DNA of 64,000 nucleotides from Caldicellulosiruptor changbaiensis (GTDB lineage Bacteria; Bacillota; Thermoanaerobacteria; Caldicellulosiruptorales; Caldicellulosiruptoraceae). A model generated the notes under the pieces. The model was not told the origin of the DNA, searched no databases, and saw only the letters and a list, made by a program, of their open reading frames with translations. The translations under genes were made by a program, and so were the position numbers. The stretch lies in contig NZ_CP034791.1 of the NCBI RefSeq assembly GCF_003999255.1, positions 1,900,501 to 1,964,500 on the forward strand, given 5' to 3'. Below are positions 1 to 64,000 of the stretch, one piece after another (the stretch's first letter is position 1; each line of letters starts with the position of its first letter).

Positions 1-1
1 A

Positions 2-2008
2 TTTACTCAGCTAATGGTGGACATATCAGAAGGAAAAATTTCTTACCTTCAAGAGGTTTGTAGATGGCTTTATTTGAATCATCAGTTGTGCATTCAGAAC
101 AATAAGCTGTTTCTTCAAAACACTAATATAAATGCTTCAGAAATATTTTATAAAATTGTTGAACACAGACTTTCTCAACTCGATAAGGAATTAATACAAT
201 TTTTGAAAATAGCTGCTATTTTCGGACAAAGATTTAATTTACGTATAGTATTAAATGTTCTAAAACCTTCAAAATCTGAAAATGATATCATCTTAACTCT
301 CTCAAAAAGTAATTTCATTAAATTTGTTGACATAACTTATCAATCTTCAACAGCAGACAAAATCTTCGAATTTGCAAATAATATTATTTTTGAAATAGTT
401 CTGAGGTCAATACCAAAAAGTACTAAAATAAGTCTTCATCTTAAAATAGCCAAATCTATTGAAAAACTATTCAGAGAAAATATTAGTTATTATTACGAAC
501 CCTTGATTTATCATTACCGTGAAGCGAACGATATAATAAATTCTTCCAAATATTGTATATTACTTGCAAATTATTATAAAAAGCAGCTTTTGTATAAGTA
601 CGCAGTAAAATACTTTAAAATTGCAATTGAAATGTTAGAAAATTACAATCAACAAAAAAACAATCTATATATAAGAGCGCTTGAAGAATTATCAAGTTTA
701 GAAAAGCAAATGGGTAACTATGGTGAAGCTCTTAAGTATTTAAATATCTTAGACAGTATAGCAGATGCCGAAAAAAGTCTATTTATAAAATGCGAAATAT
801 GTGAATGTCACATTCTTACCGCTGACTTCGCTAAAGCGAAGGAAATACTCATAGGGCTTGAAAAAAATATTGACAGGAATAGTACCTTATATTCAAAATT
901 AGTCTACCTCAAGAGTCTATTTCAATGTTATACTGGGGCTTCAGACATTAACCAAATTTTGGAAGAGGCAGAAACTATAATAATGCAAGATAATGAGATT
1001 GAGAATCTTGTGAAAATCTTTAATGTAGTTGCATATACATTTTATAGAAACTATGGAGATATTAATAAGGCAATAAATTACTTACAAAAAGCTAAATCTG
1101 CCGCAATTAAAACTAATAATATTGGTTTACGTGTCAAACTTACCAGTAATCTTGGTATTCTTTATTTTCAAACTGGTCAAATTAATAGCGCAATACAAAA
1201 TTTAACATTAGCCTTAGAAGAAAGCAAAAAAATTTCCGATAGACATACACAAATTCATATTTTGATAAATTTAGGGATAATTTATACAAAGAAAGGACTT
1301 CTTAAAAAAGCATACGAATATCTAAACCAAGCTTATGAAAATGCTGAAAAATGGAATTTCTCGTATGAAGAATGTGCTTGCCTACTTAATATAGGCGAAA
1401 TCTACATTGAAAAAGGTTTATTAATACATAGCTATGAATTGTTTTTAGCCTCACTAAATATCAGCGAAACAAAAATGTTTACTGCCGAAAAAGCTTTGAG
1501 TTTTATAAATCTCGCAAAAGTTTTGATCCTTATGAAAAATTGGCAAGCTGCTGACGAATTTCTTAATAAAGCAACAAGTTTTATTGAAAATTTAAAAGAC
1601 ATAGATATATCTTATGAATATCATCTAACTAAGGCAGAGTTTTTTTTGTTGTCAAACAATTTTTTGGATGCAGAGAGAGAAATTGATATTTCATTAAAGT
1701 TTGCAGAAAAAAACATATTCAGACAAATAGATTGCATAAGAAAGAAAGGGGAGATACTTTCTGCTGCTGAAAAGTACAGTGAAGCAATAGAATGCTTCAA
1801 AAATGCAATAAAACTTAGTGAAACAAGTGGTTCTGCCTTAGAACTTGCAAAGTGCTATTTTCTCTTAGCAAAAACTTATTTAAAAACTTCGCAAAAAGAC
1901 CAAGCAAAGTATTATTTTGAAATGTCAGAAAAATGGAGCAAATTAATTGATGATGAGTGCAGTATCAAGACTGAAATAGCTTCATTTAAAAAGTGTTTGA
2001 TAAGTTAA
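2..2008 (+). CDS. TPR-repeat STAND/adenylate-cyclase-type ATPase, C-terminal part (5' truncated by window)
   Basis: The frame is open from the first bases of the window, so the ATG at 14 is probably internal and the gene starts upstream. The first ~170 residues resemble the region after the NTPase core of AAA/STAND signalling ATPases: SEGKISYLQEV echoes the 'EGNPLFIEEL' segment, followed by HRLSQLDKELIQFLKIAAIFG. From about residue 170 to the end there are many tetratricopeptide-like helical pairs (for example YFKIAIEML, YLNQAYENAEKW, CYFLLAKTY). Such proteins are cytosolic signalling or regulatory scaffolds, often fused to kinase or cyclase domains, but the N-terminal effector lies outside the window. 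It is the only large + strand gene before the cellulase locus and converges on it. Confident about TPR; the family call is an inference. Confidence 0.6.
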   Translation, partial: FTQLMVDISEGKISYLQEVCRWLYLNHQLCIQNNKLFLQNTNINASEIFYKIVEHRLSQLDKELIQFLKIAAIFGQRFNLRIVLNVLKPSKSENDIILTLSKSNFIKFVDITYQSSTADKIFEFANNIIFEIVLRSIPKSTKISLHLKIAKSIEKLFRENISYYYEPLIYHYREANDIINSSKYCILLANYYKKQLLYKYAVKYFKIAIEMLENYNQQKNNLYIRALEELSSLEKQMGNYGEALKYLNILDSIADAEKSLFIKCEICECHILTADFAKAKEILIGLEKNIDRNSTLYSKLVYLKSLFQCYTGASDINQILEEAETIIMQDNEIENLVKIFNVVAYTFYRNYGDINKAINYLQKAKSAAIKTNNIGLRVKLTSNLGILYFQTGQINSAIQNLTLALEESKKISDRHTQIHILINLGIIYTKKGLLKKAYEYLNQAYENAEKWNFSYEECACLLNIGEIYIEKGLLIHSYELFLASLNISETKMFTAEKALSFINLAKVLILMKNWQAADEFLNKATSFIENLKDIDISYEYHLTKAEFFLLSNNFLDAEREIDISLKFAEKNIFRQIDCIRKKGEILSAAEKYSEAIECFKNAIKLSETSGSALELAKCYFLLAKTYLKTSQKDQAKYYFEMSEKWSKLIDDECSIKTEIASFKKCLIS

Positions 2009-2454
2009 ATCAACTGCATTGTTTGAGCAGAAGATATTTTACTAATGTAAAATTTCCTTAAAAAGCAAAAATTAACATCTCAATTAAGCATGAAATAACA
2101 GGAAAATAGAGTCTAACTAATCAGAACTTGTATGAATACGTAGGGAAGATGGAAGAACAAAGAAACACTATGAAGACTATAAGATAAACCTAAAAATAGA
2201 AATAGGCTACACAAACTAATTTTATGACGAGATTAAATCAAAATTCGTTATAAAAAGAGAGTTATAATCAGAAGTATTTACGGGTATACAGAACCACAAG
2301 ATAAAAATAAAGCCATAGCTTCGTATACATATTTTGTAAAATTTTATATCACCAATATTACAGTTCGAAGCTATGGCTTTAATAATTTTTATCCGTTGCA
2401 TTTTTAATTTGCAATTAACAATTTTTTGTCATTAAATAATTTTCTATAAACCTA
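2009..2454. other. Intergenic region between convergent genes
   Basis: 446 bases between the TPR ATPase (+) and the GH74 gene (-). No convincing gene is seen. It holds the long-looped inverted repeat at 2309-2380, annotated separately. The stretch 2100-2290 is purine-rich with short, stop-interrupted reading frames and could be an eroded gene or insertion sequence, but nothing recognisable remains. Confidence 0.5.
2309..2380 (-). terminator. Inverted repeat, probable bidirectional terminator
   Basis: A perfect 15-bp inverted repeat (2309-2323 with 2366-2380) encloses a 42-base AT-rich loop. Both strands continue into T-rich tails after the stem, and it lies 75 bases past the GH74 stop on the minus strand. 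The loop is long for an intrinsic terminator, so it may instead be the ends of a small mobile remnant. Confidence 0.5.
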
Positions 2455-5397
2455 TTATTTTGGTTCTTGCCCCCATATCAGCACACCATCTATATACGCC
2501 GTTACCTTCTCATTCTCTCCATAACTCGTCATGCTCTGTAACCATGACCAGTCATTCCCCTGATTGTAATTGCTCCAGTCATCCTTGTTAAACCTTATCT
2601 GTATCTCTCCTGTATCCTTCCCAGGCTGCAACTGCCCCGCTCCACTCTTAAATCCTATCTCTAAGTAATAGTCCGCTCCACTTACGCTACTGCTCAGCTT
2701 CACAAACTTGAATGTTACATTGCTTGCCCCTATCTGTGCCCAGTCTGATATCGCACTCTGTGCCCTGTCCCCATCTACTGTGTACCAGTACCTTATCGTT
2801 ACCCTGCTCAAATCTATGCTACTGCTTCCCGTGTTCACTACCTTCAACCATGGCCTTATCGTGTTTGTCGTGCTGTTTGTCTCCTTGTTAGCATACAGTA
2901 CCTTTATCTGCCCGCTTGTCGCAGGTGTGCTAACAGGTGTAGGCGTCGGTGTCGGGGTTGGGGTTGCTGTTGGAGTCGGGGTTGCTGTTACTGTTGGTGT
3001 CGGTGTCGGGGTTGGCGTCGGTGTCGGTGTAACCGTCACCGTCGGCACAGGTGTTGGTGTTGGGGTTGGAGACGCAGTTGTTGTTGAAACTGGCGCTGAT
3101 GTTGGAACAATAGCACTGTCAGCAATTTCTCCCCATTTTATACCTAAGCCGTTGGTAGCAACGAATACTCTTCCATATACTCTCGGGTCTCCAGTAATGT
3201 CAGCATTAGCGCAACCAAACTGATTATTTTCGTCATTTATTCTCACCCAGCTCATTCCTGCATCATCAGATCTAAATATACCTCTGATTCCGTTAATTTT
3301 AGCATATGTGTATATCGCTGGGTACGTTTTCCCCTCTGCGGGTTTACCAAATCCAATGCTTGCTGCTTCATTGACATTTTCTATTTTTGTAAATGTATAG
3401 CCACCATCAACTGAACGCCACATTCCATTATCTCCAACTAACCATATATCGCCTTCTCGACCGGGAACAGCCTTAAAATTGCCGCTTGTTGGTAAACCAG
3501 TAGCTGGTGACTGAATGAACGTTTTACCTTTATCGTTGCTAATGTAGAATTTTCCATCTTTAAAAGCATAAAACTTGTTTGGATTAACTCTATCAGAGTA
3601 TACTATTGCTCCTGAAGGTACATTAGCACATTGATTCCATGTATTCCCATTATCTGTAGAATAGCACACTGGTGCTCCTTTTGGCGCCCAAACGACAACA
3701 CTACCATCAGCAGCTGCAGCAACTGTTCCACCTTCTGTCATTCCTTGAGGCTCTTGATTACCCTGGAACCATGATTTTCCACCGTCATATGAAAAACCAA
3801 TTCTATTTGTATTTGGGTTCCATTTTTTATCTACATTTCCTACGCGCACCATAAAGTTAGGATTTAATTCAGCGTAATCTATATCTGTTGTTGACCCCAT
3901 ATTGGGCTGAGTATATGTCCAACTTGGTGCCTTTTCTAAATCATCGTGTCTAAACCCTGCTATATCATATATTGCACTAAACAAATGTGGTCCAACTGGA
4001 GGACTTACTAATGCTGCAACAGAAGTTTCCTCTATTCCAATTCCCTTTACCTTGATAGTTATCTTTTCTCCTCTATCCCATTTCGTCAAATCATCAGAAC
4101 CATATAATGTAGCACCTGTACCATACAACATTCTATCAGAATTAAAAGGATCTATTTCCAGGGTTGCAACCATCCATCCAAGTTTAGGACTTGTCTCAGG
4201 TGGAACTGGACTTGTTATACCAAAGTTTAACCACGGAGCTGCCGAAATATCCATTGTATAGTGCAACGTTCTGTTAGGATATCCAGCCCATTCCCATATA
4301 CACTTCCATGTTTCACCACCGTCCGTACTACGCCAGATATAAGTATCAGGCCACCATGAACTTAATGCCGCAACCATAACTACCTTCGGGTTCTGAGCAT
4401 CAATAGCTAACCCACCATAACCAAAATAAGTATCTTTTGCTGGCATTGGGCTTATATTTTTCCATTCCCCAGTTTTAGTATTATATCTCCATACTTCACC
4501 ATAATCACCATTATATGGCCCCTGCGTGTTACTATAAGTTATATATAGCATTCCATCTGAACTTAATTTCGCACGTTGTGGAAGTAATCCTGTTGGTTGC
4601 CCTGGTAATGGTTCCCACGTTTGCCCACCATCTTTTGTATAATAAATGCTTGTATTTTTATCTGCAACACCTACATATATTACTTTACTTCCCTCTCCTG
4701 GTTTTCCGCTTGATGGATCAAATACAACCCACACAACGCCTGTGATATGATTTAAATAATCGTTTGGACAATTAGGATCTTCGATATATGTCCCTGGATT
4801 TGGAAAGCTATCAACTTTTTTCCACGTAACTCCATAATCGGTGCTTTTCCACAATCCATTCCCTTCTCGTGTACCTAAATATAGGATACTATTGTTGTTC
4901 GGATCAATTGCTAACCTCTCTCCCATATTACGACCCGGCATATTGCCACCCAGTTTGAACGGCAAAGGAGTTCGTTCAAATGTATTACCTTTGTCTTTTG
5001 AACGTAAAAGAACACCGTTCATGTTTGTCCAACTATTCGTGTAAGTACCAGCAGCAATGTAGAGTCGATTTGGATCTACAGGATCTGTTGCTATACTTTC
5101 TACGCCTAATAAATTCCACTCATCAAAACTAACCCAATTCATAAGCTGTGTCCACGTATTGCCACCATCTGTACTTCTGTAAGCACCACCAATATCTGTT
5201 CTTACATAAACCAAGTTTTTTTCCTTAGGATTAAAAACTATTCCCGTAATAAAACCGCCGCCACCTTCAATTTTTACATTTTTCCAAACGTATTTTTGAG
5301 TGGCAACTGTACTCTCTGCCCTCACAGGAATAACTAAACTGTAAAGAGTTGTACACAGAAAGATAAGTCCAACAATTAACGCTATACCCCTTCGCAT
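2455..5397 (-). CDS. Secreted xyloglucanase GH74-CBM3b
   Basis: Extracellular endo-acting enzyme expected to cut xyloglucan or beta-1,4-glucan while anchored to cellulose by CBM3. A signal peptide (~1-27, ending PVRA) is followed by the GH74 seven-bladed beta-propeller pair (~35-770), with repeated S-x-D-x-G-x-T-W blade motifs ([33 protein letters not shown]). The RTDIGGAYR segment near residue 66 carries the Asp expected as catalytic base. A Pro/Thr linker (~775-825) leads to one CBM3b (~828-980, ending WGQEPK). RBS AGAGGGGGTT precedes ATG 5397. In C. bescii, as I recall, the GH74 enzyme carries two CBM3 modules and a GH48; here it ends after one CBM3b. Last gene of the locus in transcription direction. 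Confidence 0.93.
2458..2920 (-). repeat. CBM3b cassette of the GH74 gene, one of seven near-identical copies
   Basis: The ~460-bp CBM3b cassette recurs at about 20716-21177, 21324-21783, 25347-25806, 25997-26457, 29757-30216 and 30325-30783. Copies differ by only a few residues (for example SSVSGADYY versus [16 protein letters not shown] versus VDGDRAQ) and share long runs of identical bases. Confidence 0.9.
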
Positions 5398-5671
5398 TTT
5401 AACCCCCTCTTTTCTCTTTTTTTAAATAGGAAAGTATTTGAAGCTTACATGTTACATGTACAATTTTAACTTCCTTTTTATCACCCCACATTTGTCACTG
5501 TGTTGTTTTAGATTTGATACATTATTCTTTTTAATAACATTTTATACTTTTGAACTGCGCTGAATCTATAATTATCTTGCAAAAAATTATAACAATATTG
5601 CTCTTAATGCACTAACAATTGTTGGACTTTTCTTATCGTATATGCAATGTGTAAAAAAATTAGAATTTCAT

Positions 5672-6694
5672 TTATAGATCTTTTACTCTGTCTTTATAAA
5701 TGTTGATCTTTGACATTTTTTTCAAGTTCTCAATATACGACTTGAAAACTTCATCCTTCTTTTGTTTTATTAACTTGGTTTGAATTTCTCCCTTCACTTC
5801 ATCAAAAGGCATATACTTTTCATCAATTACTTTTACAATGTGATAACCATTAACAGTTTTAATAACGTTGCTAATTTGACCAACAGCTAATTTGAATACC
5901 TCTTCCTCAAAAACACTACCGTACTGTGCTTCTTTTTCACCTTTTCTAAAGTAATCAATTATTCCTTTTTTTCCGTCTAAACTTTCAACTTCTGAATACT
6001 TTTTAACTAACTTTTCAAAATCCTCTCCCCTCTTTAACTCTGATATTACCTCATTTGCTACTTTCCTTTTTTTGGCATCCTCTTCTGCATTTTCTACTCT
6101 CAGAAAAATGTCCATGACTTTTATTTTTCTAAACTGACTTTTATTAGCATTATAATACTTAATCACTTCTGAGTCACTAAGTGTTATTCTTTCTGTAACA
6201 TATTTATAAAGTTTATTAATGATTCTCGTCTTTTGTAAGTCTCTATAAAAATGATTTTCGTCTGAACCAATCTTTCGGAGATACTGATTAAAATAATTTC
6301 TCATTTCCATGTTTCTTTTCAACTCTTCAATGTATTTTCTTATTTCATCTTCTTCTTGTCTGGTAAGATAAATATTTTTTCTCCTTGCTTCCTGCAAGCA
6401 TAGTAATTCTTCAATTAAAATCCTAAACAATTCATCTTTCAATAACTCTCTATATGTTTTTCCATTAAACACTTGATCCAAGATATCCGTACGTGATGAA
6501 AATTGAATTGCATTTTCCTTCAATGTATTAAACCTTATTTTATACTCCCTTTTAGTGATTTGATCACCATTTACCTCCAATACCACTTTATTATCATCAA
6601 TCAATTTTACAATATGATCCTTTAAGATAAACAGTAACAATATGATTGATACAAAAATTATACCGGTTATTAAAATCAGACTTTTTCTATTCAT
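5672..6694 (-). CDS. PrsA/parvulin-type peptidyl-prolyl isomerase, membrane-anchored foldase
   Basis: Predicted extracytoplasmic foldase that helps secreted proteins fold after Sec export. One N-terminal membrane segment (residues ~5-25, LILITGIIFVSIILLLFIL) is followed by a SurA-like N-terminal helical region (~38-190) and a rotamase/PpiC domain (~190-290), with the family ending GYHIVKVIDEK. The segment has no lipobox Cys, so anchoring is by the uncleaved helix rather than as a lipoprotein. RBS TAGGAGGC lies 8 bases before ATG. It sits between the WG-repeat gene and GH74 on the same strand, which suggests dedicated service to the giant cellulases. Function is inferred from family and context. 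Confidence 0.82.
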   Translation of the reverse strand: MNRKSLILITGIIFVSIILLLFILKDHIVKLIDDNKVVLEVNGDQITKREYKIRFNTLKENAIQFSSRTDILDQVFNGKTYRELLKDELFRILIEELLCLQEARRKNIYLTRQEEDEIRKYIEELKRNMEMRNYFNQYLRKIGSDENHFYRDLQKTRIINKLYKYVTERITLSDSEVIKYYNANKSQFRKIKVMDIFLRVENAEEDAKKRKVANEVISELKRGEDFEKLVKKYSEVESLDGKKGIIDYFRKGEKEAQYGSVFEEEVFKLAVGQISNVIKTVNGYHIVKVIDEKYMPFDEVKGEIQTKLIKQKKDEVFKSYIENLKKMSKINIYKDRVKDL

Positions 6695-6759
6695 ATAATA
6701 AGCCTCCTAATATAGTATATTTTAGCTATTCTCTACTTAATAATCCAGTAACTTTAACA

Positions 6760-8286
6760 TTATTTTTTCAGTATAATGACTTTCATTCCTTTATCTATAG
6801 TATATGCCCATATATTGTCATTTATTTTCATTACAGAAAATGTTTTAAACTTATAAAAGTACTTTTTATTATTCACAATTACTATTAGAAACCAAATGTC
6901 ATTTTGTTTAGCAAATATATAATTCTTTTTATGAATCACAATTTGGTCAAATTTCGGTTTCAAAAGTATCTTCCCTGTTTTTTTCATTACACCCCATTTT
7001 CCATTTTTTAGAAAAGCGATATACTCATCTTTTACTTGACCAATTAGATCATATTTTGGGGGTATTAAAACCTTCCCATCTGTCTTTACTATTCCCCATT
7101 TTTTATCAAGATAAGTCACAATTATGTCTTTATCAGCTATCCAAATTGAATCATATTTTGGTTTAATAACATATTCTCCCTTCTCAGTTATTAATCCCCA
7201 TTTTTCTTTAACCTTAACTGCCGCAAATCCATTGTTAAATACTGATATATCTTGTGCTTTTATGTCAATCGTTTTTCGTGTATTAAGATTTAATAACGTG
7301 ACCACGCCATTATTTTGTTTTATCGAAATTATTTTGTTTGAAGAAACAACTACTGAATCTCTTTTAAAATTTTTAGGTAACATTTTGCCGTCAGAAAACA
7401 TAATATATAACTTTTTGTCCTTTTTTAGTTCAAACCAACCTTCATTGTGGACCCATATTTCATCATATATGGGTGGACAAATTTCTGATAATGTTTCAAG
7501 ATTTAATACACCCCACTTATGATTCCTAAAAACTGGCAGCAACTTTCCAATGTTTAACGAATAGTTGCTGTAGTTTTCTTTGCTCTCTTTTTTATTTACT
7601 ACTGATATAACTTTATAATTACTCTTTTCCTTGGCAACAAACGCACCTTTGTAATTTAAAATTTGTACTTCGTTGTATTTAAAAGGAATAATCTGATTGC
7701 CCTTTTTATCAATAATACCCCATTTATTTTGCATTTTAGCTTGAATCATTTTATTCGGATGTATAATTATATCTTGGTACTGAGGCTTTATAGTAAAATT
7801 ACCTGACTTATCTATAATTCCCCATCTGTTATTGATGCACACAGCTGCTAACTGATTTGTGAACGCAGATACATTGTCAAATTGAGGTTTTATTCTAATC
7901 TTTCCATAAATATCGATAAACCCCCATTTATTTCTAATCTTTACTGGAATCATTCCCTCGCTTTCTAACAGGATTCTTTCGTATATAGGTTTTGCTATAA
8001 TTTTTCCTTTTATATCCATTACTCCCCATTTGCCGTTCTTTTCAAACATAGCCAATTTACTATTGATGTATGCTACATTTTGATAACTTTCGTTTGAAAC
8101 AGCGAAAAATTGGCCAGCAATATTTCTCTTGGCTACTATTAAAGTTGTGCCATATATTATGAACACCACCAGTGATAAAATTAATATTATTATAAGACTT
8201 CTTACAATAGGCAACTTTAAAAGTTCCTTAGGTTGATTTTTCGTTAGCTGTTTTTTGACTGTTTTGTTCTTCTTTTTGCGTTTCAT
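6760..8286 (-). CDS. WG-repeat (KWG) membrane-anchored protein
   Basis: 508 residues: a Lys-rich cytoplasmic N-terminus (1-30), one transmembrane helix (~31-52), then about eight or nine WG/KWG beta repeats (~75-480) of the form KWGVMDIKGKIIAKPIYE, KWGFIDIYGKIRIKPQFD, RWGIIDKSGNFTIKPQYQ, KWGLITEKGEYVIKPKYD. The repeats would face outside. WG repeats are beta-rich and of unknown biochemical role. RBS GGGGGG precedes ATG. It lies in a run of membrane genes (glycosyltransferases upstream, foldase downstream) embedded in the cellulase locus; related Caldicellulosiruptor loci also keep a KWG-repeat gene here. Role unknown; a surface scaffold or binding role is only a guess. Confidence 0.8.
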   Translation of the reverse strand: MKRKKKNKTVKKQLTKNQPKELLKLPIVRSLIIILILSLVVFIIYGTTLIVAKRNIAGQFFAVSNESYQNVAYINSKLAMFEKNGKWGVMDIKGKIIAKPIYERILLESEGMIPVKIRNKWGFIDIYGKIRIKPQFDNVSAFTNQLAAVCINNRWGIIDKSGNFTIKPQYQDIIIHPNKMIQAKMQNKWGIIDKKGNQIIPFKYNEVQILNYKGAFVAKEKSNYKVISVVNKKESKENYSNYSLNIGKLLPVFRNHKWGVLNLETLSEICPPIYDEIWVHNEGWFELKKDKKLYIMFSDGKMLPKNFKRDSVVVSSNKIISIKQNNGVVTLLNLNTRKTIDIKAQDISVFNNGFAAVKVKEKWGLITEKGEYVIKPKYDSIWIADKDIIVTYLDKKWGIVKTDGKVLIPPKYDLIGQVKDEYIAFLKNGKWGVMKKTGKILLKPKFDQIVIHKKNYIFAKQNDIWFLIVIVNNKKYFYKFKTFSVMKINDNIWAYTIDKGMKVIILKK

Positions 8287-8341
8287 TTTTGTGCCCCCCT
8301 TTTGTATTATTTTTTGCTTTTGTATTTTTACTCTCTAACAC

Positions 8342-9799
8342 CTATACCTTTTTTTTCTTGCATTTCAGTAGGTTGTGAGTAATAACGTAAAGTATCACGA
8401 TGAGAATCATAATATTTGCTATTGCCACTAAAAAGTTAGAAAATTCTCTTTGTACAAAATAAATATTTGACAGAGAAAGGTCTAAAACCTTAGATATATT
8501 CATAAATGATAACAACGATATAACCACTGCCCCACTTAACAATATTATGTCATTACTCATCAAATATAACATTAGGCAAAATAACCATGCAAATATAGCA
8601 TACCTCTCATGCATCCCAGTCATAAAATTATATGAAAGTAAACCAACTATTAAACCACCTTGCATAAGATACTTTAGTTGGACTATTTTATCGTTTGTTT
8701 TATTCAATCCAAGGCCAAATTGTACTAACACCAAAATGTAGGCAATTGCCAATACAATTAGATTTATGAAATTGTACATACCGCCTATTTTAACCCAGTT
8801 AAGACCCGCAGCGTAATAGATATTAAATGCATTTACTGTATAGTAAGGATATTCTCCTGCTACTTTCGCAAAAAACGCAGGAAGCCATAATATATCTTTA
8901 TAAGGCATAAAAAGAAAATATAAAGCACTACTTAGAATGCCAAAAGAAATTATTTGTTTTATTACGTCCTTTGTATTATTTCTTATCCAAAGATTGTATA
9001 TCCAGTACAGTATTATTAGTGGTAAATATAAGATAAATTGGGGTTTAGTGAATAATAAATATGCTGTTATACATCCAGCTAAAATATGAGAATTATAAAC
9101 TAAACTTACAAATAATGCAATAAATAACATTAATACAAAGTTGTCGCTTTGACCCCACAGTGAGGAAAGCATTATTAGTGCTGGATTAAATAAAATTACT
9201 ATACTTTCCACTCGCGTTAGTTGACTTCCAAACTTCCGTTTAAGTCCTAACACCATTATTATAATAGCAATATCGGCTATAATGTTCGGTAATTTGATAA
9301 GTAGTTCTTCTGAAATAGAATAGGAAACAATTGAAGCAATGTTTTTAAATAATGCTAAGACAATTAAATATCCTGGTAAATAGTCAATAAAAATATTCTT
9401 TTCATAAATATTTAACATATCGTTTGAAACAATATTCATCCATGCCTTAAAACAGTTCACATCTATTGGATGTCCTGATACCGCCCTACCTAAAGCTAAT
9501 CTAACAAAAAATGCTACTATTAACATCCATATTAATTCTACTTTTGTAATGTATGACTTTTTACTACAAAAAATCAAGTAATAACTGTATAAAATAATTC
9601 CAATTAATGCTGTAATACCTACTATTATCCTATCTGGTTGCCTGCTTTTAAATATTGCTTCACTGAAATTAAACATCCACCAACTAAATAATAATATTGT
9701 AATTAGGATACTATACACTATAACTACTCCAACTTTTTCATTTGCAATGTCTAGCTTGTTTATTACTTCAAATTTTTTATTTGTCATCTTGTTTTTCAT
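8342..9799 (-). CDS. Polytopic GT-C-type glycosyltransferase-like membrane protein
   Basis: 485-residue integral membrane protein with about ten to twelve hydrophobic segments. Between the first segments lies a loop with GHPIDVNCFKAWMNIVSND, resembling the catalytic first loop of lipid-phosphate-sugar-dependent GT-C enzymes (PIG-M/GT87/DUF2029-like). NPALIMLSSLWGQSDNF and MHERYAIFAWLF are typical of these mannosyltransferase-like proteins. It follows the GT39 gene by 28 bases, so the two are probably co-transcribed. Likely role: a sugar transfer step in extracytoplasmic protein O-glycosylation, either elongating or supplying glycans for the Pro/Thr linkers. The family call is reliable; donor and acceptor are inferred. 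The first ATG is only 2-3 bases from AAAGGAG, so the ATG at codon 5 may be used. Confidence 0.75.
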   Translation of the reverse strand: MKNKMTNKKFEVINKLDIANEKVGVVIVYSILITILLFSWWMFNFSEAIFKSRQPDRIIVGITALIGIILYSYYLIFCSKKSYITKVELIWMLIVAFFVRLALGRAVSGHPIDVNCFKAWMNIVSNDMLNIYEKNIFIDYLPGYLIVLALFKNIASIVSYSISEELLIKLPNIIADIAIIIMVLGLKRKFGSQLTRVESIVILFNPALIMLSSLWGQSDNFVLMLFIALFVSLVYNSHILAGCITAYLLFTKPQFILYLPLIILYWIYNLWIRNNTKDVIKQIISFGILSSALYFLFMPYKDILWLPAFFAKVAGEYPYYTVNAFNIYYAAGLNWVKIGGMYNFINLIVLAIAYILVLVQFGLGLNKTNDKIVQLKYLMQGGLIVGLLSYNFMTGMHERYAIFAWLFCLMLYLMSNDIILLSGAVVISLLSFMNISKVLDLSLSNIYFVQREFSNFLVAIANIMILIVILYVITHNLLKCKKKKV

Positions 9800-9826
9800 T
9801 CTCCTTTTTATGCTTATACTATTATG

Positions 9827-11524
9827 CTAAAATATCCAACTTTTCATTATTCTTAATAACTCAATGTACTTAGCTGATACTGTTAAACCGCTCACAGCTG
9901 GATAGAATATGACAAGCATAATCAATCCCAAAACACTTAAAGTAATTGCAACCTTCTTTTTTAAACTTTGCTTAAGATTTAGATTATCAATTACCATAAC
10001 TACTGCTATATAAAGCCATGGTAATGCAAGGTAATAATGATATATGAATTTAATTCTGTTTATGAAAATCCAAGGAACAATTGAAGATACATAACTTGCA
10101 ATTACTATAAAAAGGCTCAAATTGTTTTTGGGATTTTTGGTGGCAACTACCAATAAATATACCATTGCTAATAACCCCAAGCCCCACATAACTGGATTAC
10201 CTAAATACGCAATAGTCGAACGCAAATTCATTGGCAGCGAATTATCATAATAAGCCCATAGCGGTTTTGTTGATAAAAGCCATTGATACCACTCAGAAGA
10301 AAATGGATGCGTTGCTACTAATGTTGAATGGTATTTCCATATATGTTTTTGTAACATTATAAAATCACTTATAATTGCCCATGGTAAATTGTAATATGGA
10401 TACTTTATAGTTATTGGTAAATACGTAAGATAATAAGGTATTGTGAAAGCTAAAATAGACAGTACACCTTGCTTGACTGTTTTTAAAATCCAACTTTTGT
10501 TATTATTTTCCATAATATTATAAACCTTGTAACCGAATGAAATAGTTAGTACAGGTATAATTGGATACAAGGCATTCCATTTACATGCAAAAGCCAACCC
10601 CCCAGCTGAAAAGGTCAAAAAGTATACTATATCTGTCCTCTCTAATTTTTCTCTCATGTGGCGCATATTATTTATGTATGACATCCCAAAAATAGAACAT
10701 AAAATAACAAAAAACAAACTGAATGTGTCAATGTTTGCCGTCCTCGATAAACTATTGTGCAAAAAGTCACTTGCCAGCAGTATAGTAACTGCTATTCCGC
10801 ACCAAAATGATGGTTTATACAGTTTTGTGAGTAAAATTAATATAAGAACTAACACAATTGAACCAAAAATTAAGTTAACAAATCTCCACCCAAATGGATT
10901 TACTCCCCATATTGCCATTCCGATTGATATTAACCACTTACCCAATGGCGGATGGACTAAATCATAGGGAGGCAATCCCTTTAAAAGTTCATAAGCAGTC
11001 CTCGCGTGATATATTTCATCAAAATATGAACTGTAACGGTAATTTAAAATTGTTCTCATTTTTGACTGTTCATCAACTATATTGTTAGGATTCCCTATAT
11101 ATTTTGAACCTTTTAAAATGTTAATTACTGCTTTCGATAAGTTTAAGAAATTTTTGTAATCCTTCCGTGCTGCAATTTCTTTGATCTCAATATTATTTCC
11201 GTGTGTTACAATGATGATTTTGTCAACAATATTGTTCACTGGTACAATTTTCCCTTGGAAAAAAGCAGCTTGAACAGATTGCTGTAATACTATAGAGTTA
11301 TCTTTTAAAAATTGTATATCAATTTTTCCATCGCCATAACCAAAATAGGCAAAGAAATCCTTTATAAATTCTTTTGCAATAGAAATTTCAATGATGCATC
11401 CTTCTTCCTTAGGAGCCCAATATGTCACTGGAATATCTCTTGAACCAATCGTAATGACTTGTAACGTAAAGTATATTGTTGCAATTAGTATCGTGAAAAT
11501 TATTAAACTGTTTTTATTTTGCAT
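9827..11524 (-). CDS. GT39 protein O-mannosyltransferase family (PMT)
   Basis: 565-residue polytopic membrane enzyme of the PMT family, which moves a sugar from a lipid-phosphate donor to Ser/Thr on the outer face of the membrane. The signature first loop YFDEIYHARTAYE (about residue 165, acidic DE pair) is followed by DLVHPPLGKWLISIG and GVNPFGWRF, as in bacterial and yeast PMTs. RBS AAGGAGTG precedes ATG. Work on C. bescii has shown that the GT39 gene of the equivalent locus is needed for glycosylation of its secreted cellulases, so the Thr-rich linkers of the neighbouring enzymes are the expected acceptors. It is the first gene of the run GT39 - GT-C - WG - foldase. Confidence 0.9.
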   Translation of the reverse strand: MQNKNSLIIFTILIATIYFTLQVITIGSRDIPVTYWAPKEEGCIIEISIAKEFIKDFFAYFGYGDGKIDIQFLKDNSIVLQQSVQAAFFQGKIVPVNNIVDKIIIVTHGNNIEIKEIAARKDYKNFLNLSKAVINILKGSKYIGNPNNIVDEQSKMRTILNYRYSSYFDEIYHARTAYELLKGLPPYDLVHPPLGKWLISIGMAIWGVNPFGWRFVNLIFGSIVLVLILILLTKLYKPSFWCGIAVTILLASDFLHNSLSRTANIDTFSLFFVILCSIFGMSYINNMRHMREKLERTDIVYFLTFSAGGLAFACKWNALYPIIPVLTISFGYKVYNIMENNNKSWILKTVKQGVLSILAFTIPYYLTYLPITIKYPYYNLPWAIISDFIMLQKHIWKYHSTLVATHPFSSEWYQWLLSTKPLWAYYDNSLPMNLRSTIAYLGNPVMWGLGLLAMVYLLVVATKNPKNNLSLFIVIASYVSSIVPWIFINRIKFIYHYYLALPWLYIAVVMVIDNLNLKQSLKKKVAITLSVLGLIMLVIFYPAVSGLTVSAKYIELLRIMKSWIF

Positions 11525-11698
11525 TAACTTTTCACTCCTTTAATTTTTTGCATGGAATAGTTTAATTTTATGTTGACATTTTTCTAAAATGTATGTTATT
11601 AATAGAATACCATTAATGATATTAAATGGTTATTTCCCAGCCAATTGTCCAAATAATTTAATATTACTGTTTTTACAACATGTTTACTGATAAAATCA

Positions 11699-11729
11699 AC
11701 AGGGCGGGCGTACAGAAAACCCACCCTGT
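11699..11729 (-). terminator. Stem-loop after the GH9-GH5 gene
   Basis: A 10-bp stem (11699-11708 with 11720-11729, one G-T wobble) lies about 50 bases past the stop of the GH9-CBM3c-GH5 gene on the minus strand, followed by TTGATTTTAT. Plausible intrinsic terminator with a modest U-tract. Confidence 0.6.
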
Positions 11730-11781
11730 GAGTTTAAAAGTAACCAATTTTGCAATTTATCACTTTGAATTATTCATGCTT

Positions 11782-14667
11782 CTACTTGGTACCAATTGCA
11801 TTAGTTTTATACCATTGTCCCCATGGAGTTGGATTATTGGGGTCCCAGTTGTTTACCATGTCCAAATACCCCACATAACTCGAATTTCCACACCACGACC
11901 AACTAAATAATCCTATCTTGTACTGTTTTGCATACCTGACAATAGCTTCTTCATCAGGATCACCATCTGTGTGCTGATGTCCAAATTCCCCAATAACCAA
12001 TGGTAACCCCTTATCAACAAATGATTTGATGTATTCTTCGACCTTGCTTGCTGTATTGTATACACCATACATATGAATCGAAAATACCAAATTGCGCAGC
12101 GGATCTGCTTCCATTATGCTCTGAGCATTATCTCTCATAGTATTAGACCAATCCTGACCCCAGTTCGGCGCATCCACCATTATCATGTGCTTGAATCCCG
12201 CATCCCTCAGCGCTTTTATAGCATTCTTCGTGTCATTAACCCAGTTTTGATAGTTATTGTTCCCATACGGCTCATTACCAATGTTTATAATTACAAAATC
12301 TTCGTTACCGTCTAATACGCTCTTTATCTCCTTCCAATATTCCACCGCTTGTGCCAATGAACATGCTGCCCCGTCCTCACCATATCCTGTCGTGTCGTGA
12401 ACTTCTAATACAATAGCTCTGAACCCAAGACTTCTTGACAATGATATAATATTTGCCACTTCACTTGCTGGTATCTTCGTCCATCGGTAACCATTACTTA
12501 GCACTACCCTCACAGAGTTCATACCCCATGACCTTATTCCTTGCAATGCCGTCTCCAGTTTATCTCTGTACCAGCAATGTGCGTGATTGGTTCCTATCAA
12601 TGTGCTTGTGTCAATTTTTGCTACTCCATTACCCGGTGTTGGTGTTGGAGTTGGTGTTACTGTTACTGTCGGCGTAGGTGTCACTGTCGGGGTCGGTGTT
12701 GGTGCAACCGTCACCGTCGGTGCAGGTGTTGGTGTTGGCGTTGAACTTGAGGATCCCTCTGGTTCTTGTCCCCATACCAGCACGTTACCTTCATAAGCTG
12801 CTATGAATTTATTTTTACTAAGTTCTTTTGTTAATCCTGCATACGATGGGTCATTAGTTGGATCCCATGGAACGTCTTGTGGTACAGAGATCTTAAATTG
12901 AGCTTGTTTTTTGTGTTCTACTTCCCCACCTGGATATATTTTTGTTCCTGTAAAATCAACTAATATATAGTAAAGGTTTTTTGACGCATTCCATACATAT
13001 GGTCCAGATATCTTTCCACCTTCTGAATAATATGTCTCCACTTTAACAATATCAGGACCATACCCAGCCTTGATTAACTCACTTAGGTCAATAAAATACT
13101 TAAAGTTTAAAGTATCTGTGATTCGTGGGGGCCATCCTGTTCTGTTATAAATGTATGAAATTATTTCAGTATAGTTTGCACCCTGTGAATTACCAAACTT
13201 GGATTCAACAAAAATTTCATCATTAGTTGGCTTTTCGATAGCCTTGAAATTAGGTATTGGGTCTCCCCCATACATAAGGTACATTTTTGCTAGAGCACCC
13301 ACAATACCAGCATTGTAGTCACAAGCCACCTCGTTTTGTACATAGTCAGTAATATCATCATTGTAACTATCATCAGAGCCTGGTCCGCCTACTAATGCAC
13401 CATAAAGTATGTGTCGATGATATTCGGGTATTCGCATACTGTTCGCCCATGAACTATGTGCATTTCTGTGATGTGGATGTTGTGGATAATTTTGCCCAAA
13501 TCCTACCAAAAAACTTCTTCCTGTTGAACCTAATGCATAATTAATCTGACTCTCACCAAATTTTAGATAAGCTGTTCGCTTATTTTCTGGACATCCCGAC
13601 CAATCTGCATAAACAAACGCTAAGAAAGCTGCAGTTGTAGCATACCTAAGTGAGCCCCACCCTGTTAGCCATGCAAGACCTTTAGGTGTATATGTTATGT
13701 TATATGTCCAATGATCAAGATTTCTTTCAACAGCACCTTTATATATGTCTTTATTAGTAATCTTTGCCAAAAGTAATATTGCTCCGTATCTTACATCATC
13801 CCAGCACTGTGTCCATGTATTTGTACCACCAGCATATTCTGCCATAAGCGCCTCAGCTTTATCCAAATATGATTTGTCATTTGTCGCAACATATAACCAC
13901 ACTGCCGCCCAGCCAAGATCATCAATAAAACCACCTGATGTGTAAAAGCCGGTTGCTGCGGTATACCCTGCATCGCTACGAGTTCTATCGGCAAAATCAA
14001 AGAGTTCTATCGCATGCTGCAAATATGTGTCTGCCTTTTGACTGTTTCTTTCACGTATAACGATTGAAGCTGCAGCTAAGGATGCTGCTGTTTCTACAAC
14101 AACTGAACTTGCTGGATTATTTAAATCACACTTGTATGCAGGTCGTTTCATTTGCATAACTTCAGCTGGTCCCCAGAAGTTATGATCTTCAATTGGATCA
14201 CCAACTTGATAGTAGTATACATACTTTGATGGATGGCATTTTACAAAGTAGTCGTTTACCCATTCTATCTGGTTAAGTATATGTTCAAGCTGGCCACTTT
14301 TCTCAAATGCTGCTTTATACTCATAAACTGCCCACGAAAGCATTGAAGCACTGTATGACATTGGTAGATTAAACTTTACATGATCGCCTGCATCATGCCA
14401 GCCACCAGTAAGATCTAAACCTACATCTTTACCATCATTTAGACCAGAATCTCCTCGCCAGTTGTTACGGATCCATGATGGCAGTTTACCTGACATCTGG
14501 AATTCATAAAACATAATCGCTTTTTGAAGAGCTTCACCATAGTTAAAGGTTGTTGCTGCTTTTACATCACTGTTATTGTATCCTGAAAATAGAAAGAAAA
14601 TCTGCAATAGAAATACCACAGCAACACACAATGTTATCCTTTTTATTGCTTTTTTTAGTTTAAGCAT
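11782..14667 (-). CDS. Secreted cellulase/mannanase GH9-CBM3c-GH5_8
   Basis: Bifunctional extracellular enzyme. Signal peptide ~1-37. GH9 endoglucanase ~41-480 with the catalytic-base region [13 protein letters not shown] (D92/D95) and the acid-containing [14 protein letters not shown]3c, the processivity module fused to GH9, lies at ~500-633 and ends WGQEPEG. Pro/Thr linker ~634-679. The C-terminal GH5_8-type beta-mannanase (~681-961) has acid/base Glu in NIGNEPYG and nucleophile Glu in VIGEFGHQH. The GH5 protein sequence is identical, as far as I can compare by eye, to the N-terminal GH5 of the GH44 enzyme. Related species have two extra CBM3b modules between CBM3c and GH5 in the CelC-type enzyme; here they are missing, so the protein is compact and lacks strong cellulose anchoring. 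RBS GGGGGTTAGGG precedes ATG. Confidence 0.93.
11794..12598 (-). repeat. ~805-bp GH5_8 duplicate, copy A
   Basis: The mannanase module at the 3' end of the GH9 gene is near-identical at the nucleotide level to 26573-27377 in the GH44 gene. Identity ends abruptly at both module borders: after TNAIG at the C-terminus, and around KIDTST at the N-terminus, where synonymous differences begin. Confidence 0.88.
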
Positions 14668-14910
14668 TTTTAACCCTAACCCCCTTTTTTGATTTGATAG
14701 TTAATCTTAATTAATCGTATTAGATGGCATAATTTCGAAACTCATATTTAGTTCCCACAATAAATGTTTAATAATTACTTAGTTTTTAGCCGTTTTCTAT
14801 CACCCCCTTCTTCCCTTTAATTCGCTTGCTTAATGACTTTAACTATACAAGTCCCCTACTGACCTTAAATTTTTTTCATATATCCACAAATTCCCATTTA
14901 ACGTATATTA

Positions 14911-17900
14911 TCATTTTGTAGCTGGAACTGGCTCTGGTTCATTATTGTTGTAATATGTTGTAATATTAATGTTTTTCCCATTTGTACCTAAGGGTCGCTT
15001 GTGATCTAATCCAACAAACCTACCTTGACTGTCTTGCCAAAGAGCCGGTTTCAAAAATGAGTACTTTTTCTCATCCCATGTCGTAAAATCGTATCCAACC
15101 AATCCTCCAGTGTCACCTGAGTTAGCATTAAAGCACCAAAATGTGTGATGAATATGATTTTCTATGATATAATCTCGTAGATACTTCATCCACTTTTCGT
15201 TATCGGCTCCATCCAGATGACCACCCCACTCACCTATCAGAAGAGGCGCAATGTTTTCTTCCATAATGTACGCCCAATTCGGACGCCAACAATCTTGTAG
15301 TAAAGACTCTTTTGTGAACCCTGGATAAAACCACGGCTGCTGGTAAACAGATGGCCCGTAATCATGTGGTGAATATACTACTTTATTTTGATATTTACCC
15401 AGATTAATAGGATACTTTCTAACACCTCGCAAGTTACCGCCCCACCATGTTGAATAGTAGTCGCTGGAGGATTTTGATGTCCATGTAACGTCGTCCTTTG
15501 GATAGGCTTCGATTCCTTCAATTACAATTAGAAGGTTTGGATTTATATTCAGTATACGTTTTGCACATGTTTCAGCTGCATATTTCCAATTATTTATATC
15601 TGTTGAATTATCCCATTTCGCAAATGTTGTATCTTGCCATGGTTTTCCATGTGGCTCATTTTTTAGGTCAAAAGCTATAATAGTGTCATCATTTTTATAT
15701 CTATTTGTAATCCACTCGCACGCCTTATAAAAATCCTCTGGAGTAAATTTTTCATCATACCATACTGGATATATATGTCCCATTGCGTCTGTTTTTATGC
15801 TGTGAATATCCAACATAATTTTCAAACCAACTTCTTTACATGTTTGTACTACTATGTAAAATACTTCCAGACTGTTTTTGCCTTCAAGCTCTGGATTTAC
15901 GTAGTAGTTTATATTTGGTTTTGGATAAATACCTTGCGACCAGTTCAATATAAGCTCTGCAGATATTGGAACTCTTAGCAAGTTAAAGCCTCTATTGGCT
16001 ATTTCAGCAAGAGTATCTTTCAGATTACAACTCCATACACCATCAAATACATTTGTACCAGTATTATATCCAAACCAGTTAATACCTGTTAACCATACTG
16101 GTCTACCGTCTTTATCAACTATTTTGTTACCACTTACATAAAGCCAATCATCATTTGTATCATCAGGAATACTCGATGTTGGCGTTGGATTTGGAGTTAC
16201 TGTTGGCGTTGGTATTGCTGTCTGCGTAGGTGTTGGCGTCGGTGTTACCGTCGGTGTTGGAGTTGGTGTCGGCGTCGCTGTCGGAGTCGGTGCTGGTGTC
16301 GGGGTTGGCGTTACTGTCGGCGTAGGTGTCACTGTCGGGGTCGGAGTCACGCTTGCAGTAGGCGTTGGGGTTAATGTTGGAAGTTGAATCTCTGGCGGAG
16401 TTGGTAAAGTTGTGGTTGTAGGAACTATGGATGGATCTATCAAACTCCAAAAAGCATATTTGGACATATAGTTTTCATCAAATAGCAACGGATAATCTTT
16501 CTTTCCGTAGTTTTTGCTTAGCCATGAATAATCACCTTTTAATCCCCAAAACGTAACATTTGTGACTACATTCTTATATTTTTTGAATAAATCAAACAAT
16601 TCTTTATATCTCTGGGCTTGCTTAATAAGCAACTCTCTTGGAGGGACAGCATAATTAGTGCTTGACCCCCACTGATAAAAACTCATATCAAGCTCTGTAA
16701 TGTGAATCTCTAAGCCAGGTATTGAGCTAAACAACTTTATTGTATTCTCTATCTCACTAATTGATGGCCAATCTAAATTTATATGACACTGTAAACCCAC
16801 TCCATGAATTGGAACTCCTTTTTCTTTCAAACTCTTTATCAGGTTGTATATAAACTGTCTCTTTTGACTATTTTCTGTATTGTAATCGTTGTAAAACAAT
16901 TTTGCATTAGGATCTGCTTCATGTGCCCATATAAATGCCTTCTCAATATATTCAGGTCCACATATGTTATACCAATTAGATCTTCTGTATCCATCACTTT
17001 GACCCTCATCTATAGCTTCATTCACCACATCCCAAGCATAAACCTTGCCTTTGTACCTTCCAACCACATCGTAAATATACTGTTTTAATCTGCTAAGCAA
17101 TGCGTCTTTACTCAATGTATTTCCATTAGAGTCTTTAAAAAACCAATCAGGTGTTTGCTAATGCCATACAAGTGTATGACCTCTTATTGTCATGTTATTG
17201 CTTATCGCAAAATTCACAAATGAATCTGCTTTGCTAAAATTGTACGTATTTTCATTTATTAACAATTCAGAAGGTTTCATTTCATTCTCTGGTGTAATGC
17301 TGTTGAAATGTTTTAAAATAAGCTCCTTTTCCATCTCCGAAGCAAGGCTTGTATTTCCAAAAGCAACTCCAATTCTGAAATCATCTCTGTATTTCTCAAC
17401 TAAGTTAGGTATCTCCCATTCAGGTTCAGCTAACTTAGATGAATCATATATTTTTAATTCATCAACCGAGAATGATAAACTTGCATTTTGAGCTTCTACA
17501 TACAGTATTAACTCATTTACTGTAACACCTGCTGGAACTGAATAACTTCCGCTGAGCTCAACCCAAGTATTACTTGGTATATCCTTGGTATATATCAAGT
17601 TTTCATAACTTGTTGTAGAATCAGTTGCAAATCTCCTTTGCATAGTCAATGACATCTTTTGTGTAGAACCGCTGTTCTGATATACCCAAACGCTTATCTT
17701 ATATACTTTCCCTTGCTCCAAAATAGTGTCAACAGGAATTTGTGCTCCATGCCAATTAGATGTACGCCCACTAACGTACAGACTGTACTTACCAGAATAC
17801 GCAACTGAACTGTCAGCCTTTATTGTTACACCACTTCCCCTTGCCTGCCATCCCTCAGTTGTACCGCTTTCAAATCCAGTGGAATGTATTACTCCACCTG

Positions 17901-18468
17901 ACAAATAGCTGTTCTCGTCCATTATACGAATACAGTCAACATTGAAATCTATTCCACTTTCCACAATAGTGTGTATCACAATTACCAAATTTTTTACATT
18001 GTTTAAATTTGGATTCCACCTGCCAACAATCTTTTTCCAATAATTTGGTACCGCTACAACCTCGCCTAATAGAGCACTTTTTACTCCACTTCCATCATCA
18101 TAAACTGCAGAAATGCCGAAAGCGACTGGTTTTTGATTGTTGTGCTTCACATATCCTGATATCACCCATGTGGTTCCATTTTTAATAATGTTCTTAACAT
18201 CAACAGCCACACCGCTTCATATTGAATTCCTGTTCGTAACTTTAATACTTTTCTTTCCATTATATGCGTCGTTTTCGTCAATCGTAATATTCGAACCAGC
18301 GTACGCAAAATATGAAATTGTTTCATTTTCTTCTTCAAAGTCCAATGCATATGTTTCTGCATTTACATTCTCTTGAAATAGGCTAATACCTATTAATATA
18401 TTAAATAAAAATGTTAGTATTACTAATATCGACGTAATTCTATTCATTGGTTTTTTTGTTTTTATCAA
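14911..18468 (-). pseudogene. Broken CBM22-CBM22-GH10-linker-GH5 xylanase/cellulase gene (two in-frame stops)
   Basis: Three consecutive open segments (18468-18217, 18216-17158, 17157-14911) lie in one frame and together encode a familiar enzyme: signal peptide (TTG start at 18468 after GAGGGGGTTAGG), two CBM22 modules, GH10 xylanase, a long Pro/Thr linker and a C-terminal GH5 cellulase, with no CBM3. Stop 1 is TGA at 18217-18219, where CBM22 expects Trp (NRNSI-stop-SGVAVDV). Stop 2 is TAG at 17158-17160 inside GH10, where [12 protein letters not shown] expects Asn. GH10 acid/base (WDVVNEAID) and nucleophile (ITELDMS), and the GH5 pairs ([15 protein letters not shown]), are intact after stop 2. 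Either a real double-nonsense pseudogene or sequence error. Internal re-initiation, for instance at GTG 18210 or ATG 17115, would give only fragments. Confidence 0.85.
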
Positions 18469-18563
18469 CAGCCTAACCCCCTCTCTTAAATTCAACGCTA
18501 ATGAGAGACATAATATTACTTAATTCTTTCATTTTTTTTGGAATGCCATGTTCATTTATAACT

Positions 18564-18601
18564 ATGAGGAGGTGGTGGTTCTCAATACCACCCCTCCTCA
18601 T
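18564..18601 (-). terminator. GC-rich stem-loop after the GH10-GH48 gene
   Basis: Arms 18564-18579 and 18587-18601 pair almost perfectly (ATGAGGAGG...; one bulged base) with a short loop, about 50 bases past the GH48 stop on the minus strand. The downstream bases are not a strong U-tract, so it may act as a terminator or as an mRNA-stabilising hairpin. Confidence 0.55.
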
Positions 18602-18647
18602 AAGCATATCCATAAATTTTTACATTCATCTTCTTTTTTACAGATTC

Positions 18648-21180
18648 TTACTGATTGCCGAACAGAATTTCATATGTTGCATTAGCAATTGCTATGTCAC
18701 ACTGTGCCCAGAACCTGTGATATCTGAACTCCGGTACCTGCCCTGACTTGTATGCCGCCTCTAACTTCGGCCAATCAGGATCTTGTTTGTACTTGCTCCT
18801 TATGTCTATAAACTTAACTCCACTCTTTATTACATCTCCATTCGGCATCTTCCCTGTCCAGCCTGCCGGAATGTATACCTCTTGCTCAAAGAACCTCTTG
18901 TAATCCGCTCTCTTCTCTGGCGCTGATAAACCTTTCTCATCCCTGTACAACTTCCACATCCTGTCCAGCAATTCCTTCGCTAAATTCTTCGCTTCCTCAT
19001 CAAATACCCCATACTTCTTCGTCCCTGCACTGTAATAAAGTAGTGCATTCGCAAGTGATGCCGTTATTCCTAAATCCGTACCATAATCTACTACCTTCAC
19101 ATGCAAGTTCGGATTACCTGTATATGTCCCATTCCATGTGTCTGGCTGCCCACTCCAATCAAGCGTCGATGGTATCGCAAATGTACCATCACTGTTCAAC
19201 TTCACTACACTCTTTATCCAGCTTACCCACTTCTCAAGCAGTGCTCCTGCATCCTTATCCCCTGTCACATAGTAATACTCCGCTACCCTCTGCATCGACC
19301 ATGCCTGAAATCCAAACCATGTATTGCTACCCGGGTCCCTATACACAGGGTTCGGTTCATACGCCATCCCATAAAATGTCGCTGTACCTGCCGGATATTT
19401 CTCGTACCTGCCATTCCATGAATTTGTCGCGCCTCCTGCTATCGCTCCCTCCGCTGACTGCAACCACCTGTAAAATTCTATCTGCCTCTTCAAACTCTTC
19501 GCCCAGTCACTCGCTCCGTTCGGTGACTTCGGCTTCATATCACTATCATTTGCTAATGCCCATGCAGCCATCGGATTCTGATATCCAAAGTGCGCATGAC
19601 TGCAACCTATCTTCCATGACCATGCACCATCAAGTGCTCCGCCCCATGCATAATACCATGATAACAGATAATGTGCACTGTCATACCCTGTTCCTCCAGC
19701 TGCATTCTTGTCCTGACATCCTAATGGCTTGAAATACTTGTCAAACATCGCATACCTCAAATAGTCTCCCATCTTCGCTGCCTTCGCTACATAGCTGCTT
19801 ATCTCATTAAACTTACCTTGCTCCTTCGCCCATACCTTCGCCCAGTAAGTAGCCTGAATAGCTCTCGCATCCGCATCCGGTGCGTTCGTATACCTCCACT
19901 GCTTCGAATAGTTCTGATCCTTAATAAACAGATCTAAAAATCCATTCGGTCCGCCCCATTTGAATTCCTCCCAGCTCGGATGCGGTACAGTCTCCCATAC
20001 AGACTCCTCAGGCCCTCTCTGGAACGTGTTGATAAATGATGCACGGCTCACTCCGTCCCCTCTCTTGCCATATCCATACCAGTTGTCTACGTCCATCAAC
20101 CAGTGCATACCATACATCAATGTGCTACCATATGTGCTCACAAGCTCATTATGCAACGGATCCTTCCCAACAGGTACATTAAACTCAAGCGGCGATGGAT
20201 ACTTGTCCGGTGTCTCCCACTCACCTGCATACGTCGCTGGCTTGTTAGGATCATATGTCCTCATCGGCTGATCTTCAGCCGACGGTATCATATACTTCTC
20301 TAATGTGTCCCATGCCGTCTTAAACTTGCTCCAATCACCTGTTAACTTCCCATACACTGCCTCAAGCCATACATAGTACGAAAATGCTTCACTCGTGGTC
20401 AAATGACCATAATCAGGTGCTTCGCATATCAATGTCTCTATCGAATGATATGGTATCCCATCCTGGTTAAAATACCCATTCGCAGGATCATGTATCTTGT
20501 TCCACAACCACATAAACCTCTGCCCATATTCTCCAAGACCGCTAGGTGTGCCGCTCGGTGTAGGTGTAGGCGCAACTGTCTGCGTCGGCGTTGGAGTTGA
20601 CGTTGGGGTTGGAGTTGGAGTTGGGGTTGACGTTGGTGTTGGTGCCGGGGTTGGAGTAGGTGTTGGTGTTGCTGTAGGTGCTGGTGCAGGTGTCGCTCCA
20701 CTCGGCTCCTGTCCCCATACCAGCACTCCATCTATATACGCCGTTACCTTCTCATTCTCTCCATAACTCGTCATGCTCTGTAACCATGACCAGTCATTCC
20801 CCTGATTGTAATTGCTCCAGTCATCCTTGTTAAACCTTATCTGTATCTCTCCTGTGTCCTTCCCAGGCTGTAACTGCCCAGCTCCACTCTTAAATCCTAT
20901 CTCTAAATAATAGTCCGCTCCACTTACACTACTGCTCAGCTTCACAAACTTGAATGTTACATTGCTTGCCCCTATCTGTGCCCAGTCCGATATCGCACTC
21001 TGTGCCCTCTCCCCATCCACCGTGTACCAGTACCTTATCGTTACCCTGCTCAAATCTATGCTACTGCTACCACTATTCACTACCTTCAACCAAGGCCTTA
21101 TCGTGTTTGTCGTGCTGTTCGTCTCCTTGTTAGCATACAGTACCTTTATCTGCCCGCTTGTCGCAGGTGTGCTAACAGAT
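18648..21180 (-). repeat. 2.5-kb duplicated block, copy A (CBM3b-linker-GH48)
   Basis: Aligned without offset change to 27690-30222 (constant shift of 9042 bases) from the stop codon through GH48, the Pro/Thr linker and the adjacent CBM3b. Only scattered single-base differences are visible, including the repetitive linker. Homology in register stops at the linker before this CBM3b. Confidence 0.9.
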
Positions 21181-23003
21181 GTAGGCGTCGGTGTTGGTGT
21201 TGGAGTCGGGGTTGCTGTTACTGTCGGGGTCGGTGTCGGCGTTACTGTCGGCGCAGGTGTCACTGTCGGCGTCGGTGCAACCGTCGCTGTCGGTGCAGGT
21301 GTAGCTCCACTCGGCTCCTGACCCCATACCAGCACTCCATCTATATACGCCGTTACCTTCTCATTCTCTCCATAACTCGTCATGCTCTGTAACCATGACC
21401 AGTCATTCCCCTGATTGTAATTGCTCCAGTCATCCTTGTTAAACCTTATCTGTATCTCTCCTGTGTCCTTCCCAGGCTGCAACTGCCCAGCTCCACTCTT
21501 AAATCCTATCTCCAAGTAATAGTCCGCTCCTTCTACACTACTGCTCAGCTTCACAAACTTGAATGTTACATTGCTTGCCCCTATCTGTGCCCAGTCTGAT
21601 ATCGCACTCTGTGCCCTCTCACCATCCACCGTGTACCAGTACCTTATCGTTACCCTACTCAAATCTATGCTACTGCTACCACTATTCACTACCTTCAACC
21701 ACGGCCTTATCGTGTTTGTCGTGCCGTTTGTCTCCTTGTTAGCATACAATACCTTTATCTGCCCGCTTGTCGCAGGTGTGCTGACAGGTGTAGGTGTTGG
21801 TGTTGCTGTTGGTGTTGGTGTCGGGGTTGCTGTTACTGTCGGGGTCGGGGTTGGCGTCGGTGTCGGAGATGATGTTGTTACCCCAGAAGCTTCAATTACT
21901 GCCCAGTAGGCTGGCTTCGCACTATAATCTTCAAAAAACAACAACGGCCAATCATTCTTACCGTAGAATGATCTTAACCACGAATAATCATCTTTCAATC
22001 CCCAAAAAGTAACACTTTTTACTACATTTTTGTATTTTTTCAGCATTGTAAATATCTCTTTGTATTTCTGAGCCTGCTTTTGAAGTAAATCCTGTGGTGG
22101 TGTGGAATAATTTTCACTGGAGCCGTAGTTGTATAAGCTCATATCAAGTTCTGTAATGTGAATCTCAATACCTGGTATTGAACTAAATAACTTAATACTG
22201 TTTTCTATTTCGCTAACAGATGGCCAGTTAACATTTATATGACATTGCATGCCAATACCATGAATAGGTATACCTTTAGATTTCAGGTTTTTTACCATGT
22301 TGTATATAAATTCTCTTTTCTTAGAAACCTCGGTATTGTAGTCATTATAGAATAGCTTTGCGTTAGGGTCTGCTTCATGAGCCCATATAAATGCTTTTTC
22401 AATGTACTCAGGACCACAAATTTCATACCATGTCGAACGTCTATAACCATCTGACTGATTCTCATCGATAGCTTCATTGACAACGTCCCATGCATACACT
22501 TTCCCTTTATATCTTCCAACAACATCATAAATATATTGCTTTAGTCTTGCTAATAATGCATCTTTGGATAATCTTTGTCCATTGCTATCTTTAAAGAACC
22601 AATCAGGTGTCTGATTATGCCAAACTAATGTATGACCTCTTATACCTATCTTGTTTGTACTCGCAAAGTCAACAAAAGCATCAGCAGTACTAAATCTGTA
22701 ACTTAGCCCAGTACTTGTCTGACCAGCTAATAAGCTTTCCGGCTTCATTTCATTCTCTGCCGTTATACTGTTAAAATGTTTCAATACCATTCGTTTGTCA
22801 GTATCATTGCTCAAACATCTTGCAGGTATTGCCACGCCTATCATAAAATCGTCTTTATAACTCTCACATAAACTTGGAATACTCCAGTCCGGCGCAGCTT
22901 GAGTTTCAACTGGAAAATAACTCATTGCACCAACCAGAGAAATACTAGCAATAAACACTATTAATACAACTCGAGAAACAATTCTAAATAGATTTCTTTT
23001 CAT
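18648..23003 (-). CDS. Secreted xylanase/cellobiohydrolase GH10-CBM3b-CBM3b-GH48
   Basis: Large extracellular enzyme pairing xylan cleavage with processive attack on cellulose chain ends. ATG 23003 is preferred over the in-frame GTG nine bases upstream because it keeps the 12-base spacing from GAGGGGG seen in sister genes. Signal peptide ~1-35; GH10 ~37-370 with WDVVNEAID (acid/base) and ITELDMS (nucleophile); Pro/Thr linker; CBM3b ~408-560; linker; CBM3b ~610-763; long linker; GH48 ~820 to the end, with the GH48 hallmark [14 protein letters not shown] containing the catalytic Glu. The GH48 block and the adjoining CBM3b and linker match the celA 3' end nearly base for base, with one amino-acid change seen in GH48 (NGASDW versus NGVSDW). 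The same architecture is known from C. bescii. Confidence 0.94.
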
Positions 23004-23012
23004 TTTATCCAC

Positions 23013-23623
23013 TAACCCCCTCTTCTTATTTTTAAATTTTTAATTTTACATTTTGTCGAAAACAAATTGGCGACACTATTTAATTGTTCAATTTTGACAC
23101 TATATGTTACCATTTTTTTGAAAGCTTATTTGTAATTACGAAATTCTTAATATGAGCAAAACTTTAAACAAAGGCTCTGGTGCTGCCGAAAGTCTTACAT
23201 CACATCGTGCAGCGTAAACCTAAATATTTTTTCGGCTTTTATTTAAACCTTTTTTCTTATGTTAATCTTATATATACCATATGTGGCACATTGACTTTAT
23301 AGAATTGATCATCATTAAAAACTCAGTTACAGCTTTTTCTTCCACAGTATCTAATTTTAAAAACCTTACTTTGAAGTTATCACTCTTTTTTCCAAATTTT
23401 AAAGCTTCACATTTATACTCTCAGTCTATTTAAAATGGCAATACTCATTTAAAAATATTTCAACCTCTGTACAAAAATACTATCAACATATTTGACACAA
23501 TTCTTAAATACAAGTTACAACATCAATTGCCATTTTGGCATTACACCAGAGCCCTCATAAAAACCAAATTCCTTATGAATTTTTTAACATCATTTCGTAT
23601 AATTATTATGCTTACATTGAAAT
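23013..23623. other. Intergenic leader between GH44 and GH10-GH48 genes
   Basis: 611 bases, AT-rich, upstream of the GH10-GH48 start on the minus strand. No gene is recognisable. It contains the 10-bp inverted repeat pair at 23173-23182 and 23544-23553 (separate entry) and, close to the gene, two copies of TAGTGTC about 27 bases apart (around 23056 and 23100) that could be regulator sites. No convincing -35/-10 pair or intrinsic terminator was found by eye. Confidence 0.4.
23173..23553. repeat. Inverted repeat pair flanking a ~360-bp AT-rich segment
   Basis: GGCTCTGGTG at 23173-23182 is exactly inverted at 23544-23553, and similarity is weak beyond it. The spacing and the GGCTCT end resemble the termini of an ISL3-like element or a MITE whose inside has decayed, but no transposase sequence and no target duplication are visible. 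Confidence 0.35.
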
Positions 23624-26600
23624 CTAACGTAATACTATGTGATACACCGTTAAATTTGGAACCTCAAGTGTAAATACATTGTTCTCAATATTATCTATAT
23701 TCCCCATCTTCCTTACAGCTGGGCTGTTGCTGTCAAATCCATATATTTCTGCTTTTGTATATTTCGTTGTGCTTGTTATGTTTATTTTGACTTGTAATTT
23801 TTGATCATAGTTTCTGTTTATGAGTATAATATGAAGCTCAGAATCATCCTGTCCATTTATTGAGGCATAAACTGGCATATTTTCAACATCACTCGTATTT
23901 GCACTTACATTTGTATTGCCATATTTTGAGCCTTTTCCATCATAATTAAGATAAATGTTATATGCAGCTGCAGCATAACTACCAGAATCGCCCCATCTTG
24001 CCGCAAAGTACACTCCATATTTACCAAATATACCAAGTACATCTGCTAAGGCTATGCCACCAGAAATATGATTTCGCCCGCCATAGTCAAACTCGCTTAT
24101 AGCTAATTTAGTACCAGGAAAATATTTTTCAATGTCCGCTTTTATGTTTGGTATAATTGGCAGATAATCTGAAAACCACTGGTTTATCCAGCTGTTCTCA
24201 CCAGCCGTAACTTGTCCTTTCACTGATGTTTTATATGTCGGGTCCCATAGTGTTCTCGGAGCTTGCATCCTAGCTATAGCAACTTCTTTTGAAGTGTCAT
24301 TTTCACCATCAAAGCATATGCGAATGTTATTGCCTCGTGCTTCTGGATACCAATGTAAATCAAGCACATCCAATAGTCTTTTGCCAAAACTGTCTGATGC
24401 CTTTTTCATCTGTTCAAGATACCAGCTAATAAACCATCTGTGTTCTCCTTTAACCTGATTCCAATCAGGTGCATCCTGTAAACTATAATAACCCATAAAC
24501 CCATATGATGCATATCCAAAAACTTCAGCTGAAGGATCAAGGGTTTTTATAACTTTTGCCAGTTCAACAGATTTATCAATCAGCTCTTTGCATGTTACTT
24601 TATTAGGATGTATACGTGGATGTGTTGATGCCCACAAATCAGGCTCATTATCAAGTATATATCCTTTTATCCCGGTAGGTGAAGAAGCCGTTCCGTATTT
24701 GTTGATCAAATAATTTATGAACTCATCCATATAAACAAAGTTATCATTCAAGTCTGGATTTAAAGATAGTGGAGCATCTTTTTTAAATTTCACTTCTGCC
24801 CACCTATTAGATGGAGCTGTTTCATTTTCACTAACTGTGCCATAATTATCTTTTGACACATATCCTGCCATTTGCAAAGTTACAGCAGAATAAGCATTAT
24901 TTTTAAGGGAATACTCATGAAATTTAGATACCACTGCTGCTGGAACCTTTGCATCTTCACCTGAAATTCCCATACTCCAGCATAAATAGTCATCACTTGA
25001 ATGATACCAATCATTCCCTGCATTTGAGAAATTGTTTTCCCAATTATATCCTGTTAGTCTATTTCCACCTAATCTTCTTGCTGGGTGCACAACCCCCTCA
25101 ATATCTTGGTTCGCACCATATATATACGGGCTAATTTGCGTTCTTCCTGCATTTGTATTTATTGTAATTTCAACAACAGATGGAGATGGCGATATTGTCG
25201 GTAATGGTGTTACTGTTGGTGTCGGTGTCGGGGTTGGCGTTACTGTGGGCGTAGGTGTCACTGTCGGCGTCGGTGTTGCTGTCGGGGTCGGTGTTGGTGT
25301 CGGTGCAACCGTCACTGTCGGTGCAGGTGTCGCTCCACTCGGCTCCTGACCCCATACCAGCACTCCATCTATATACGCCGTTACCTTCTCATTCTCTCCA
25401 TAACTCGTCATGCTCTGTAACCATGACCAGTCATTCCCCTGATTGTAATTGCTCCAGTCATCCTTGTTAAACCTTATCTGTATCTCTCCTGTGTCCTTCC
25501 CAGGCTGCAACTGCCCAGCTTCACTCTTAAATCCTATCTCCAAGTAATAGTCCGCTCCACTTACACTACTGCTCAGCTTCACAAACTTGAATGTTACATT
25601 GCTTGCTCCTATCTGTGCCCAGTCTGATATCGCACTCTGTGCCCTCTCCCCATCCACCGTGTACCAGTACCTTATCGTTACCCTGCTCAAATCTATGCTA
25701 CTGCTACCACTATTCACTACCTTCAACCATGGCCTTATCGTGTTTGTCGTGCTGTTCGTCTCCTTGTTAGCATACAGTACCTTTATCTGCCCGCTTGTCG
25801 CAGGTGTGCTGACAGGTGTAGGTGTTGGTGTTGCTGTTGGTGTTGGAGTCGGGGTTGCTGTTACTGTTGGTGTCGGTGTCGGGGTTGGCGTTACTGTGGG
25901 CGTAGGTGTCACTGTCGGCGTCGGTGTTGCTGTCGGGGTCGGTGTTGGTGTCGGTGCAACCGTCACTGTCGGTGCAGGTGTAGCTCCACTCGGCTCCTGT
26001 CCCCATACCAGCACTCCATCTATATACGCCGTTACCTTCTCATTCTCTCCATAACTCGTCATGCTCTGTAACCATGACCAGTCATTCCCCTGATTGTAAT
26101 TGCTCCAGTCATCCTTGTTAAACCTTATCTGTATCTCTCCTGTGTCCTTCCCAGGCTGCAATTGCCCCGCTCCACTCTTAAATCCTATCTCCAAGTAATA
26201 GTCCGCTCCACTTACACTACTGCTCAGCTTCACAAACTTGAATGTTACATTGCTTGCCCCTATCTGTGCCCAGTCCGATATCGCACTCTGTGCCCTCTCC
26301 CCATCCACCGTGTACCAGTACCTTATCGTTACCCTGCTCAAATCTATGCTACTGCTACCACTATTCACTACCTTCAACCATGGCCTTATCGTGTTTGTCG
26401 TGCTGTTCGTCTCCTTGTTAGCATACAGTACCTTTATCTGCCCGCTTGTCGCAGGTGTGCTAACAGATGTAGGCGTCGGTGTTGGTGTTGGTGTTGCGGT
26501 TGCTGTTACTGTCGGTGTTGGGGTCGGGGTTGGAGTTACTGTCGGCGTAGGTGTTGGTGTAGAAGATATGCCAATTGCATTGGTTTTATACCATTGTCCC

Positions 26601-27535
26601 CATGGAGTTGGATTATTGGGGTCCCAGTTGTTTACCATGTCCAAATACCCCACATAACTCGAATTTCCACACCAAGACCAACTAAATAATCCTATCTTGT
26701 ACTGTTTTGCATACCTGACAATAGCTTCTTCATCAGGGTCACCATCTGTGTGCTGATGTCCAAATTCCCCAATAACCAATGGTAACCCCTTATCAACAAA
26801 TGATTTGATGTACTCTTCGACCTTGCTTGCTGTATTGTATACACCATACATATGAATCGAAAATACCAAATTGCGCAGCGGATCTGCTTCCATTATGCTC
26901 TGAGCATTATCTCTCATAGTATTAGACCAATCCTGACCCCAGTTCGGCGCATCCACCATTATCATGTGCTTGAATCCCGCATCCCTCAGCGCTTTTATAG
27001 CATTCTTCGTGTCATTAACCCAGTTTTGATAGTTATTGTTCCCATACGGCTCATTACCAATGTTTATAATTACAAAATCTTCGTTACCGTCTAATACGCT
27101 CTTTATCTCCTTCCAATATTCCACCGCTTGTGCCAATGAACATGCTGCCCCGTCCTCACCATATCCTGTCGTGTCGTGAACTTCTAATACAATAGCTCTG
27201 AACCCAAGACTTCTTGACAATGATATAATATTTGCCACTTCACTTGCTGGTATCTTCGTCCATCGGTAACCATTACTTAGCACTACCCTCACAGAGTTCA
27301 TACCCCATGACCTTATTCCTTGCAATGCCGTCTCCAGTTTATCTCTGTACCAGCAATGTGCGTGATTGGTTCCTATTAACGTACTCGTATCTATCTTCAC
27401 TACTCCATCATTAGATGTAGCCGCATTAACTTTGGGTAAATTCGTTACATTTGCTATAAACAAAACGTTAAATAAAAAAACAACTGTACATAGTATACTC
27501 AACCATTTCTTCCCTATTTTTGCTTTTAGTCTCAT
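23624..27535 (-). CDS. Secreted mannanase/endoglucanase GH5_8-CBM3b-CBM3b-GH44 (ManA-type)
   Basis: Extracellular bifunctional enzyme: an N-terminal beta-mannanase and a C-terminal GH44 endoglucanase/xyloglucanase. Signal peptide ~1-38; GH5_8 ~46-321 with NIGNEPYG and VIGEFGHQH catalytic Glu segments; linker; CBM3b ~361-513; linker; CBM3b ~577-730; linker; GH44 ~789-1303 with LDNEPDLW (acid/base Glu) and AISEFDYG (nucleophile Glu). This matches the ManA / Man5A-Cel44A architecture of C. saccharolyticus and C. bescii. The two CBM3b modules are near copies of each other (one difference seen, KSEAGQ versus KSGAGQ) and of the other CBM3b modules in the window. RBS GAGGGGGTTAGG lies 12 bases from ATG. 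It follows celA directly, with the stem-loop at 27625-27671 between them. Confidence 0.94.
26573..27377 (-). repeat. ~805-bp GH5_8 duplicate, copy B
   Basis: Partner of 11794-12598. The same module is C-terminal there and N-terminal here, so the exchange respected module boundaries rather than gene order. Confidence 0.88.
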
Positions 27536-27624
27536 CTTAAATCCTAACCCCCTCTTTTTTATGCATTTTTGCCATTATACCTCTTTATTTTTTGTACTAT
27601 TTTTTGAACACCTCTATACAGGAT

Positions 27625-27671
27625 TTTAGCGAGGCAGCACACCATACCTATAAATGTGCTACCCCGCTAAA
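27625..27671 (-). terminator. celA terminator stem-loop
   Basis: Arms 27625-27641 and 27655-27671 pair over 17 positions with two mismatches around a 13-base loop, starting ~20 bases past the celA stop on the minus strand. U-content after the stem is modest. It separates celA from the GH5-GH44 gene. Confidence 0.7.
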
Positions 27672-27689
27672 TTTCTATTTACCTACTTA

Positions 27690-30222
27690 TTATTGATTGC
27701 CGAACAGAATTTCATATGTTGCATTAGCAATTGCTATGTCACACTGTGCCCAGAACCTGTGATATCTGAACTCCGGTACCTGCCCTGACTTGTATGCCGC
27801 CTCTAACTTCGGCCAATCAGGATCTTGTTTGTACTTGCTCCTTATGTCTATAAACTTAACTCCACTCTTTATTACATCTCCATTCGGCATCTTCCCTGTC
27901 CAGCCTGCCGGAATGTATACCTCTTGCTCAAAGAACCTCTTGTAGTCCGCTCTCTTCTCTGGCGCTGATAAACCTTTCTCATCCCTGTATAACTTCCACA
28001 TCCTGTCCAGCAATTCCTTCGCTAAATTCTTCGCTTCCTCATCAAATACCCCATACTTCTTCGTCCCTGCACTGTAATAAAGTAGTGCATTCGCAAGTGA
28101 TGCCGTTATTCCTAAATCCGTCCCATAATCTACTACCTTCACATGCAAGTTCGGATTACCTGTATATGTCCCATTCCATGTGTCTGGCTGCCCACTCCAA
28201 TCAAGCGTCGACGGTATCGCAAATGTACCATCACTGTTCAACTTCACTACACTCTTTATCCAGCTTACCCACTTCTCAAGCAGTGCTCCTGCATCCTTAT
28301 CCCCTGTCACATAGTAATACTCCGCTACCCTCTGCATCGACCATGCCTGGAATCCAAACCATGTATTGCTACCCGGGTCCCTATACACAGGGTTCGGTTC
28401 ATACGCCATCCCATAAAATGTCGCTGTACCTGCCGGATATTTCTCGTACCTGCCATTCCATGAATTTGTCGCGCCTCCTGCTATCGCTCCCTCCGCTGAC
28501 TGCAACCACCTGTAAAATTCTATCTGCCTCTTCAAACTCTTCGCCCAGTCACTCACTCCGTTCGGTGACTTCGGCTTCATATCACTATCATTTGCTAATG
28601 CCCATGCAGCCATCGGATTCTGATATCCAAAGTGCGCATGACTGCAACCTATCTTCCATGACCATGCACCATCAAGTGCTCCGCCCCATGCATAATACCA
28701 TGATAACAGATAATGTGCACTGTCATACCCTGTTCCTCCAGCTGCATTCTTGTCCTGACATCCTAATGGCTTGAAATACTTGTCAAACATCGCATACCTC
28801 AAATAGTCTCCCATCTTCGCTGCCTTCGCTACATAGCTGCTTATCTCATTAAACTTACCTTGCTCCTTCGCCCATACCTTCGCCCAGTAAGTAGCCTGAA
28901 TAGCTCTCGCATCCGCATCCGGTGCGTTCGTATACCTCCACTGCTTCGAATAGTTCTGATCCTTAATAAACAGATCTAAAAATCCATTCGGTCCGCCCCA
29001 TTTGAATTCCTCCCAGCTCGGATGCGGTACAGTCTCCCATACAGACTCCTCAGGCCCTCTCTGGAACGTGTTGATAAATGATGCACGGCTCACTCCGTCC
29101 CCTCTCTTGCCATATCCATACCAGTTGTCTACGTCCATCAACCAGTGCATACCATACATCAATGTGCTACCATATGTGCTCACAAGCTCATTATGCAACG
29201 GATCCTTCCCAACAGGTACATTAAACTCAAGCGGCGATGGATACTTGTCCGGTGTCTCCCACTCACCTGCATACGTCGCTGGCTTGTTAGGATCATATGT
29301 CCTCATCGGCTGATCTTCAGCCGACGGTATCATATACTTCTCTAATGTGTCCCATGCCGTCTTAAACTTGCTCCAATCACCTGTTAACTTCCCATACACT
29401 GCCTCAAGCCATACATAGTACGAAAATGCTTCACTCGTGGTCAAATGACCATAATCAGGTGCTTCGCATATCAATGTCTCTATCGAATGATATGGTATCC
29501 CATCCTGGTTAAAATACCCATTCGCAGGATCATGTATCTTGTTCCACAACCACATAAACCTCTGCCCATATTCTCCAAGACCGCTAGGTGTGCCGCTCGG
29601 TGTAGGTGTAGGCGCAACTGTCTGCGTCGGCGTTGGAGTTGACGTTGGGGTTGGAGTTGGAGTTGGGGTTGACGTTGGTGTTGGTGCCGGGGTTGGAGTA
29701 GGTGTTGGTGTTGCTGTAGGTGCTGGTGCAGGTGTCGCTCCACTCGGCTCCTGTCCCCATACCAGCACTCCATCTATATACGCCGTTACCTTCTCATTCT
29801 CTCCATAACTCGTCATGCTCTGTAACCATGACCAGTCATTCCCCTGATTGTAATTGCTCCAGTCATCCTTGTTAAACCTTATCTGTATCTCTCCTGTGTC
29901 CTTCCCAGGCTGTAACTGCCCAGCTCCACTCTTAAATCCTATCTCTAAATAATAGTCCGCTCCTTCTACACTACTGCTCAGCTTCACAAACTTGAATGTT
30001 ACATTGCTTGCCCCTATCTGTGCCCAGTCCGATATCGCACTCTGTGCCCTCTCCTCATCCACCGTGTACCAGTACCTTATCGTTACCCTGCTCAAATCTA
30101 TGCTACTGCTACCACTATTCACTACCTTCAACCAAGGCCTTATCGTGTTAGTTGTGCTATTGGTCTCCTTGTTCGCATACAGTACCTTTATCTGCCCACT
30201 TGTCGCAGGTGTGCTGACAGGT
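27690..30222 (-). repeat. 2.5-kb duplicated block, copy B (CBM3b-linker-GH48 of celA)
   Basis: Partner of 18648-21180, shifted by 9042 bases. The CBM3b part differs slightly more than the GH48 part (for example EERAQ instead of GERAQ). Confidence 0.9.
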
Positions 30223-32891
30223 GTCGGTGTTGCTGTTACTGTCGGCGTAGGTGTCACTGTTGGGGTCGGCGTCGGTGCAACCGTCGCTGTCGGTGCAGGT
30301 GTAGCTCCACTCGGCTCCTGTCCCCATACCAGCACTCCATCTATATACGCCGTTACCTTCTCATTCTCTCCATAACTCGTCATGCTCTGTAACCATGACC
30401 AGTCATTCCCCTGATTGTAATTGCTCCAGTCATCCTTGTTAAACCTTATCTGTATCTCTCCTGTGTCCTTCCCAGGCTGCAACTGCCCCGCTCCACTCTT
30501 AAATCCTATCTCTAAATAATAGTCCGCTCCACTTACGCTACTGCTCAGCTTCACAAACTTGAATGTTACATTGCTTGCCCCTATCTGTGCCCAGTCTGAT
30601 ATCGCACTCTGTGCCCTCTCCCCATCCACCGTGTACCAGTACCTTATCGTTACCCTGCTCAAATCTATACTACTGCTACCACTATTCACTACCTTCAACC
30701 ACGGCCTTATCGTGTTTGTCGTGCTGTTTGTCTCCTTGTTCGCATACAGTACCTTTATCTGCCCACTCGTCGCAGGTGTGCTAACAGGTGTAGGCGTCGG
30801 TGTCGGTGTTGGTGTTGCTGTTGGAGTCGGGGTTGGTGTTGGAGTTGGTGTTACTGTTACTGTCGGTGTTGGCGTCGGTGTCGGGGTTGGCGTCGGTGTC
30901 GGTGTTGGAGTCGGGGTTACACTTGCAGTTGGTGTTGGTGTTACTCCAGATGTACCTGGCTCTTCACCCCATACCTTGATATCTCCATCATATAATGGTA
31001 TATATTTCGTTTTAACAACTGAACCACTTGAAACTCCCTTTATATCCTGGAATGAATAGTCGTTAGAATTATCCCACTGTACATTCTGTGGCGCTGCAAT
31101 TCTGAATTGAACTTCTTTCTTATATTTGTCTTGGCCACCTGGATAAATCAATGTGCCAGTAAAGTCTACTAAAATGTAGTATATATTTTTGCTTGCATCC
31201 CACACATAAGGTCCACTTACTTTTGCACCTTGATTATAATTGGTACTCAAGGTTAATTGATCTGGTGAATATCCTGCTTTAATTAATTCGCTCAGATCAA
31301 CAAAATATCTAAATTTAAGCTTATCTGTTGCTCTTGCGGGCCAACCACTCTGATTATTAACAATCGCCTTAATTTCAATAAAGTTTGTTCCAGAAGCATT
31401 TATACCAGCTTCAACAAAGAACTCATCATTTGTTGGTGTTTCAATTGCTTTGAAGTCAGGTATTGGATTTCCACCATATAATAAGTACATCTTTGCCAAT
31501 GCACCAACAAATCCTGCGTTGTAGTCACATGCTACCTCATTATTCACATAGTTGCTAATGTCATCTGTATAGCTATCATCAGAGCCTGGACCACCAACAA
31601 GCGCTCCATATAATGTATGTCTATGATATGAAGGTATACTCTGACTGTCTGCCCATGAGCTATGAGCAGTTCTGTGATGCGGTCTCTTTGGTGGATTTGT
31701 GCCAAATCCACCAACAAAGCTTCTTCCAGTTGAGCCTAATGCATAATCAATTTGGCTTTCTCCAAATTTTCTATATGTTTCTTTTTTACCAGTAGGGCAA
31801 CCAGACCAATCGCTATAAACAAATGCTAAAAACGCTGTAGTTGTTGCATATCTCAAAGAACCCCATTGATCAAGCCATGCTAATCCTTTCGGAGTATACT
31901 TTATCCTTTCGCCGTTATACCCTGTAGTCCAGTAATCTAAGTGACTCTCAATAATTTGTTTATAAGTATCCTTGTCGGTAACTTTTGCTAACAATAATGC
32001 CGCTCCATTGTGAACATCATCCCAGCAATGAGCCCATTTGTAGTCAATTGTGTTACTACCTGAAATTTTTGGCCAATTTTGGACATATGACTCAGCTTTT
32101 GTTAGATATGTTGAATCATTTGTTGCTAAATACAACCAAACTGCTGCCCAAGAAAGCTCATCATAGAAACCGCTCCATGAATTATAATATCCATTTGCTG
32201 CCGTGTAACCAGAATCGCTTTTTGTCACTTCTGCAAACTCATATAAATCTTTTGCATGTTGCAGATATGTTGCTGCTTTAGTGGGATTTCTGTCTTTCAA
32301 AACAATTGAAGCTGCTGCTAAGGAAGCTGCCGTCTCTGCTACTACCGCAGAACCTGGACTGCTCTGGGTGACCTTAAATGAAGGTCTCTCCATTTGCATA
32401 ACCTCAGCAGGCCCCCACCATGCATGATCTTTACTTCCATCTCCAACCTGGTAATAGTATACATATTTGCTTGGATGGCATTTTACAAAATAGTCATTAA
32501 CCCATTCGATTTGGTTTAAGATATGTTCCAATTGACCACTCTTGACAAATGCATCTTTGTATTCATACACTGCCCATGACAACATTGTACCAGTATACGA
32601 CATTGGAAGGTTAAACTTGACGTGATCACCTGCGTCAAACCAACCACCTGTCAAATCAAGCCCATTGTCTTGACCATCCTTTAATGCTGAATCACCACGC
32701 CAGTTGTTGCGTACCCAATTCGGAAGTTTACCAGACATTTGAAATTCGTAAAACATGATAGCTTTTTGTAAAGCTTCCCCATAGTTAAACGAACCAGCCC
32801 GAACCTCCTGCCATGGTTTAACCCCATATACCACTCCTAAAATAAATATGAAGGTTACAACCATTGCAATAACTCTTCTGTAACGCTGCAT
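27690..32891 (-). CDS. celA: CelA: GH9-CBM3c-CBM3b-CBM3b-GH48 cellulase
   Basis: Dominant secreted cellulase of strongly cellulolytic Caldicellulosiruptor, combining an endo-processive GH9 with an exo-acting GH48. ATG 32891 is chosen over an upstream in-frame ATG at 32966 because GAGGGGGTTAG ends just before it and [11 protein letters not shown] matches the start of the known CelA. Signal peptide ~1-32 (ends EVRA); GH9 ~33-470 with [13 protein letters not shown] and [13 protein letters not shown]3c ~490-645; Pro/Thr linker; CBM3b ~703-856; linker; CBM3b ~892-1045; linker; GH48 ~1101-1733 with [14 protein letters not shown]. The linkers are the expected O-glycosylation sites. First gene of the cellulase locus, preceded by a long leader with a c-di-GMP riboswitch, an inverted relic of its own start, and a possible proximal promoter. 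Confidence 0.97.
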
Positions 32892-33075
32892 AAAATCTCT
32901 AACCCCCTCATTCAGTTTATTATAATTTTCGATTTCAATTATATACCCAAAATACGTGCATGCCAATTGATTTTTTTTGTCTAATTTGTTTGTTTAATTG
33001 TCAAAAACACACTACGCTATTTCTATTTTCCTTCCTTATACGTACTTTTATTTCTCATATTCTTTTTATTACAAA

Positions 33076-33084
33076 ATTATAACA
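33076..33084 (-). promoter_or_regulatory. Candidate proximal celA promoter (extended -10)
   Basis: On the minus strand TGTTATAAT forms an extended -10 element about 185 bases before the celA start codon. No good -35 is visible. Transcripts from here would lack the riboswitch and the complementary relic. By-eye call only. Confidence 0.35.
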
Positions 33085-33260
33085 CAAATGTTTCTAATAT
33101 TTTGCATTATTTTGCTCTATGGAGGTCAAGAAAATACAACAAAATAATTTGATATTAAATGGAATCGACATAGATATGTTCGCTGTAGAAAAGATTGTTA
33201 TATTTTATTGAATAACTTTATGATGTGGCATAAACTTTTTTTCAGAAACTAAACAAAGTT

Positions 33261-33297
33261 AATATATTGGCTGCCTTTGCACGGCAGCCAATATATT
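33261..33297. other. Perfect 15-bp hairpin in the celA upstream region
   Basis: Arms 33261-33275 and 33283-33297 are perfectly complementary around a 7-base loop. It looks like an intrinsic-terminator stem, but neither strand has a strong U-tract. It lies inside the transcript that would run from the riboswitch to celA and next to the inverted celA relic, so it could have been carried with that relic. Confidence 0.6.
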
Positions 33298-33317
33298 ATA
33301 TATAGAATATATTAAAA

Positions 33318-33358
33318 AGAGGGGGTTAGGGGATAGCTTTTTTCAGCGTTACAGAAGA
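33318..33358 (+). pseudogene. Inverted relic of the celA RBS and start region
   Basis: On the + strand, AGAGGGGGTTAG (33318-33329) followed by CAGCGTTACAGAAGA (33344-33358) matches the celA RBS and codons 2-6 in the same order, in opposite orientation. The ATG is missing and the frame ends soon after (around 33384), so it is not a working gene. The two matched segments are complementary to celA 32899-32909 and 32874-32888. Either a fragment of a second celA-like gene left by an inversion, or a selected regulatory complement. Confidence 0.75.
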
Positions 33359-33430
33359 ATTTATTTAAATTTTAGATTAATACCTTCTTTAAATCTTTAT
33401 GTATGGTTTAGTACATTTTTTATTTTCATT

Positions 33431-33462
33431 CTAAAAAAACGGCGTCTTGCCAGACGCCGTTT
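33431..33462 (-). terminator. Intrinsic terminator, expression platform of the c-di-GMP riboswitch
   Basis: On the minus strand AAACGGCGTC - TGGCAA - GACGCCGTTT is followed by a run of Ts: a perfect 10-bp GC-rich stem with U-tract. It begins about 42 bases after the riboswitch core, the usual place for a transcriptional expression platform. Confidence 0.88.
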
Positions 33463-33499
33463 CTAACCATTTCTCAAATCTCTCTAAAACCTGAGTTGG

Positions 33500-33590
33500 T
33501 TTCGGCAGCCTGGCAACCATAGGAAACTTTCCTTCCGACAGGCCCATGGCTTTGCGCCCCTGCCTTTCGACAGGTTTGCCCTTTCGACAC
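33500..33590 (-). ncRNA. Class I c-di-GMP riboswitch (GEMM-I)
   Basis: On the minus strand the conserved elements occur in order: GGGCAAACC, a hairpin closed by a GAAA tetraloop (CCTGTCGAAAGGCAGG), the hallmark GGGGCGCAAAGCC, ATGGGCC, and a second arm with a GGAAAGTTTCC hairpin and GGTTGCC...GGCTGCC. This is the known GEMM-I layout. It is followed by a terminator (33431-33462) and, ~540 bases on, by celA on the same strand. No other minus-strand gene lies between, so celA is the only visible target, unless an original target gene was lost during the rearrangements here. Confidence 0.9.
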
Positions 33591-33668
33591 ATGCTTTACT
33601 TATTTTTGAAAACTTTGTTCAGATAAGCATTCTTTGTGTATAATTTTTCTGTAGTTTCTTCTGATTAT

Positions 33669-33696
33669 ATTATCGCATAAATTTTTAAATTTTCAA
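33669..33696 (-). promoter_or_regulatory. Promoter of the riboswitch-celA leader
   Basis: On the minus strand TTGAAA (33691-33696) is followed after 16 bases by GATAAT (33669-33674), overlapped by TAATAT at 18 bases spacing. Transcription would start about 75 bases before the aptamer core. Confidence 0.55.
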
Positions 33697-33747
33697 TAGC
33701 TTTTTGAAAAAGGATAGTGTCAAGAGTTTGTAGGAAAAAATTTTTTA

Positions 33748-34140
33748 TTAGAATACACCTGCATTGTAGAAGCCACAACTAATCAAAGACTTTAATGCTC
33801 TTCGCGACTGGCTAACTTTACCATTTGCTATAACTGGTATATTATTCCACTTTTCGATACCTTTTCGTACTCTCTTCCCGTTCTTTATAATTCCTCTTGC
33901 TATTTCTTTAACTTCTTGCCTATCAAACTTCTTGGCTTTTATATTCTCTAAATATACATTCATAAGTTCAAAACCATTGTATTTTAAACTCAATAGCTTT
34001 ACGGTAGTCTCTGCTATATCTTCGCTCCATCCTCTTGGTCTTGAACTCATCCTCTTAGCTAATACATGACTTACATGCCCTTCTGCACTACATCCCTTTA
34101 TCTTAATATTCGCTGCTTCTAATACTATATTATCCCAGTG
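33748..34140 (-). pseudogene. ISLre2-family transposase, C-terminal fragment
   Basis: About 130 codons, open from 34140 down to the stop at 33748. They carry the ISLre2/UPF0236 signature CSAEGHVSHVLAKRMSSRP followed by GWSEDIAE, and end FYNAGVF. The N-terminal two thirds of the transposase are missing. The reading frame is cut where IS256-like sequence begins at about 34141, so the second element probably landed in or next to this one. Confidence 0.8.
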
Positions 34141-35440
34141 GGAGTTAAAATAAAATTGCGTCTGATATATAATAGAATCATAAGGGAGGTTGGTTACAAT
34201 GGATAAAAATACCTACTATGAAACTGTTAAAAATATAGCCATAGAAAAAGTATTAGACCAATATTTCTAAGCAGCAAGATCCTTCTTTTTAAGCTTTAAA
34301 AAACTATTAGAAGAATTACTTGATTAGTTTATGTTGCAAGTAAAGAGAAATTTATCTTTCAAAAAATGAAAAAGATAAAGGCAATGGTTTTTATGAAAGA
34401 AAACTTGCTACACATATTGGCAGTTTACAAATCTCTGTCCTAAAAGCTTTTTCTGGTGATTTTAGACCCAATATTCTTCCTGAGCCTTATAAAAGAGTAG
34501 ATGAATCATATACTGACCTTCTTATGTCCCTTATTGTCAATGGAGACTTACAATCTTCTCTTCTAAATACTTTAAAAACTTTAGATCTTCCTTATTCTGA
34601 AGAAGAACTTTCTAAGATTAAAGATAATCTCAAAAATGAATTAGAACTTTTCAAACAGCGCGAACTTTCTCAAGAGGCTTTTGCCATTTTAATAGATGCT
34701 TATCACTGTGAAATTAGAGCCACAATCTAAAAAAAAAGCAACTTGTTATGTTGTTTTAAGCATTGACTTAGATGGAAAAAAAGATATCTATGGAGTATAC
34801 ACATTCTTTGGTAAAGAAAACAGAGCCGATTGGAATAAAGTATTTGAAGATTTAATCGAAAGAAGCCTTAAAAAAGTTGCAATTGTCGTAAGTGATGATT
34901 TTCCAGGTATCATTGAAACAGTGAAAGTTTTGTATCCGTTTGCTGACTATCTGCTTTGTTTTGTTCATTTACAGAGAAATATTAAAAAATATATGTCCAA
35001 AAAGTAGATTCTCAGTCTTTCAACAAAGAACTTGATAAAATAAAACTATCTTCAACAATAGACGAAGCTATTTCAAAGTTTCAAGAGCGCTGTAGAAAGA
35101 TATAAAAGTAAGTATCCTCGTTATATGAATCTTTTACTTGATAAAGCAGAAATTTTATTTTGCTTCTGCAAAATATCCTGAAGGAATTAGAAAGTATATT
35201 TATACTTACTGTTGCTGTAGAAAGTGTAAATAGTATGATTGAAAAGACTAGAATAAAGTCAGGTGGTTATTTTAATTCAGTAGAAACTTTAGAAATTAAC
35301 AATCTGTCTTCAAAGAGAAAATTTAATAAAGACAAAATGGAAAAAACCTGCTTAAACGATAGCTGTACATTCCTATGATATCCAGCAAATTTTCCAGTTA
35401 AAATACCTTGTCCAGACACAAAATTCTTGACAAGTCTCGA
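34141..35440 (+). mobile_element. Degenerate IS256-type insertion sequence
   Basis: A stretch on the + strand bounded by loosely similar inverted ends (AAATTGCGTCTGA near 34154 and the inverse of a TTTTGTGTCTGG segment near 35415). It contains one decayed transposase gene. Element borders are approximate. Confidence 0.55.
34199..35390 (+). pseudogene. IS256 (mutator)-family transposase, frameshifted
   Basis: Starts MDKNTYYETVKNIAIEKV after RBS AAGGGAGGT, stops at codon 24 (TAA at 34268), then continues in changing frames. Pieces read GSLQISVLKAFSGDFRPN, SQEAFAILIDAYHCEIR (containing the first catalytic Asp), AIVVSDDFPGIIETVK (second Asp), LLCFVHLQRNIKKY, and VESVNSMIEKTRIKSGGYF (catalytic Glu region). 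Several stops and frameshifts make it inactive. The order of the mutator-type DDE core is intact, so decay is by point and indel mutation rather than deletion. Confidence 0.85.
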
Positions 35441-35460
35441 CGAAAAAAGGTGAAAGAAAT

Positions 35461-36175
35461 TTGTATGACTATGAAGCTCTTATACCCTTTTGTGAATTTC
35501 AACTTGACACTAAATATCTTTTAGATAAGGAAAGCCTTCCAAAAGAGGTGTATGAGCATATGAAAAGATACAACCTTCCACGTTATGAGTGGAAATATTA
35601 TAGATGTTGCAACAAGAATAAGTCTTACAGCTTGATTCTATCGAGCTAAATTCTACATTTGGGTTTATGTTTATAACGTTAGTAACCTTGTGGTTAAGAA
35701 CACATTAATGTAAGAAATCCAATAAAGATTAGATCAGGCAATGGTATGGAGTTCTGTGTAAGGAGTAAAAGAAAAGTGGAGGAGTGGAATGAGATGTTGT
35801 TATTTTGGGAAGTAGAGCTAAGTCCCATTCCTCCAAAAGCAAAACATCTGATGGGAATAATTGAGAACTCACCTAGAGCAGATGATGAATATTTCCTAAT
35901 GATTTATGCTGAAAGATGCAAATCGAAAGGTGAATTTTATGGAAAGAGCCCAAAGGTGGCAGAATACGTGGAACTTTTATAGCCCTCATAATGGTAAAGG
36001 AATGAATGGGAGGACACCGTTTAAAAAGTTCAGAGATTCAAAACTTCTGGTCTCCTCCCATGTATTTCTATTTCCAACTTTATTACTTGAGGATGTTTTG
36101 AAAAAAGTAGTGACTTTCTGCTCCCTATTTAGTAATAAATTAGGTGGTAAATATGTCTTCACCACGTGCCATTAA
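35461..36175 (+). pseudogene. DDE integrase-core (IS481/IS3-like) transposase remnant
   Basis: Pieces in two or three frames: FCEFQLDTKYLLDKESLP (first catalytic Asp), IKIRSGNGMEFC (second catalytic region, where Asp is expected in place of the Gly before NG), then ELSPIPPKAKHLMGIIENS (catalytic Glu region) and a C-terminal segment TWNFYSPHNGKGMNGRTPF. At least two frame changes are needed. The rve-type fold is clear; the exact IS family is uncertain. It lies directly against the IS256 remnant. Confidence 0.75.
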
Positions 36176-36202
36176 TATGTTCACAACCTGTAATGACAAA
36201 GA

Positions 36203-36236
36203 GAGGCTAATCTCCTTTTTTGGATAGATTAGCCTC
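36203..36236. terminator. Bidirectional terminator between transposon debris and the VWA gene
   Basis: An 11-bp perfect stem (36203-36213 with 36226-36236) around a 12-base T-rich loop, with a TTTTCTT tail on the + strand. It lies 26 bases past the VWA stop on the minus strand. Confidence 0.8.
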
Positions 36237-36261
36237 TTTTCTTATAAATTTGTATTTGTTA

Positions 36262-38235
36262 TTATCTTAAAACGGCCTTTTTAACAACAACGTCATTAAT
36301 CCTTTTCTCAAATGGAGTAGTATATGACGTTCCACTCACAATTAAATTTATCTGCGAAATATTAAAACTAACTTTTGCAGCTGTTTGATTAGGTTTTACT
36401 TTAAAATTCACAGTTTGTAAAGCTACTCTCAAGCCAGTGCTGTCAACCCTTGTGTTTCTATCAACTGTAAGTTTTAGTGGGAATGTTACATTCGTTATTA
36501 TTGCATTTGCAGGTTCCATTTCAATCATAATTTCTATTTTCGCAGAACTATCATATGAAAACAATCCCATATCATCTATTTTTACTGATAAATTAGCTGT
36601 AGAATTATCCGAAATCATTTTCTTTGTGATACTAAAGCCTTCTATAATATTGCTTGAGTCAAAAACAAATAAACTAATAGGTGTTAAATTCAACACTTTG
36701 GGTGTTTCATTAATTTGGTAATTGAGAACAGGATTCAAAGTAATACTTCCTACATTGGTAAAAGTCACTCTGTAATCAATAGTTACACTTGTAGGTGTTG
36801 GTCCAGAATCAACTGCATAATTAAATGCAGGATTGGAGGTTGACACCTTTTGTAGTGTTACTCCCTCGTTATTCAATGACAGAACAAAATTGTTTATTAC
36901 GGTAACTATATCCAACGACTTACCATATGCACTAATGGTCAATTTTGCATTATATGGTGTATCAGGTTCAACAATGTTTCCTGTTCCTATTATCTGGAAA
37001 GTTGCACTTATTCCTGGCCTTCTCACAAATTCAACCTGCCCTAAATTCAATTCGAGCGTTCCGCTTGTTTCTCCATTTACTGTATCGTAACGCTTATAAG
37101 TGACTGTAACTTTTCCAAGATTATATATACCTTCTACATTGGAAGAAATCTTAAATGACAGCTCTTGTGCTGAAGGCGTTCCTCCACCATTTGTAAATGT
37201 AATTGGATTGAAACTACCTTTCAATTTACCATTTTCTACAGTCCATCCGCTTGGCATTGAAGTTACTGTAAGCCCTGCTGGAATAGGATATTCAACTGTT
37301 ATATTATCATAACTTACAGCCATATTAATTATTCTAAAGATATCTTGTAGTATTGAATTTAATGCATTTGTATTTGAAATATAGTAGGCTTTTCCATTGC
37401 CTGTGCTTGCCATATCATCAATGAAATCTCTATCAATATCAGCACCTGTTGTATCAACACCTACAACAAAAACCTTTGTACCATTTTGAGCTAAGCTCTG
37501 CACTGCTGAAAGAGTCTTAGATTTGGACACTGAATCGGATTGATTACCCGGACCCGTTATAACTGGATAACCATTCCTTGTTTCACTTGTCATATAAAAG
37601 GTTGGCATACCATCAGTGACCATAATAACATATTTTTCGTTTCCTGAAGGTGAGGAACTGAGAAGAGTATTTGCTTTATTCAAAGCTGCTTCCATATTAG
37701 TTCCACCATAAGCTGACATATTATCTATTAATCCCTTTACTGTATTAACACTACTACCGTTTGTTAAATCAACTAAGTTAGTTGTAGATGTATTTGAGGT
37801 AGAGTATGGACCATAATAAGTTGTGTTAATTTTGCGATAATATCTCGAACCATCATTCACATAACTATCAAAATCAATTAAACCTAATTTATCCCCTGTT
37901 TTTGCTGAACTCTTAAAACTATCAATCAAATTTTTGGCAGCATCTTTAGCTGCAGTCATCTTACCTCTGTCTTGCATAGAACCTGATGAGTCAATAATGA
38001 GTACAACAGACACAGGTGACCTTTGAACATTGATTTGCCCTGTAGGTGTTAATTTAAGTTTAACTTCAATATCCTCACCTAAATAGCTCTTTGTTTTAGT
38101 AGGTCCACCACTTAGCTGAATGCTTACAGACGAAGTATCTCCTGCTTTTACCGTAGGCAACATAAATGAAGTTATGTTCAACAAAGAAAGAACAAATACC
38201 ACTATCAACGATAATGCTAAACTTCGTCTTTTCAT
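36262..38235 (-). CDS. Secreted von Willebrand factor A domain protein
   Basis: 657-residue exported protein. Signal peptide ~1-31 (ends TVKA). VWA domain ~75-300 with a complete MIDAS site: DSSGS at 82-86, the Thr of the GGTNMEAAL segment, and the Asp of MVTDGMP, so it should bind a divalent metal and a ligand. The rest (~300-657) is beta-rich (DUF11/Ig-like repeats, for example VEYPIPAGLTVTSMPSG), with no LPXTG, SLH or CBM motif. RBS AAAGGAGGTG. It lies after the pilus operon but has its own promoter. In other bacteria VWA proteins serve as pilus-tip adhesins, so a role in binding biomass or surfaces is plausible. In C. bescii this slot between pilus genes and celA holds tapirins, which are absent from the window. 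Confidence 0.85.
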   Translation of the reverse strand: MKRRSLALSLIVVFVLSLLNITSFMLPTVKAGDTSSVSIQLSGGPTKTKSYLGEDIEVKLKLTPTGQINVQRSPVSVVLIIDSSGSMQDRGKMTAAKDAAKNLIDSFKSSAKTGDKLGLIDFDSYVNDGSRYYRKINTTYYGPYSTSNTSTTNLVDLTNGSSVNTVKGLIDNMSAYGGTNMEAALNKANTLLSSSPSGNEKYVIMVTDGMPTFYMTSETRNGYPVITGPGNQSDSVSKSKTLSAVQSLAQNGTKVFVVGVDTTGADIDRDFIDDMASTGNGKAYYISNTNALNSILQDIFRIINMAVSYDNITVEYPIPAGLTVTSMPSGWTVENGKLKGSFNPITFTNGGGTPSAQELSFKISSNVEGIYNLGKVTVTYKRYDTVNGETSGTLELNLGQVEFVRRPGISATFQIIGTGNIVEPDTPYNAKLTISAYGKSLDIVTVINNFVLSLNNEGVTLQKVSTSNPAFNYAVDSGPTPTSVTIDYRVTFTNVGSITLNPVLNYQINETPKVLNLTPISLFVFDSSNIIEGFSITKKMISDNSTANLSVKIDDMGLFSYDSSAKIEIMIEMEPANAIITNVTFPLKLTVDRNTRVDSTGLRVALQTVNFKVKPNQTAAKVSFNISQINLIVSGTSYTTPFEKRINDVVVKKAVLR

Positions 38236-38321
38236 TTTTAATTACACCTCCTTTATCTTCTCCACGCATAATACCAAACTTATGATGCCCCTCTTTAATT
38301 TTTTACAGTACTCCTACTCTA

Positions 38322-38350
38322 TTTATACCACAAATTTTAATCATTGACAA
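38322..38350 (-). promoter_or_regulatory. Sigma-A promoter of the VWA gene
   Basis: On the minus strand TTGTCA (38345-38350), a 17-base spacer and TATAAA (38322-38327) with an upstream TGG forming an extended -10. It overlaps the stop codon of the preceding pilus gene, giving the VWA gene a separate transcript with a leader of roughly 80 bases. Confidence 0.8.
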
Positions 38351-41030
38351 CCTGTCTTTTACTTTTTATTTTTATATTGGTCTTTACTGTATTTTCATAA
38401 AATGTTGTAACAAAAGGTATTTCTACTATATCATTTGTGTCAATCCCTTTTATGAAGAAATTATACAGCTGTCCTAACTTGTCTGCATCACTGCTAAAAT
38501 TAGCATAATTGAAATAATACATAAGTTGAGCAGATACACCTTTGCTGTATTCCAAAGTTAAGTTGCCATTACCACTTACAACTATATCCCCCCCTGCTAT
38601 TATATTCCCCTTCAAGACTTTAGCATTAGTGTCACTATTTTTCAAAATCAGGCTACCTTTTGTAACAATCAACACATTCTCTATACTACTTATTGGTATG
38701 CCATTCCATGTCGGCAGACCAAAATCAATTTCTTCTACATTGTTTTTACTAAGAATTATTAAGTTCTTGTTATCATATAACACCACTCTATCAGTATTAA
38801 GTGCATCAAAATCTACAAAATCTTCTAAAGTGAATTTGTCTTTATTCTCTACAAGTCCTTTATTTATTAGATTAAGTTCACTTAAAAACTCTTCCTTCTT
38901 TGGATCAATTACATTATATGTAATTTCATTCTTCAAATACTCTGAAGAAGAAATTGTTTCTCCTAAATTCACAAACTCTCTACTCCCACTGCTTCCAATA
39001 GTATTCTCTATCTTATATTTATTAAATAAATTTAAAATTCTTCTTGCTAAATAAAGCTTGCCATTTGCATTCAAAAAATAATTAAAATAACTGGTATCAT
39101 TGGGATTTGATGGATTAAAATTGATATTCCCCCCACCCACAATAATATTAGATGCTCCCATATTGTATGGCGTGTCAAAGTCATCAGGATCTTCTTTGTT
39201 TGCCACCAAATAATGTAATACGAAATTTATTGCTCTTTCTTCACCTGTCAGTATAAAACCACTTTCTGAATTGACATCCATATCATATAGATCAATGTCA
39301 ACCTCTTCTGTAGGACTGACCTTAACTTTAAAGGGTTTGAAGTAATTGGAATTAAATAAATCTGCTGTTGTAAAACCTGCTAAACTTCCGTTTAAACCAA
39401 GTGTATTTAGTAGAGTCATTAAATCTGAGGATGGTAAATTGAAATACTGATATATAGTGAAATTTGGAATGAGTGAAGAACTTTCAGGCATTCTAAAAAG
39501 CTTGTCCTTCCCACTTTCATCAACTCTATGAACCTCATCTACAAAAGCAACTCCCATCAGAACTATGTTTCTACCAATTGTAAGTTTAGCAGTGTCTTCA
39601 TTAATAACAATCGAAGAGCTGCTGTTATAGTTATAAGGCGTATCACCAGTACCTAAACCAATTAACGAATTTGAGATATTTATATTACTGTTTTGTGCGT
39701 ACATCGAAACATTGTCCATTATATAAGCGTTCCCATTAATTGATATTACTGAGTTTTGAGCTGGATTTTCTGTAACAATACTATGACAATATACATCACC
39801 ATTGACAGTGATATTGGAGTTCTGAGCACATGTTTTAATAAATCCACCATACAATGCATATTTATCTCTCAAAAATGTTGGGGGTGTTGGAGCATCAGGA
39901 TTTACATCTGAATAACCCACATATACATCAGCACCATCAATATCTATATTTCCACTTTTACTACTTGATGATGCCAAAATATTCAGTATTTTGCTCTTTG
40001 TTTCACTATCAACAGGATTAACTCTTGCACTTGAGGACAGGTTACTTAACTGGTCAGTGGTTATACCCGCCAAAATTCCACCGAAATTTTCAGAAGGGTT
40101 TGAAATTCTTATATCATTTGCTGTCCCTCTTACATATACTTTCCCCTTTCTTATATTAAACCAGTTATTATTATTGAGTAAAATGAGGTTTCTTCCCGCA
40201 AAAATAGTATAATCAAGTATTCTATTAAAGCTTCGTTTTATTGTCCTTGAAGTAAAATTAAGTGCACTGCTTTTATAAGGGAAGATATTAAAGTCGACTC
40301 TTAAGATTCTTTTGGTCTTTTCCTTTAACAAATCTACTTTAACATACATGGTCACTTCAATAGGCTTTTCGATCTCTGTCGATGATGTATGAAGATTCAT
40401 ATCAGAGGAAGGATTAAATTCTATATCTACGCTGACATTTGGATTGTTAAAATCTATCATCTGTATAAATGAATAAAGGTCATTACTACTGCTTCTCCAG
40501 TTATCAATAGTGTAGGTAAAACCAGCTACAGTAAACTCAAGTTTTGGTCGTTCGTCAGCTGTTCCGCTATTAGTGAAAAAATTAGCCATGTATTCTTTGA
40601 ACTTGCTTAAGAATTTTTCCTTAACCTTCTGTTCATAATCCTGCCTTAAAGAATTCATCGCTGCGTCATACTGAGCCTTAGTTATACTTCCATTCATATA
40701 ATCCACATAAAACTGAGATTCTCTCTCTTGGTAGTCTTTCAATATATCTGCCACATCTGGATGCTGGGTATTTAATACACCACTATCTAAAAATACATAG
40801 TCATTAGCCATTTGGCGGGCTTTGTCGGCAACCATGTCAAGGTAATACACTACCCTTTCAAAAGCACTTTCAGCATCATAGTATGCTCTATTTTTTGCAT
40901 AATACCCTTTACTTACTTTCAGTGACGACATTGCTAATTCCATAAGTCCTATCGACATTATAAACATCACAGCTATGAAGATAATAGTAAGTATAAGCGT
41001 AGACCCTTTAAAATCTTTTTTAATTCTCAT
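38337..41030 (-). CDS. Very large PilX-like pilus-associated protein
   Basis: 897 residues. One hydrophobic N-terminal helix (~10-32) is followed by KVSKGYYAKNRAYYDAESAFERV, the PilX/type IV pilus assembly N-terminal pattern of minor pilins that lack a classical processing site. The remaining ~850 residues hold a coiled region (~60-150) and a long beta-rich section with repeated INGNAYI / NITVNGDVYCH / IVVSGNGNLTLEYS-like strands, suggesting a beta-helix or polymer-like stalk. It starts two bases after the upstream pseudopilin gene, so it belongs to the operon. Likely a cell-surface, pilus-base or tip component; far longer than usual PilX proteins (~200 residues). Confidence 0.65.
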   Translation of the reverse strand: MRIKKDFKGSTLILTIIFIAVMFIMSIGLMELAMSSLKVSKGYYAKNRAYYDAESAFERVVYYLDMVADKARQMANDYVFLDSGVLNTQHPDVADILKDYQERESQFYVDYMNGSITKAQYDAAMNSLRQDYEQKVKEKFLSKFKEYMANFFTNSGTADERPKLEFTVAGFTYTIDNWRSSSNDLYSFIQMIDFNNPNVSVDIEFNPSSDMNLHTSSTEIEKPIEVTMYVKVDLLKEKTKRILRVDFNIFPYKSSALNFTSRTIKRSFNRILDYTIFAGRNLILLNNNNWFNIRKGKVYVRGTANDIRISNPSENFGGILAGITTDQLSNLSSSARVNPVDSETKSKILNILASSSSKSGNIDIDGADVYVGYSDVNPDAPTPPTFLRDKYALYGGFIKTCAQNSNITVNGDVYCHSIVTENPAQNSVISINGNAYIMDNVSMYAQNSNINISNSLIGLGTGDTPYNYNSSSSIVINEDTAKLTIGRNIVLMGVAFVDEVHRVDESGKDKLFRMPESSSLIPNFTIYQYFNLPSSDLMTLLNTLGLNGSLAGFTTADLFNSNYFKPFKVKVSPTEEVDIDLYDMDVNSESGFILTGEERAINFVLHYLVANKEDPDDFDTPYNMGASNIIVGGGNINFNPSNPNDTSYFNYFLNANGKLYLARRILNLFNKYKIENTIGSSGSREFVNLGETISSSEYLKNEITYNVIDPKKEEFLSELNLINKGLVENKDKFTLEDFVDFDALNTDRVVLYDNKNLIILSKNNVEEIDFGLPTWNGIPISSIENVLIVTKGSLILKNSDTNAKVLKGNIIAGGDIVVSGNGNLTLEYSKGVSAQLMYYFNYANFSSDADKLGQLYNFFIKGIDTNDIVEIPFVTTFYENTVKTNIKIKSKRQVVND

Positions 41031-41032
41031 GA

Positions 41033-41857
41033 TTATTTCACCCTATATGAATAATAAGTGGTATACTCCTTTACTAACTCACCGTTTATGTTATATACTT
41101 TAAGCTCTATTTTCTTTACCTTTTCAGTTTCTGTCAAAGCTGCATGCCTTGCTGAATTTTCATAAACTATAAATGGTGTAGTAGCAATTATCTTTATATT
41201 ATTGCCTATATTTGTGAGCCATAAGTTAAACATATTTTGTGTGAGCTTTTCATGTATATTATCGTAAACCCCATCAATTATTACATACAAATAATGTGAT
41301 GTTGAATTTGAAACAAATTCTCCACCAAGCTTTGCAGGATTAGAAACATTTCCACTTACTATACTAGCAATTTGAGCATTATTGAGATAAAAGGTATATA
41401 TGGCTTGTTTACTTGCTTCATCATATTTTATATTTAACTTCAGCTTATCAAACGAGGTAGAAGAAATATTACGAGTATAAGTTGTATGTGTTGCTATATT
41501 CTCAATTTGTAAAACCCCCGAGGAATCTAAAAACATCCTAAAATCTATTTCACTGTTTTGTATGTTTTGGATTGTCCCTGTCTTATATGTATCATCTACA
41601 CTATAATCAACTCTGTAGTTTCCTATATTCAATGCACCATTCCCATATACATTTTGATATACCAATGTTTCCACTGCTTCATTAATCACCTGGGCTACCT
41701 CTAAAATCCTTTTAGCACTCACATTAACTTTTATGGACTGCTGTATCAAAAGAACTATAGGGGTAACAAGCAGAGCAAATATTGCTACTGCTACAATAAC
41801 TTCAATAAGCGTATATCCATTAAACTCCCTCTTCATCTCTGCTATGTCACCCCACAT
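41033..41857 (-). CDS. PulJ/PilW-like minor pseudopilin
   Basis: 274 residues with a prepilin-type leader and methylation motif NGYTLIEVIVAVAIFALL (G before Y rather than F, Glu at +5), then a ~250-residue globular part. The start could be the ATG at 41857, overlapping the upstream stop by one base, or the ATG at 41836 (MKREFNGYTL), which gives a more usual short leader. Expected to be cut by PilD and to sit at the pilus tip or to prime assembly together with the other pseudopilins. Confidence 0.8.
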   Translation of the reverse strand: MWGDIAEMKREFNGYTLIEVIVAVAIFALLVTPIVLLIQQSIKVNVSAKRILEVAQVINEAVETLVYQNVYGNGALNIGNYRVDYSVDDTYKTGTIQNIQNSEIDFRMFLDSSGVLQIENIATHTTYTRNISSTSFDKLKLNIKYDEASKQAIYTFYLNNAQIASIVSGNVSNPAKLGGEFVSNSTSHYLYVIIDGVYDNIHEKLTQNMFNLWLTNIGNNIKIIATTPFIVYENSARHAALTETEKVKKIELKVYNINGELVKEYTTYYSYRVK

Positions 41858-43107
41858 TATTTCCTAATAACTTGAACATTAGAACCTTTTGTCACCACAT
41901 TAACACGTGGTTTTTGTTTATCATCATTCAAAATATACACTTTTGTAATTTTGTCTGTTGCGTTATTAACAGTCATCGTTACAACATTCTTGTCATCTTT
42001 GAATTTTCGCGGAGTTGAAAATATCACGATTAGAATATAGTTACTACTATTTGGCACAAACTCCTCTCCATTTCCATCTTGAGGGAAGATACTCCCTTCT
42101 GTTCCCATTTTAAAATAATACTTATTATCTCTTTTTTCTAACCTAATATATGCATTCTCTATGTTTTTCTTGGCTCCAAAGATAGAACCCTTCCCTGTCT
42201 TTTCAAGGCTTATGTTTGTTGTAGGTGAATACAATGTAGAAATGGTCGCCACAAAATCAGCTTTGTTAAAATCAATATTTTGCTCAGTTTGTTGGGTTGA
42301 AGATTGCTGAGCATTATTGGATTTCTCTTTCGTTTGTGAATCAGTGGGGGTAACAGAAGTAATCTGTCCTTGCTGCTTTACAGTGGCATTATCTGTTCTT
42401 TCCATTTTTAATGCTGACTGAGCGGGATTTTCATTTTTTTTTATACTCTCTTCAGTGTAATTGAACTTTATCTTAGGCGCTGTGCCACCTTTAAAGATAT
42501 CACCCTTGCCTGTTGGCATTCTAAATTGTGGCCACTGTCTCGGCTGAGCTAAATTGTCTTCAAAACCATAAAACCTTATTTCAAAACTTGCGGCAATTTT
42601 GTCATTTGCATTGCTAAGAGTAATACCATCTAAGGAAAATAAAGGTGAAAAATCTTTTTGGAGATAGAGAAGTTTTTTAAAATTAGCATATGTTATCTGC
42701 CAATTTTGCTTTGAAGAATAATAGTATGCATTTACAATATTAATATTATTTATACTTGTATTTACCTTTTGCTTTTGTGAAAAAGTATAGTCAGATGTCT
42801 TAGCCCCTACCATCTCAGAAAGCCTTTTTAAGTCAAGCATACTAAACTTTTCGTCTTGATTAGGCGGAATCTTGTTACTCAAATCTGCGTATAATTCTTC
42901 TATCTCTTGCAACCTCTCTTTTGATAAATTATAACTTGCAATTCTTTGATTTATCTCATTTAGCCTATTTTCTAATGTTTGTTTCTCTGACTTTAATTGG
43001 CTGAGCTTTTCTGAATAAGGTTTGTAAAAAAAATTATAGAAAGCAACTGCAACAAGAAACATTACCAAAATCATCAGCAACTTTTTATCTCTATCTGTTA
43101 TTTGCAC
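41857..43107 (-). CDS. PilO-like pilus assembly protein with long C-terminal extension
   Basis: Single N-terminal membrane helix (~10-28, LLMILVMFLVAVAFYNFFY), then a coiled coil (~29-75), then a ferredoxin-like PilO core to ~200: the classic inner-membrane alignment protein that partners PilN and PilM. It is about twice the usual length. Residues ~205-285 are a low-complexity Lys/Gln/Thr/Ser linker, and ~286-416 form an extra beta-rich domain (NISLEKTGKGSIFG...IEN) of unknown type, possibly standing in for PilP. Follows pilN by 7 bases. Confidence 0.78.
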   Translation of the reverse strand: MQITDRDKKLLMILVMFLVAVAFYNFFYKPYSEKLSQLKSEKQTLENRLNEINQRIASYNLSKERLQEIEELYADLSNKIPPNQDEKFSMLDLKRLSEMVGAKTSDYTFSQKQKVNTSINNINIVNAYYYSSKQNWQITYANFKKLLYLQKDFSPLFSLDGITLSNANDKIAASFEIRFYGFEDNLAQPRQWPQFRMPTGKGDIFKGGTAPKIKFNYTEESIKKNENPAQSALKMERTDNATVKQQGQITSVTPTDSQTKEKSNNAQQSSTQQTEQNIDFNKADFVATISTLYSPTTNISLEKTGKGSIFGAKKNIENAYIRLEKRDNKYYFKMGTEGSIFPQDGNGEEFVPNSSNYILIVIFSTPRKFKDDKNVVTMTVNNATDKITKVYILNDDKQKPRVNVVTKGSNVQVIRK

Positions 43108-43114
43108 TTTTTAA

Positions 43115-43654
43115 TCACTTCCCCACTATATCAGCTGTTATTGTTGAAACTTTTGAGTTGTCATCACCTGTTACGCTGTTAAAGCTAACATTCTTAAAGT
43201 AATTGCTTGTCTGAAGATTATATACAAATTGCGTAACTGTCTCTAATTTGTCTGCTCTTACTGTACATGTAATCTTGTCCTGTGAAAGATTTAAACTTTC
43301 ATAACGAATATTTGAAGGTGTTAAATTCTCAAGTTTGTCTAAAATTTCTAAAAGTTTTACATGTGTTTTTGAAATATATTCCAACAATGCTTCCTTTTGA
43401 GTATATAGATTTTTCTTTTGAAAAAGCTTCTCAATTTGTGCCATCTGCTGTTGCTTTATATTGATTTCATTGTTCAGTCTTTTGATGTCGTTATTTGTGG
43501 TAATAATTTGTGTTGTGTATAATGAGATAATTAGAGCCAAAATACATAGCTCTAAAATTAAAATGAGTGAATATATTCTTATTGTTGCATCTTTCTTTCT
43601 AGTAACTCTTTCATATGCTAAAAGTAGATTGATGTCTTTTAAATTCTTAGCCAT
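43115..43654 (-). CDS. pilN: PilN-like pilus assembly protein
   Basis: ATG 43654 (MAKNLKDINLLLAYERV) is used because GAGGTGG lies nine bases upstream. The cytoplasmic N-terminal KDINLL motif is the PilN signature that docks on PilM. It is followed by one membrane helix (~27-47), a coiled coil (~50-85) and a small PilN fold with CTVRADKLETVTQFVYNLQ. Part of the PilMNO inner-membrane complex that links the assembly motor to the pilus. Confidence 0.85.
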   Translation of the reverse strand: MAKNLKDINLLLAYERVTRKKDATIRIYSLILILELCILALIISLYTTQIITTNNDIKRLNNEINIKQQQMAQIEKLFQKKNLYTQKEALLEYISKTHVKLLEILDKLENLTPSNIRYESLNLSQDKITCTVRADKLETVTQFVYNLQTSNYFKNVSFNSVTGDDNSKVSTITADIVGK

Positions 43655-43684
43655 TTTACAATACCACCTCAAAATCTTAAAAAG

Positions 43685-44650
43685 CTATATAAGACCGCTC
43701 ATAACTGTAGAATAATTGCAAATTTCATTTTTGGTCATTACAATCTTTTTATCAATGGATTGCAGTTCTGTTAATAAAACCATCTCACTATTTATTTTTG
43801 TTCTTAATATATCGCTGATATCTATATGTTGACAAACCTCACCCATTAGGTATACCTTTGACAATTTCGGGCTTTCTGGATCTTTGCTTCTATAAAATTC
43901 ATAAAACTTTGATACATTTTCAGCTATTTCATTAATGGTATATGTATAGATATACTCCAAAAATGCTTCTGACTCCTCTTCTTCATTAAACATTCTTTCT
44001 AAATCGTAATTAGGAAAAGTTTTTGAAAGGATAATATCTCCTTCATTCACTATTACAGTTGTAATATACGACCTCATAATATTTACTATCATCACCAGCT
44101 CTTTTTCTTTTTCTTTCCTAAATCTCCTTTCTATGTTTACAAGCTTAGTGATAGCATTTGGTTCAATATCGATCTTTTTTAACTTCAATCCCAATTTCCT
44201 TGAAATATTGATAATATCTTCTATCAATGTTTTTGGCAAAGCTACTAACAATATCTTCTGTTTTTTGACCTTACCCTCATTGAAAACCTTTAGTTGTTTA
44301 TAATCAATGATATAGTTTTCAATATTAGTTGGAAAATACTGTCTTGCTTCAAATGTTATAAGATTATAAGTCTTTTCCTCATTCAGATAAGGTATAACCA
44401 TTTCTCTTATAATCATATTTGAAATACCCGTTAAAACCACAATTACATTGTTTTTAGGAAAATTGTTTTTCAAAAAAATATTACCTACCGTTTCGTAAAA
44501 AAGATTAGGCTCTAATTTCAAATCGTTTATTATAATATCGTCTTTCGACTGTTCTTCTGCAAATCTATTTACATGTAACGCGTTTGTAAAAGATCCTTCA
44601 GCAACTTTTACGTAATTTTTACCAACTTCAAGTGCCACCCTTATACTCAT
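43685..44650 (-). CDS. pilM: PilM-like actin-fold pilus assembly ATPase
   Basis: 321-residue cytoplasmic protein of the FtsA/PilM superfamily. VALEVGKNYVKVAEGS at the N-terminus is the phosphate-1-like strand. EMVIPYLNEEKTYNLITFEARQYFP is the PilM segment around the 'ELP...' region, and KVYLMGEVCQHIDISD is the adenosine-like motif. It binds the PilN N-terminus in characterised systems. Shorter and more divergent than Pseudomonas PilM (~350 residues). Sits directly before pilN in the operon. Confidence 0.8.
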   Translation of the reverse strand: MSIRVALEVGKNYVKVAEGSFTNALHVNRFAEEQSKDDIIINDLKLEPNLFYETVGNIFLKNNFPKNNVIVVLTGISNMIIREMVIPYLNEEKTYNLITFEARQYFPTNIENYIIDYKQLKVFNEGKVKKQKILLVALPKTLIEDIINISRKLGLKLKKIDIEPNAITKLVNIERRFRKEKEKELVMIVNIMRSYITTVIVNEGDIILSKTFPNYDLERMFNEEEESEAFLEYIYTYTINEIAENVSKFYEFYRSKDPESPKLSKVYLMGEVCQHIDISDILRTKINSEMVLLTELQSIDKKIVMTKNEICNYSTVMSGLI

Positions 44651-44680
44651 CTTTTCAAAAACCTCTCAATGAAGTATTTT

Positions 44681-45163
44681 TTAATCATATCGTCTATTAT
44701 AAACTATTTTGTATGTTCTTGTCTGACCACGAACTCCTAAATCCACTTCATATTCAATTATCAATTGAGGAAAATTATCAAGAACATTAAATCTTAAAAC
44801 TTTACCTTCTAAGTACAACACTGCTCCACTACTCCCTTTTTCTATTCTTATAGACTTTGACATATGTTCATAATCAATTTTTACCAAAACGCCACTACTT
44901 GAAGCATCTTCATATACAATCATATCTACTCTCTTGAAAGAAGGATAATAAACAATGCTTGACTGGTCAGCCATCTGAAGCCACTGCTTGATACTATCTT
45001 CAAGCCTTTTTGCCTGTGACTCAATACTTGCAATCTTTGCCTCTTCCTGTGCCACCTTGAAATTGTTTATAAAAAAGCTGTAAAGTGCAGCTACAACTAT
45101 CCCCACAATTGCAACTACAATTACCATTTCAATTAAAGTAAAACCTCTTTGTCCTCTTCTCAT
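44681..45163 (-). CDS. Type IV pseudopilin (prepilin-type N-terminus)
   Basis: 160 residues. Leader RRGQRG followed by FTLIEMVIVVAIVGIVVAAL: cleavage after Gly, Phe+1, Glu+5. The C-terminal part (~40-160) has no Cys and looks like a small GspH/FimT-type beta domain. Its start overlaps the preceding pseudopilin gene by four bases (translational coupling). Confidence 0.88.
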   Translation of the reverse strand: MRRGQRGFTLIEMVIVVAIVGIVVAALYSFFINNFKVAQEEAKIASIESQAKRLEDSIKQWLQMADQSSIVYYPSFKRVDMIVYEDASSSGVLVKIDYEHMSKSIRIEKGSSGAVLYLEGKVLRFNVLDNFPQLIIEYEVDLGVRGQTRTYKIVYNRRYD

Positions 45164-45768
45164 TTGACTTCGACACTCCCCGGTGGCACAGTGTTAAGAT
45201 AAACTGTTTTTTTGTAGCCTCCGCCTGATTTTGGTACAACCTCTATCCCGTTTCTTACCGAAAAATCTTCAACGTTATTCCTTGCAGCTACTCTATCTGT
45301 AAACCTCAATATTTTGCCGTCCGGTTTAAATGTTATATAAGTTGCAACATTACCAGCACTGTCCATTAAAATAGAAGAACCCGAAGCATTCTGAAGTTTT
45401 ACTGTTTTAGAAACTATCTCTTTGATAACAGTTTCAGTTGCTGGACTCGCAGAAGCATCAAATTTTATAAGCTGAATTTTTAAATTTCTCTCACCTGATA
45501 TCGGATCAGGAATTTTATAGTTGTCAATTCTTATGTAGTATTTTGACATATGCCCACCTGCTGAAGAGTTATATGTGTCATATTCCATTTCAGAGTCAAT
45601 CTTTTCATAAAGTTCTCTTATCATTGCTGCAAACTGGTTTGCTATGCTATCAACATCTGCTCTTTTCTTCATTGCTATATAATTTGGAACTGCAATTGAT
45701 AAAAGTATTGCCAAAATGGCAATAACAATAGCCAATTCTTGCAGGGTAAACCCCTTGAGCTTTTTCAT
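45160..45768 (-). CDS. Type IV pseudopilin, GspG/PilE-like
   Basis: 202 residues. Short leader MKKLKG, then FTLQELAIVIAILAILLSIAVPNYIAMKKRADVDS: note Gln-Glu in place of Ile-Glu, with the Glu at +5 kept. A C-terminal beta region ends with a Gly/Lys-rich segment. Probably a minor pilin. Co-transcribed with the neighbouring pseudopilin by a four-base overlap. Confidence 0.87.
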   Translation of the reverse strand: MKKLKGFTLQELAIVIAILAILLSIAVPNYIAMKKRADVDSIANQFAAMIRELYEKIDSEMEYDTYNSSAGGHMSKYYIRIDNYKIPDPISGERNLKIQLIKFDASASPATETVIKEIVSKTVKLQNASGSSILMDSAGNVATYITFKPDGKILRFTDRVAARNNVEDFSVRNGIEVVPKSGGGYKKTVYLNTVPPGSVEVK

Positions 45769-45782
45769 ATTATCCCTCTTTT

Positions 45783-46049
45783 TTAGTTATGTTTAGGATT
45801 GTTTTTAACAACAAAAGCAGCCGCTGTAATTGCAACTACAATGTCTACATAAAACTGGTCTTCAAGCTCTGATAATTTTTCAAAAAGCTCGCCTTCTTTA
45901 GTCACAAAATATCTTGCGGGCAATCTATTCAGTGCAAGTGCCATGATGTCAAGTTTACATTTTTGACATTTGCAAACATCTATATTTTCAATTACTCTAT
46001 CAAGCATGTTTGCAACAGCTTCTTCCATGTAGTTTTTTATAGCGTACAT
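45783..46049 (-). CDS. ComFB-family late competence protein
   Basis: 88 residues matching the ComFB family: NYMEEAVANMLDRVI followed by a Cys cluster (VCKCQKCKLDIMALALNRLPARYFVT) and a C-terminal helix. Cytoplasmic; biochemical function unclear, although ComFB-like proteins are linked to competence and, in cyanobacteria, to nucleotide second messengers. Its place inside the pilus operon between pilD and the pseudopilins suggests a regulatory role in pilus-based motility or DNA uptake. Confidence 0.85.
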   Translation of the reverse strand: MYAIKNYMEEAVANMLDRVIENIDVCKCQKCKLDIMALALNRLPARYFVTKEGELFEKLSELEDQFYVDIVVAITAAAFVVKNNPKHN

Positions 46050-46088
46050 TTCAAGTTTATGCCTCCCCTATCAAGTGTGAAAACAATA

Positions 46089-46871
46089 TCACCTTATAAA
46101 ATGAGTCAAATAGATTTTCAAAATGTAATCACCATATAAAATTGCTACAAAAAGCGCAATTGAGATAAAAGGACCAAAAGGAATCTCTCTTTTGAGCTTT
46201 TTCTCACCTTTTAGCAATATAAAAATGGAAAATATTGCACCTATTATAAATGCTAAAAAATTTGCAAGTATAGCCTCACCTATGCTAAAACCAGCACCAC
46301 CTGCAGCAATTAAAAGAACATCACCAAACCCCATTGCACTTCCTTTTGAGAATATGTATATTGCTAATATCAAAAGCATTGATAAAATAGAACCTAAAAA
46401 GATGCTAAATACACTTTTTAAACTAAAGCCTTTTTCAAAGAATACTTGAATGATGCGAAGAGCAAATAGTAATAATATACTCTTTATGGAAATTTCCATT
46501 GTGTCAATATCAACAGCTGATATATAAATCAAAATGCAGCCTATCAAAAATGCTAATACCATATTGATTGTCAGTCCATATCTATATAAACAAACTATCC
46601 CCACAACCCCCGTTAAGGCTTCAACAATTGGGTATTTTACTGAAATCTTTTCTTTGCAAAATCTACATCTTCCTCTTAAGATAATATAGCTTACAATTGG
46701 TATCAAATCATACGGCTTTATTCTATTTTTACATTTAGGGCAGTGGCTCGGGGGGAAGACAATCGACTCCCCCCGAGGAATTCTGTATATACAGACATTT
46801 AGGAAGCTGCCAAGGATGAGGGAAAATGACATAATTAAAAAAAAGATATTATTTGTAAGGATTATTGGCAT
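46089..46871 (-). CDS. pilD: Prepilin peptidase/methyltransferase PilD
   Basis: Polytopic aspartyl protease that removes the leader of the pilins in this operon and methylates the new N-terminus. Two Cys pairs (CPKCKNRI and CRFCKEKI) form the zinc-binding cytoplasmic loop of the methyltransferase part. Catalytic Asp residues are in ISAVDIDTMEI and MGFGDVLLIA. About seven to eight membrane helices. The start is uncertain: ATG 46871 overlaps the pilin end by 23 bases, ATG 46832 would give a shorter leader, and neither has a clear RBS. An ATG further upstream at 46949 lies within the pilin gene and is unlikely. Confidence 0.9.
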   Translation of the reverse strand: MPIILTNNIFFLIMSFSLILGSFLNVCIYRIPRGESIVFPPSHCPKCKNRIKPYDLIPIVSYIILRGRCRFCKEKISVKYPIVEALTGVVGIVCLYRYGLTINMVLAFLIGCILIYISAVDIDTMEISIKSILLLFALRIIQVFFEKGFSLKSVFSIFLGSILSMLLILAIYIFSKGSAMGFGDVLLIAAGGAGFSIGEAILANFLAFIIGAIFSIFILLKGEKKLKREIPFGPFISIALFVAILYGDYILKIYLTHFIR

Positions 46872-47280
46872 TATTATCTGGATAAGGGTAAATTTGATAT
46901 ACACTGGTATCACTTGGCCCTGCTCCAACATAAACAGTATCTCCCACACTATCTGTCATGTAATAAAAATGCCAAGAATTATTATATCGAACAGCTGGAA
47001 CCCCACCTGTTAAATAAGTATTGACCCACGGTTCAGTATCAACTTGATTCCAAGTTGTTTGAGTCACAGTATTTCCATCACCAACATATTGTTGTATTGC
47101 AGTTGCTATTGATTTTGCGTTTGCTTTATCTGCGTTTATTTTTGCTTTATTAATCTGCTTCAAAACCTGCGGCACAGCAATTGCAATCAATACCGCAATA
47201 ATTGCCAAAACAACAACCATTTCAATCAATGTAAAACCTTTATTCTTCTTATTTATTTGCTTTACAAGCCAAGCCATCAT
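46849..47280 (-). CDS. Type IV pilin (major pilin candidate)
   Basis: 143 residues. Leader MMAWLVKQINKKNKG, then FTLIEMVVVLAIIAVLIAIAVP and the helical spine QVLKQINKAKINADKANAKSIATAIQQYV. The C-terminal half is aromatic-rich and Tyr/Asn-rich (WHFYYMTD, YQIYPYPDNNANNPYK) with no Cys pair. RBS AGGAGGGTG precedes ATG. Short length and position just before pilD make it the best major pilin candidate of the two adjacent pilins. Confidence 0.88.
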   Translation of the reverse strand: MMAWLVKQINKKNKGFTLIEMVVVLAIIAVLIAIAVPQVLKQINKAKINADKANAKSIATAIQQYVGDGNTVTQTTWNQVDTEPWVNTYLTGGVPAVRYNNSWHFYYMTDSVGDTVYVGAGPSDTSVYQIYPYPDNNANNPYK

Positions 47281-47303
47281 GTTAAAATCACCCTCCTAAT
47301 TTT

Positions 47304-47726
47304 TTATTTATAACTTTCATCAAACTCAGGAAAAAGTTCCCACTTATTTGAATCATCGCCCGCGTAAATCTTTAAAACTGATGACTCATACTTGTAGTAA
47401 AAATAGTAATTCTTATTTAACCTTGGCCTTGGCAGGCTTCCTGTGATATATTTACTTAATCTAAACCCGCTTGCGCCACCAATTTGGTCTGAGTCAATTC
47501 TGTAGAAATTAGCATCTGGAATAATTTCACTTAAGCTCTTTCCACTCTCTTCCTGCCACATCAAAAACGCATATGCAATGTGGCGAGCTGTTTGGCTGTC
47601 TGCTCTTTTTTGAGCATTCTGGATTGCCCTTAAAACCTGTGGTGTTGCAATTGCTACAATCACACCAATTATTGCAATCACAACAACAAGTTCAATCAAG
47701 GTAAAACCATTAACCTTTCTTTTCAT
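47304..47726 (-). CDS. Type IV pilin, second copy
   Basis: About 140 residues from ATG 47726 (MKRKVNGFTLIELVVV), chosen for its RBS AAGGGCGGTGG and short leader; a longer in-frame start at 47795 would overlap pilC. Methylation motif NGFTLIELVVVIAIIGVIVA, helical spine with ARHIAYAFLMWQEE, aromatic C-terminal region (NKNYYFYYKY). It is a paralogue of the following pilin with the same leader and spine but a different outer face. Confidence 0.87.
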   Translation of the reverse strand: MKRKVNGFTLIELVVVIAIIGVIVAIATPQVLRAIQNAQKRADSQTARHIAYAFLMWQEESGKSLSEIIPDANFYRIDSDQIGGASGFRLSKYITGSLPRPRLNKNYYFYYKYESSVLKIYAGDDSNKWELFPEFDESYK

Positions 47727-47742
47727 AAGCCACCGCCCTTTT

Positions 47743-48954
47743 TTATGAACCGATGCTGCCATAAAGCTTGAACATCGGCATGATAATTGACGCAAGTAAA
47801 AATCCTACCATAACAGCTAAACATACAATCATCACAGGCTCAAACAATGCCGTCAGTCTTGTTATTTGATTTTCAACCTCGTTTTCGTAATAGTCTGCTG
47901 CTTTTTCAAGCATGTACTCAAGCCTTCCTGTCTCTTCACCAGTTTTTAACATTATATTCACAAGCTGTGGAAAAATCCCAATATCCTCAATCGGATAAGA
48001 AAGCCCCTCACCACCTTTCACCCTCTCAATAACCTTCTCAAACTCCTGTTCAATGTAGGTATTTGCCATGACATTTTTAGTTGTATCCAAAGCCGTTATC
48101 AAGGGAACACCAGCATTTAAAAGTGTTGCCAGCGTCCTTGTAAAACGGCTGGTTACCTGACCTAAAACAACTCTTCCAATTACAGGTATTTTGATTTTAA
48201 TTTTACCTATTAAAATCCCACCACTTTTTGTACCTTTGAAAATTTTGTACCCTAATATGAGCGCTATTATGAAGAAAAGTAAGTAAAGCCCATTTTTCTG
48301 CATAAATTTGCTCGAGTTTATGACAAACTTTGTTGTTGCGGGAAGTTCAACGTTCAACTCGTCAAATAGCCCAACAAAAGTGGGAATAACAAATGTCAAG
48401 AGAATTATCAAAACAATCACAGCAACACCAATAACAATTGCAGGATAGATAAGTGCATTTACTATCTTTTGTCGAAGTTTTAACTCTTTTTCAAAATGAG
48501 TAGCCATCTTGTCCATTGATTTATCAATGGAACCTGCAACCTCACCTGCTTCAACCATGTTGATTAATATTGGTGGAAAAAACCTTGGATGCTCTCTCAT
48601 AGCAGTGGAAAGCAATGTTCCTCTTTCTACCTTCTCATACAAATCGTCTATTACCTTGCCAAAAGGTCTTCCTCTGTACTGATTTCTGAGCACATCAAGA
48701 CAACTCAAAATCGAAATACCTGCAGCAAGCATTGTTGCAAACTGTCTACAAAAAACTGATAAGTCCTTTATGGTGGCTTTTTGTCCAAATGGTAGTTTTA
48801 TTTCTTTGTGCAAAGCACTTTTTTCTTTTATTTCAACTATGTAAATATTTCTTGCTCTTAAGTTTTCAAGAGCACTATTTACATCTTCTGCAATTACCGT
48901 TCCTTGGATAAACTTACCTGAGGCATCTAACGCTCGGTAGATATACTCCGCCAT
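47743..48954 (-). CDS. pilC: PilC/GspF inner-membrane platform protein
   Basis: 403 residues with duplicated GspF domains (~70-195 and ~270-395) and three or four membrane segments. Motifs FCRQFATMLAAGISILSCLDVL and the second copy FTRTLATLLNAGVPLITALDTT show the internal repeat. Connects the PilB/PilT motors to the growing pilus. Directly follows pilT (18 bases). Confidence 0.94.
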   Translation of the reverse strand: MAEYIYRALDASGKFIQGTVIAEDVNSALENLRARNIYIVEIKEKSALHKEIKLPFGQKATIKDLSVFCRQFATMLAAGISILSCLDVLRNQYRGRPFGKVIDDLYEKVERGTLLSTAMREHPRFFPPILINMVEAGEVAGSIDKSMDKMATHFEKELKLRQKIVNALIYPAIVIGVAVIVLIILLTFVIPTFVGLFDELNVELPATTKFVINSSKFMQKNGLYLLFFIIALILGYKIFKGTKSGGILIGKIKIKIPVIGRVVLGQVTSRFTRTLATLLNAGVPLITALDTTKNVMANTYIEQEFEKVIERVKGGEGLSYPIEDIGIFPQLVNIMLKTGEETGRLEYMLEKAADYYENEVENQITRLTALFEPVMIVCLAVMVGFLLASIIMPMFKLYGSIGS

Positions 48955-48972
48955 CTTAAAAACTCAACCCCT

Positions 48973-50028
48973 TTAGAACATCAAAAGCTTATTTACAAGT
49001 TCATAGTCAGAAGCATACATAATTGCATCCTCGCGAGTAATTAAACCTCGCTTATACAAATCTACAAGAGATTGTTCCATAGTTATCATTCCGTTTTTGG
49101 TGTGTGTTTGAATAACAGACTGAATCTGATAGGTCTTTGCCTCACGAATTAAATTTCGTATTGCAGGGTTTGCTATCATTACTTCAACAGCCACAACCCT
49201 GCCCCTGCCGTCTCTTCTTGTCAAAAGCTGCTGAGACACAACTGCTTGAAGGACAGTTGACAACTGCACTCTTACTTGTTGTTGCTGATATGGAGGAAAA
49301 ACATCAATTATTCTATCGATTGTTTTGGCAGCACCAACTGTGTGGAGCGTCGAAAACACCAAATGACCTGTTTCTGCTGCTGTTAAAGCAATAGAGATAG
49401 TCTCTAAATCTCTCATCTCACCTACAAGAATAACATCAGGGTCTTCACGAAGTGCTGCCCTCAGTGCTGCCGCAAAACTCTGTGTGTCATTTCCAATTTC
49501 TCTCTGGTTTACAATACTTTTTTTGTGCCTGTGTAAATATTCTATTGGATCTTCAAGTGTTATTATATGAAGATTTCTTTCTGTGTTTATGATATCAATT
49601 AGTGAAGCTAAGGTTGTAGACTTACCAGAACCTGTTGGACCAGTTACCAAAACAAGCCCTTTGTTTAGTTTTGTGAAGTCTTTCAAAACAGCCGGAAGTC
49701 CAAGTGTTTCGAATTTTGGAATGTCTTGTGATATGACTCTGAATGCAATAGCATATGAGCCGCGTTGTTTAAAAGCATTTACCCTAAACCTACTAAGACC
49801 TCTTATACTATATGAAAAATCAACTTCACCAACCTCTTGCAAACGTTTGTACTGATATTCATTAGTAATTTCTCTTACAAATCTCTCAGTAACCTCAGGT
49901 GTTAAGCTAAGATCGCTCATTCGGGTTAAAACACCATGCACGCGCATGATAGGTGGTGAACCTGCTGTGATATGTATATCAGATGCGCCTTTTAAAAATG
50001 CTTCTTTTAAAATCTCGTTAATATCCAT
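48973..50028 (-). CDS. pilT: PilT retraction ATPase
   Basis: 351 residues from ATG 50028 (MDINEILKEAFLKGASDIH), picked for its RBS GAGGGGGGAG and the usual PilT N-terminus. Walker A GPTGSGKST, Asp box EDPIEYLH, Walker B VILVGEMRD, and the AIRNLIREAKTYQIQSV C-terminal element found in retraction ATPases. Hexameric cytoplasmic motor that depolymerises pili, so this locus should support twitching or retractable adhesion, not just fixed fibres. Confidence 0.95.
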   Translation of the reverse strand: MDINEILKEAFLKGASDIHITAGSPPIMRVHGVLTRMSDLSLTPEVTERFVREITNEYQYKRLQEVGEVDFSYSIRGLSRFRVNAFKQRGSYAIAFRVISQDIPKFETLGLPAVLKDFTKLNKGLVLVTGPTGSGKSTTLASLIDIINTERNLHIITLEDPIEYLHRHKKSIVNQREIGNDTQSFAAALRAALREDPDVILVGEMRDLETISIALTAAETGHLVFSTLHTVGAAKTIDRIIDVFPPYQQQQVRVQLSTVLQAVVSQQLLTRRDGRGRVVAVEVMIANPAIRNLIREAKTYQIQSVIQTHTKNGMITMEQSLVDLYKRGLITREDAIMYASDYELVNKLLMF

Positions 50029-50065
50029 TTTCTCCCCCCTCTTTTTCCTCTCTAACCCCTCGTAA

Positions 50066-51769
50066 TTATTCAAGCGAATAAGTTACGCGTAAATACTCTT
50101 CAACAGTGGTTGTTCCATTTAATACTCTTTCTTTACAAGCCTGACGTAATGTCTTCATGCCTTCCTTTATGGCCAATTCCTTAATTTCATCACTACTAAC
50201 ATCTCTTTTCACAATTAGTCTTCTTAGCTTCTCAGTAACAATCATTATCTCATATATACCAGTTCTACCGTAATAACCTTTATTATTGCAAAGCGCACAA
50301 CCTCTTCCTGTGTATAATTTTACATTGTTTTTATTTTCTATGTCAAGAGTTTTTAATTCTGTTTCTGTCGGTTCATATTCTTCTTTACAATATGGACAAA
50401 TTTTTCTTACAAGTCTTTGGGAAATTACACCTACCAAAGATGAACTTATTAAAAAGTTTTCTATTCCCATATCTACAAGCCTCGTGACAGCACTTGGTGC
50501 ATCGTTTGTGTGAATTGTCGATAAAACCAAATGTCCTGTTATAGCAGCTCTCACTGCCATATCAGCTGTCTCTTTGTCACGAATCTCTCCAATCATGATT
50601 ATATCAGGGTCTTGACGCAATATTGATCTCAAAGCTGCTGCAAAAGTAAGACCAGCTTTTGGATTTACTTCTACTTGATTTACACCCATTATAGTGCATT
50701 CTACAGGGTCTTCAACTGTAATGATATTATTAGTACCTGTATTCAACTCATTTAGTATTGTATAGAGTGTGGTTGTCTTACCACTTCCGGTTGGTCCACA
50801 GACCAAAATTATTCCATGTGGTGCAGAGATTATTTTATTGTATTTTTCTAAGTCATCCTCGGTAAAACCAAGCTCTGTCTTAGCCTTGACAAAAGCACTT
50901 TTATCAGCAATTCTTATAACTATCTTTTCACCGTAAACTGTTGGCAAAGATGATATACGCATATCGTAGATTTTGTCTGCAAATATGAATGTTGTCCTTC
51001 CATCTTGAGGTACTCTTTTTTCAGCAATGTCCATGTTCCCAATTACTTTTATTCTTGCGACAAGGGAAGATAATGAATTAATATCAATCTGAAGAATATC
51101 ATATAGTATTCCATCAATTCTAAATCTTACTCTTATTTCATTTTCAAAAGGTTCAATATGAATATCACTTGCACGTGACGTTATAGCTTGCTCAAAAATT
51201 GAATTCACAAGTTTTACAACAGGTCCTTCTGCCTCATCCTCAGAACTAATTTGCATTCTGCTAACTTGTGTTCGTCTTTGGGTAGTTTCCTTTTTTAGCT
51301 CTTCTACTGCTTTTAAAGCTTCTTGCTTCCCATAAAATTTCTCAATTTGTCTTTTTATTTCAGATGCTTTTGCTATTACAGGTTGAACATTTTTACCTGA
51401 AAATATACTAACATCTTCAATAGCAAAAATATTGAGAGGATCAGCCATTGCAACAACTAATTTGTCATCTTTTACTTGAATAGGTATTAATGTGTGTCTT
51501 CTTGCAATGCTCTCTGAAACCATATTTATAACTTCTGGATCTATAACATATTGATCAAGTTTAACATGCGGTATCCCTAACTGGAACTCTAATACTTCCA
51601 ATATCTCATCTTCGGTAACATATCCTTTTTCAACCAAAATCTCTCCAATCTTCTTTCCTGTCTTCTTTTGAATTTGAAGTGCCTCATCTAATTGTTGGCG
51701 TGTAATTATACCAGCATCTAACAATAGCTCACCTATTCTTTTTCGCTCATTTATTGGCAAACTCTCCAC
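50066..51769 (-). CDS. pilB: PilB pilus-extension ATPase with MshEN-like N-terminus
   Basis: 567-residue hexameric extension motor. Walker A GPTGSGKTTT, Walker B DIIMIGEIRD, and the tetracysteine zinc element CPYCKEE...CALCNNKGYYG of GspE/PilB. The N-terminal ~100 residues contain two tandem segments RIGELLLDAGIIT...LDEALQIQ and KIGEILVEKGYVT...ILEVLEFQ that fit the MshEN pattern known to bind c-di-GMP in some PilB/MshE ATPases. Ligand binding here is inference. The second pilus gene, 35 bases after the REC protein. Confidence 0.94.
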   Translation of the reverse strand: MESLPINERKRIGELLLDAGIITRQQLDEALQIQKKTGKKIGEILVEKGYVTEDEILEVLEFQLGIPHVKLDQYVIDPEVINMVSESIARRHTLIPIQVKDDKLVVAMADPLNIFAIEDVSIFSGKNVQPVIAKASEIKRQIEKFYGKQEALKAVEELKKETTQRRTQVSRMQISSEDEAEGPVVKLVNSIFEQAITSRASDIHIEPFENEIRVRFRIDGILYDILQIDINSLSSLVARIKVIGNMDIAEKRVPQDGRTTFIFADKIYDMRISSLPTVYGEKIVIRIADKSAFVKAKTELGFTEDDLEKYNKIISAPHGIILVCGPTGSGKTTTLYTILNELNTGTNNIITVEDPVECTIMGVNQVEVNPKAGLTFAAALRSILRQDPDIIMIGEIRDKETADMAVRAAITGHLVLSTIHTNDAPSAVTRLVDMGIENFLISSSLVGVISQRLVRKICPYCKEEYEPTETELKTLDIENKNNVKLYTGRGCALCNNKGYYGRTGIYEIMIVTEKLRRLIVKRDVSSDEIKELAIKEGMKTLRQACKERVLNGTTTVEEYLRVTYSLE

Positions 51770-51804
51770 CCCTTTTTTGGTTCAGAAAATATCCCAAAAG
51801 CTCT

Positions 51805-54800
51805 CTACGCAATCTCACTTACTGAAGACTTTTCAAAATTTTTTTGTAATTTAATAAAGAAGTTATCTTCAAACTTCTCAAAAGTATAGTACATCTCTAA
51901 GTTAGTTATGATATAAATTCTCCACCCTGTGTTTGAAGTTTCAATATTAATATACTTTACACTTTTTTCGCTTTTTATTGCAGGTATTGTATTTTCTAAA
52001 TATCCAGCATCAAAAGGTATTTCCATAATAATAACACCATTTTCGTCAAACACTCTATACGATATTTGCTCAGGATTTATATAATTAAATGTAATTCTGT
52101 CAGCGTCTGCCTCAATTTTTGTATCAACTTTTTCAAACTTTAAAATCACTTGATTTTCAACAACCTCTAAGTTCAAATGCGAAAAAGCATAACCAATTCT
52201 TATTTTAAGATCATCTTCATAAGGCAAAAATTCAACATTTTTTATAATACCTTCTTCATATTTCTTAGATGTTAAATCTAAGTTCTCGTAGTTAACCTTT
52301 TTCAACTCTATTTCAACCAGGGTTTGATCAACATACTCAATTGAAGGCCTTTCAAAAATAGGTTCATCAAAACCAATTTTTAACCACGTTTCTTTGTCTG
52401 AAATATTTGAAAGCTCAAAGAAAAGAAGTTCCGGATATTTAATGAAGTTAAGAACAATAATATTATCCTCCTTGTCAGAGAAAGATACTGAAGCTTTCTT
52501 TTGAAGTTTTACTAAAATACTATAACCATGTTTTGCTTTAAATATTTGGTAGCTTCTTAAAACACCATCTTCTACTTTAAATAAGCCAGTTGGAATATAA
52601 ACTCCTTTCTCTTTTATCCTGATTTCAACTTGATTATTTTCTTTATCTATAACAAAATCAACACTGTCTTTGCCTACTCCCACAATTTCAAAAATATTTG
52701 TTTCAAATATAACTTCAACCTTTTTAAGATAAAACACTATATCAAACCCATTAGTTTTATCAAGTATCTCATACTCATTAACAGGAGTATAAACCTTCAC
52801 AATTACCTTTTCATCATCTACTTCTTCAAAGACGAGCTTTTCGATGCTGCTATCTTCAAAAACCATTGACCCTGCGTTAATATTTTCTAAGACACAATCA
52901 GATACTTCCACACCAATGCCTGTCCTATCTTTCAATTCTGTTACATTTCTGTCAAACACACCTTCACCACTCAGGTGCAAAATTGCCTTTCCTTCAGACT
53001 CTTCATATTCAAAGAAGTTAATCTTATTTTTTGCCTTAATAGGTGTCAGATAAATCTCTGTTGAAACTCTGTCTTTTGCTAAAAGTGAGTAAAAACTGCA
53101 ACGTTTTTTCAACAATATTTTGCCTTCATAGCCACCTTCAACTTGCTGCATTTGTACTTTTTCGATAAGTTCATTTTCTTCTACCATTGAATCTTTAATT
53201 AAAACAATAAAGCGATTAAAAATTTTAAAATACAATATTCTGTCATCTTCTAACTCTAAGTCAATATCTGAAGGCTTTATATTTTGGAATATAATTCTCT
53301 TTTGTAAGTTATCATATAACAAAAAGGCCCTATTAGCTCTGCATATTAAAAGTATTCTGCCATTTTCTTTTGAAACATTCACTCTGCTAACAGGTGTTTG
53401 CACGATTAGCATGCTCTGCTTTTTGTCCTCGTCGTAAGTAAATTCTATACTTTCTATAAACCCTTTCTCGTACTCAAATTTCTTTTCTTTCAATTCTTGA
53501 GGAAGAGAAATGTCCTGAAGATATAAATATACTTTTTTATTCTCTTTATCATGTTCTATATTCACTCTAAAATCAGACATGGATGGTAATATATCTAATA
53601 TAGTCATATCTTCTTGGTCGTAAACATTCCACCATTTAATAACATTGCTCTCTTTTAATCTCAGTCCAACAGAATTTCTACTCTCTATTATTTCATAATC
53701 CACATCTTTTGCAGTTTTTATCATAATACTATATCCTTTAAAATCTCTAACAACCTCTATTGTTTCAACAACATCATCATTTAGGATATTTTTCCCTTCT
53801 TCCATAAATATATCTTTATTCAATATATTTATCTTTAAATGTCCTTCAATCTTCTCTACATGTATATGCCTCTTTTCAACATTTTCAATAAGAATTAGTT
53901 TGCTAATTGGATTATAAGAAACTCGGCTACTGCCTTTTTGCAATACTATTTCTATAATGTCTTCATTTTCTCGAATGTTAAATTTTTTTATCATTGTCTT
54001 GATAGCAATATACACATTCCCTGAAATTTCTTCAATTCTAATTTCTTCTACGCTACCATTTTCAAATCTCATAACTTCTTTTATATGGGGAGAAAGCCTA
54101 CAATTTTCTATGTTCACAATAAACCCATTGCCTATTTTCATTTTACCAAAACTATATGTAACTGATTGATTGAAGTGCAAAGATAAAACATAGCCTATGC
54201 TTTCTTCATAAACCCTTACATCTTCTAAATAAGCTCTCTTTTCATTTTCAAAAAACGATGGCTTATGAATATCTTGAAATAATTCTTTATTAAATGATAC
54301 TACACTTTCCTCTACTTCTCTTTCCCTTTCATCACTTTGATACTCAAAAGCATCCGCTTTTTTCTCCATAGGCTCTATAGAGTAATTATCAGATTCGGGT
54401 TCTACTTGAGCAGATTCCATTTCGTCTTCTTCTTGTCCTACTATATTATTTATTTCTTCAATTTTATGTGACTCATAAACCTCTTGTGATTCATATTGTG
54501 TATCAACTGTAAACTCCTTAAATTCAGTTACATTATTACTACCTTGTTCTAAGTTCTGTGTTGACACCATTTTATCTACGTTAATTTTAATTTCACTCAA
54601 AACTTTTTCTACCTTTTCTTTAGAAAACGGCTTGGTTATATAATCTGCTGCTCCTTCTCTTAGAGCTTCTATTACAGACTCCTGACCGGATAGTGCCGAA
54701 ATCATTATAACTTGAGTTTGTGGAGAAATTTTCTTTATCTCTTTTAAAATTTCAAGGCCACTCATATCTGGTAAAGTAATATCAAGAGTTATAACTTCTG

Positions 54801-54936
54801 GCTTTACTCTCTCAAGTAATGATATTGCATCTTTCCCGTTTGAAGCTTCAGCAATTACTTCATGACCCAACTCAATTAAAATCCCCTTTAATACTTTTCT
54901 TATAAACACAGCATCATCAACTATCATTATTTTCAT
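51805..54936 (-). CDS. CheY-like receiver fused to a long beta-repeat (AMIN-like) region
   Basis: 1043 residues from ATG 54936 (MKIMIVDD; the GTG nine bases upstream overlaps the RBS). Residues ~1-120 form a complete receiver domain: acidic pair DD near residue 7, phosphorylated Asp in VITLDITLPDMSG, Thr/Ser in IMISALSG, and Lys in YITKPFSKEKV. An acidic linker (~120-215) leads to ~800 residues of short beta-strand repeats resembling AMIN or PilQ-like modules (for example VEVIFETNIFEIVGVGK, LLFFELSNISDKETWLKIGF). No signal peptide or membrane helix, so it should stay in the cytoplasm. First gene of the pilus operon. Function unknown; a phosphorylation-controlled scaffold for pilus assembly is a guess. 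Confidence 0.8.
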   Translation of the reverse strand: MKIMIVDDAVFIRKVLKGILIELGHEVIAEASNGKDAISLLERVKPEVITLDITLPDMSGLEILKEIKKISPQTQVIMISALSGQESVIEALREGAADYITKPFSKEKVEKVLSEIKINVDKMVSTQNLEQGSNNVTEFKEFTVDTQYESQEVYESHKIEEINNIVGQEEDEMESAQVEPESDNYSIEPMEKKADAFEYQSDEREREVEESVVSFNKELFQDIHKPSFFENEKRAYLEDVRVYEESIGYVLSLHFNQSVTYSFGKMKIGNGFIVNIENCRLSPHIKEVMRFENGSVEEIRIEEISGNVYIAIKTMIKKFNIRENEDIIEIVLQKGSSRVSYNPISKLILIENVEKRHIHVEKIEGHLKINILNKDIFMEEGKNILNDDVVETIEVVRDFKGYSIMIKTAKDVDYEIIESRNSVGLRLKESNVIKWWNVYDQEDMTILDILPSMSDFRVNIEHDKENKKVYLYLQDISLPQELKEKKFEYEKGFIESIEFTYDEDKKQSMLIVQTPVSRVNVSKENGRILLICRANRAFLLYDNLQKRIIFQNIKPSDIDLELEDDRILYFKIFNRFIVLIKDSMVEENELIEKVQMQQVEGGYEGKILLKKRCSFYSLLAKDRVSTEIYLTPIKAKNKINFFEYEESEGKAILHLSGEGVFDRNVTELKDRTGIGVEVSDCVLENINAGSMVFEDSSIEKLVFEEVDDEKVIVKVYTPVNEYEILDKTNGFDIVFYLKKVEVIFETNIFEIVGVGKDSVDFVIDKENNQVEIRIKEKGVYIPTGLFKVEDGVLRSYQIFKAKHGYSILVKLQKKASVSFSDKEDNIIVLNFIKYPELLFFELSNISDKETWLKIGFDEPIFERPSIEYVDQTLVEIELKKVNYENLDLTSKKYEEGIIKNVEFLPYEDDLKIRIGYAFSHLNLEVVENQVILKFEKVDTKIEADADRITFNYINPEQISYRVFDENGVIIMEIPFDAGYLENTIPAIKSEKSVKYINIETSNTGWRIYIITNLEMYYTFEKFEDNFFIKLQKNFEKSSVSEIA

Positions 54937-54969
54937 TTTTAACACCCCTCGACCATTTACTGTAATTTA

Positions 54970-54978
54970 ATTATACCA
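54970..54978 (-). promoter_or_regulatory. Promoter of the type IV pilus operon (extended -10)
   Basis: On the minus strand TGGTATAAT, about 40 bases before the first pilus-operon gene, with only a weak -35 (TATTCA at 17 bases). It lies between aroE and the receiver gene. Confidence 0.55.
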
Positions 54979-55034
54979 CGAATTAAGAACTTTGAATAAA
55001 AATTCTTTTTTAATTCTAAAATTATCGTAGATAA

Positions 55035-55883
55035 TTAATAAGTCATTAGAACATTTCTGGACAAAACGTCTAATTCTTCTTTCTCAAATTGTTCAATGTC
55101 CTTGGCAATGTTCCACCAAATTTTTTCAGCTTCAATTGCTTGGTATATTAGCATCTTTAAACCGTTCGAAGTATTAATATTTTTAAGCTCTGCTTCTTTT
55201 AAAAGCTTAGTTAAAGGTGGATTATAAATTGTATCATACACAAGTAGCAGATTAAACCTATACTCTCTTATATCAAAAGGAGATTTCTCTACCTCAGGAA
55301 ACATACCAATAGGAGTGGTGTTTATAATGATATCGTACTCGTAACTTTCTTTCTTTAACCAATTAATTACCTGAAGTTGGACAAATTCTCTAAAATAATC
55401 TCTGAGCCTTGTTGCCTTCTCATATGTCCTGTTAGCAACAAAAATTTGCTTTGCCCCCATTTTATAAAATCCATAGATGCAAGCTTTTGCTGCACCACCA
55501 GCACCCAAAATCAAAATCTTTTTATCTTTTACATCAATGTTCACTTCCTCTAAACTCTTCTTAAAACCAATCCAGTCAGTATTATATGCTTTGAGTTTTC
55601 CGTTTTCCTTTTTTACAGTGTTGGCAGCCTGAATTATTCTGACATCTTCAGAAACCTCATCGCAAAACTCTAAAATATCCTCTTTATAGGGAATTGTTAC
55701 GTTAAATCCGACAACATCGCCATCTTTTTTAACCATCTCAACAAACTCTTTTAGCTTTTCAAAATCAGGTAATTCAACATTTGAGTAGACTGCATCAATA
55801 CCAAAGTTAGACAAGATTTTATTGTGAATAAGAGGAGAGATAGAGTGTTTTAAGCTCTTTCCAATAAGATACAGTTTTTTCAT
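55035..55883 (-). CDS. aroE: Shikimate dehydrogenase
   Basis: Catalyses NADP-dependent reduction of 3-dehydroshikimate in aromatic amino acid synthesis. Substrate site GKSLKHSISPLIHNK at the N-terminus, catalytic Lys in NVTIPYKEDIL, NADP-binding ILGAGGAAKACIYG, and NTTPIGMFPE. 282 residues, the normal length. Overlaps the YqeG gene by four bases. Confidence 0.95.
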   Translation of the reverse strand: MKKLYLIGKSLKHSISPLIHNKILSNFGIDAVYSNVELPDFEKLKEFVEMVKKDGDVVGFNVTIPYKEDILEFCDEVSEDVRIIQAANTVKKENGKLKAYNTDWIGFKKSLEEVNIDVKDKKILILGAGGAAKACIYGFYKMGAKQIFVANRTYEKATRLRDYFREFVQLQVINWLKKESYEYDIIINTTPIGMFPEVEKSPFDIREYRFNLLLVYDTIYNPPLTKLLKEAELKNINTSNGLKMLIYQAIEAEKIWWNIAKDIEQFEKEELDVLSRNVLMTY

Positions 55884-56389
55884 TTGCCCTCATCCTTCAT
55901 ATAGTATTTTAAGATTCTTCTCTCAAAGATTCTGTTTATTCGTGTTACAAAAAACTCCCTTTCTTTAAGCGGCCTTACTAAAATCACAAAGAGTTTTAGC
56001 CTTTTTGCACCTATTACATCCGTAAAAAACTGGTCACCAATCACAGCTGTTTGATGGTTTTTCTTTCCTTCATGAAGAATGTAAGATGCTTTTAAAAAAC
56101 CAGATTTTAAAGGTTTTTTAGCATTGTACACACTCGGGAGCCCTAAAACATTTTCAATTTTTTTTACTCTTTCCTTTTGATTGTTTGACACAAGGCATAT
56201 TCTAAACCCCAGTTCCTGTGCTTTTTTTATCCAAGAAAATACTTCACTTTTTATCTCAAGTTCACCCCAAGGCACTAAAGTATTGTCAATGTCAATGATA
56301 AGATAATTAATGCCTCTTGACTTTAATTTCTTTAGGTCAATCTCAAATATGTTATTACAGATAATATCGGGTTTAAAGCGCTTTAACAT
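55880..56389 (-). CDS. YqeG-family HAD-superfamily phosphatase
   Basis: 169 residues. HAD motif I is DIDNTLVPWG, motif II SNN, and motif III/IV VIGDQFFTDVIGAKR. The YqeG/HAD-IIIA family is common in Firmicutes, and some members dephosphorylate phosphatidylglycerophosphate. The N-terminus LKRFKPDIICNNIFEIDLKKLK is family-typical. Overlaps aroE by four bases. Confidence 0.88.
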   Translation of the reverse strand: MLKRFKPDIICNNIFEIDLKKLKSRGINYLIIDIDNTLVPWGELEIKSEVFSWIKKAQELGFRICLVSNNQKERVKKIENVLGLPSVYNAKKPLKSGFLKASYILHEGKKNHQTAVIGDQFFTDVIGAKRLKLFVILVRPLKEREFFVTRINRIFERRILKYYMKDEGK

Positions 56390-56462
56390 GCTCCATTCTA
56401 TCTCCCCTTAAAAACTTTTCTGTCTAAAAAGATGATAAAATACAACTTTTTTAAAAGTACAT

Positions 56463-56491
56463 TTGAGCAAATCTTTTTTGTAGAGTATAAT
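56463..56491 (+). promoter_or_regulatory. Sigma-A promoter of the DUF4380-like gene
   Basis: TTGAGC (56463-56468), a 17-base spacer and TATAAT (56486-56491), about 60 bases before the ATG, with RBS AAGGGGG in between. Confidence 0.8.
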
Positions 56492-56551
56492 TAAATTATA
56501 TTCTAATGTTGGAATTTTTTCAAAAACAATTTACAAGGGGGAAATTAAAAA

Positions 56552-57460
56552 ATGGTTGAGGTCAAAAAAGTAGAATTTAAAGGGTGGGAAAATTGCTTTT
56601 TAATTTCAAATGAGAAAGTTGAAGCTATTGTCACAACAGATGTCGGCCCAAGAATAATTTATTTTGGTTTTAAGGGTGGTAAAAATGTATTTTGCATTGT
56701 TGAAGACCAAGCTGGTAAAAAAGGCGGAGATGAATGGAGAATCTACGGGGGAACAAGACTTTGGCATAGTCCAGAGGCAATGCCACGATCATACTACCCT
56801 GATAATACACCTATTGAGTATGAAATTTTGACCGATGGTATTATGTTAATTCAGCCTACTGAAGAGTGGACAAAGCTTCAAAAGATAATTGAATTTAGGC
56901 TTGACCCAAGTTTGCCAAAAGCATATGTTACATACAGAATAAAGAATAATGGTCTTTTTGATGTAAAAGTGGCTGCATGGGCACTATCTGTAATGAGACC
57001 TGGTGGGGTTGAAGTTATGCCAATTCCAAAAATTGATACAGGACTTTTGCCCAGTTTTCCGCTTGTCATGTGGCCTTACACAAAACTTAACGACCACAGA
57101 GCTATCTGGGGCGAAGATTTTATTATTCTCAAGCAGGACAAAGACTGTAAACCACCGTTTAAAATTGGGTATCCAAATTTAGATGGTTGGGCTTGTTATT
57201 TAAATGACGGAGATCTGTTCGTAAAATACTACAAACATATAGAAGGTGCTGAATACCCAGATTTTGGGTGCTCATATGAAACATATACAACTGATTTCAT
57301 GCTTGAGATGGAAACATTAAGTCCTCTTTACAATTTGCTACCTGGCAGTGAGATTGTACACCACGAGGAGTGGGAACTCAATAAAGTATCTGGGGAGATT
57401 AGGTGCGAAGATGATGTTAAAAGATTAATCCTGCCTCTTGTAAAGAAGGACGAAAAATAA
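56552..57460 (+). CDS. DUF4380-like, galactose-mutarotase-fold protein
   Basis: 302-residue cytoplasmic protein without signal peptide. The beta-sandwich pattern and segments VGPRIIYFGFKGGKNVF, YGGTRLWHSPEA and the end GSEIVHHEEWEL fit the DUF4380 / aldose-epimerase-like family. A conserved His in LWHSPE and Glu residues near the C-terminus could line a sugar-binding pocket, but the substrate is unknown. Stands alone on the + strand with its own promoter and a strong terminator shared with the NlpC gene. Confidence 0.75.
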   Translation: MVEVKKVEFKGWENCFLISNEKVEAIVTTDVGPRIIYFGFKGGKNVFCIVEDQAGKKGGDEWRIYGGTRLWHSPEAMPRSYYPDNTPIEYEILTDGIMLIQPTEEWTKLQKIIEFRLDPSLPKAYVTYRIKNNGLFDVKVAAWALSVMRPGGVEVMPIPKIDTGLLPSFPLVMWPYTKLNDHRAIWGEDFIILKQDKDCKPPFKIGYPNLDGWACYLNDGDLFVKYYKHIEGAEYPDFGCSYETYTTDFMLEMETLSPLYNLLPGSEIVHHEEWELNKVSGEIRCEDDVKRLILPLVKKDEK

Positions 57461-57512
57461 AGGCAAGAAATGAATCAAAAAAATACTTGTATAATCTATG
57501 GTTGCACTCAAA

Positions 57513-57547
57513 AAGGGGGCTTTCCTTTTTAGCTGGAAAACCCCCTT
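57513..57547. terminator. Bidirectional intrinsic terminator
   Basis: A 13-bp stem (57513-57525 with 57535-57547, one mismatch) between convergent genes, with A-runs before and T-runs after, so it works on both strands. Confidence 0.88.
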
Positions 57548-57553
57548 GTCTTT

Positions 57554-58510
57554 TTACCTTATCACTCTTTTTGCCATCATGAACGATGTACCATACTTTG
57601 AAGTAAGGTCTGAAATTGTAACACAGCCTCTTGCACTCGATGCATGAATATATTTACCACCACCCAGATAAATTCCAACGTGATTGATATAATTTCTACC
57701 ACCGTCTGTATCAAAAAATACCAAATCACCAGGTCTTAACTCATTATATGATATTCTCACACCGTTTGTAGCTGCCATGTCAGCTGCAGTTCTTTCTAAG
57801 CTAATCCCAAAGTTTCTAAACACATATTGAACAAATCCTGAACAGTCAAACCCTGTCGAAGGAGATGAACCACCATATCGATACCGTATCCCTAAAAGGT
57901 TTTTAGCAAACCCAAGTATTCTATCAGCTAAACTGCCATTGTAAGCAACTTGAGCTTCCCTATCATATCCGCCACGTGATGATATCTTTGTTGTATGGCT
58001 TGTTGACATTTTCAAAAGATAATATGCCATATATCCAACTGTGCCATCGAGCGTTTTTACCTTTATCCAACCGTTTCGCTCTCTTGCCAAAACGTATACC
58101 TTGCTACCCTTCTTCAATGTTTTTAGTATTTTTGAGGAAGTGGACATATTACTTCTGACCCTTGCATTGTCTTTTAGAACGGTTGCCATCGGCATCTGAG
58201 AAACTACTTGCCTTGTATTTGTAGAACTTTTTACTGCATTTGAAGTACTGCTGTCTTTTGTAAGCTTTATGTAATCAGATTTAACATACCCAACAACACC
58301 ATCAAATGAAATCTTAACCCATCCACCTGTGGATGATAAAACTTGCGCTTTAAAGCCTTTTGGAAAAACTCCTAATACTTTTGATGATGTTGAAGGACTG
58401 TTTCGGATGTTGACAGTAACTGTTGCCTCAGCTGTCTTTGCAAAACCTTTGCTACTCCATGTTATAAGCAGCAAAAACATCAAAATTCCAATTAAAGCTT
58501 TAGTATTCAT
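57554..58510 (-). CDS. Secreted SH3-SH3-NlpC/P60 peptidoglycan hydrolase
   Basis: 318 residues. Signal peptide ~1-24; two bacterial SH3 domains (~27-85 and ~108-168; VNIRNSPSTSSKVLGVFPKG and ARVRSNMSTSSKILKTLKKG); a C-terminal NlpC/P60 endopeptidase (~195-318) with catalytic Cys in FDCSGFVQYVF, His in INHVGIYLGG and a third polar residue in YIHASSARG. Cleaves stem peptides of the cell wall. A c-di-AMP riboswitch in its leader fits the known use of ydaO elements for wall hydrolases and osmotic genes. Confidence 0.93.
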   Translation of the reverse strand: MNTKALIGILMFLLLITWSSKGFAKTAEATVTVNIRNSPSTSSKVLGVFPKGFKAQVLSSTGGWVKISFDGVVGYVKSDYIKLTKDSSTSNAVKSSTNTRQVVSQMPMATVLKDNARVRSNMSTSSKILKTLKKGSKVYVLARERNGWIKVKTLDGTVGYMAYYLLKMSTSHTTKISSRGGYDREAQVAYNGSLADRILGFAKNLLGIRYRYGGSSPSTGFDCSGFVQYVFRNFGISLERTAADMAATNGVRISYNELRPGDLVFFDTDGGRNYINHVGIYLGGGKYIHASSARGCVTISDLTSKYGTSFMMAKRVIR

Positions 58511-58531
58511 TTAAAAACTCCCTTCTTTTTT

Positions 58532-58645
58532 GGGCTTACGGGATTAGCTGACGGGTTCGGGACAAGAAGGACATCCCTACGGCAGCCAAAGCTTGCCGAT
58601 TCACCCCACAATAAAGCTGGTTCTCCCGCTGCATGGGGCAAATTT
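58532..58645 (-). ncRNA. c-di-AMP riboswitch (ydaO/yuaA)
   Basis: On the minus strand the hallmark segments occur in order: GGGAGAACCAGC, GGGGTGAATCGGC, and CCGAACCCGTCAGCTAA followed by the closing arm. The RBS AAGAAGGGAG and ATG 58510 follow ~20 bases later, so translation control or early termination is possible. Boundaries are approximate; the 5' side may extend to ~58670. Confidence 0.92.
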
Positions 58646-58697
58646 AACAAACTGCCTCATGCATTCAGCCACTATTGTTAATCATTTTGATGTTATT

Positions 58698-58726
58698 ATT
58701 TTATTATAATTTCGATATTACGTCAA
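58698..58726 (-). promoter_or_regulatory. Sigma-A promoter of the riboswitch-NlpC gene
   Basis: On the minus strand TTGACG (58721-58726), a 17-base spacer and TAAAAT (58698-58703), just before the riboswitch. Confidence 0.8.
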
Positions 58727-58773
58727 CCTCTTTTTACGAAATTGTTACACGAATGTTGCTAAAATATTACTGC

Positions 58774-59415
58774 TCAAAATCCTAACTCCTCTTTTACTAT
58801 TATTATCTTTATACGCCCTTTTACAGGGTGCCTCCTTGTGACAACAATATGGCTGCATATACAGTCCTGGCTCAAACAATCATGACATTTACCAGAAGAA
58901 GTACAAGGTGTATTCTTTGAAAGTCTTTTTGCATTCATAGGTGATGCAATGTTTCTTACCCTGTTTATTCCCTCCTGCTCATTCAAGACAAGCTTGTTTA
59001 TCCCAACAATTACTATCACGTTTTTTGGTCCAAACATCAAAGCTGCAAGTCTATTACCATTGCCGTCAATATTGATAAGTTTGCCATCAAGGGTTATGGC
59101 ATTTGAAGACATGATATAGTAATCTGCCCAAAACGACTTTCTGTAAATCTCTCCAAGCTCGTCGCCACTTAACCCCTCTTTGTACCTGTCCAAAAAGTTA
59201 AACTTCCCATTTCTCAAAAAATCAATTACCCCACACTCAAAAAGCGTCATTGAACCTCCACACGAAACCACTGAACCCTCTTTTATTATCTTTTCAAGCA
59301 AAGGTACAACATCTTCTCTCTTGTCTACAATAAAACATTCAAAGTTCCTCGCCTCTAAATTTTTCTTTAAAGTTTCAAGATTTATATCAATCCACCATTT
59401 TTTGTTTGGATTCAT
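58774..59415 (-). CDS. LUD-domain protein (LutC/DUF162-like)
   Basis: 213 residues of the LUD family, to which lactate-utilisation LutB/LutC proteins belong. Family motifs: VVSCGGSMTLFECGVIDFL, ADYYIMSSNAIT-DGKLINIDG and KNVIVIVGINKLV. A Cys-rich tail CTSSGKCHDCLSQDCICSH could bind metal or an Fe-S cluster. Overlaps the ABC ATPase stop by one base (TAATG), so it is translationally coupled to the importer. Its role with this transporter is unknown. Confidence 0.82.
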   Translation of the reverse strand: MNPNKKWWIDINLETLKKNLEARNFECFIVDKREDVVPLLEKIIKEGSVVSCGGSMTLFECGVIDFLRNGKFNFLDRYKEGLSGDELGEIYRKSFWADYYIMSSNAITLDGKLINIDGNGNRLAALMFGPKNVIVIVGINKLVLNEQEGINRVRNIASPMNAKRLSKNTPCTSSGKCHDCLSQDCICSHIVVTRRHPVKGRIKIIIVKEELGF

Positions 59416-60641
59416 TACTTTTTCTCCTCCCTTTGAAGTATGTGTTTTAGCTCCTCTAAGGTATTTAAAACAACAGCTTTTTCTTTTAGGCTATTGTAAA
59501 GACTTGTTGCTATTCCATTTGTAAAGTCACGATTTGAAATATCTTCTTGTTCTATAATAAATAGTTTCTTTGCAAACTTTAGTGCTTCAAGATTTTTTAC
59601 ATTCTGAATTCCAAACGGAATATCGCACAAAATACAAAAATCTGCTTTCTTTATTAGCTCAACATTTTCAATGTACTCTACTTCTCCAATTGGCATAAAT
59701 GGCATTGTGAAAACTGTGTATATAGAAAGTGCCTGAGCAGTTTCATAGTCTGTGTCATTTGTTGCAAGAACACCTGTTGTAACCTTGAAACCCATCTCAA
59801 CCAAAAGTTTATAAACTGCTTGTCCTTGGCCACCACCTGCTACAACGTGCACATGAATACCCTTTTCATATTCTTTTTGAATTAGTTCAATGTCAAATAT
59901 TCCAAATGGATTTCTATAGACAATTGCTTCGATATTGTACACCTTTTTTATATTCTCTGCATTTATCACATCCTGTGGCCTTCCAAAGTCTACAATTTTG
60001 CCATCTTTCATCAAAAAGACAATGTCACAAAACTTTGCCGCGAGTTTAATGTTGTGAAGTGCCATTATTGCAATCTTGCCTAATCTCACTTCATCCTTTA
60101 CAATATTTAAAATCTTTTCTTGATGTGTAATGTCAAGGTTTGAATTTGGCTCATCTAAAAGTAAAACTTTGCTCTCTTGGGCAAGTACCCTTGCAAACGA
60201 AGTTCTTTGCCTCTCACCACCTGAAATCTGCAAGATGCTTGAATACTTTTTTGCTGTTAACTCAACCATATCTATTTTCTCTTCGGCAACTTTCTTGCTC
60301 TCTTTGTCGTTTGAAAACCTACTCTTTTCGTGTGGGTATCTTCCCATCATTACTATGTCAATCACCGTAAAAGGAAAGTTTGAGAATACACTTTGGGGCA
60401 TATAGGATATAATCTTTGCTCGTTCAATATCAGAAAGTGAAAATATATTAGTTTGATTATAAAAAACCTTTCCTTCAAAAATTTTAACAATCCCTGCTAA
60501 GGCCTTAATGAATGTACTTTTCCCACTTCCATTTGGACCAACTATCCCATAGACTTTTCCTTCTTTAAATTCTATTCCCTTTTCGACTTCTACTATGGGT
60601 TTTGTATACCCACACTTTAGACTTTCTATATAAAGAGACAT
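59415..60641 (-). CDS. Iron/cobalamin-type ABC transporter ATPase with C-terminal extension
   Basis: 408 residues; residues 1-250 form a FecE/BtuD-like ATPase: Walker A GPNGSGKST, Q-loop MPQSVFSN, signature ISGGERQR, Walker B VLLLDEPNSNLD, H-loop ALHN. Residues ~255-408 are an added domain (VHVVAGGGQGQAVYKLLVEMG...IIEQEDIS) with a Gly-rich nucleotide-like loop, not found in ordinary FecE proteins. Four bases after the permease gene. Confidence 0.88.
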   Translation of the reverse strand: MSLYIESLKCGYTKPIVEVEKGIEFKEGKVYGIVGPNGSGKSTFIKALAGIVKIFEGKVFYNQTNIFSLSDIERAKIISYMPQSVFSNFPFTVIDIVMMGRYPHEKSRFSNDKESKKVAEEKIDMVELTAKKYSSILQISGGERQRTSFARVLAQESKVLLLDEPNSNLDITHQEKILNIVKDEVRLGKIAIMALHNIKLAAKFCDIVFLMKDGKIVDFGRPQDVINAENIKKVYNIEAIVYRNPFGIFDIELIQKEYEKGIHVHVVAGGGQGQAVYKLLVEMGFKVTTGVLATNDTDYETAQALSIYTVFTMPFMPIGEVEYIENVELIKKADFCILCDIPFGIQNVKNLEALKFAKKLFIIEQEDISNRDFTNGIATSLYNSLKEKAVVLNTLEELKHILQREEKK

Positions 60642-60645
60642 AATA

Positions 60646-61656
60646 TCAAATTGTCACCTCATTCTCGCGCTTTTTTAAAAGGTACAAAAAGTACGGTGCA
60701 CCCACAATTGAGGTTATAATCCCAACCTTTACTTCAATTGGTGAAAACAGCACTCTTGCAATTGTGTCGCACACAATCAAAAAAATTCCACCACCAAGAA
60801 TTGAAGCAGGAATGAGCTTTCTATAATCACTTCCGACAATTAGTCTTAAAATATGTGGTGTTATCAGCCCCACAAATGAAATCGCACCTGATACTGAAAC
60901 TGCAATCCCTGTTAAAAGAGAAACTAAAATTAAAAGCCGTTTTTTGAGTCTCTCAGGGTTGACACCAATTGTATAGCTTTCTTCTTCTCCTAATATTAGA
61001 ATGTTTATCCTCTTTGCGAAAATAAGTGAACACAGTATCAAAATAACAAGAGGCACAAAACTTATCTTCACATGTGTCCAGCTACGGCTATCAAGCCCGC
61101 CAAGCATCCAAAATATATACTCGCTTACCTGGTACTGATTGATGTTTGAAAGGATAAGGGAATTTATTGAGGATATAAAAGTGGATACAGCAATGCCAAT
61201 TAATATCAGGTTCAAAATGGGAGTTTTTCCATCTTTTGTTGCAAGCTTGTACACTAAAAAAGAAATACCAAGTGCACCTACAAATGAAAATAAAGGTAAA
61301 TAAAAAATGCTTATGGTGTTGAACGAAAGAGCAATACAAGAAATTGCACCCAGGCTCGCACCGCTTGATGTTCCAATTATACCCGGATCTGCCATAGGGT
61401 TTCTGTAAAGCCCTTGCACAAGTGCTCCTGCAACAGACAAGCTCATGCCTACAATCATAGCAATTATTATTCTGGGAAGTCTAATCTGACCAATAATTGT
61501 CAAATCCATCTGGTTGACCCCAGGCACTTTAAAACCAATGAGTGAAAAAATTACCTTTAAAACACGAAGGGGAGGGATAAATACACTTCCCACCCCTATT
61601 GAGACCACAAATACTATTAAAAGTATTACGCACAGTACTACTAAAACCTTTTTCAA
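60646..61656 (-). CDS. FecCD/BtuC-family ABC transporter permease
   Basis: 336 residues and about nine to ten membrane helices. Typical motifs: GSVFIPPLRVLKVI, RLPRIIIAMIVGMSLSVAGALVQGLYRNPMADPGIIGTSSGA (shown by the PMADP-x-GxxGTSSGA core) and FVGLITPHILRLIVGSDYRKLIP. Imports iron-siderophore, haem or corrinoid across the membrane with the neighbouring ATPase and binding protein. Confidence 0.93.
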   Translation of the reverse strand: MKKVLVVLCVILLIVFVVSIGVGSVFIPPLRVLKVIFSLIGFKVPGVNQMDLTIIGQIRLPRIIIAMIVGMSLSVAGALVQGLYRNPMADPGIIGTSSGASLGAISCIALSFNTISIFYLPLFSFVGALGISFLVYKLATKDGKTPILNLILIGIAVSTFISSINSLILSNINQYQVSEYIFWMLGGLDSRSWTHVKISFVPLVILILCSLIFAKRINILILGEEESYTIGVNPERLKKRLLILVSLLTGIAVSVSGAISFVGLITPHILRLIVGSDYRKLIPASILGGGIFLIVCDTIARVLFSPIEVKVGIITSIVGAPYFLYLLKKRENEVTI

Positions 61657-61685
61657 TACTTACCACCACTTCAAAATCTTTTGTG

Positions 61686-62630
61686 TTATTTAAACAGATA
61701 TGGATAAGCAGCCTTTGCTAAGTCATAAACACCTTCTACAATGTAATGCGAAACAGTTTGAACGTGTCTATCGTCAAGTATAATCACTGCGTTGTTTTTA
61801 ACAGCTTTTAGATTCTTAAAAGCAGGGTCTTTTTTAAACTCTTCTACATATTGCTGAGAAGTCTTTTTTGGATTATATGAAGCAGAAGGAATAACAATAA
61901 TATCAGGGTCCCACTCCAAAATCTGTTCTTTTGTGATTGTTGGCCAGCCTTTCAAACCTGCAACAGCAGCTATGTTTATAACTCCCGCATATTTTGCTAT
62001 TTCATGTTGTGCAGTATTTTTGCCATATGTAGAGTTAAAGTAATATGTGTAGAAAAGAACATATTTTTTCTTTCTGAGATATTTTACCTTTTTCTGAACA
62101 GCATTTATTTTGTCATTCATGTATTTTATAAGAGCCTGCCCCTTTTGAATTTCACCTGTTAGTCTCGAAAGATTGATAATCTCCTGCTTTATATTCGCAA
62201 ATGAATTTGGATTTAGGCTCACGTATATAGGACACTTTAAACCTTTCTTTAAAAGGTCATATTTAGCCTTGTCAATATAATAAGGCACTATTACAAGGTC
62301 TGGCTTTGCAGCAATTATCTTTTCAATGTCATTGCTTGAATATCTACCTTTCACATTTTTAGCTAAGTTCACAACGTTTGAATTGTTCTTATCATCTGCA
62401 AATATAGAAAGACCTATAATTCTGCTTGGTGAAACCATGTTCAAAAGAATTTCATCTGTCTGAAGTGCCAATGAAAGAATTCTTTGAGGTTTTTGTTTTA
62501 CTGTAATGCTATTACCTTTTCCATCTTTTACTGTAATTGGAAAGTCCGCAGCATGGGAATAAAGTGGCATTAAACTTATCGCAAGTGCAATCAATACAAC
62601 AATAGCAACAATTCTTCTACTCATTTTCAT
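61686..62630 (-). CDS. ABC transporter substrate-binding protein (BtuF/FepB type)
   Basis: Helical-backbone, periplasmic-binding-fold protein of class III. Start ATG 62630 is chosen because GGGGTTGGAG precedes it; an in-frame TTG 12 bases upstream overlaps the RBS. Signal peptide ~1-27 (ends SHAA, signal-peptidase-I-like, no lipobox Cys), then ITVKDGKGNSITVKQKPQRILSLALQTDEILL, PDLVIVPYYI and WDPDIIVIPSAS, all family-typical. Substrate (iron chelate, haem or cobalamin) not determined. Confidence 0.9.
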   Translation of the reverse strand: MKMSRRIVAIVVLIALAISLMPLYSHAADFPITVKDGKGNSITVKQKPQRILSLALQTDEILLNMVSPSRIIGLSIFADDKNNSNVVNLAKNVKGRYSSNDIEKIIAAKPDLVIVPYYIDKAKYDLLKKGLKCPIYVSLNPNSFANIKQEIINLSRLTGEIQKGQALIKYMNDKINAVQKKVKYLRKKKYVLFYTYYFNSTYGKNTAQHEIAKYAGVINIAAVAGLKGWPTITKEQILEWDPDIIVIPSASYNPKKTSQQYVEEFKKDPAFKNLKAVKNNAVIILDDRHVQTVSHYIVEGVYDLAKAAYPYLFK

Positions 62631-62672
62631 CAGTGTCTCCAACCCCTTTATTTTGTAATATTCACTTGCACC

Positions 62673-62701
62673 ATTATATCACACAAGTTGCTCTATGTCT
62701 A
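62673..62701 (-). promoter_or_regulatory. Sigma-A promoter of the ABC importer operon
   Basis: On the minus strand TAGACA (62696-62701), a 17-base spacer and TATAAT (62673-62678), overlapping the end of the lipoyl-like gene. No Fur-box-like palindrome was recognised nearby. Confidence 0.75.
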
Positions 62702-62999
62702 TACTAATTATTTCTGTCTCTTCTGGGAATAAATTTAATATAGTAGGATCATAGCACAGCTTAAAATTAGCATGCTTTATAAACCCACTGATAGGAGACT
62801 TTAATGTATATGTTTTATAAATTGTCTCAATACTTGCAAATTCTTCACCCTGCTGAAGATAGCCATGTGTCTTTATGAATTCAAATATGACAATATCTCC
62901 AAGTTCTCTTTCTAAATTTTTTGTAATACCAACTGATGCCAGTGGTCCATTTAACTCAACCCATAAATCGCCATAAAGAAGTCTTTCATTGTAAAGCAT
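62679..62999 (-). CDS. Glycine-cleavage-H-like (lipoyl-domain-fold) small protein
   Basis: 106 residues similar in outline to GcvH: WVELNGPLASVGITKNLERELGDIVIFEF followed by SIETIYKTYTLKSPISGFI. In GcvH the lipoylated Lys lies in the ESVKAASD-type turn; here that column holds Tyr and a Lys comes one position later, so lipoylation is doubtful. No other glycine-cleavage gene is in the window; it sits seven bases after a TlpA-type thioredoxin, which suggests a thiol- or sulfur-linked role. Confidence 0.7.
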   Translation of the reverse strand: MLYNERLLYGDLWVELNGPLASVGITKNLERELGDIVIFEFIKTHGYLQQGEEFASIETIYKTYTLKSPISGFIKHANFKLCYDPTILNLFPEETEIISIDIEQLV

Positions 63000-63005
63000 C
63001 CTTCT

Positions 63006-63518
63006 TCAGTCCTTTTTATTCTGTTTTACAAACTTATCCAACTCATCATATGTCATCATACCAACATTCTTTGCTATTATTCTGCCATTTTCATCCAATA
63101 AAAATGTTGTAGGTATTCCCTCTATGCCAAAATTGGATGCAATTTTGCCATCTTTGTCAAGCAAAACAAGGTAACTTACACCCATTGAGTTTAAAAACTC
63201 TTTGACTGTATTTTTGTCCTCTTGAATATTTACCCCGATCAAAACAATGTCTTTGTTACTTTGATGAAACTTTTCAAAATCAGGAATTTCAGCTCTACAT
63301 GGTGGACACCAGGTAGCAAAAAAGTTCAAAATCACCTTTTTGCCTCTAAAGCTTGAGATCGAATATTCTTTGCCATCAACAGATTCAAGCTTAAAGTCAA
63401 CAGCACCATTTACTCTTACTTGTGACTTTGTCCGTGGTATAAATTGATAGACTAAAAGAGCAATGAGTACTGCAACAACTAATATAAAGATAACATTTTT
63501 TGCTCTTTGATTCAACAT
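63006..63518 (-). CDS. TlpA/ResA-family membrane-anchored thioredoxin
   Basis: 170 residues. Membrane anchor ~8-27, then a thioredoxin fold (~38-165) with active site FFATWCPPCRAE and the cis-Pro segment GIEGIPTTFLLD. An extracytoplasmic thiol reductase; with the CcdA homologue upstream it forms the classic electron-transfer pair that keeps exported Cys reduced. Confidence 0.93.
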   Translation of the reverse strand: MLNQRAKNVIFILVVAVLIALLVYQFIPRTKSQVRVNGAVDFKLESVDGKEYSISSFRGKKVILNFFATWCPPCRAEIPDFEKFHQSNKDIVLIGVNIQEDKNTVKEFLNSMGVSYLVLLDKDGKIASNFGIEGIPTTFLLDENGRIIAKNVGMMTYDELDKFVKQNKKD

Positions 63519-63548
63519 GTAATATTTACCCCCTGTTTTAAATTTTTA

Positions 63549-64000
63549 TCATCTTAAAAAATTTATCTTATCAAAAAATACAAGGACTCCAAAAATTACC
63601 ATAAAAATTCCTGCTAAATACTCTACTACTTTGACATGTCTGTTTATAAAACTAAAAAAACTTTTAATCCTCTCTATAAAAAGAGAAGCTAACAAGAATG
63701 GCATGGCAAAACCAATTGAATAAAATACCAAAAGCAACACCCCTTTTACAAAAGTCTTCTGCACAGCAGCTAAACTCAAAATTGATGCTAAAATTGGTCC
63801 TACACAAGGTGTCCAGCTAATACTCAAAAGCATACCCAAAATCAGTGGAATTCTTTCTTTTTGATAATTACCATTACCACCTATGGGTATAAATAACCTT
63901 TTTAAAAAATCTGGTGACAAATCAAGCATCACCAGACCCATCAAAATTAAGATTATTGCTGCTATCTTCACAATAACCCATTTATACTGCGAAAACGCCA
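63549..64000 (-). CDS. CcdA-type thiol-reductant transporter, 5' end outside window
   Basis: The frame is open to the window edge; GTG 63971 is not taken as the start because CcdA proteins normally have ~80-100 more residues before this point. Visible part: three to four helices with the CcdA signature SISWTPCVGPILASILSLAA holding one of the two redox Cys. Carries electrons from cytoplasmic thioredoxin to the TlpA-like protein encoded next. Confidence 0.88.
   Translation of the reverse strand, partial: AFSQYKWVIVKIAAIILILMGLVMLDLSPDFLKRLFIPIGGNGNYQKERIPLILGMLLSISWTPCVGPILASILSLAAVQKTFVKGVLLLVFYSIGFAMPFLLASLFIERIKSFFSFINRHVKVVEYLAGIFMVIFGVLVFFDKINFLR

Follow-up and report, generated by a model that had tools for sequence, protein, structure and literature searches.

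A c-di-GMP-I riboswitch conserved upstream of celA in Caldicellulosiruptor, with a possible antisense output against the cellulases of the glucan degradation locus

Riboswitch-gated RNAs that act in trans are already known. EutX of Enterococcus faecalis and Rli55 of Listeria monocytogenes respond to vitamin B12 and sequester EutV; in both, the non-coding RNA that is gated or released by the riboswitch influences how other transcripts are expressed (PMC8383071); the SAM riboswitch RNAs SreA and SreB of Listeria pair in trans with an mRNA 5' UTR, and SreA does so as a terminated product (PMC8383071). With regard to c-di-GMP, the antitoxin RNAs RCd11 and RCd12 of Clostridioides difficile, which belong to type I toxin-antitoxin pairs, are antisense RNAs for which c-di-GMP-I riboswitches are listed (PMC11477304), and the merRNA of Bdellovibrio, a proposed c-di-GMP store, contains a c-di-GMP riboswitch within a non-coding RNA (PMC3627812). 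Antisense-acting riboswitches, among which the c-di-GMP class is enriched, lie at most 500 nt from a neighbouring gene of opposite orientation and control an antisense transcript (PMC9943018), and Gram-positive sRNAs with C-rich seeds, such as LhrC and the loops of RNAIII, direct UCCCC or ACCCCC stretches against G-rich RBSs (PMC8383071). Our literature search returned no report joining Caldicellulosiruptor, riboswitch and c-di-GMP and, judged by title and abstract, nothing relevant on small or antisense RNAs of Caldicellulosiruptor. The papers searched, which leave most subscription journals outside their coverage, likewise contained no c-di-GMP riboswitch whose output is a multi-target antisense RNA directed at a catabolic locus. 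The multidomain cellulase genes considered here belong to the glucan degradation locus (GDL), which a study of its regulation described as a locus without a dedicated transcription factor (PMC8579813).

Here, we analyzed 64,000 nucleotides of the Caldicellulosiruptor changbaiensis genome (NZ_CP034791.1, positions 1,900,501 to 1,964,500; hereafter the window), in which an earlier note had placed a GEMM-I riboswitch with its own promoter and a strong intrinsic terminator in the leader of celA. Covariance models confirmed a c-di-GMP-I (GEMM-I) aptamer on the minus strand, with a cmscan score of 70.9 bits for RF03167 (E 7e-16, gathering threshold 59) and, in a whole-genome search, 80.3 bits for the canonical model RF01051 (gathering threshold 35). 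The aptamer also has G20, A47 and C92 (Vc2 numbering), which we take to be the ligand-contacting core residues, within AGGGCAAACC, CGCAAAGCC, and CTGCCGAA. Score, core residues and a mutually exclusive expression platform all place it in the c-di-GMP-I class, and binding of c-di-GMP is predicted. The GGC variant label used by Rfam was not read as a sign of an altered ligand, as the canonical model scores higher and the window has A instead of G at the position that the label presumably marks. The remaining parts of the earlier description, namely the promoter-like site, the strong terminator and celA as the next gene about 540 bases past that terminator, were also recovered (Table 1), and the GH9-CBM3-CBM3-CBM3-GH48 architecture of celA was confirmed. 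Two further Rfam matches in the window concern other elements: a weak thermometer match at 33398-33500 on the plus strand, which falls far under its cut-off and lies on the inverted repeat of the terminator, was dismissed as chance, and a c-di-AMP riboswitch (RF00379, 91.7 bits) lies at 58518-58680 on the minus strand, upstream of a 318-aa ORF (57554-58510).

Table 1. Features of the window on which the analysis draws; duplex energies are predictions for pairing with the antisense element.
Feature	Positions	Strand	Details
Riboswitch promoter-like site	33667..33696	-	TTGAAA-16-GATAAT, TG before -10
c-di-GMP-I (GEMM-I) aptamer	33500..33589	-	
Antiterminator strand (aptamer 3' segment)	33503..33515	-	UGCCAGGCUGCCG; pairs with terminator 5' arm
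Intrinsic terminator, expression platform	33433..33464	-	ACGGCGTC-TGGCAA-GACGCCGT-T7; strong; loop UGGC invariant, shared with antiterminator
Antisense element, ~45 nt ("inverted relic")	33314..33360	-	TTCTTCTGTAACGCTGAAAAAAGCTATCCCCTAACCCCCTCTTTTT; complementary to the GAGGGGGTTAG motif at cellulase RBSs and, at celA, to RBS plus codons 2-6
16-bp hairpin with U-rich tail	33260..33298	-	ACTTTGTTTA; terminator-like; stem core invariant, loop variable
Conserved block	32976..33004	-	TTGACAATTAAACAAACAAATTAGACAAA; just upstream of celA promoter; best 36-nt windows (33002-32964) 94% invariant; single copy in window
celA own promoter	32938..32966	-	TTGGCA-17-TATAAT, 11 of 12; 47 nt before ATG; aligned counterparts in 7/7 genomes
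celA RBS motif, predicted target	32899..32909	-	GAGGGGGTTAG; -50.7 kcal/mol
celA	27690..32891	-	GH9-CBM3-CBM3-CBM3-GH48; ATG 32891
GH5-CBM3-GH44 gene RBS motif, predicted target	27544..27554	-	GAGGGGGTTAG; -38.9 kcal/mol
GH10-CBM3-GH48 gene RBS motif, predicted target	23012..23022	-	GAGGGGGTTAG; -37.4 kcal/mol
CBM4_9-GH10-GH5 gene RBS motif, predicted target	18473..18483	-	GAGGGGGTTAG; -29.4 kcal/mol; reading frame interrupted in window genome
GH9-CBM3-GH5 gene RBS motif, predicted target	14676..14684	-	GGGGGTTAG; -27.8 kcal/mol
Sortilin/BNR-repeat (GH74-like)-CBM3 gene RBS motif, predicted target	5400..5409	-	GAGGGGGTTA; ~27 kb from celA; -38.1 kcal/mol

Each of the 12 genomes of the genus that were compared carries between one and four c-di-GMP-I aptamers, which fall into three main context groups with few copies elsewhere. 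Group C precedes celA by 535-610 nt in each of the seven celA-bearing genomes, including the window genome, and is absent from all five genomes without celA; on account of this distribution, the genus comparison supports a conserved link between riboswitch and celA. Group A, found beyond the cellulase locus in nearly all of the 12 genomes, is mostly upstream of an ORF of ~140-160 aa that has no Pfam match. Its copy in the window genome (G000:C1:1898809-1898905, L031), which is the second of only two c-di-GMP-I aptamers in these 2.9 Mb and lies to the left of the window, adjoins a GGDEF gene; six GGDEF genes are present, which speaks for the c-di-GMP model proposed below. Group B lies between two tapirin adhesin genes in six genomes (L040:6713-6802; counterparts in L033, L035, L043, L046, and L051), with the tapirin identity backed in G006 by the PDB matches 4wa0 and 6n2b. 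As its platform appears to be of the same OFF type as the others, group B suggests control of the second tapirin gene by c-di-GMP. The relative of tapirin in the window is a distant match only (28% over part of an 897-aa PilX_N protein). In another genome (G011), a c-di-GMP-I aptamer (L053) lies upstream of a 555-aa ORF encoding an HD_5-domain protein, a placement that would be compatible with possible feedback on c-di-GMP turnover.

All copies in groups A, B, and C have a predicted antiterminator duplex between the terminator 5' arm and the 3' aptamer segment UGCCAGGCUGCC(G) (-18 to -23 kcal/mol; structure energies are for 37°C, except in one target comparison at 75°C). This antiterminator is incompatible with both the folded aptamer and the terminator, and the platform is therefore predicted to be an OFF switch in which c-di-GMP binding should favour termination. 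The terminator arms co-vary between groups (GGCACC/GGUGCC, GGCAUC/GAUGCC, and GGCGUC/GACGCC), while CUGGC in the 5' arm stays constant. Within group C, the UGGC of the terminator loop is invariant and the other two loop bases vary; owing to its position in the loop, the invariance of UGGC is not explicable by pairing within the hairpin.

Such a platform, with its alternative structures, and the synteny and orientation kept in seven genomes would fit an ordinary leader riboswitch; transcription reaching celA from the upstream promoter would then be under c-di-GMP control, and the antisense element described below would be incidental. We consider this reading improbable, and the riboswitch is probably not a simple celA leader, since celA has a conserved near-consensus promoter of its own and 5'-end mapping in C. 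bescii found no 5' UTR longer than 329 nt (that of fucI-alfA) among the mapped carbohydrate operons (PMC8579813); the 5' UTR of a riboswitch-started celA mRNA would exceed this value by hundreds of bases. Such a long leader would also carry a conserved anti-RBS. Predicted folding of the long readthrough RNA gives 26-31 pairs between this element and the celA start in every genome, so its own translation should be blocked, and the reading leaves the conservation of the element unexplained. Of the c-di-GMP link to celA that the earlier note had proposed, the association thus held in all seven celA genomes when the celA upstream regions were compared across the genus, whereas the simple leader mechanism was weakened by the promoter of celA, the short published 5' UTRs and a predicted readthrough RNA with a conserved stretch antisense to the start and RBS of celA. 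A transcription-factor site may be represented by the conserved block that directly precedes the promoter of celA.

Between the terminator and celA lies the element that the earlier note had called an inverted relic. It is present at that place in the window, but it is not debris. In an alignment of the seven celA genomes, 91% of its columns are invariant, compared with 94% for the aptamer, 85% for the celA codons and only 21% and 25% for the two flanking spacers. The element occurs once in each of the seven celA genomes and is absent from the five other genomes of the genus and from the sister genus; as a single copy per genome, it was rejected as a repeated mobile sequence. An exact 22-mer from it had no match in a wider collection of genome contigs, which possibly does not include close relatives, so that this result carries no information on the genus.

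The promoter region of the riboswitch has a history of its own in the window genome. The six other celA genomes have a different promoter at this position, which in G003 is a full consensus (TTGACA-17-TATAAT). Because window positions 33711-33533 (minus strand) are 91% identical to the region upstream of riboswitch A, the promoter and the 5' strand of P1 appear to be A-type replacements acquired by gene conversion between riboswitches A and C, which left C chimeric. The P1 helix of the window copy is mismatched, with a predicted energy of -5.2 kcal/mol; its counterparts in the six other celA genomes reach -6.7 to -9.5 kcal/mol. Given these mismatches, ligand switching in the window genome may be weak, impaired or constitutive, and the other celA genomes are better test cases for switching. 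The earlier note had considered it possible that the original target gene was removed by the rearrangement behind the inverted relic and the transposase debris; the rearrangement did change promoter and P1 strand in the window genome, but a lost target is not supported, as genomes without that rearrangement keep the order riboswitch, element, celA. Transposase debris and the chimeric promoter could be taken to mean that the riboswitch lost its target and that the inverted copy of the celA start is a duplication without function. This is very improbable in view of the arrangement kept by six other genomes, in which the spacers have decayed and the element is nearly as invariant as the aptamer, and both the relic and the lost-target models were rejected on the conservation of the element.

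The C-rich half of the element is complementary to GAGGGGGTTAG; it is only partly unpaired in the predicted RNA (0.38-0.79), which counts against the antisense model proposed below. The pattern GAGGRGGTTAG occurs six times in the 2.9-Mb genome: four copies mark the RBSs of consecutive cellulase genes, one is the element itself (opposite strand) and one lies elsewhere (GAGGAGGTTAG); it occurs three to six times in each celA genome, compared with zero to one in the others. Closely related forms are found at the GH9-GH5 and GH74-like starts. The complementarity is nearly restricted to starts of the GDL. The sequences around it differ from gene to gene, which argues against a simply duplicated leader, and an ordinary GGAGGTGA site precedes a multidomain glycoside hydrolase gene in a genome that lacks the element. 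A mere strong Shine-Dalgarno sequence was rejected as an explanation: the GDL strand contains GGGGGTTAG five times within 33 kb, compared with a single occurrence on the two strands of 400 kb of other sequence. With regard to the CBM4_9-GH10-GH5 gene, window positions 18460-14911 (minus strand) hold several ORFs where G003 has a single 1596-aa frame, a difference that may reflect frameshifts, decay or sequence error. Motif and element together could also be DNA or RNA sites of a protein regulator of the GDL, with proximity to the riboswitch being secondary. The literature describes this locus as lacking a dedicated transcription factor and anticipates further regulators for which celA1 and celF carry DNA motifs (PMC8579813); however, the motif stands at RBS spacing in front of internal genes and not at promoters, the additional match of the element to codons 2-6 of celA would be superfluous in a common site, and the orientation of the element on the riboswitch strand is reversed. 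We regard a protein site as quite improbable.

Some target scans had selected by motif in addition to energy, so that only the following four comparisons serve as controls of the predicted pairing. In a 464-kb sample of the window genome, RNAduplex placed four cellulase starts at the top of 369 gene starts (-50.7, -38.9, -37.4, and -37.4 kcal/mol); the best other start reaches -29.4, and the mean is -16.6 (s.d. 5.3). When the element was shuffled 500 times per target, zero or one of the shuffled sequences reached the observed duplex value. At 75°C, chosen as nearer the growth temperature of the genus, the six GDL starts gave -20.3 to -13.3 kcal/mol, compared with -8.8 for the best of 1000 random windows. 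GDL enzyme starts also top the duplex rankings in the six other celA genomes; these rankings sample mostly the locus itself, and the real control is the wider background of the window genome. For that genome, the analysis covered a 400-kb sample and whole-genome pattern searches. These comparisons point to a conserved seed whose complementarity to the target RBSs exceeds chance. The seven-genome alignment contains no compensatory change between element and targets, which counts against the antisense model, although such change would be supporting and not strictly defining evidence and several predicted targets per seed limit covariation; in two genomes (G002 and G006), celA has GAGGAGG and the element differs at one position, and each of these changes weakens a pair. 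The RBS regions of the first tapirin gene (GTGAGGGGGTAAAAAGGGGATG; GTGAGGGGGTAAAA(A)GGRGATG) are also predicted to pair with the element at -30 to -38 kcal/mol (L033, L035, L040, L043, L046, and L051), and this gene start is a possible, weaker candidate target.

We thus propose that the OFF-type c-di-GMP-I riboswitch, on balance probably, controls an antisense RNA that represses the GDL cellulases and not a protein-coding gene. At low c-di-GMP, the antiterminator would form between aptamer 3' segment and terminator 5' arm, and RNA polymerase would read through into an RNA of ~340 nt that spans the conserved C-rich element and probably ends at the 16-bp hairpin, the candidate 3' end of the antisense RNA. 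The element would then pair with the start region of celA, RBS included, as well as with the common RBS motif of the other multidomain GDL cellulase genes, and block their translation. At high c-di-GMP, the folded aptamer would allow the terminator to form, the antisense part would not be made, and the cellulases would be translated. More tentatively, and with somewhat less confidence than we place in this proposal, we suggest that the RNA, acting in trans on multiple targets, would coordinately repress translation of the whole cellulase locus and perhaps of a tapirin adhesin, so that a second messenger of surface life would activate biomass degradation by a double negative.

Action in cis has to be weighed against this proposal. 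The 16-bp hairpin is only fair as a terminator, and the readthrough RNA may therefore continue into celA as a long alternative leader, in which the element would reach back across ~400 nt and cover the RBS and start of celA; only the long mRNA would then be silenced, or its translation would be controlled by the fold, and the motif at other cellulases would have another reason. The element does lie on the celA strand, its longest complementarity is to celA, and the element-celA pairs of the folded long RNA recur in every genome. Nevertheless, we consider a cis-acting leader unlikely. Action in trans is preferred because five more GDL starts, one of them ~27 kb away, carry the motif, which folding in cis leaves unexplained; moreover, it is hard to see why translation of a minor isoform should be guarded when the proximal promoter makes most of the mRNA, and a terminator-like hairpin separates the element from celA.

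Attached bacterial cells usually hold more c-di-GMP. If this applies here, the proposed antisense RNA would have cellulase made while cells sit on their substrate, and cellulase output would be tied to attachment. The GDL would gain a dedicated post-transcriptional regulator, and the RBS motif common to otherwise unrelated gene starts would be accounted for. The GDL of these cellulose-eating hot-spring bacteria is a main model for thermophilic biomass conversion, and if the proposal is correct, the element would lend itself to engineering, as removal of these 45 nt alone might increase secretion of several cellulases together.

A c-di-GMP-gated, multi-target antisense output would be new in the literature searched, and the locus can be set beside the described systems as follows. 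It shares with other GEMM-I riboswitches (RF01051/RF03167) the sequence and fold of the aptamer, a terminator-based platform and neighbouring genes for cell-surface or adhesion functions, but a conserved antisense element, and not an mRNA start with a nearby RBS, follows the terminator. While EutX and Rli55 are likewise non-coding RNAs under riboswitch control, c-di-GMP is the predicted ligand here and pairing with several RBSs, not protein sequestration, is the proposed action (PMC8383071). Pairing in trans with mRNA 5' regions recalls SreA and SreB; by contrast with SreA, the antisense part would be present only in the readthrough product (PMC8383071). The C-rich seed resembles those of LhrC and RNAIII, although these are not known behind a riboswitch and the present element additionally matches celA codons (PMC8383071). 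Control of an antisense transcript is common to the antisense-acting riboswitches, but theirs lie opposite a neighbouring gene, whereas the riboswitch described here is on the celA strand (PMC9943018). The merRNA, too, joins a c-di-GMP riboswitch with a non-coding RNA, although the accessible part of that report describes no antisense element (PMC3627812). Finally, RCd11 and RCd12 share with this locus the combination of a c-di-GMP-I aptamer and an antisense RNA; they serve as antitoxins, whereas dispersed metabolic mRNAs are the predicted targets in Caldicellulosiruptor (PMC11477304).
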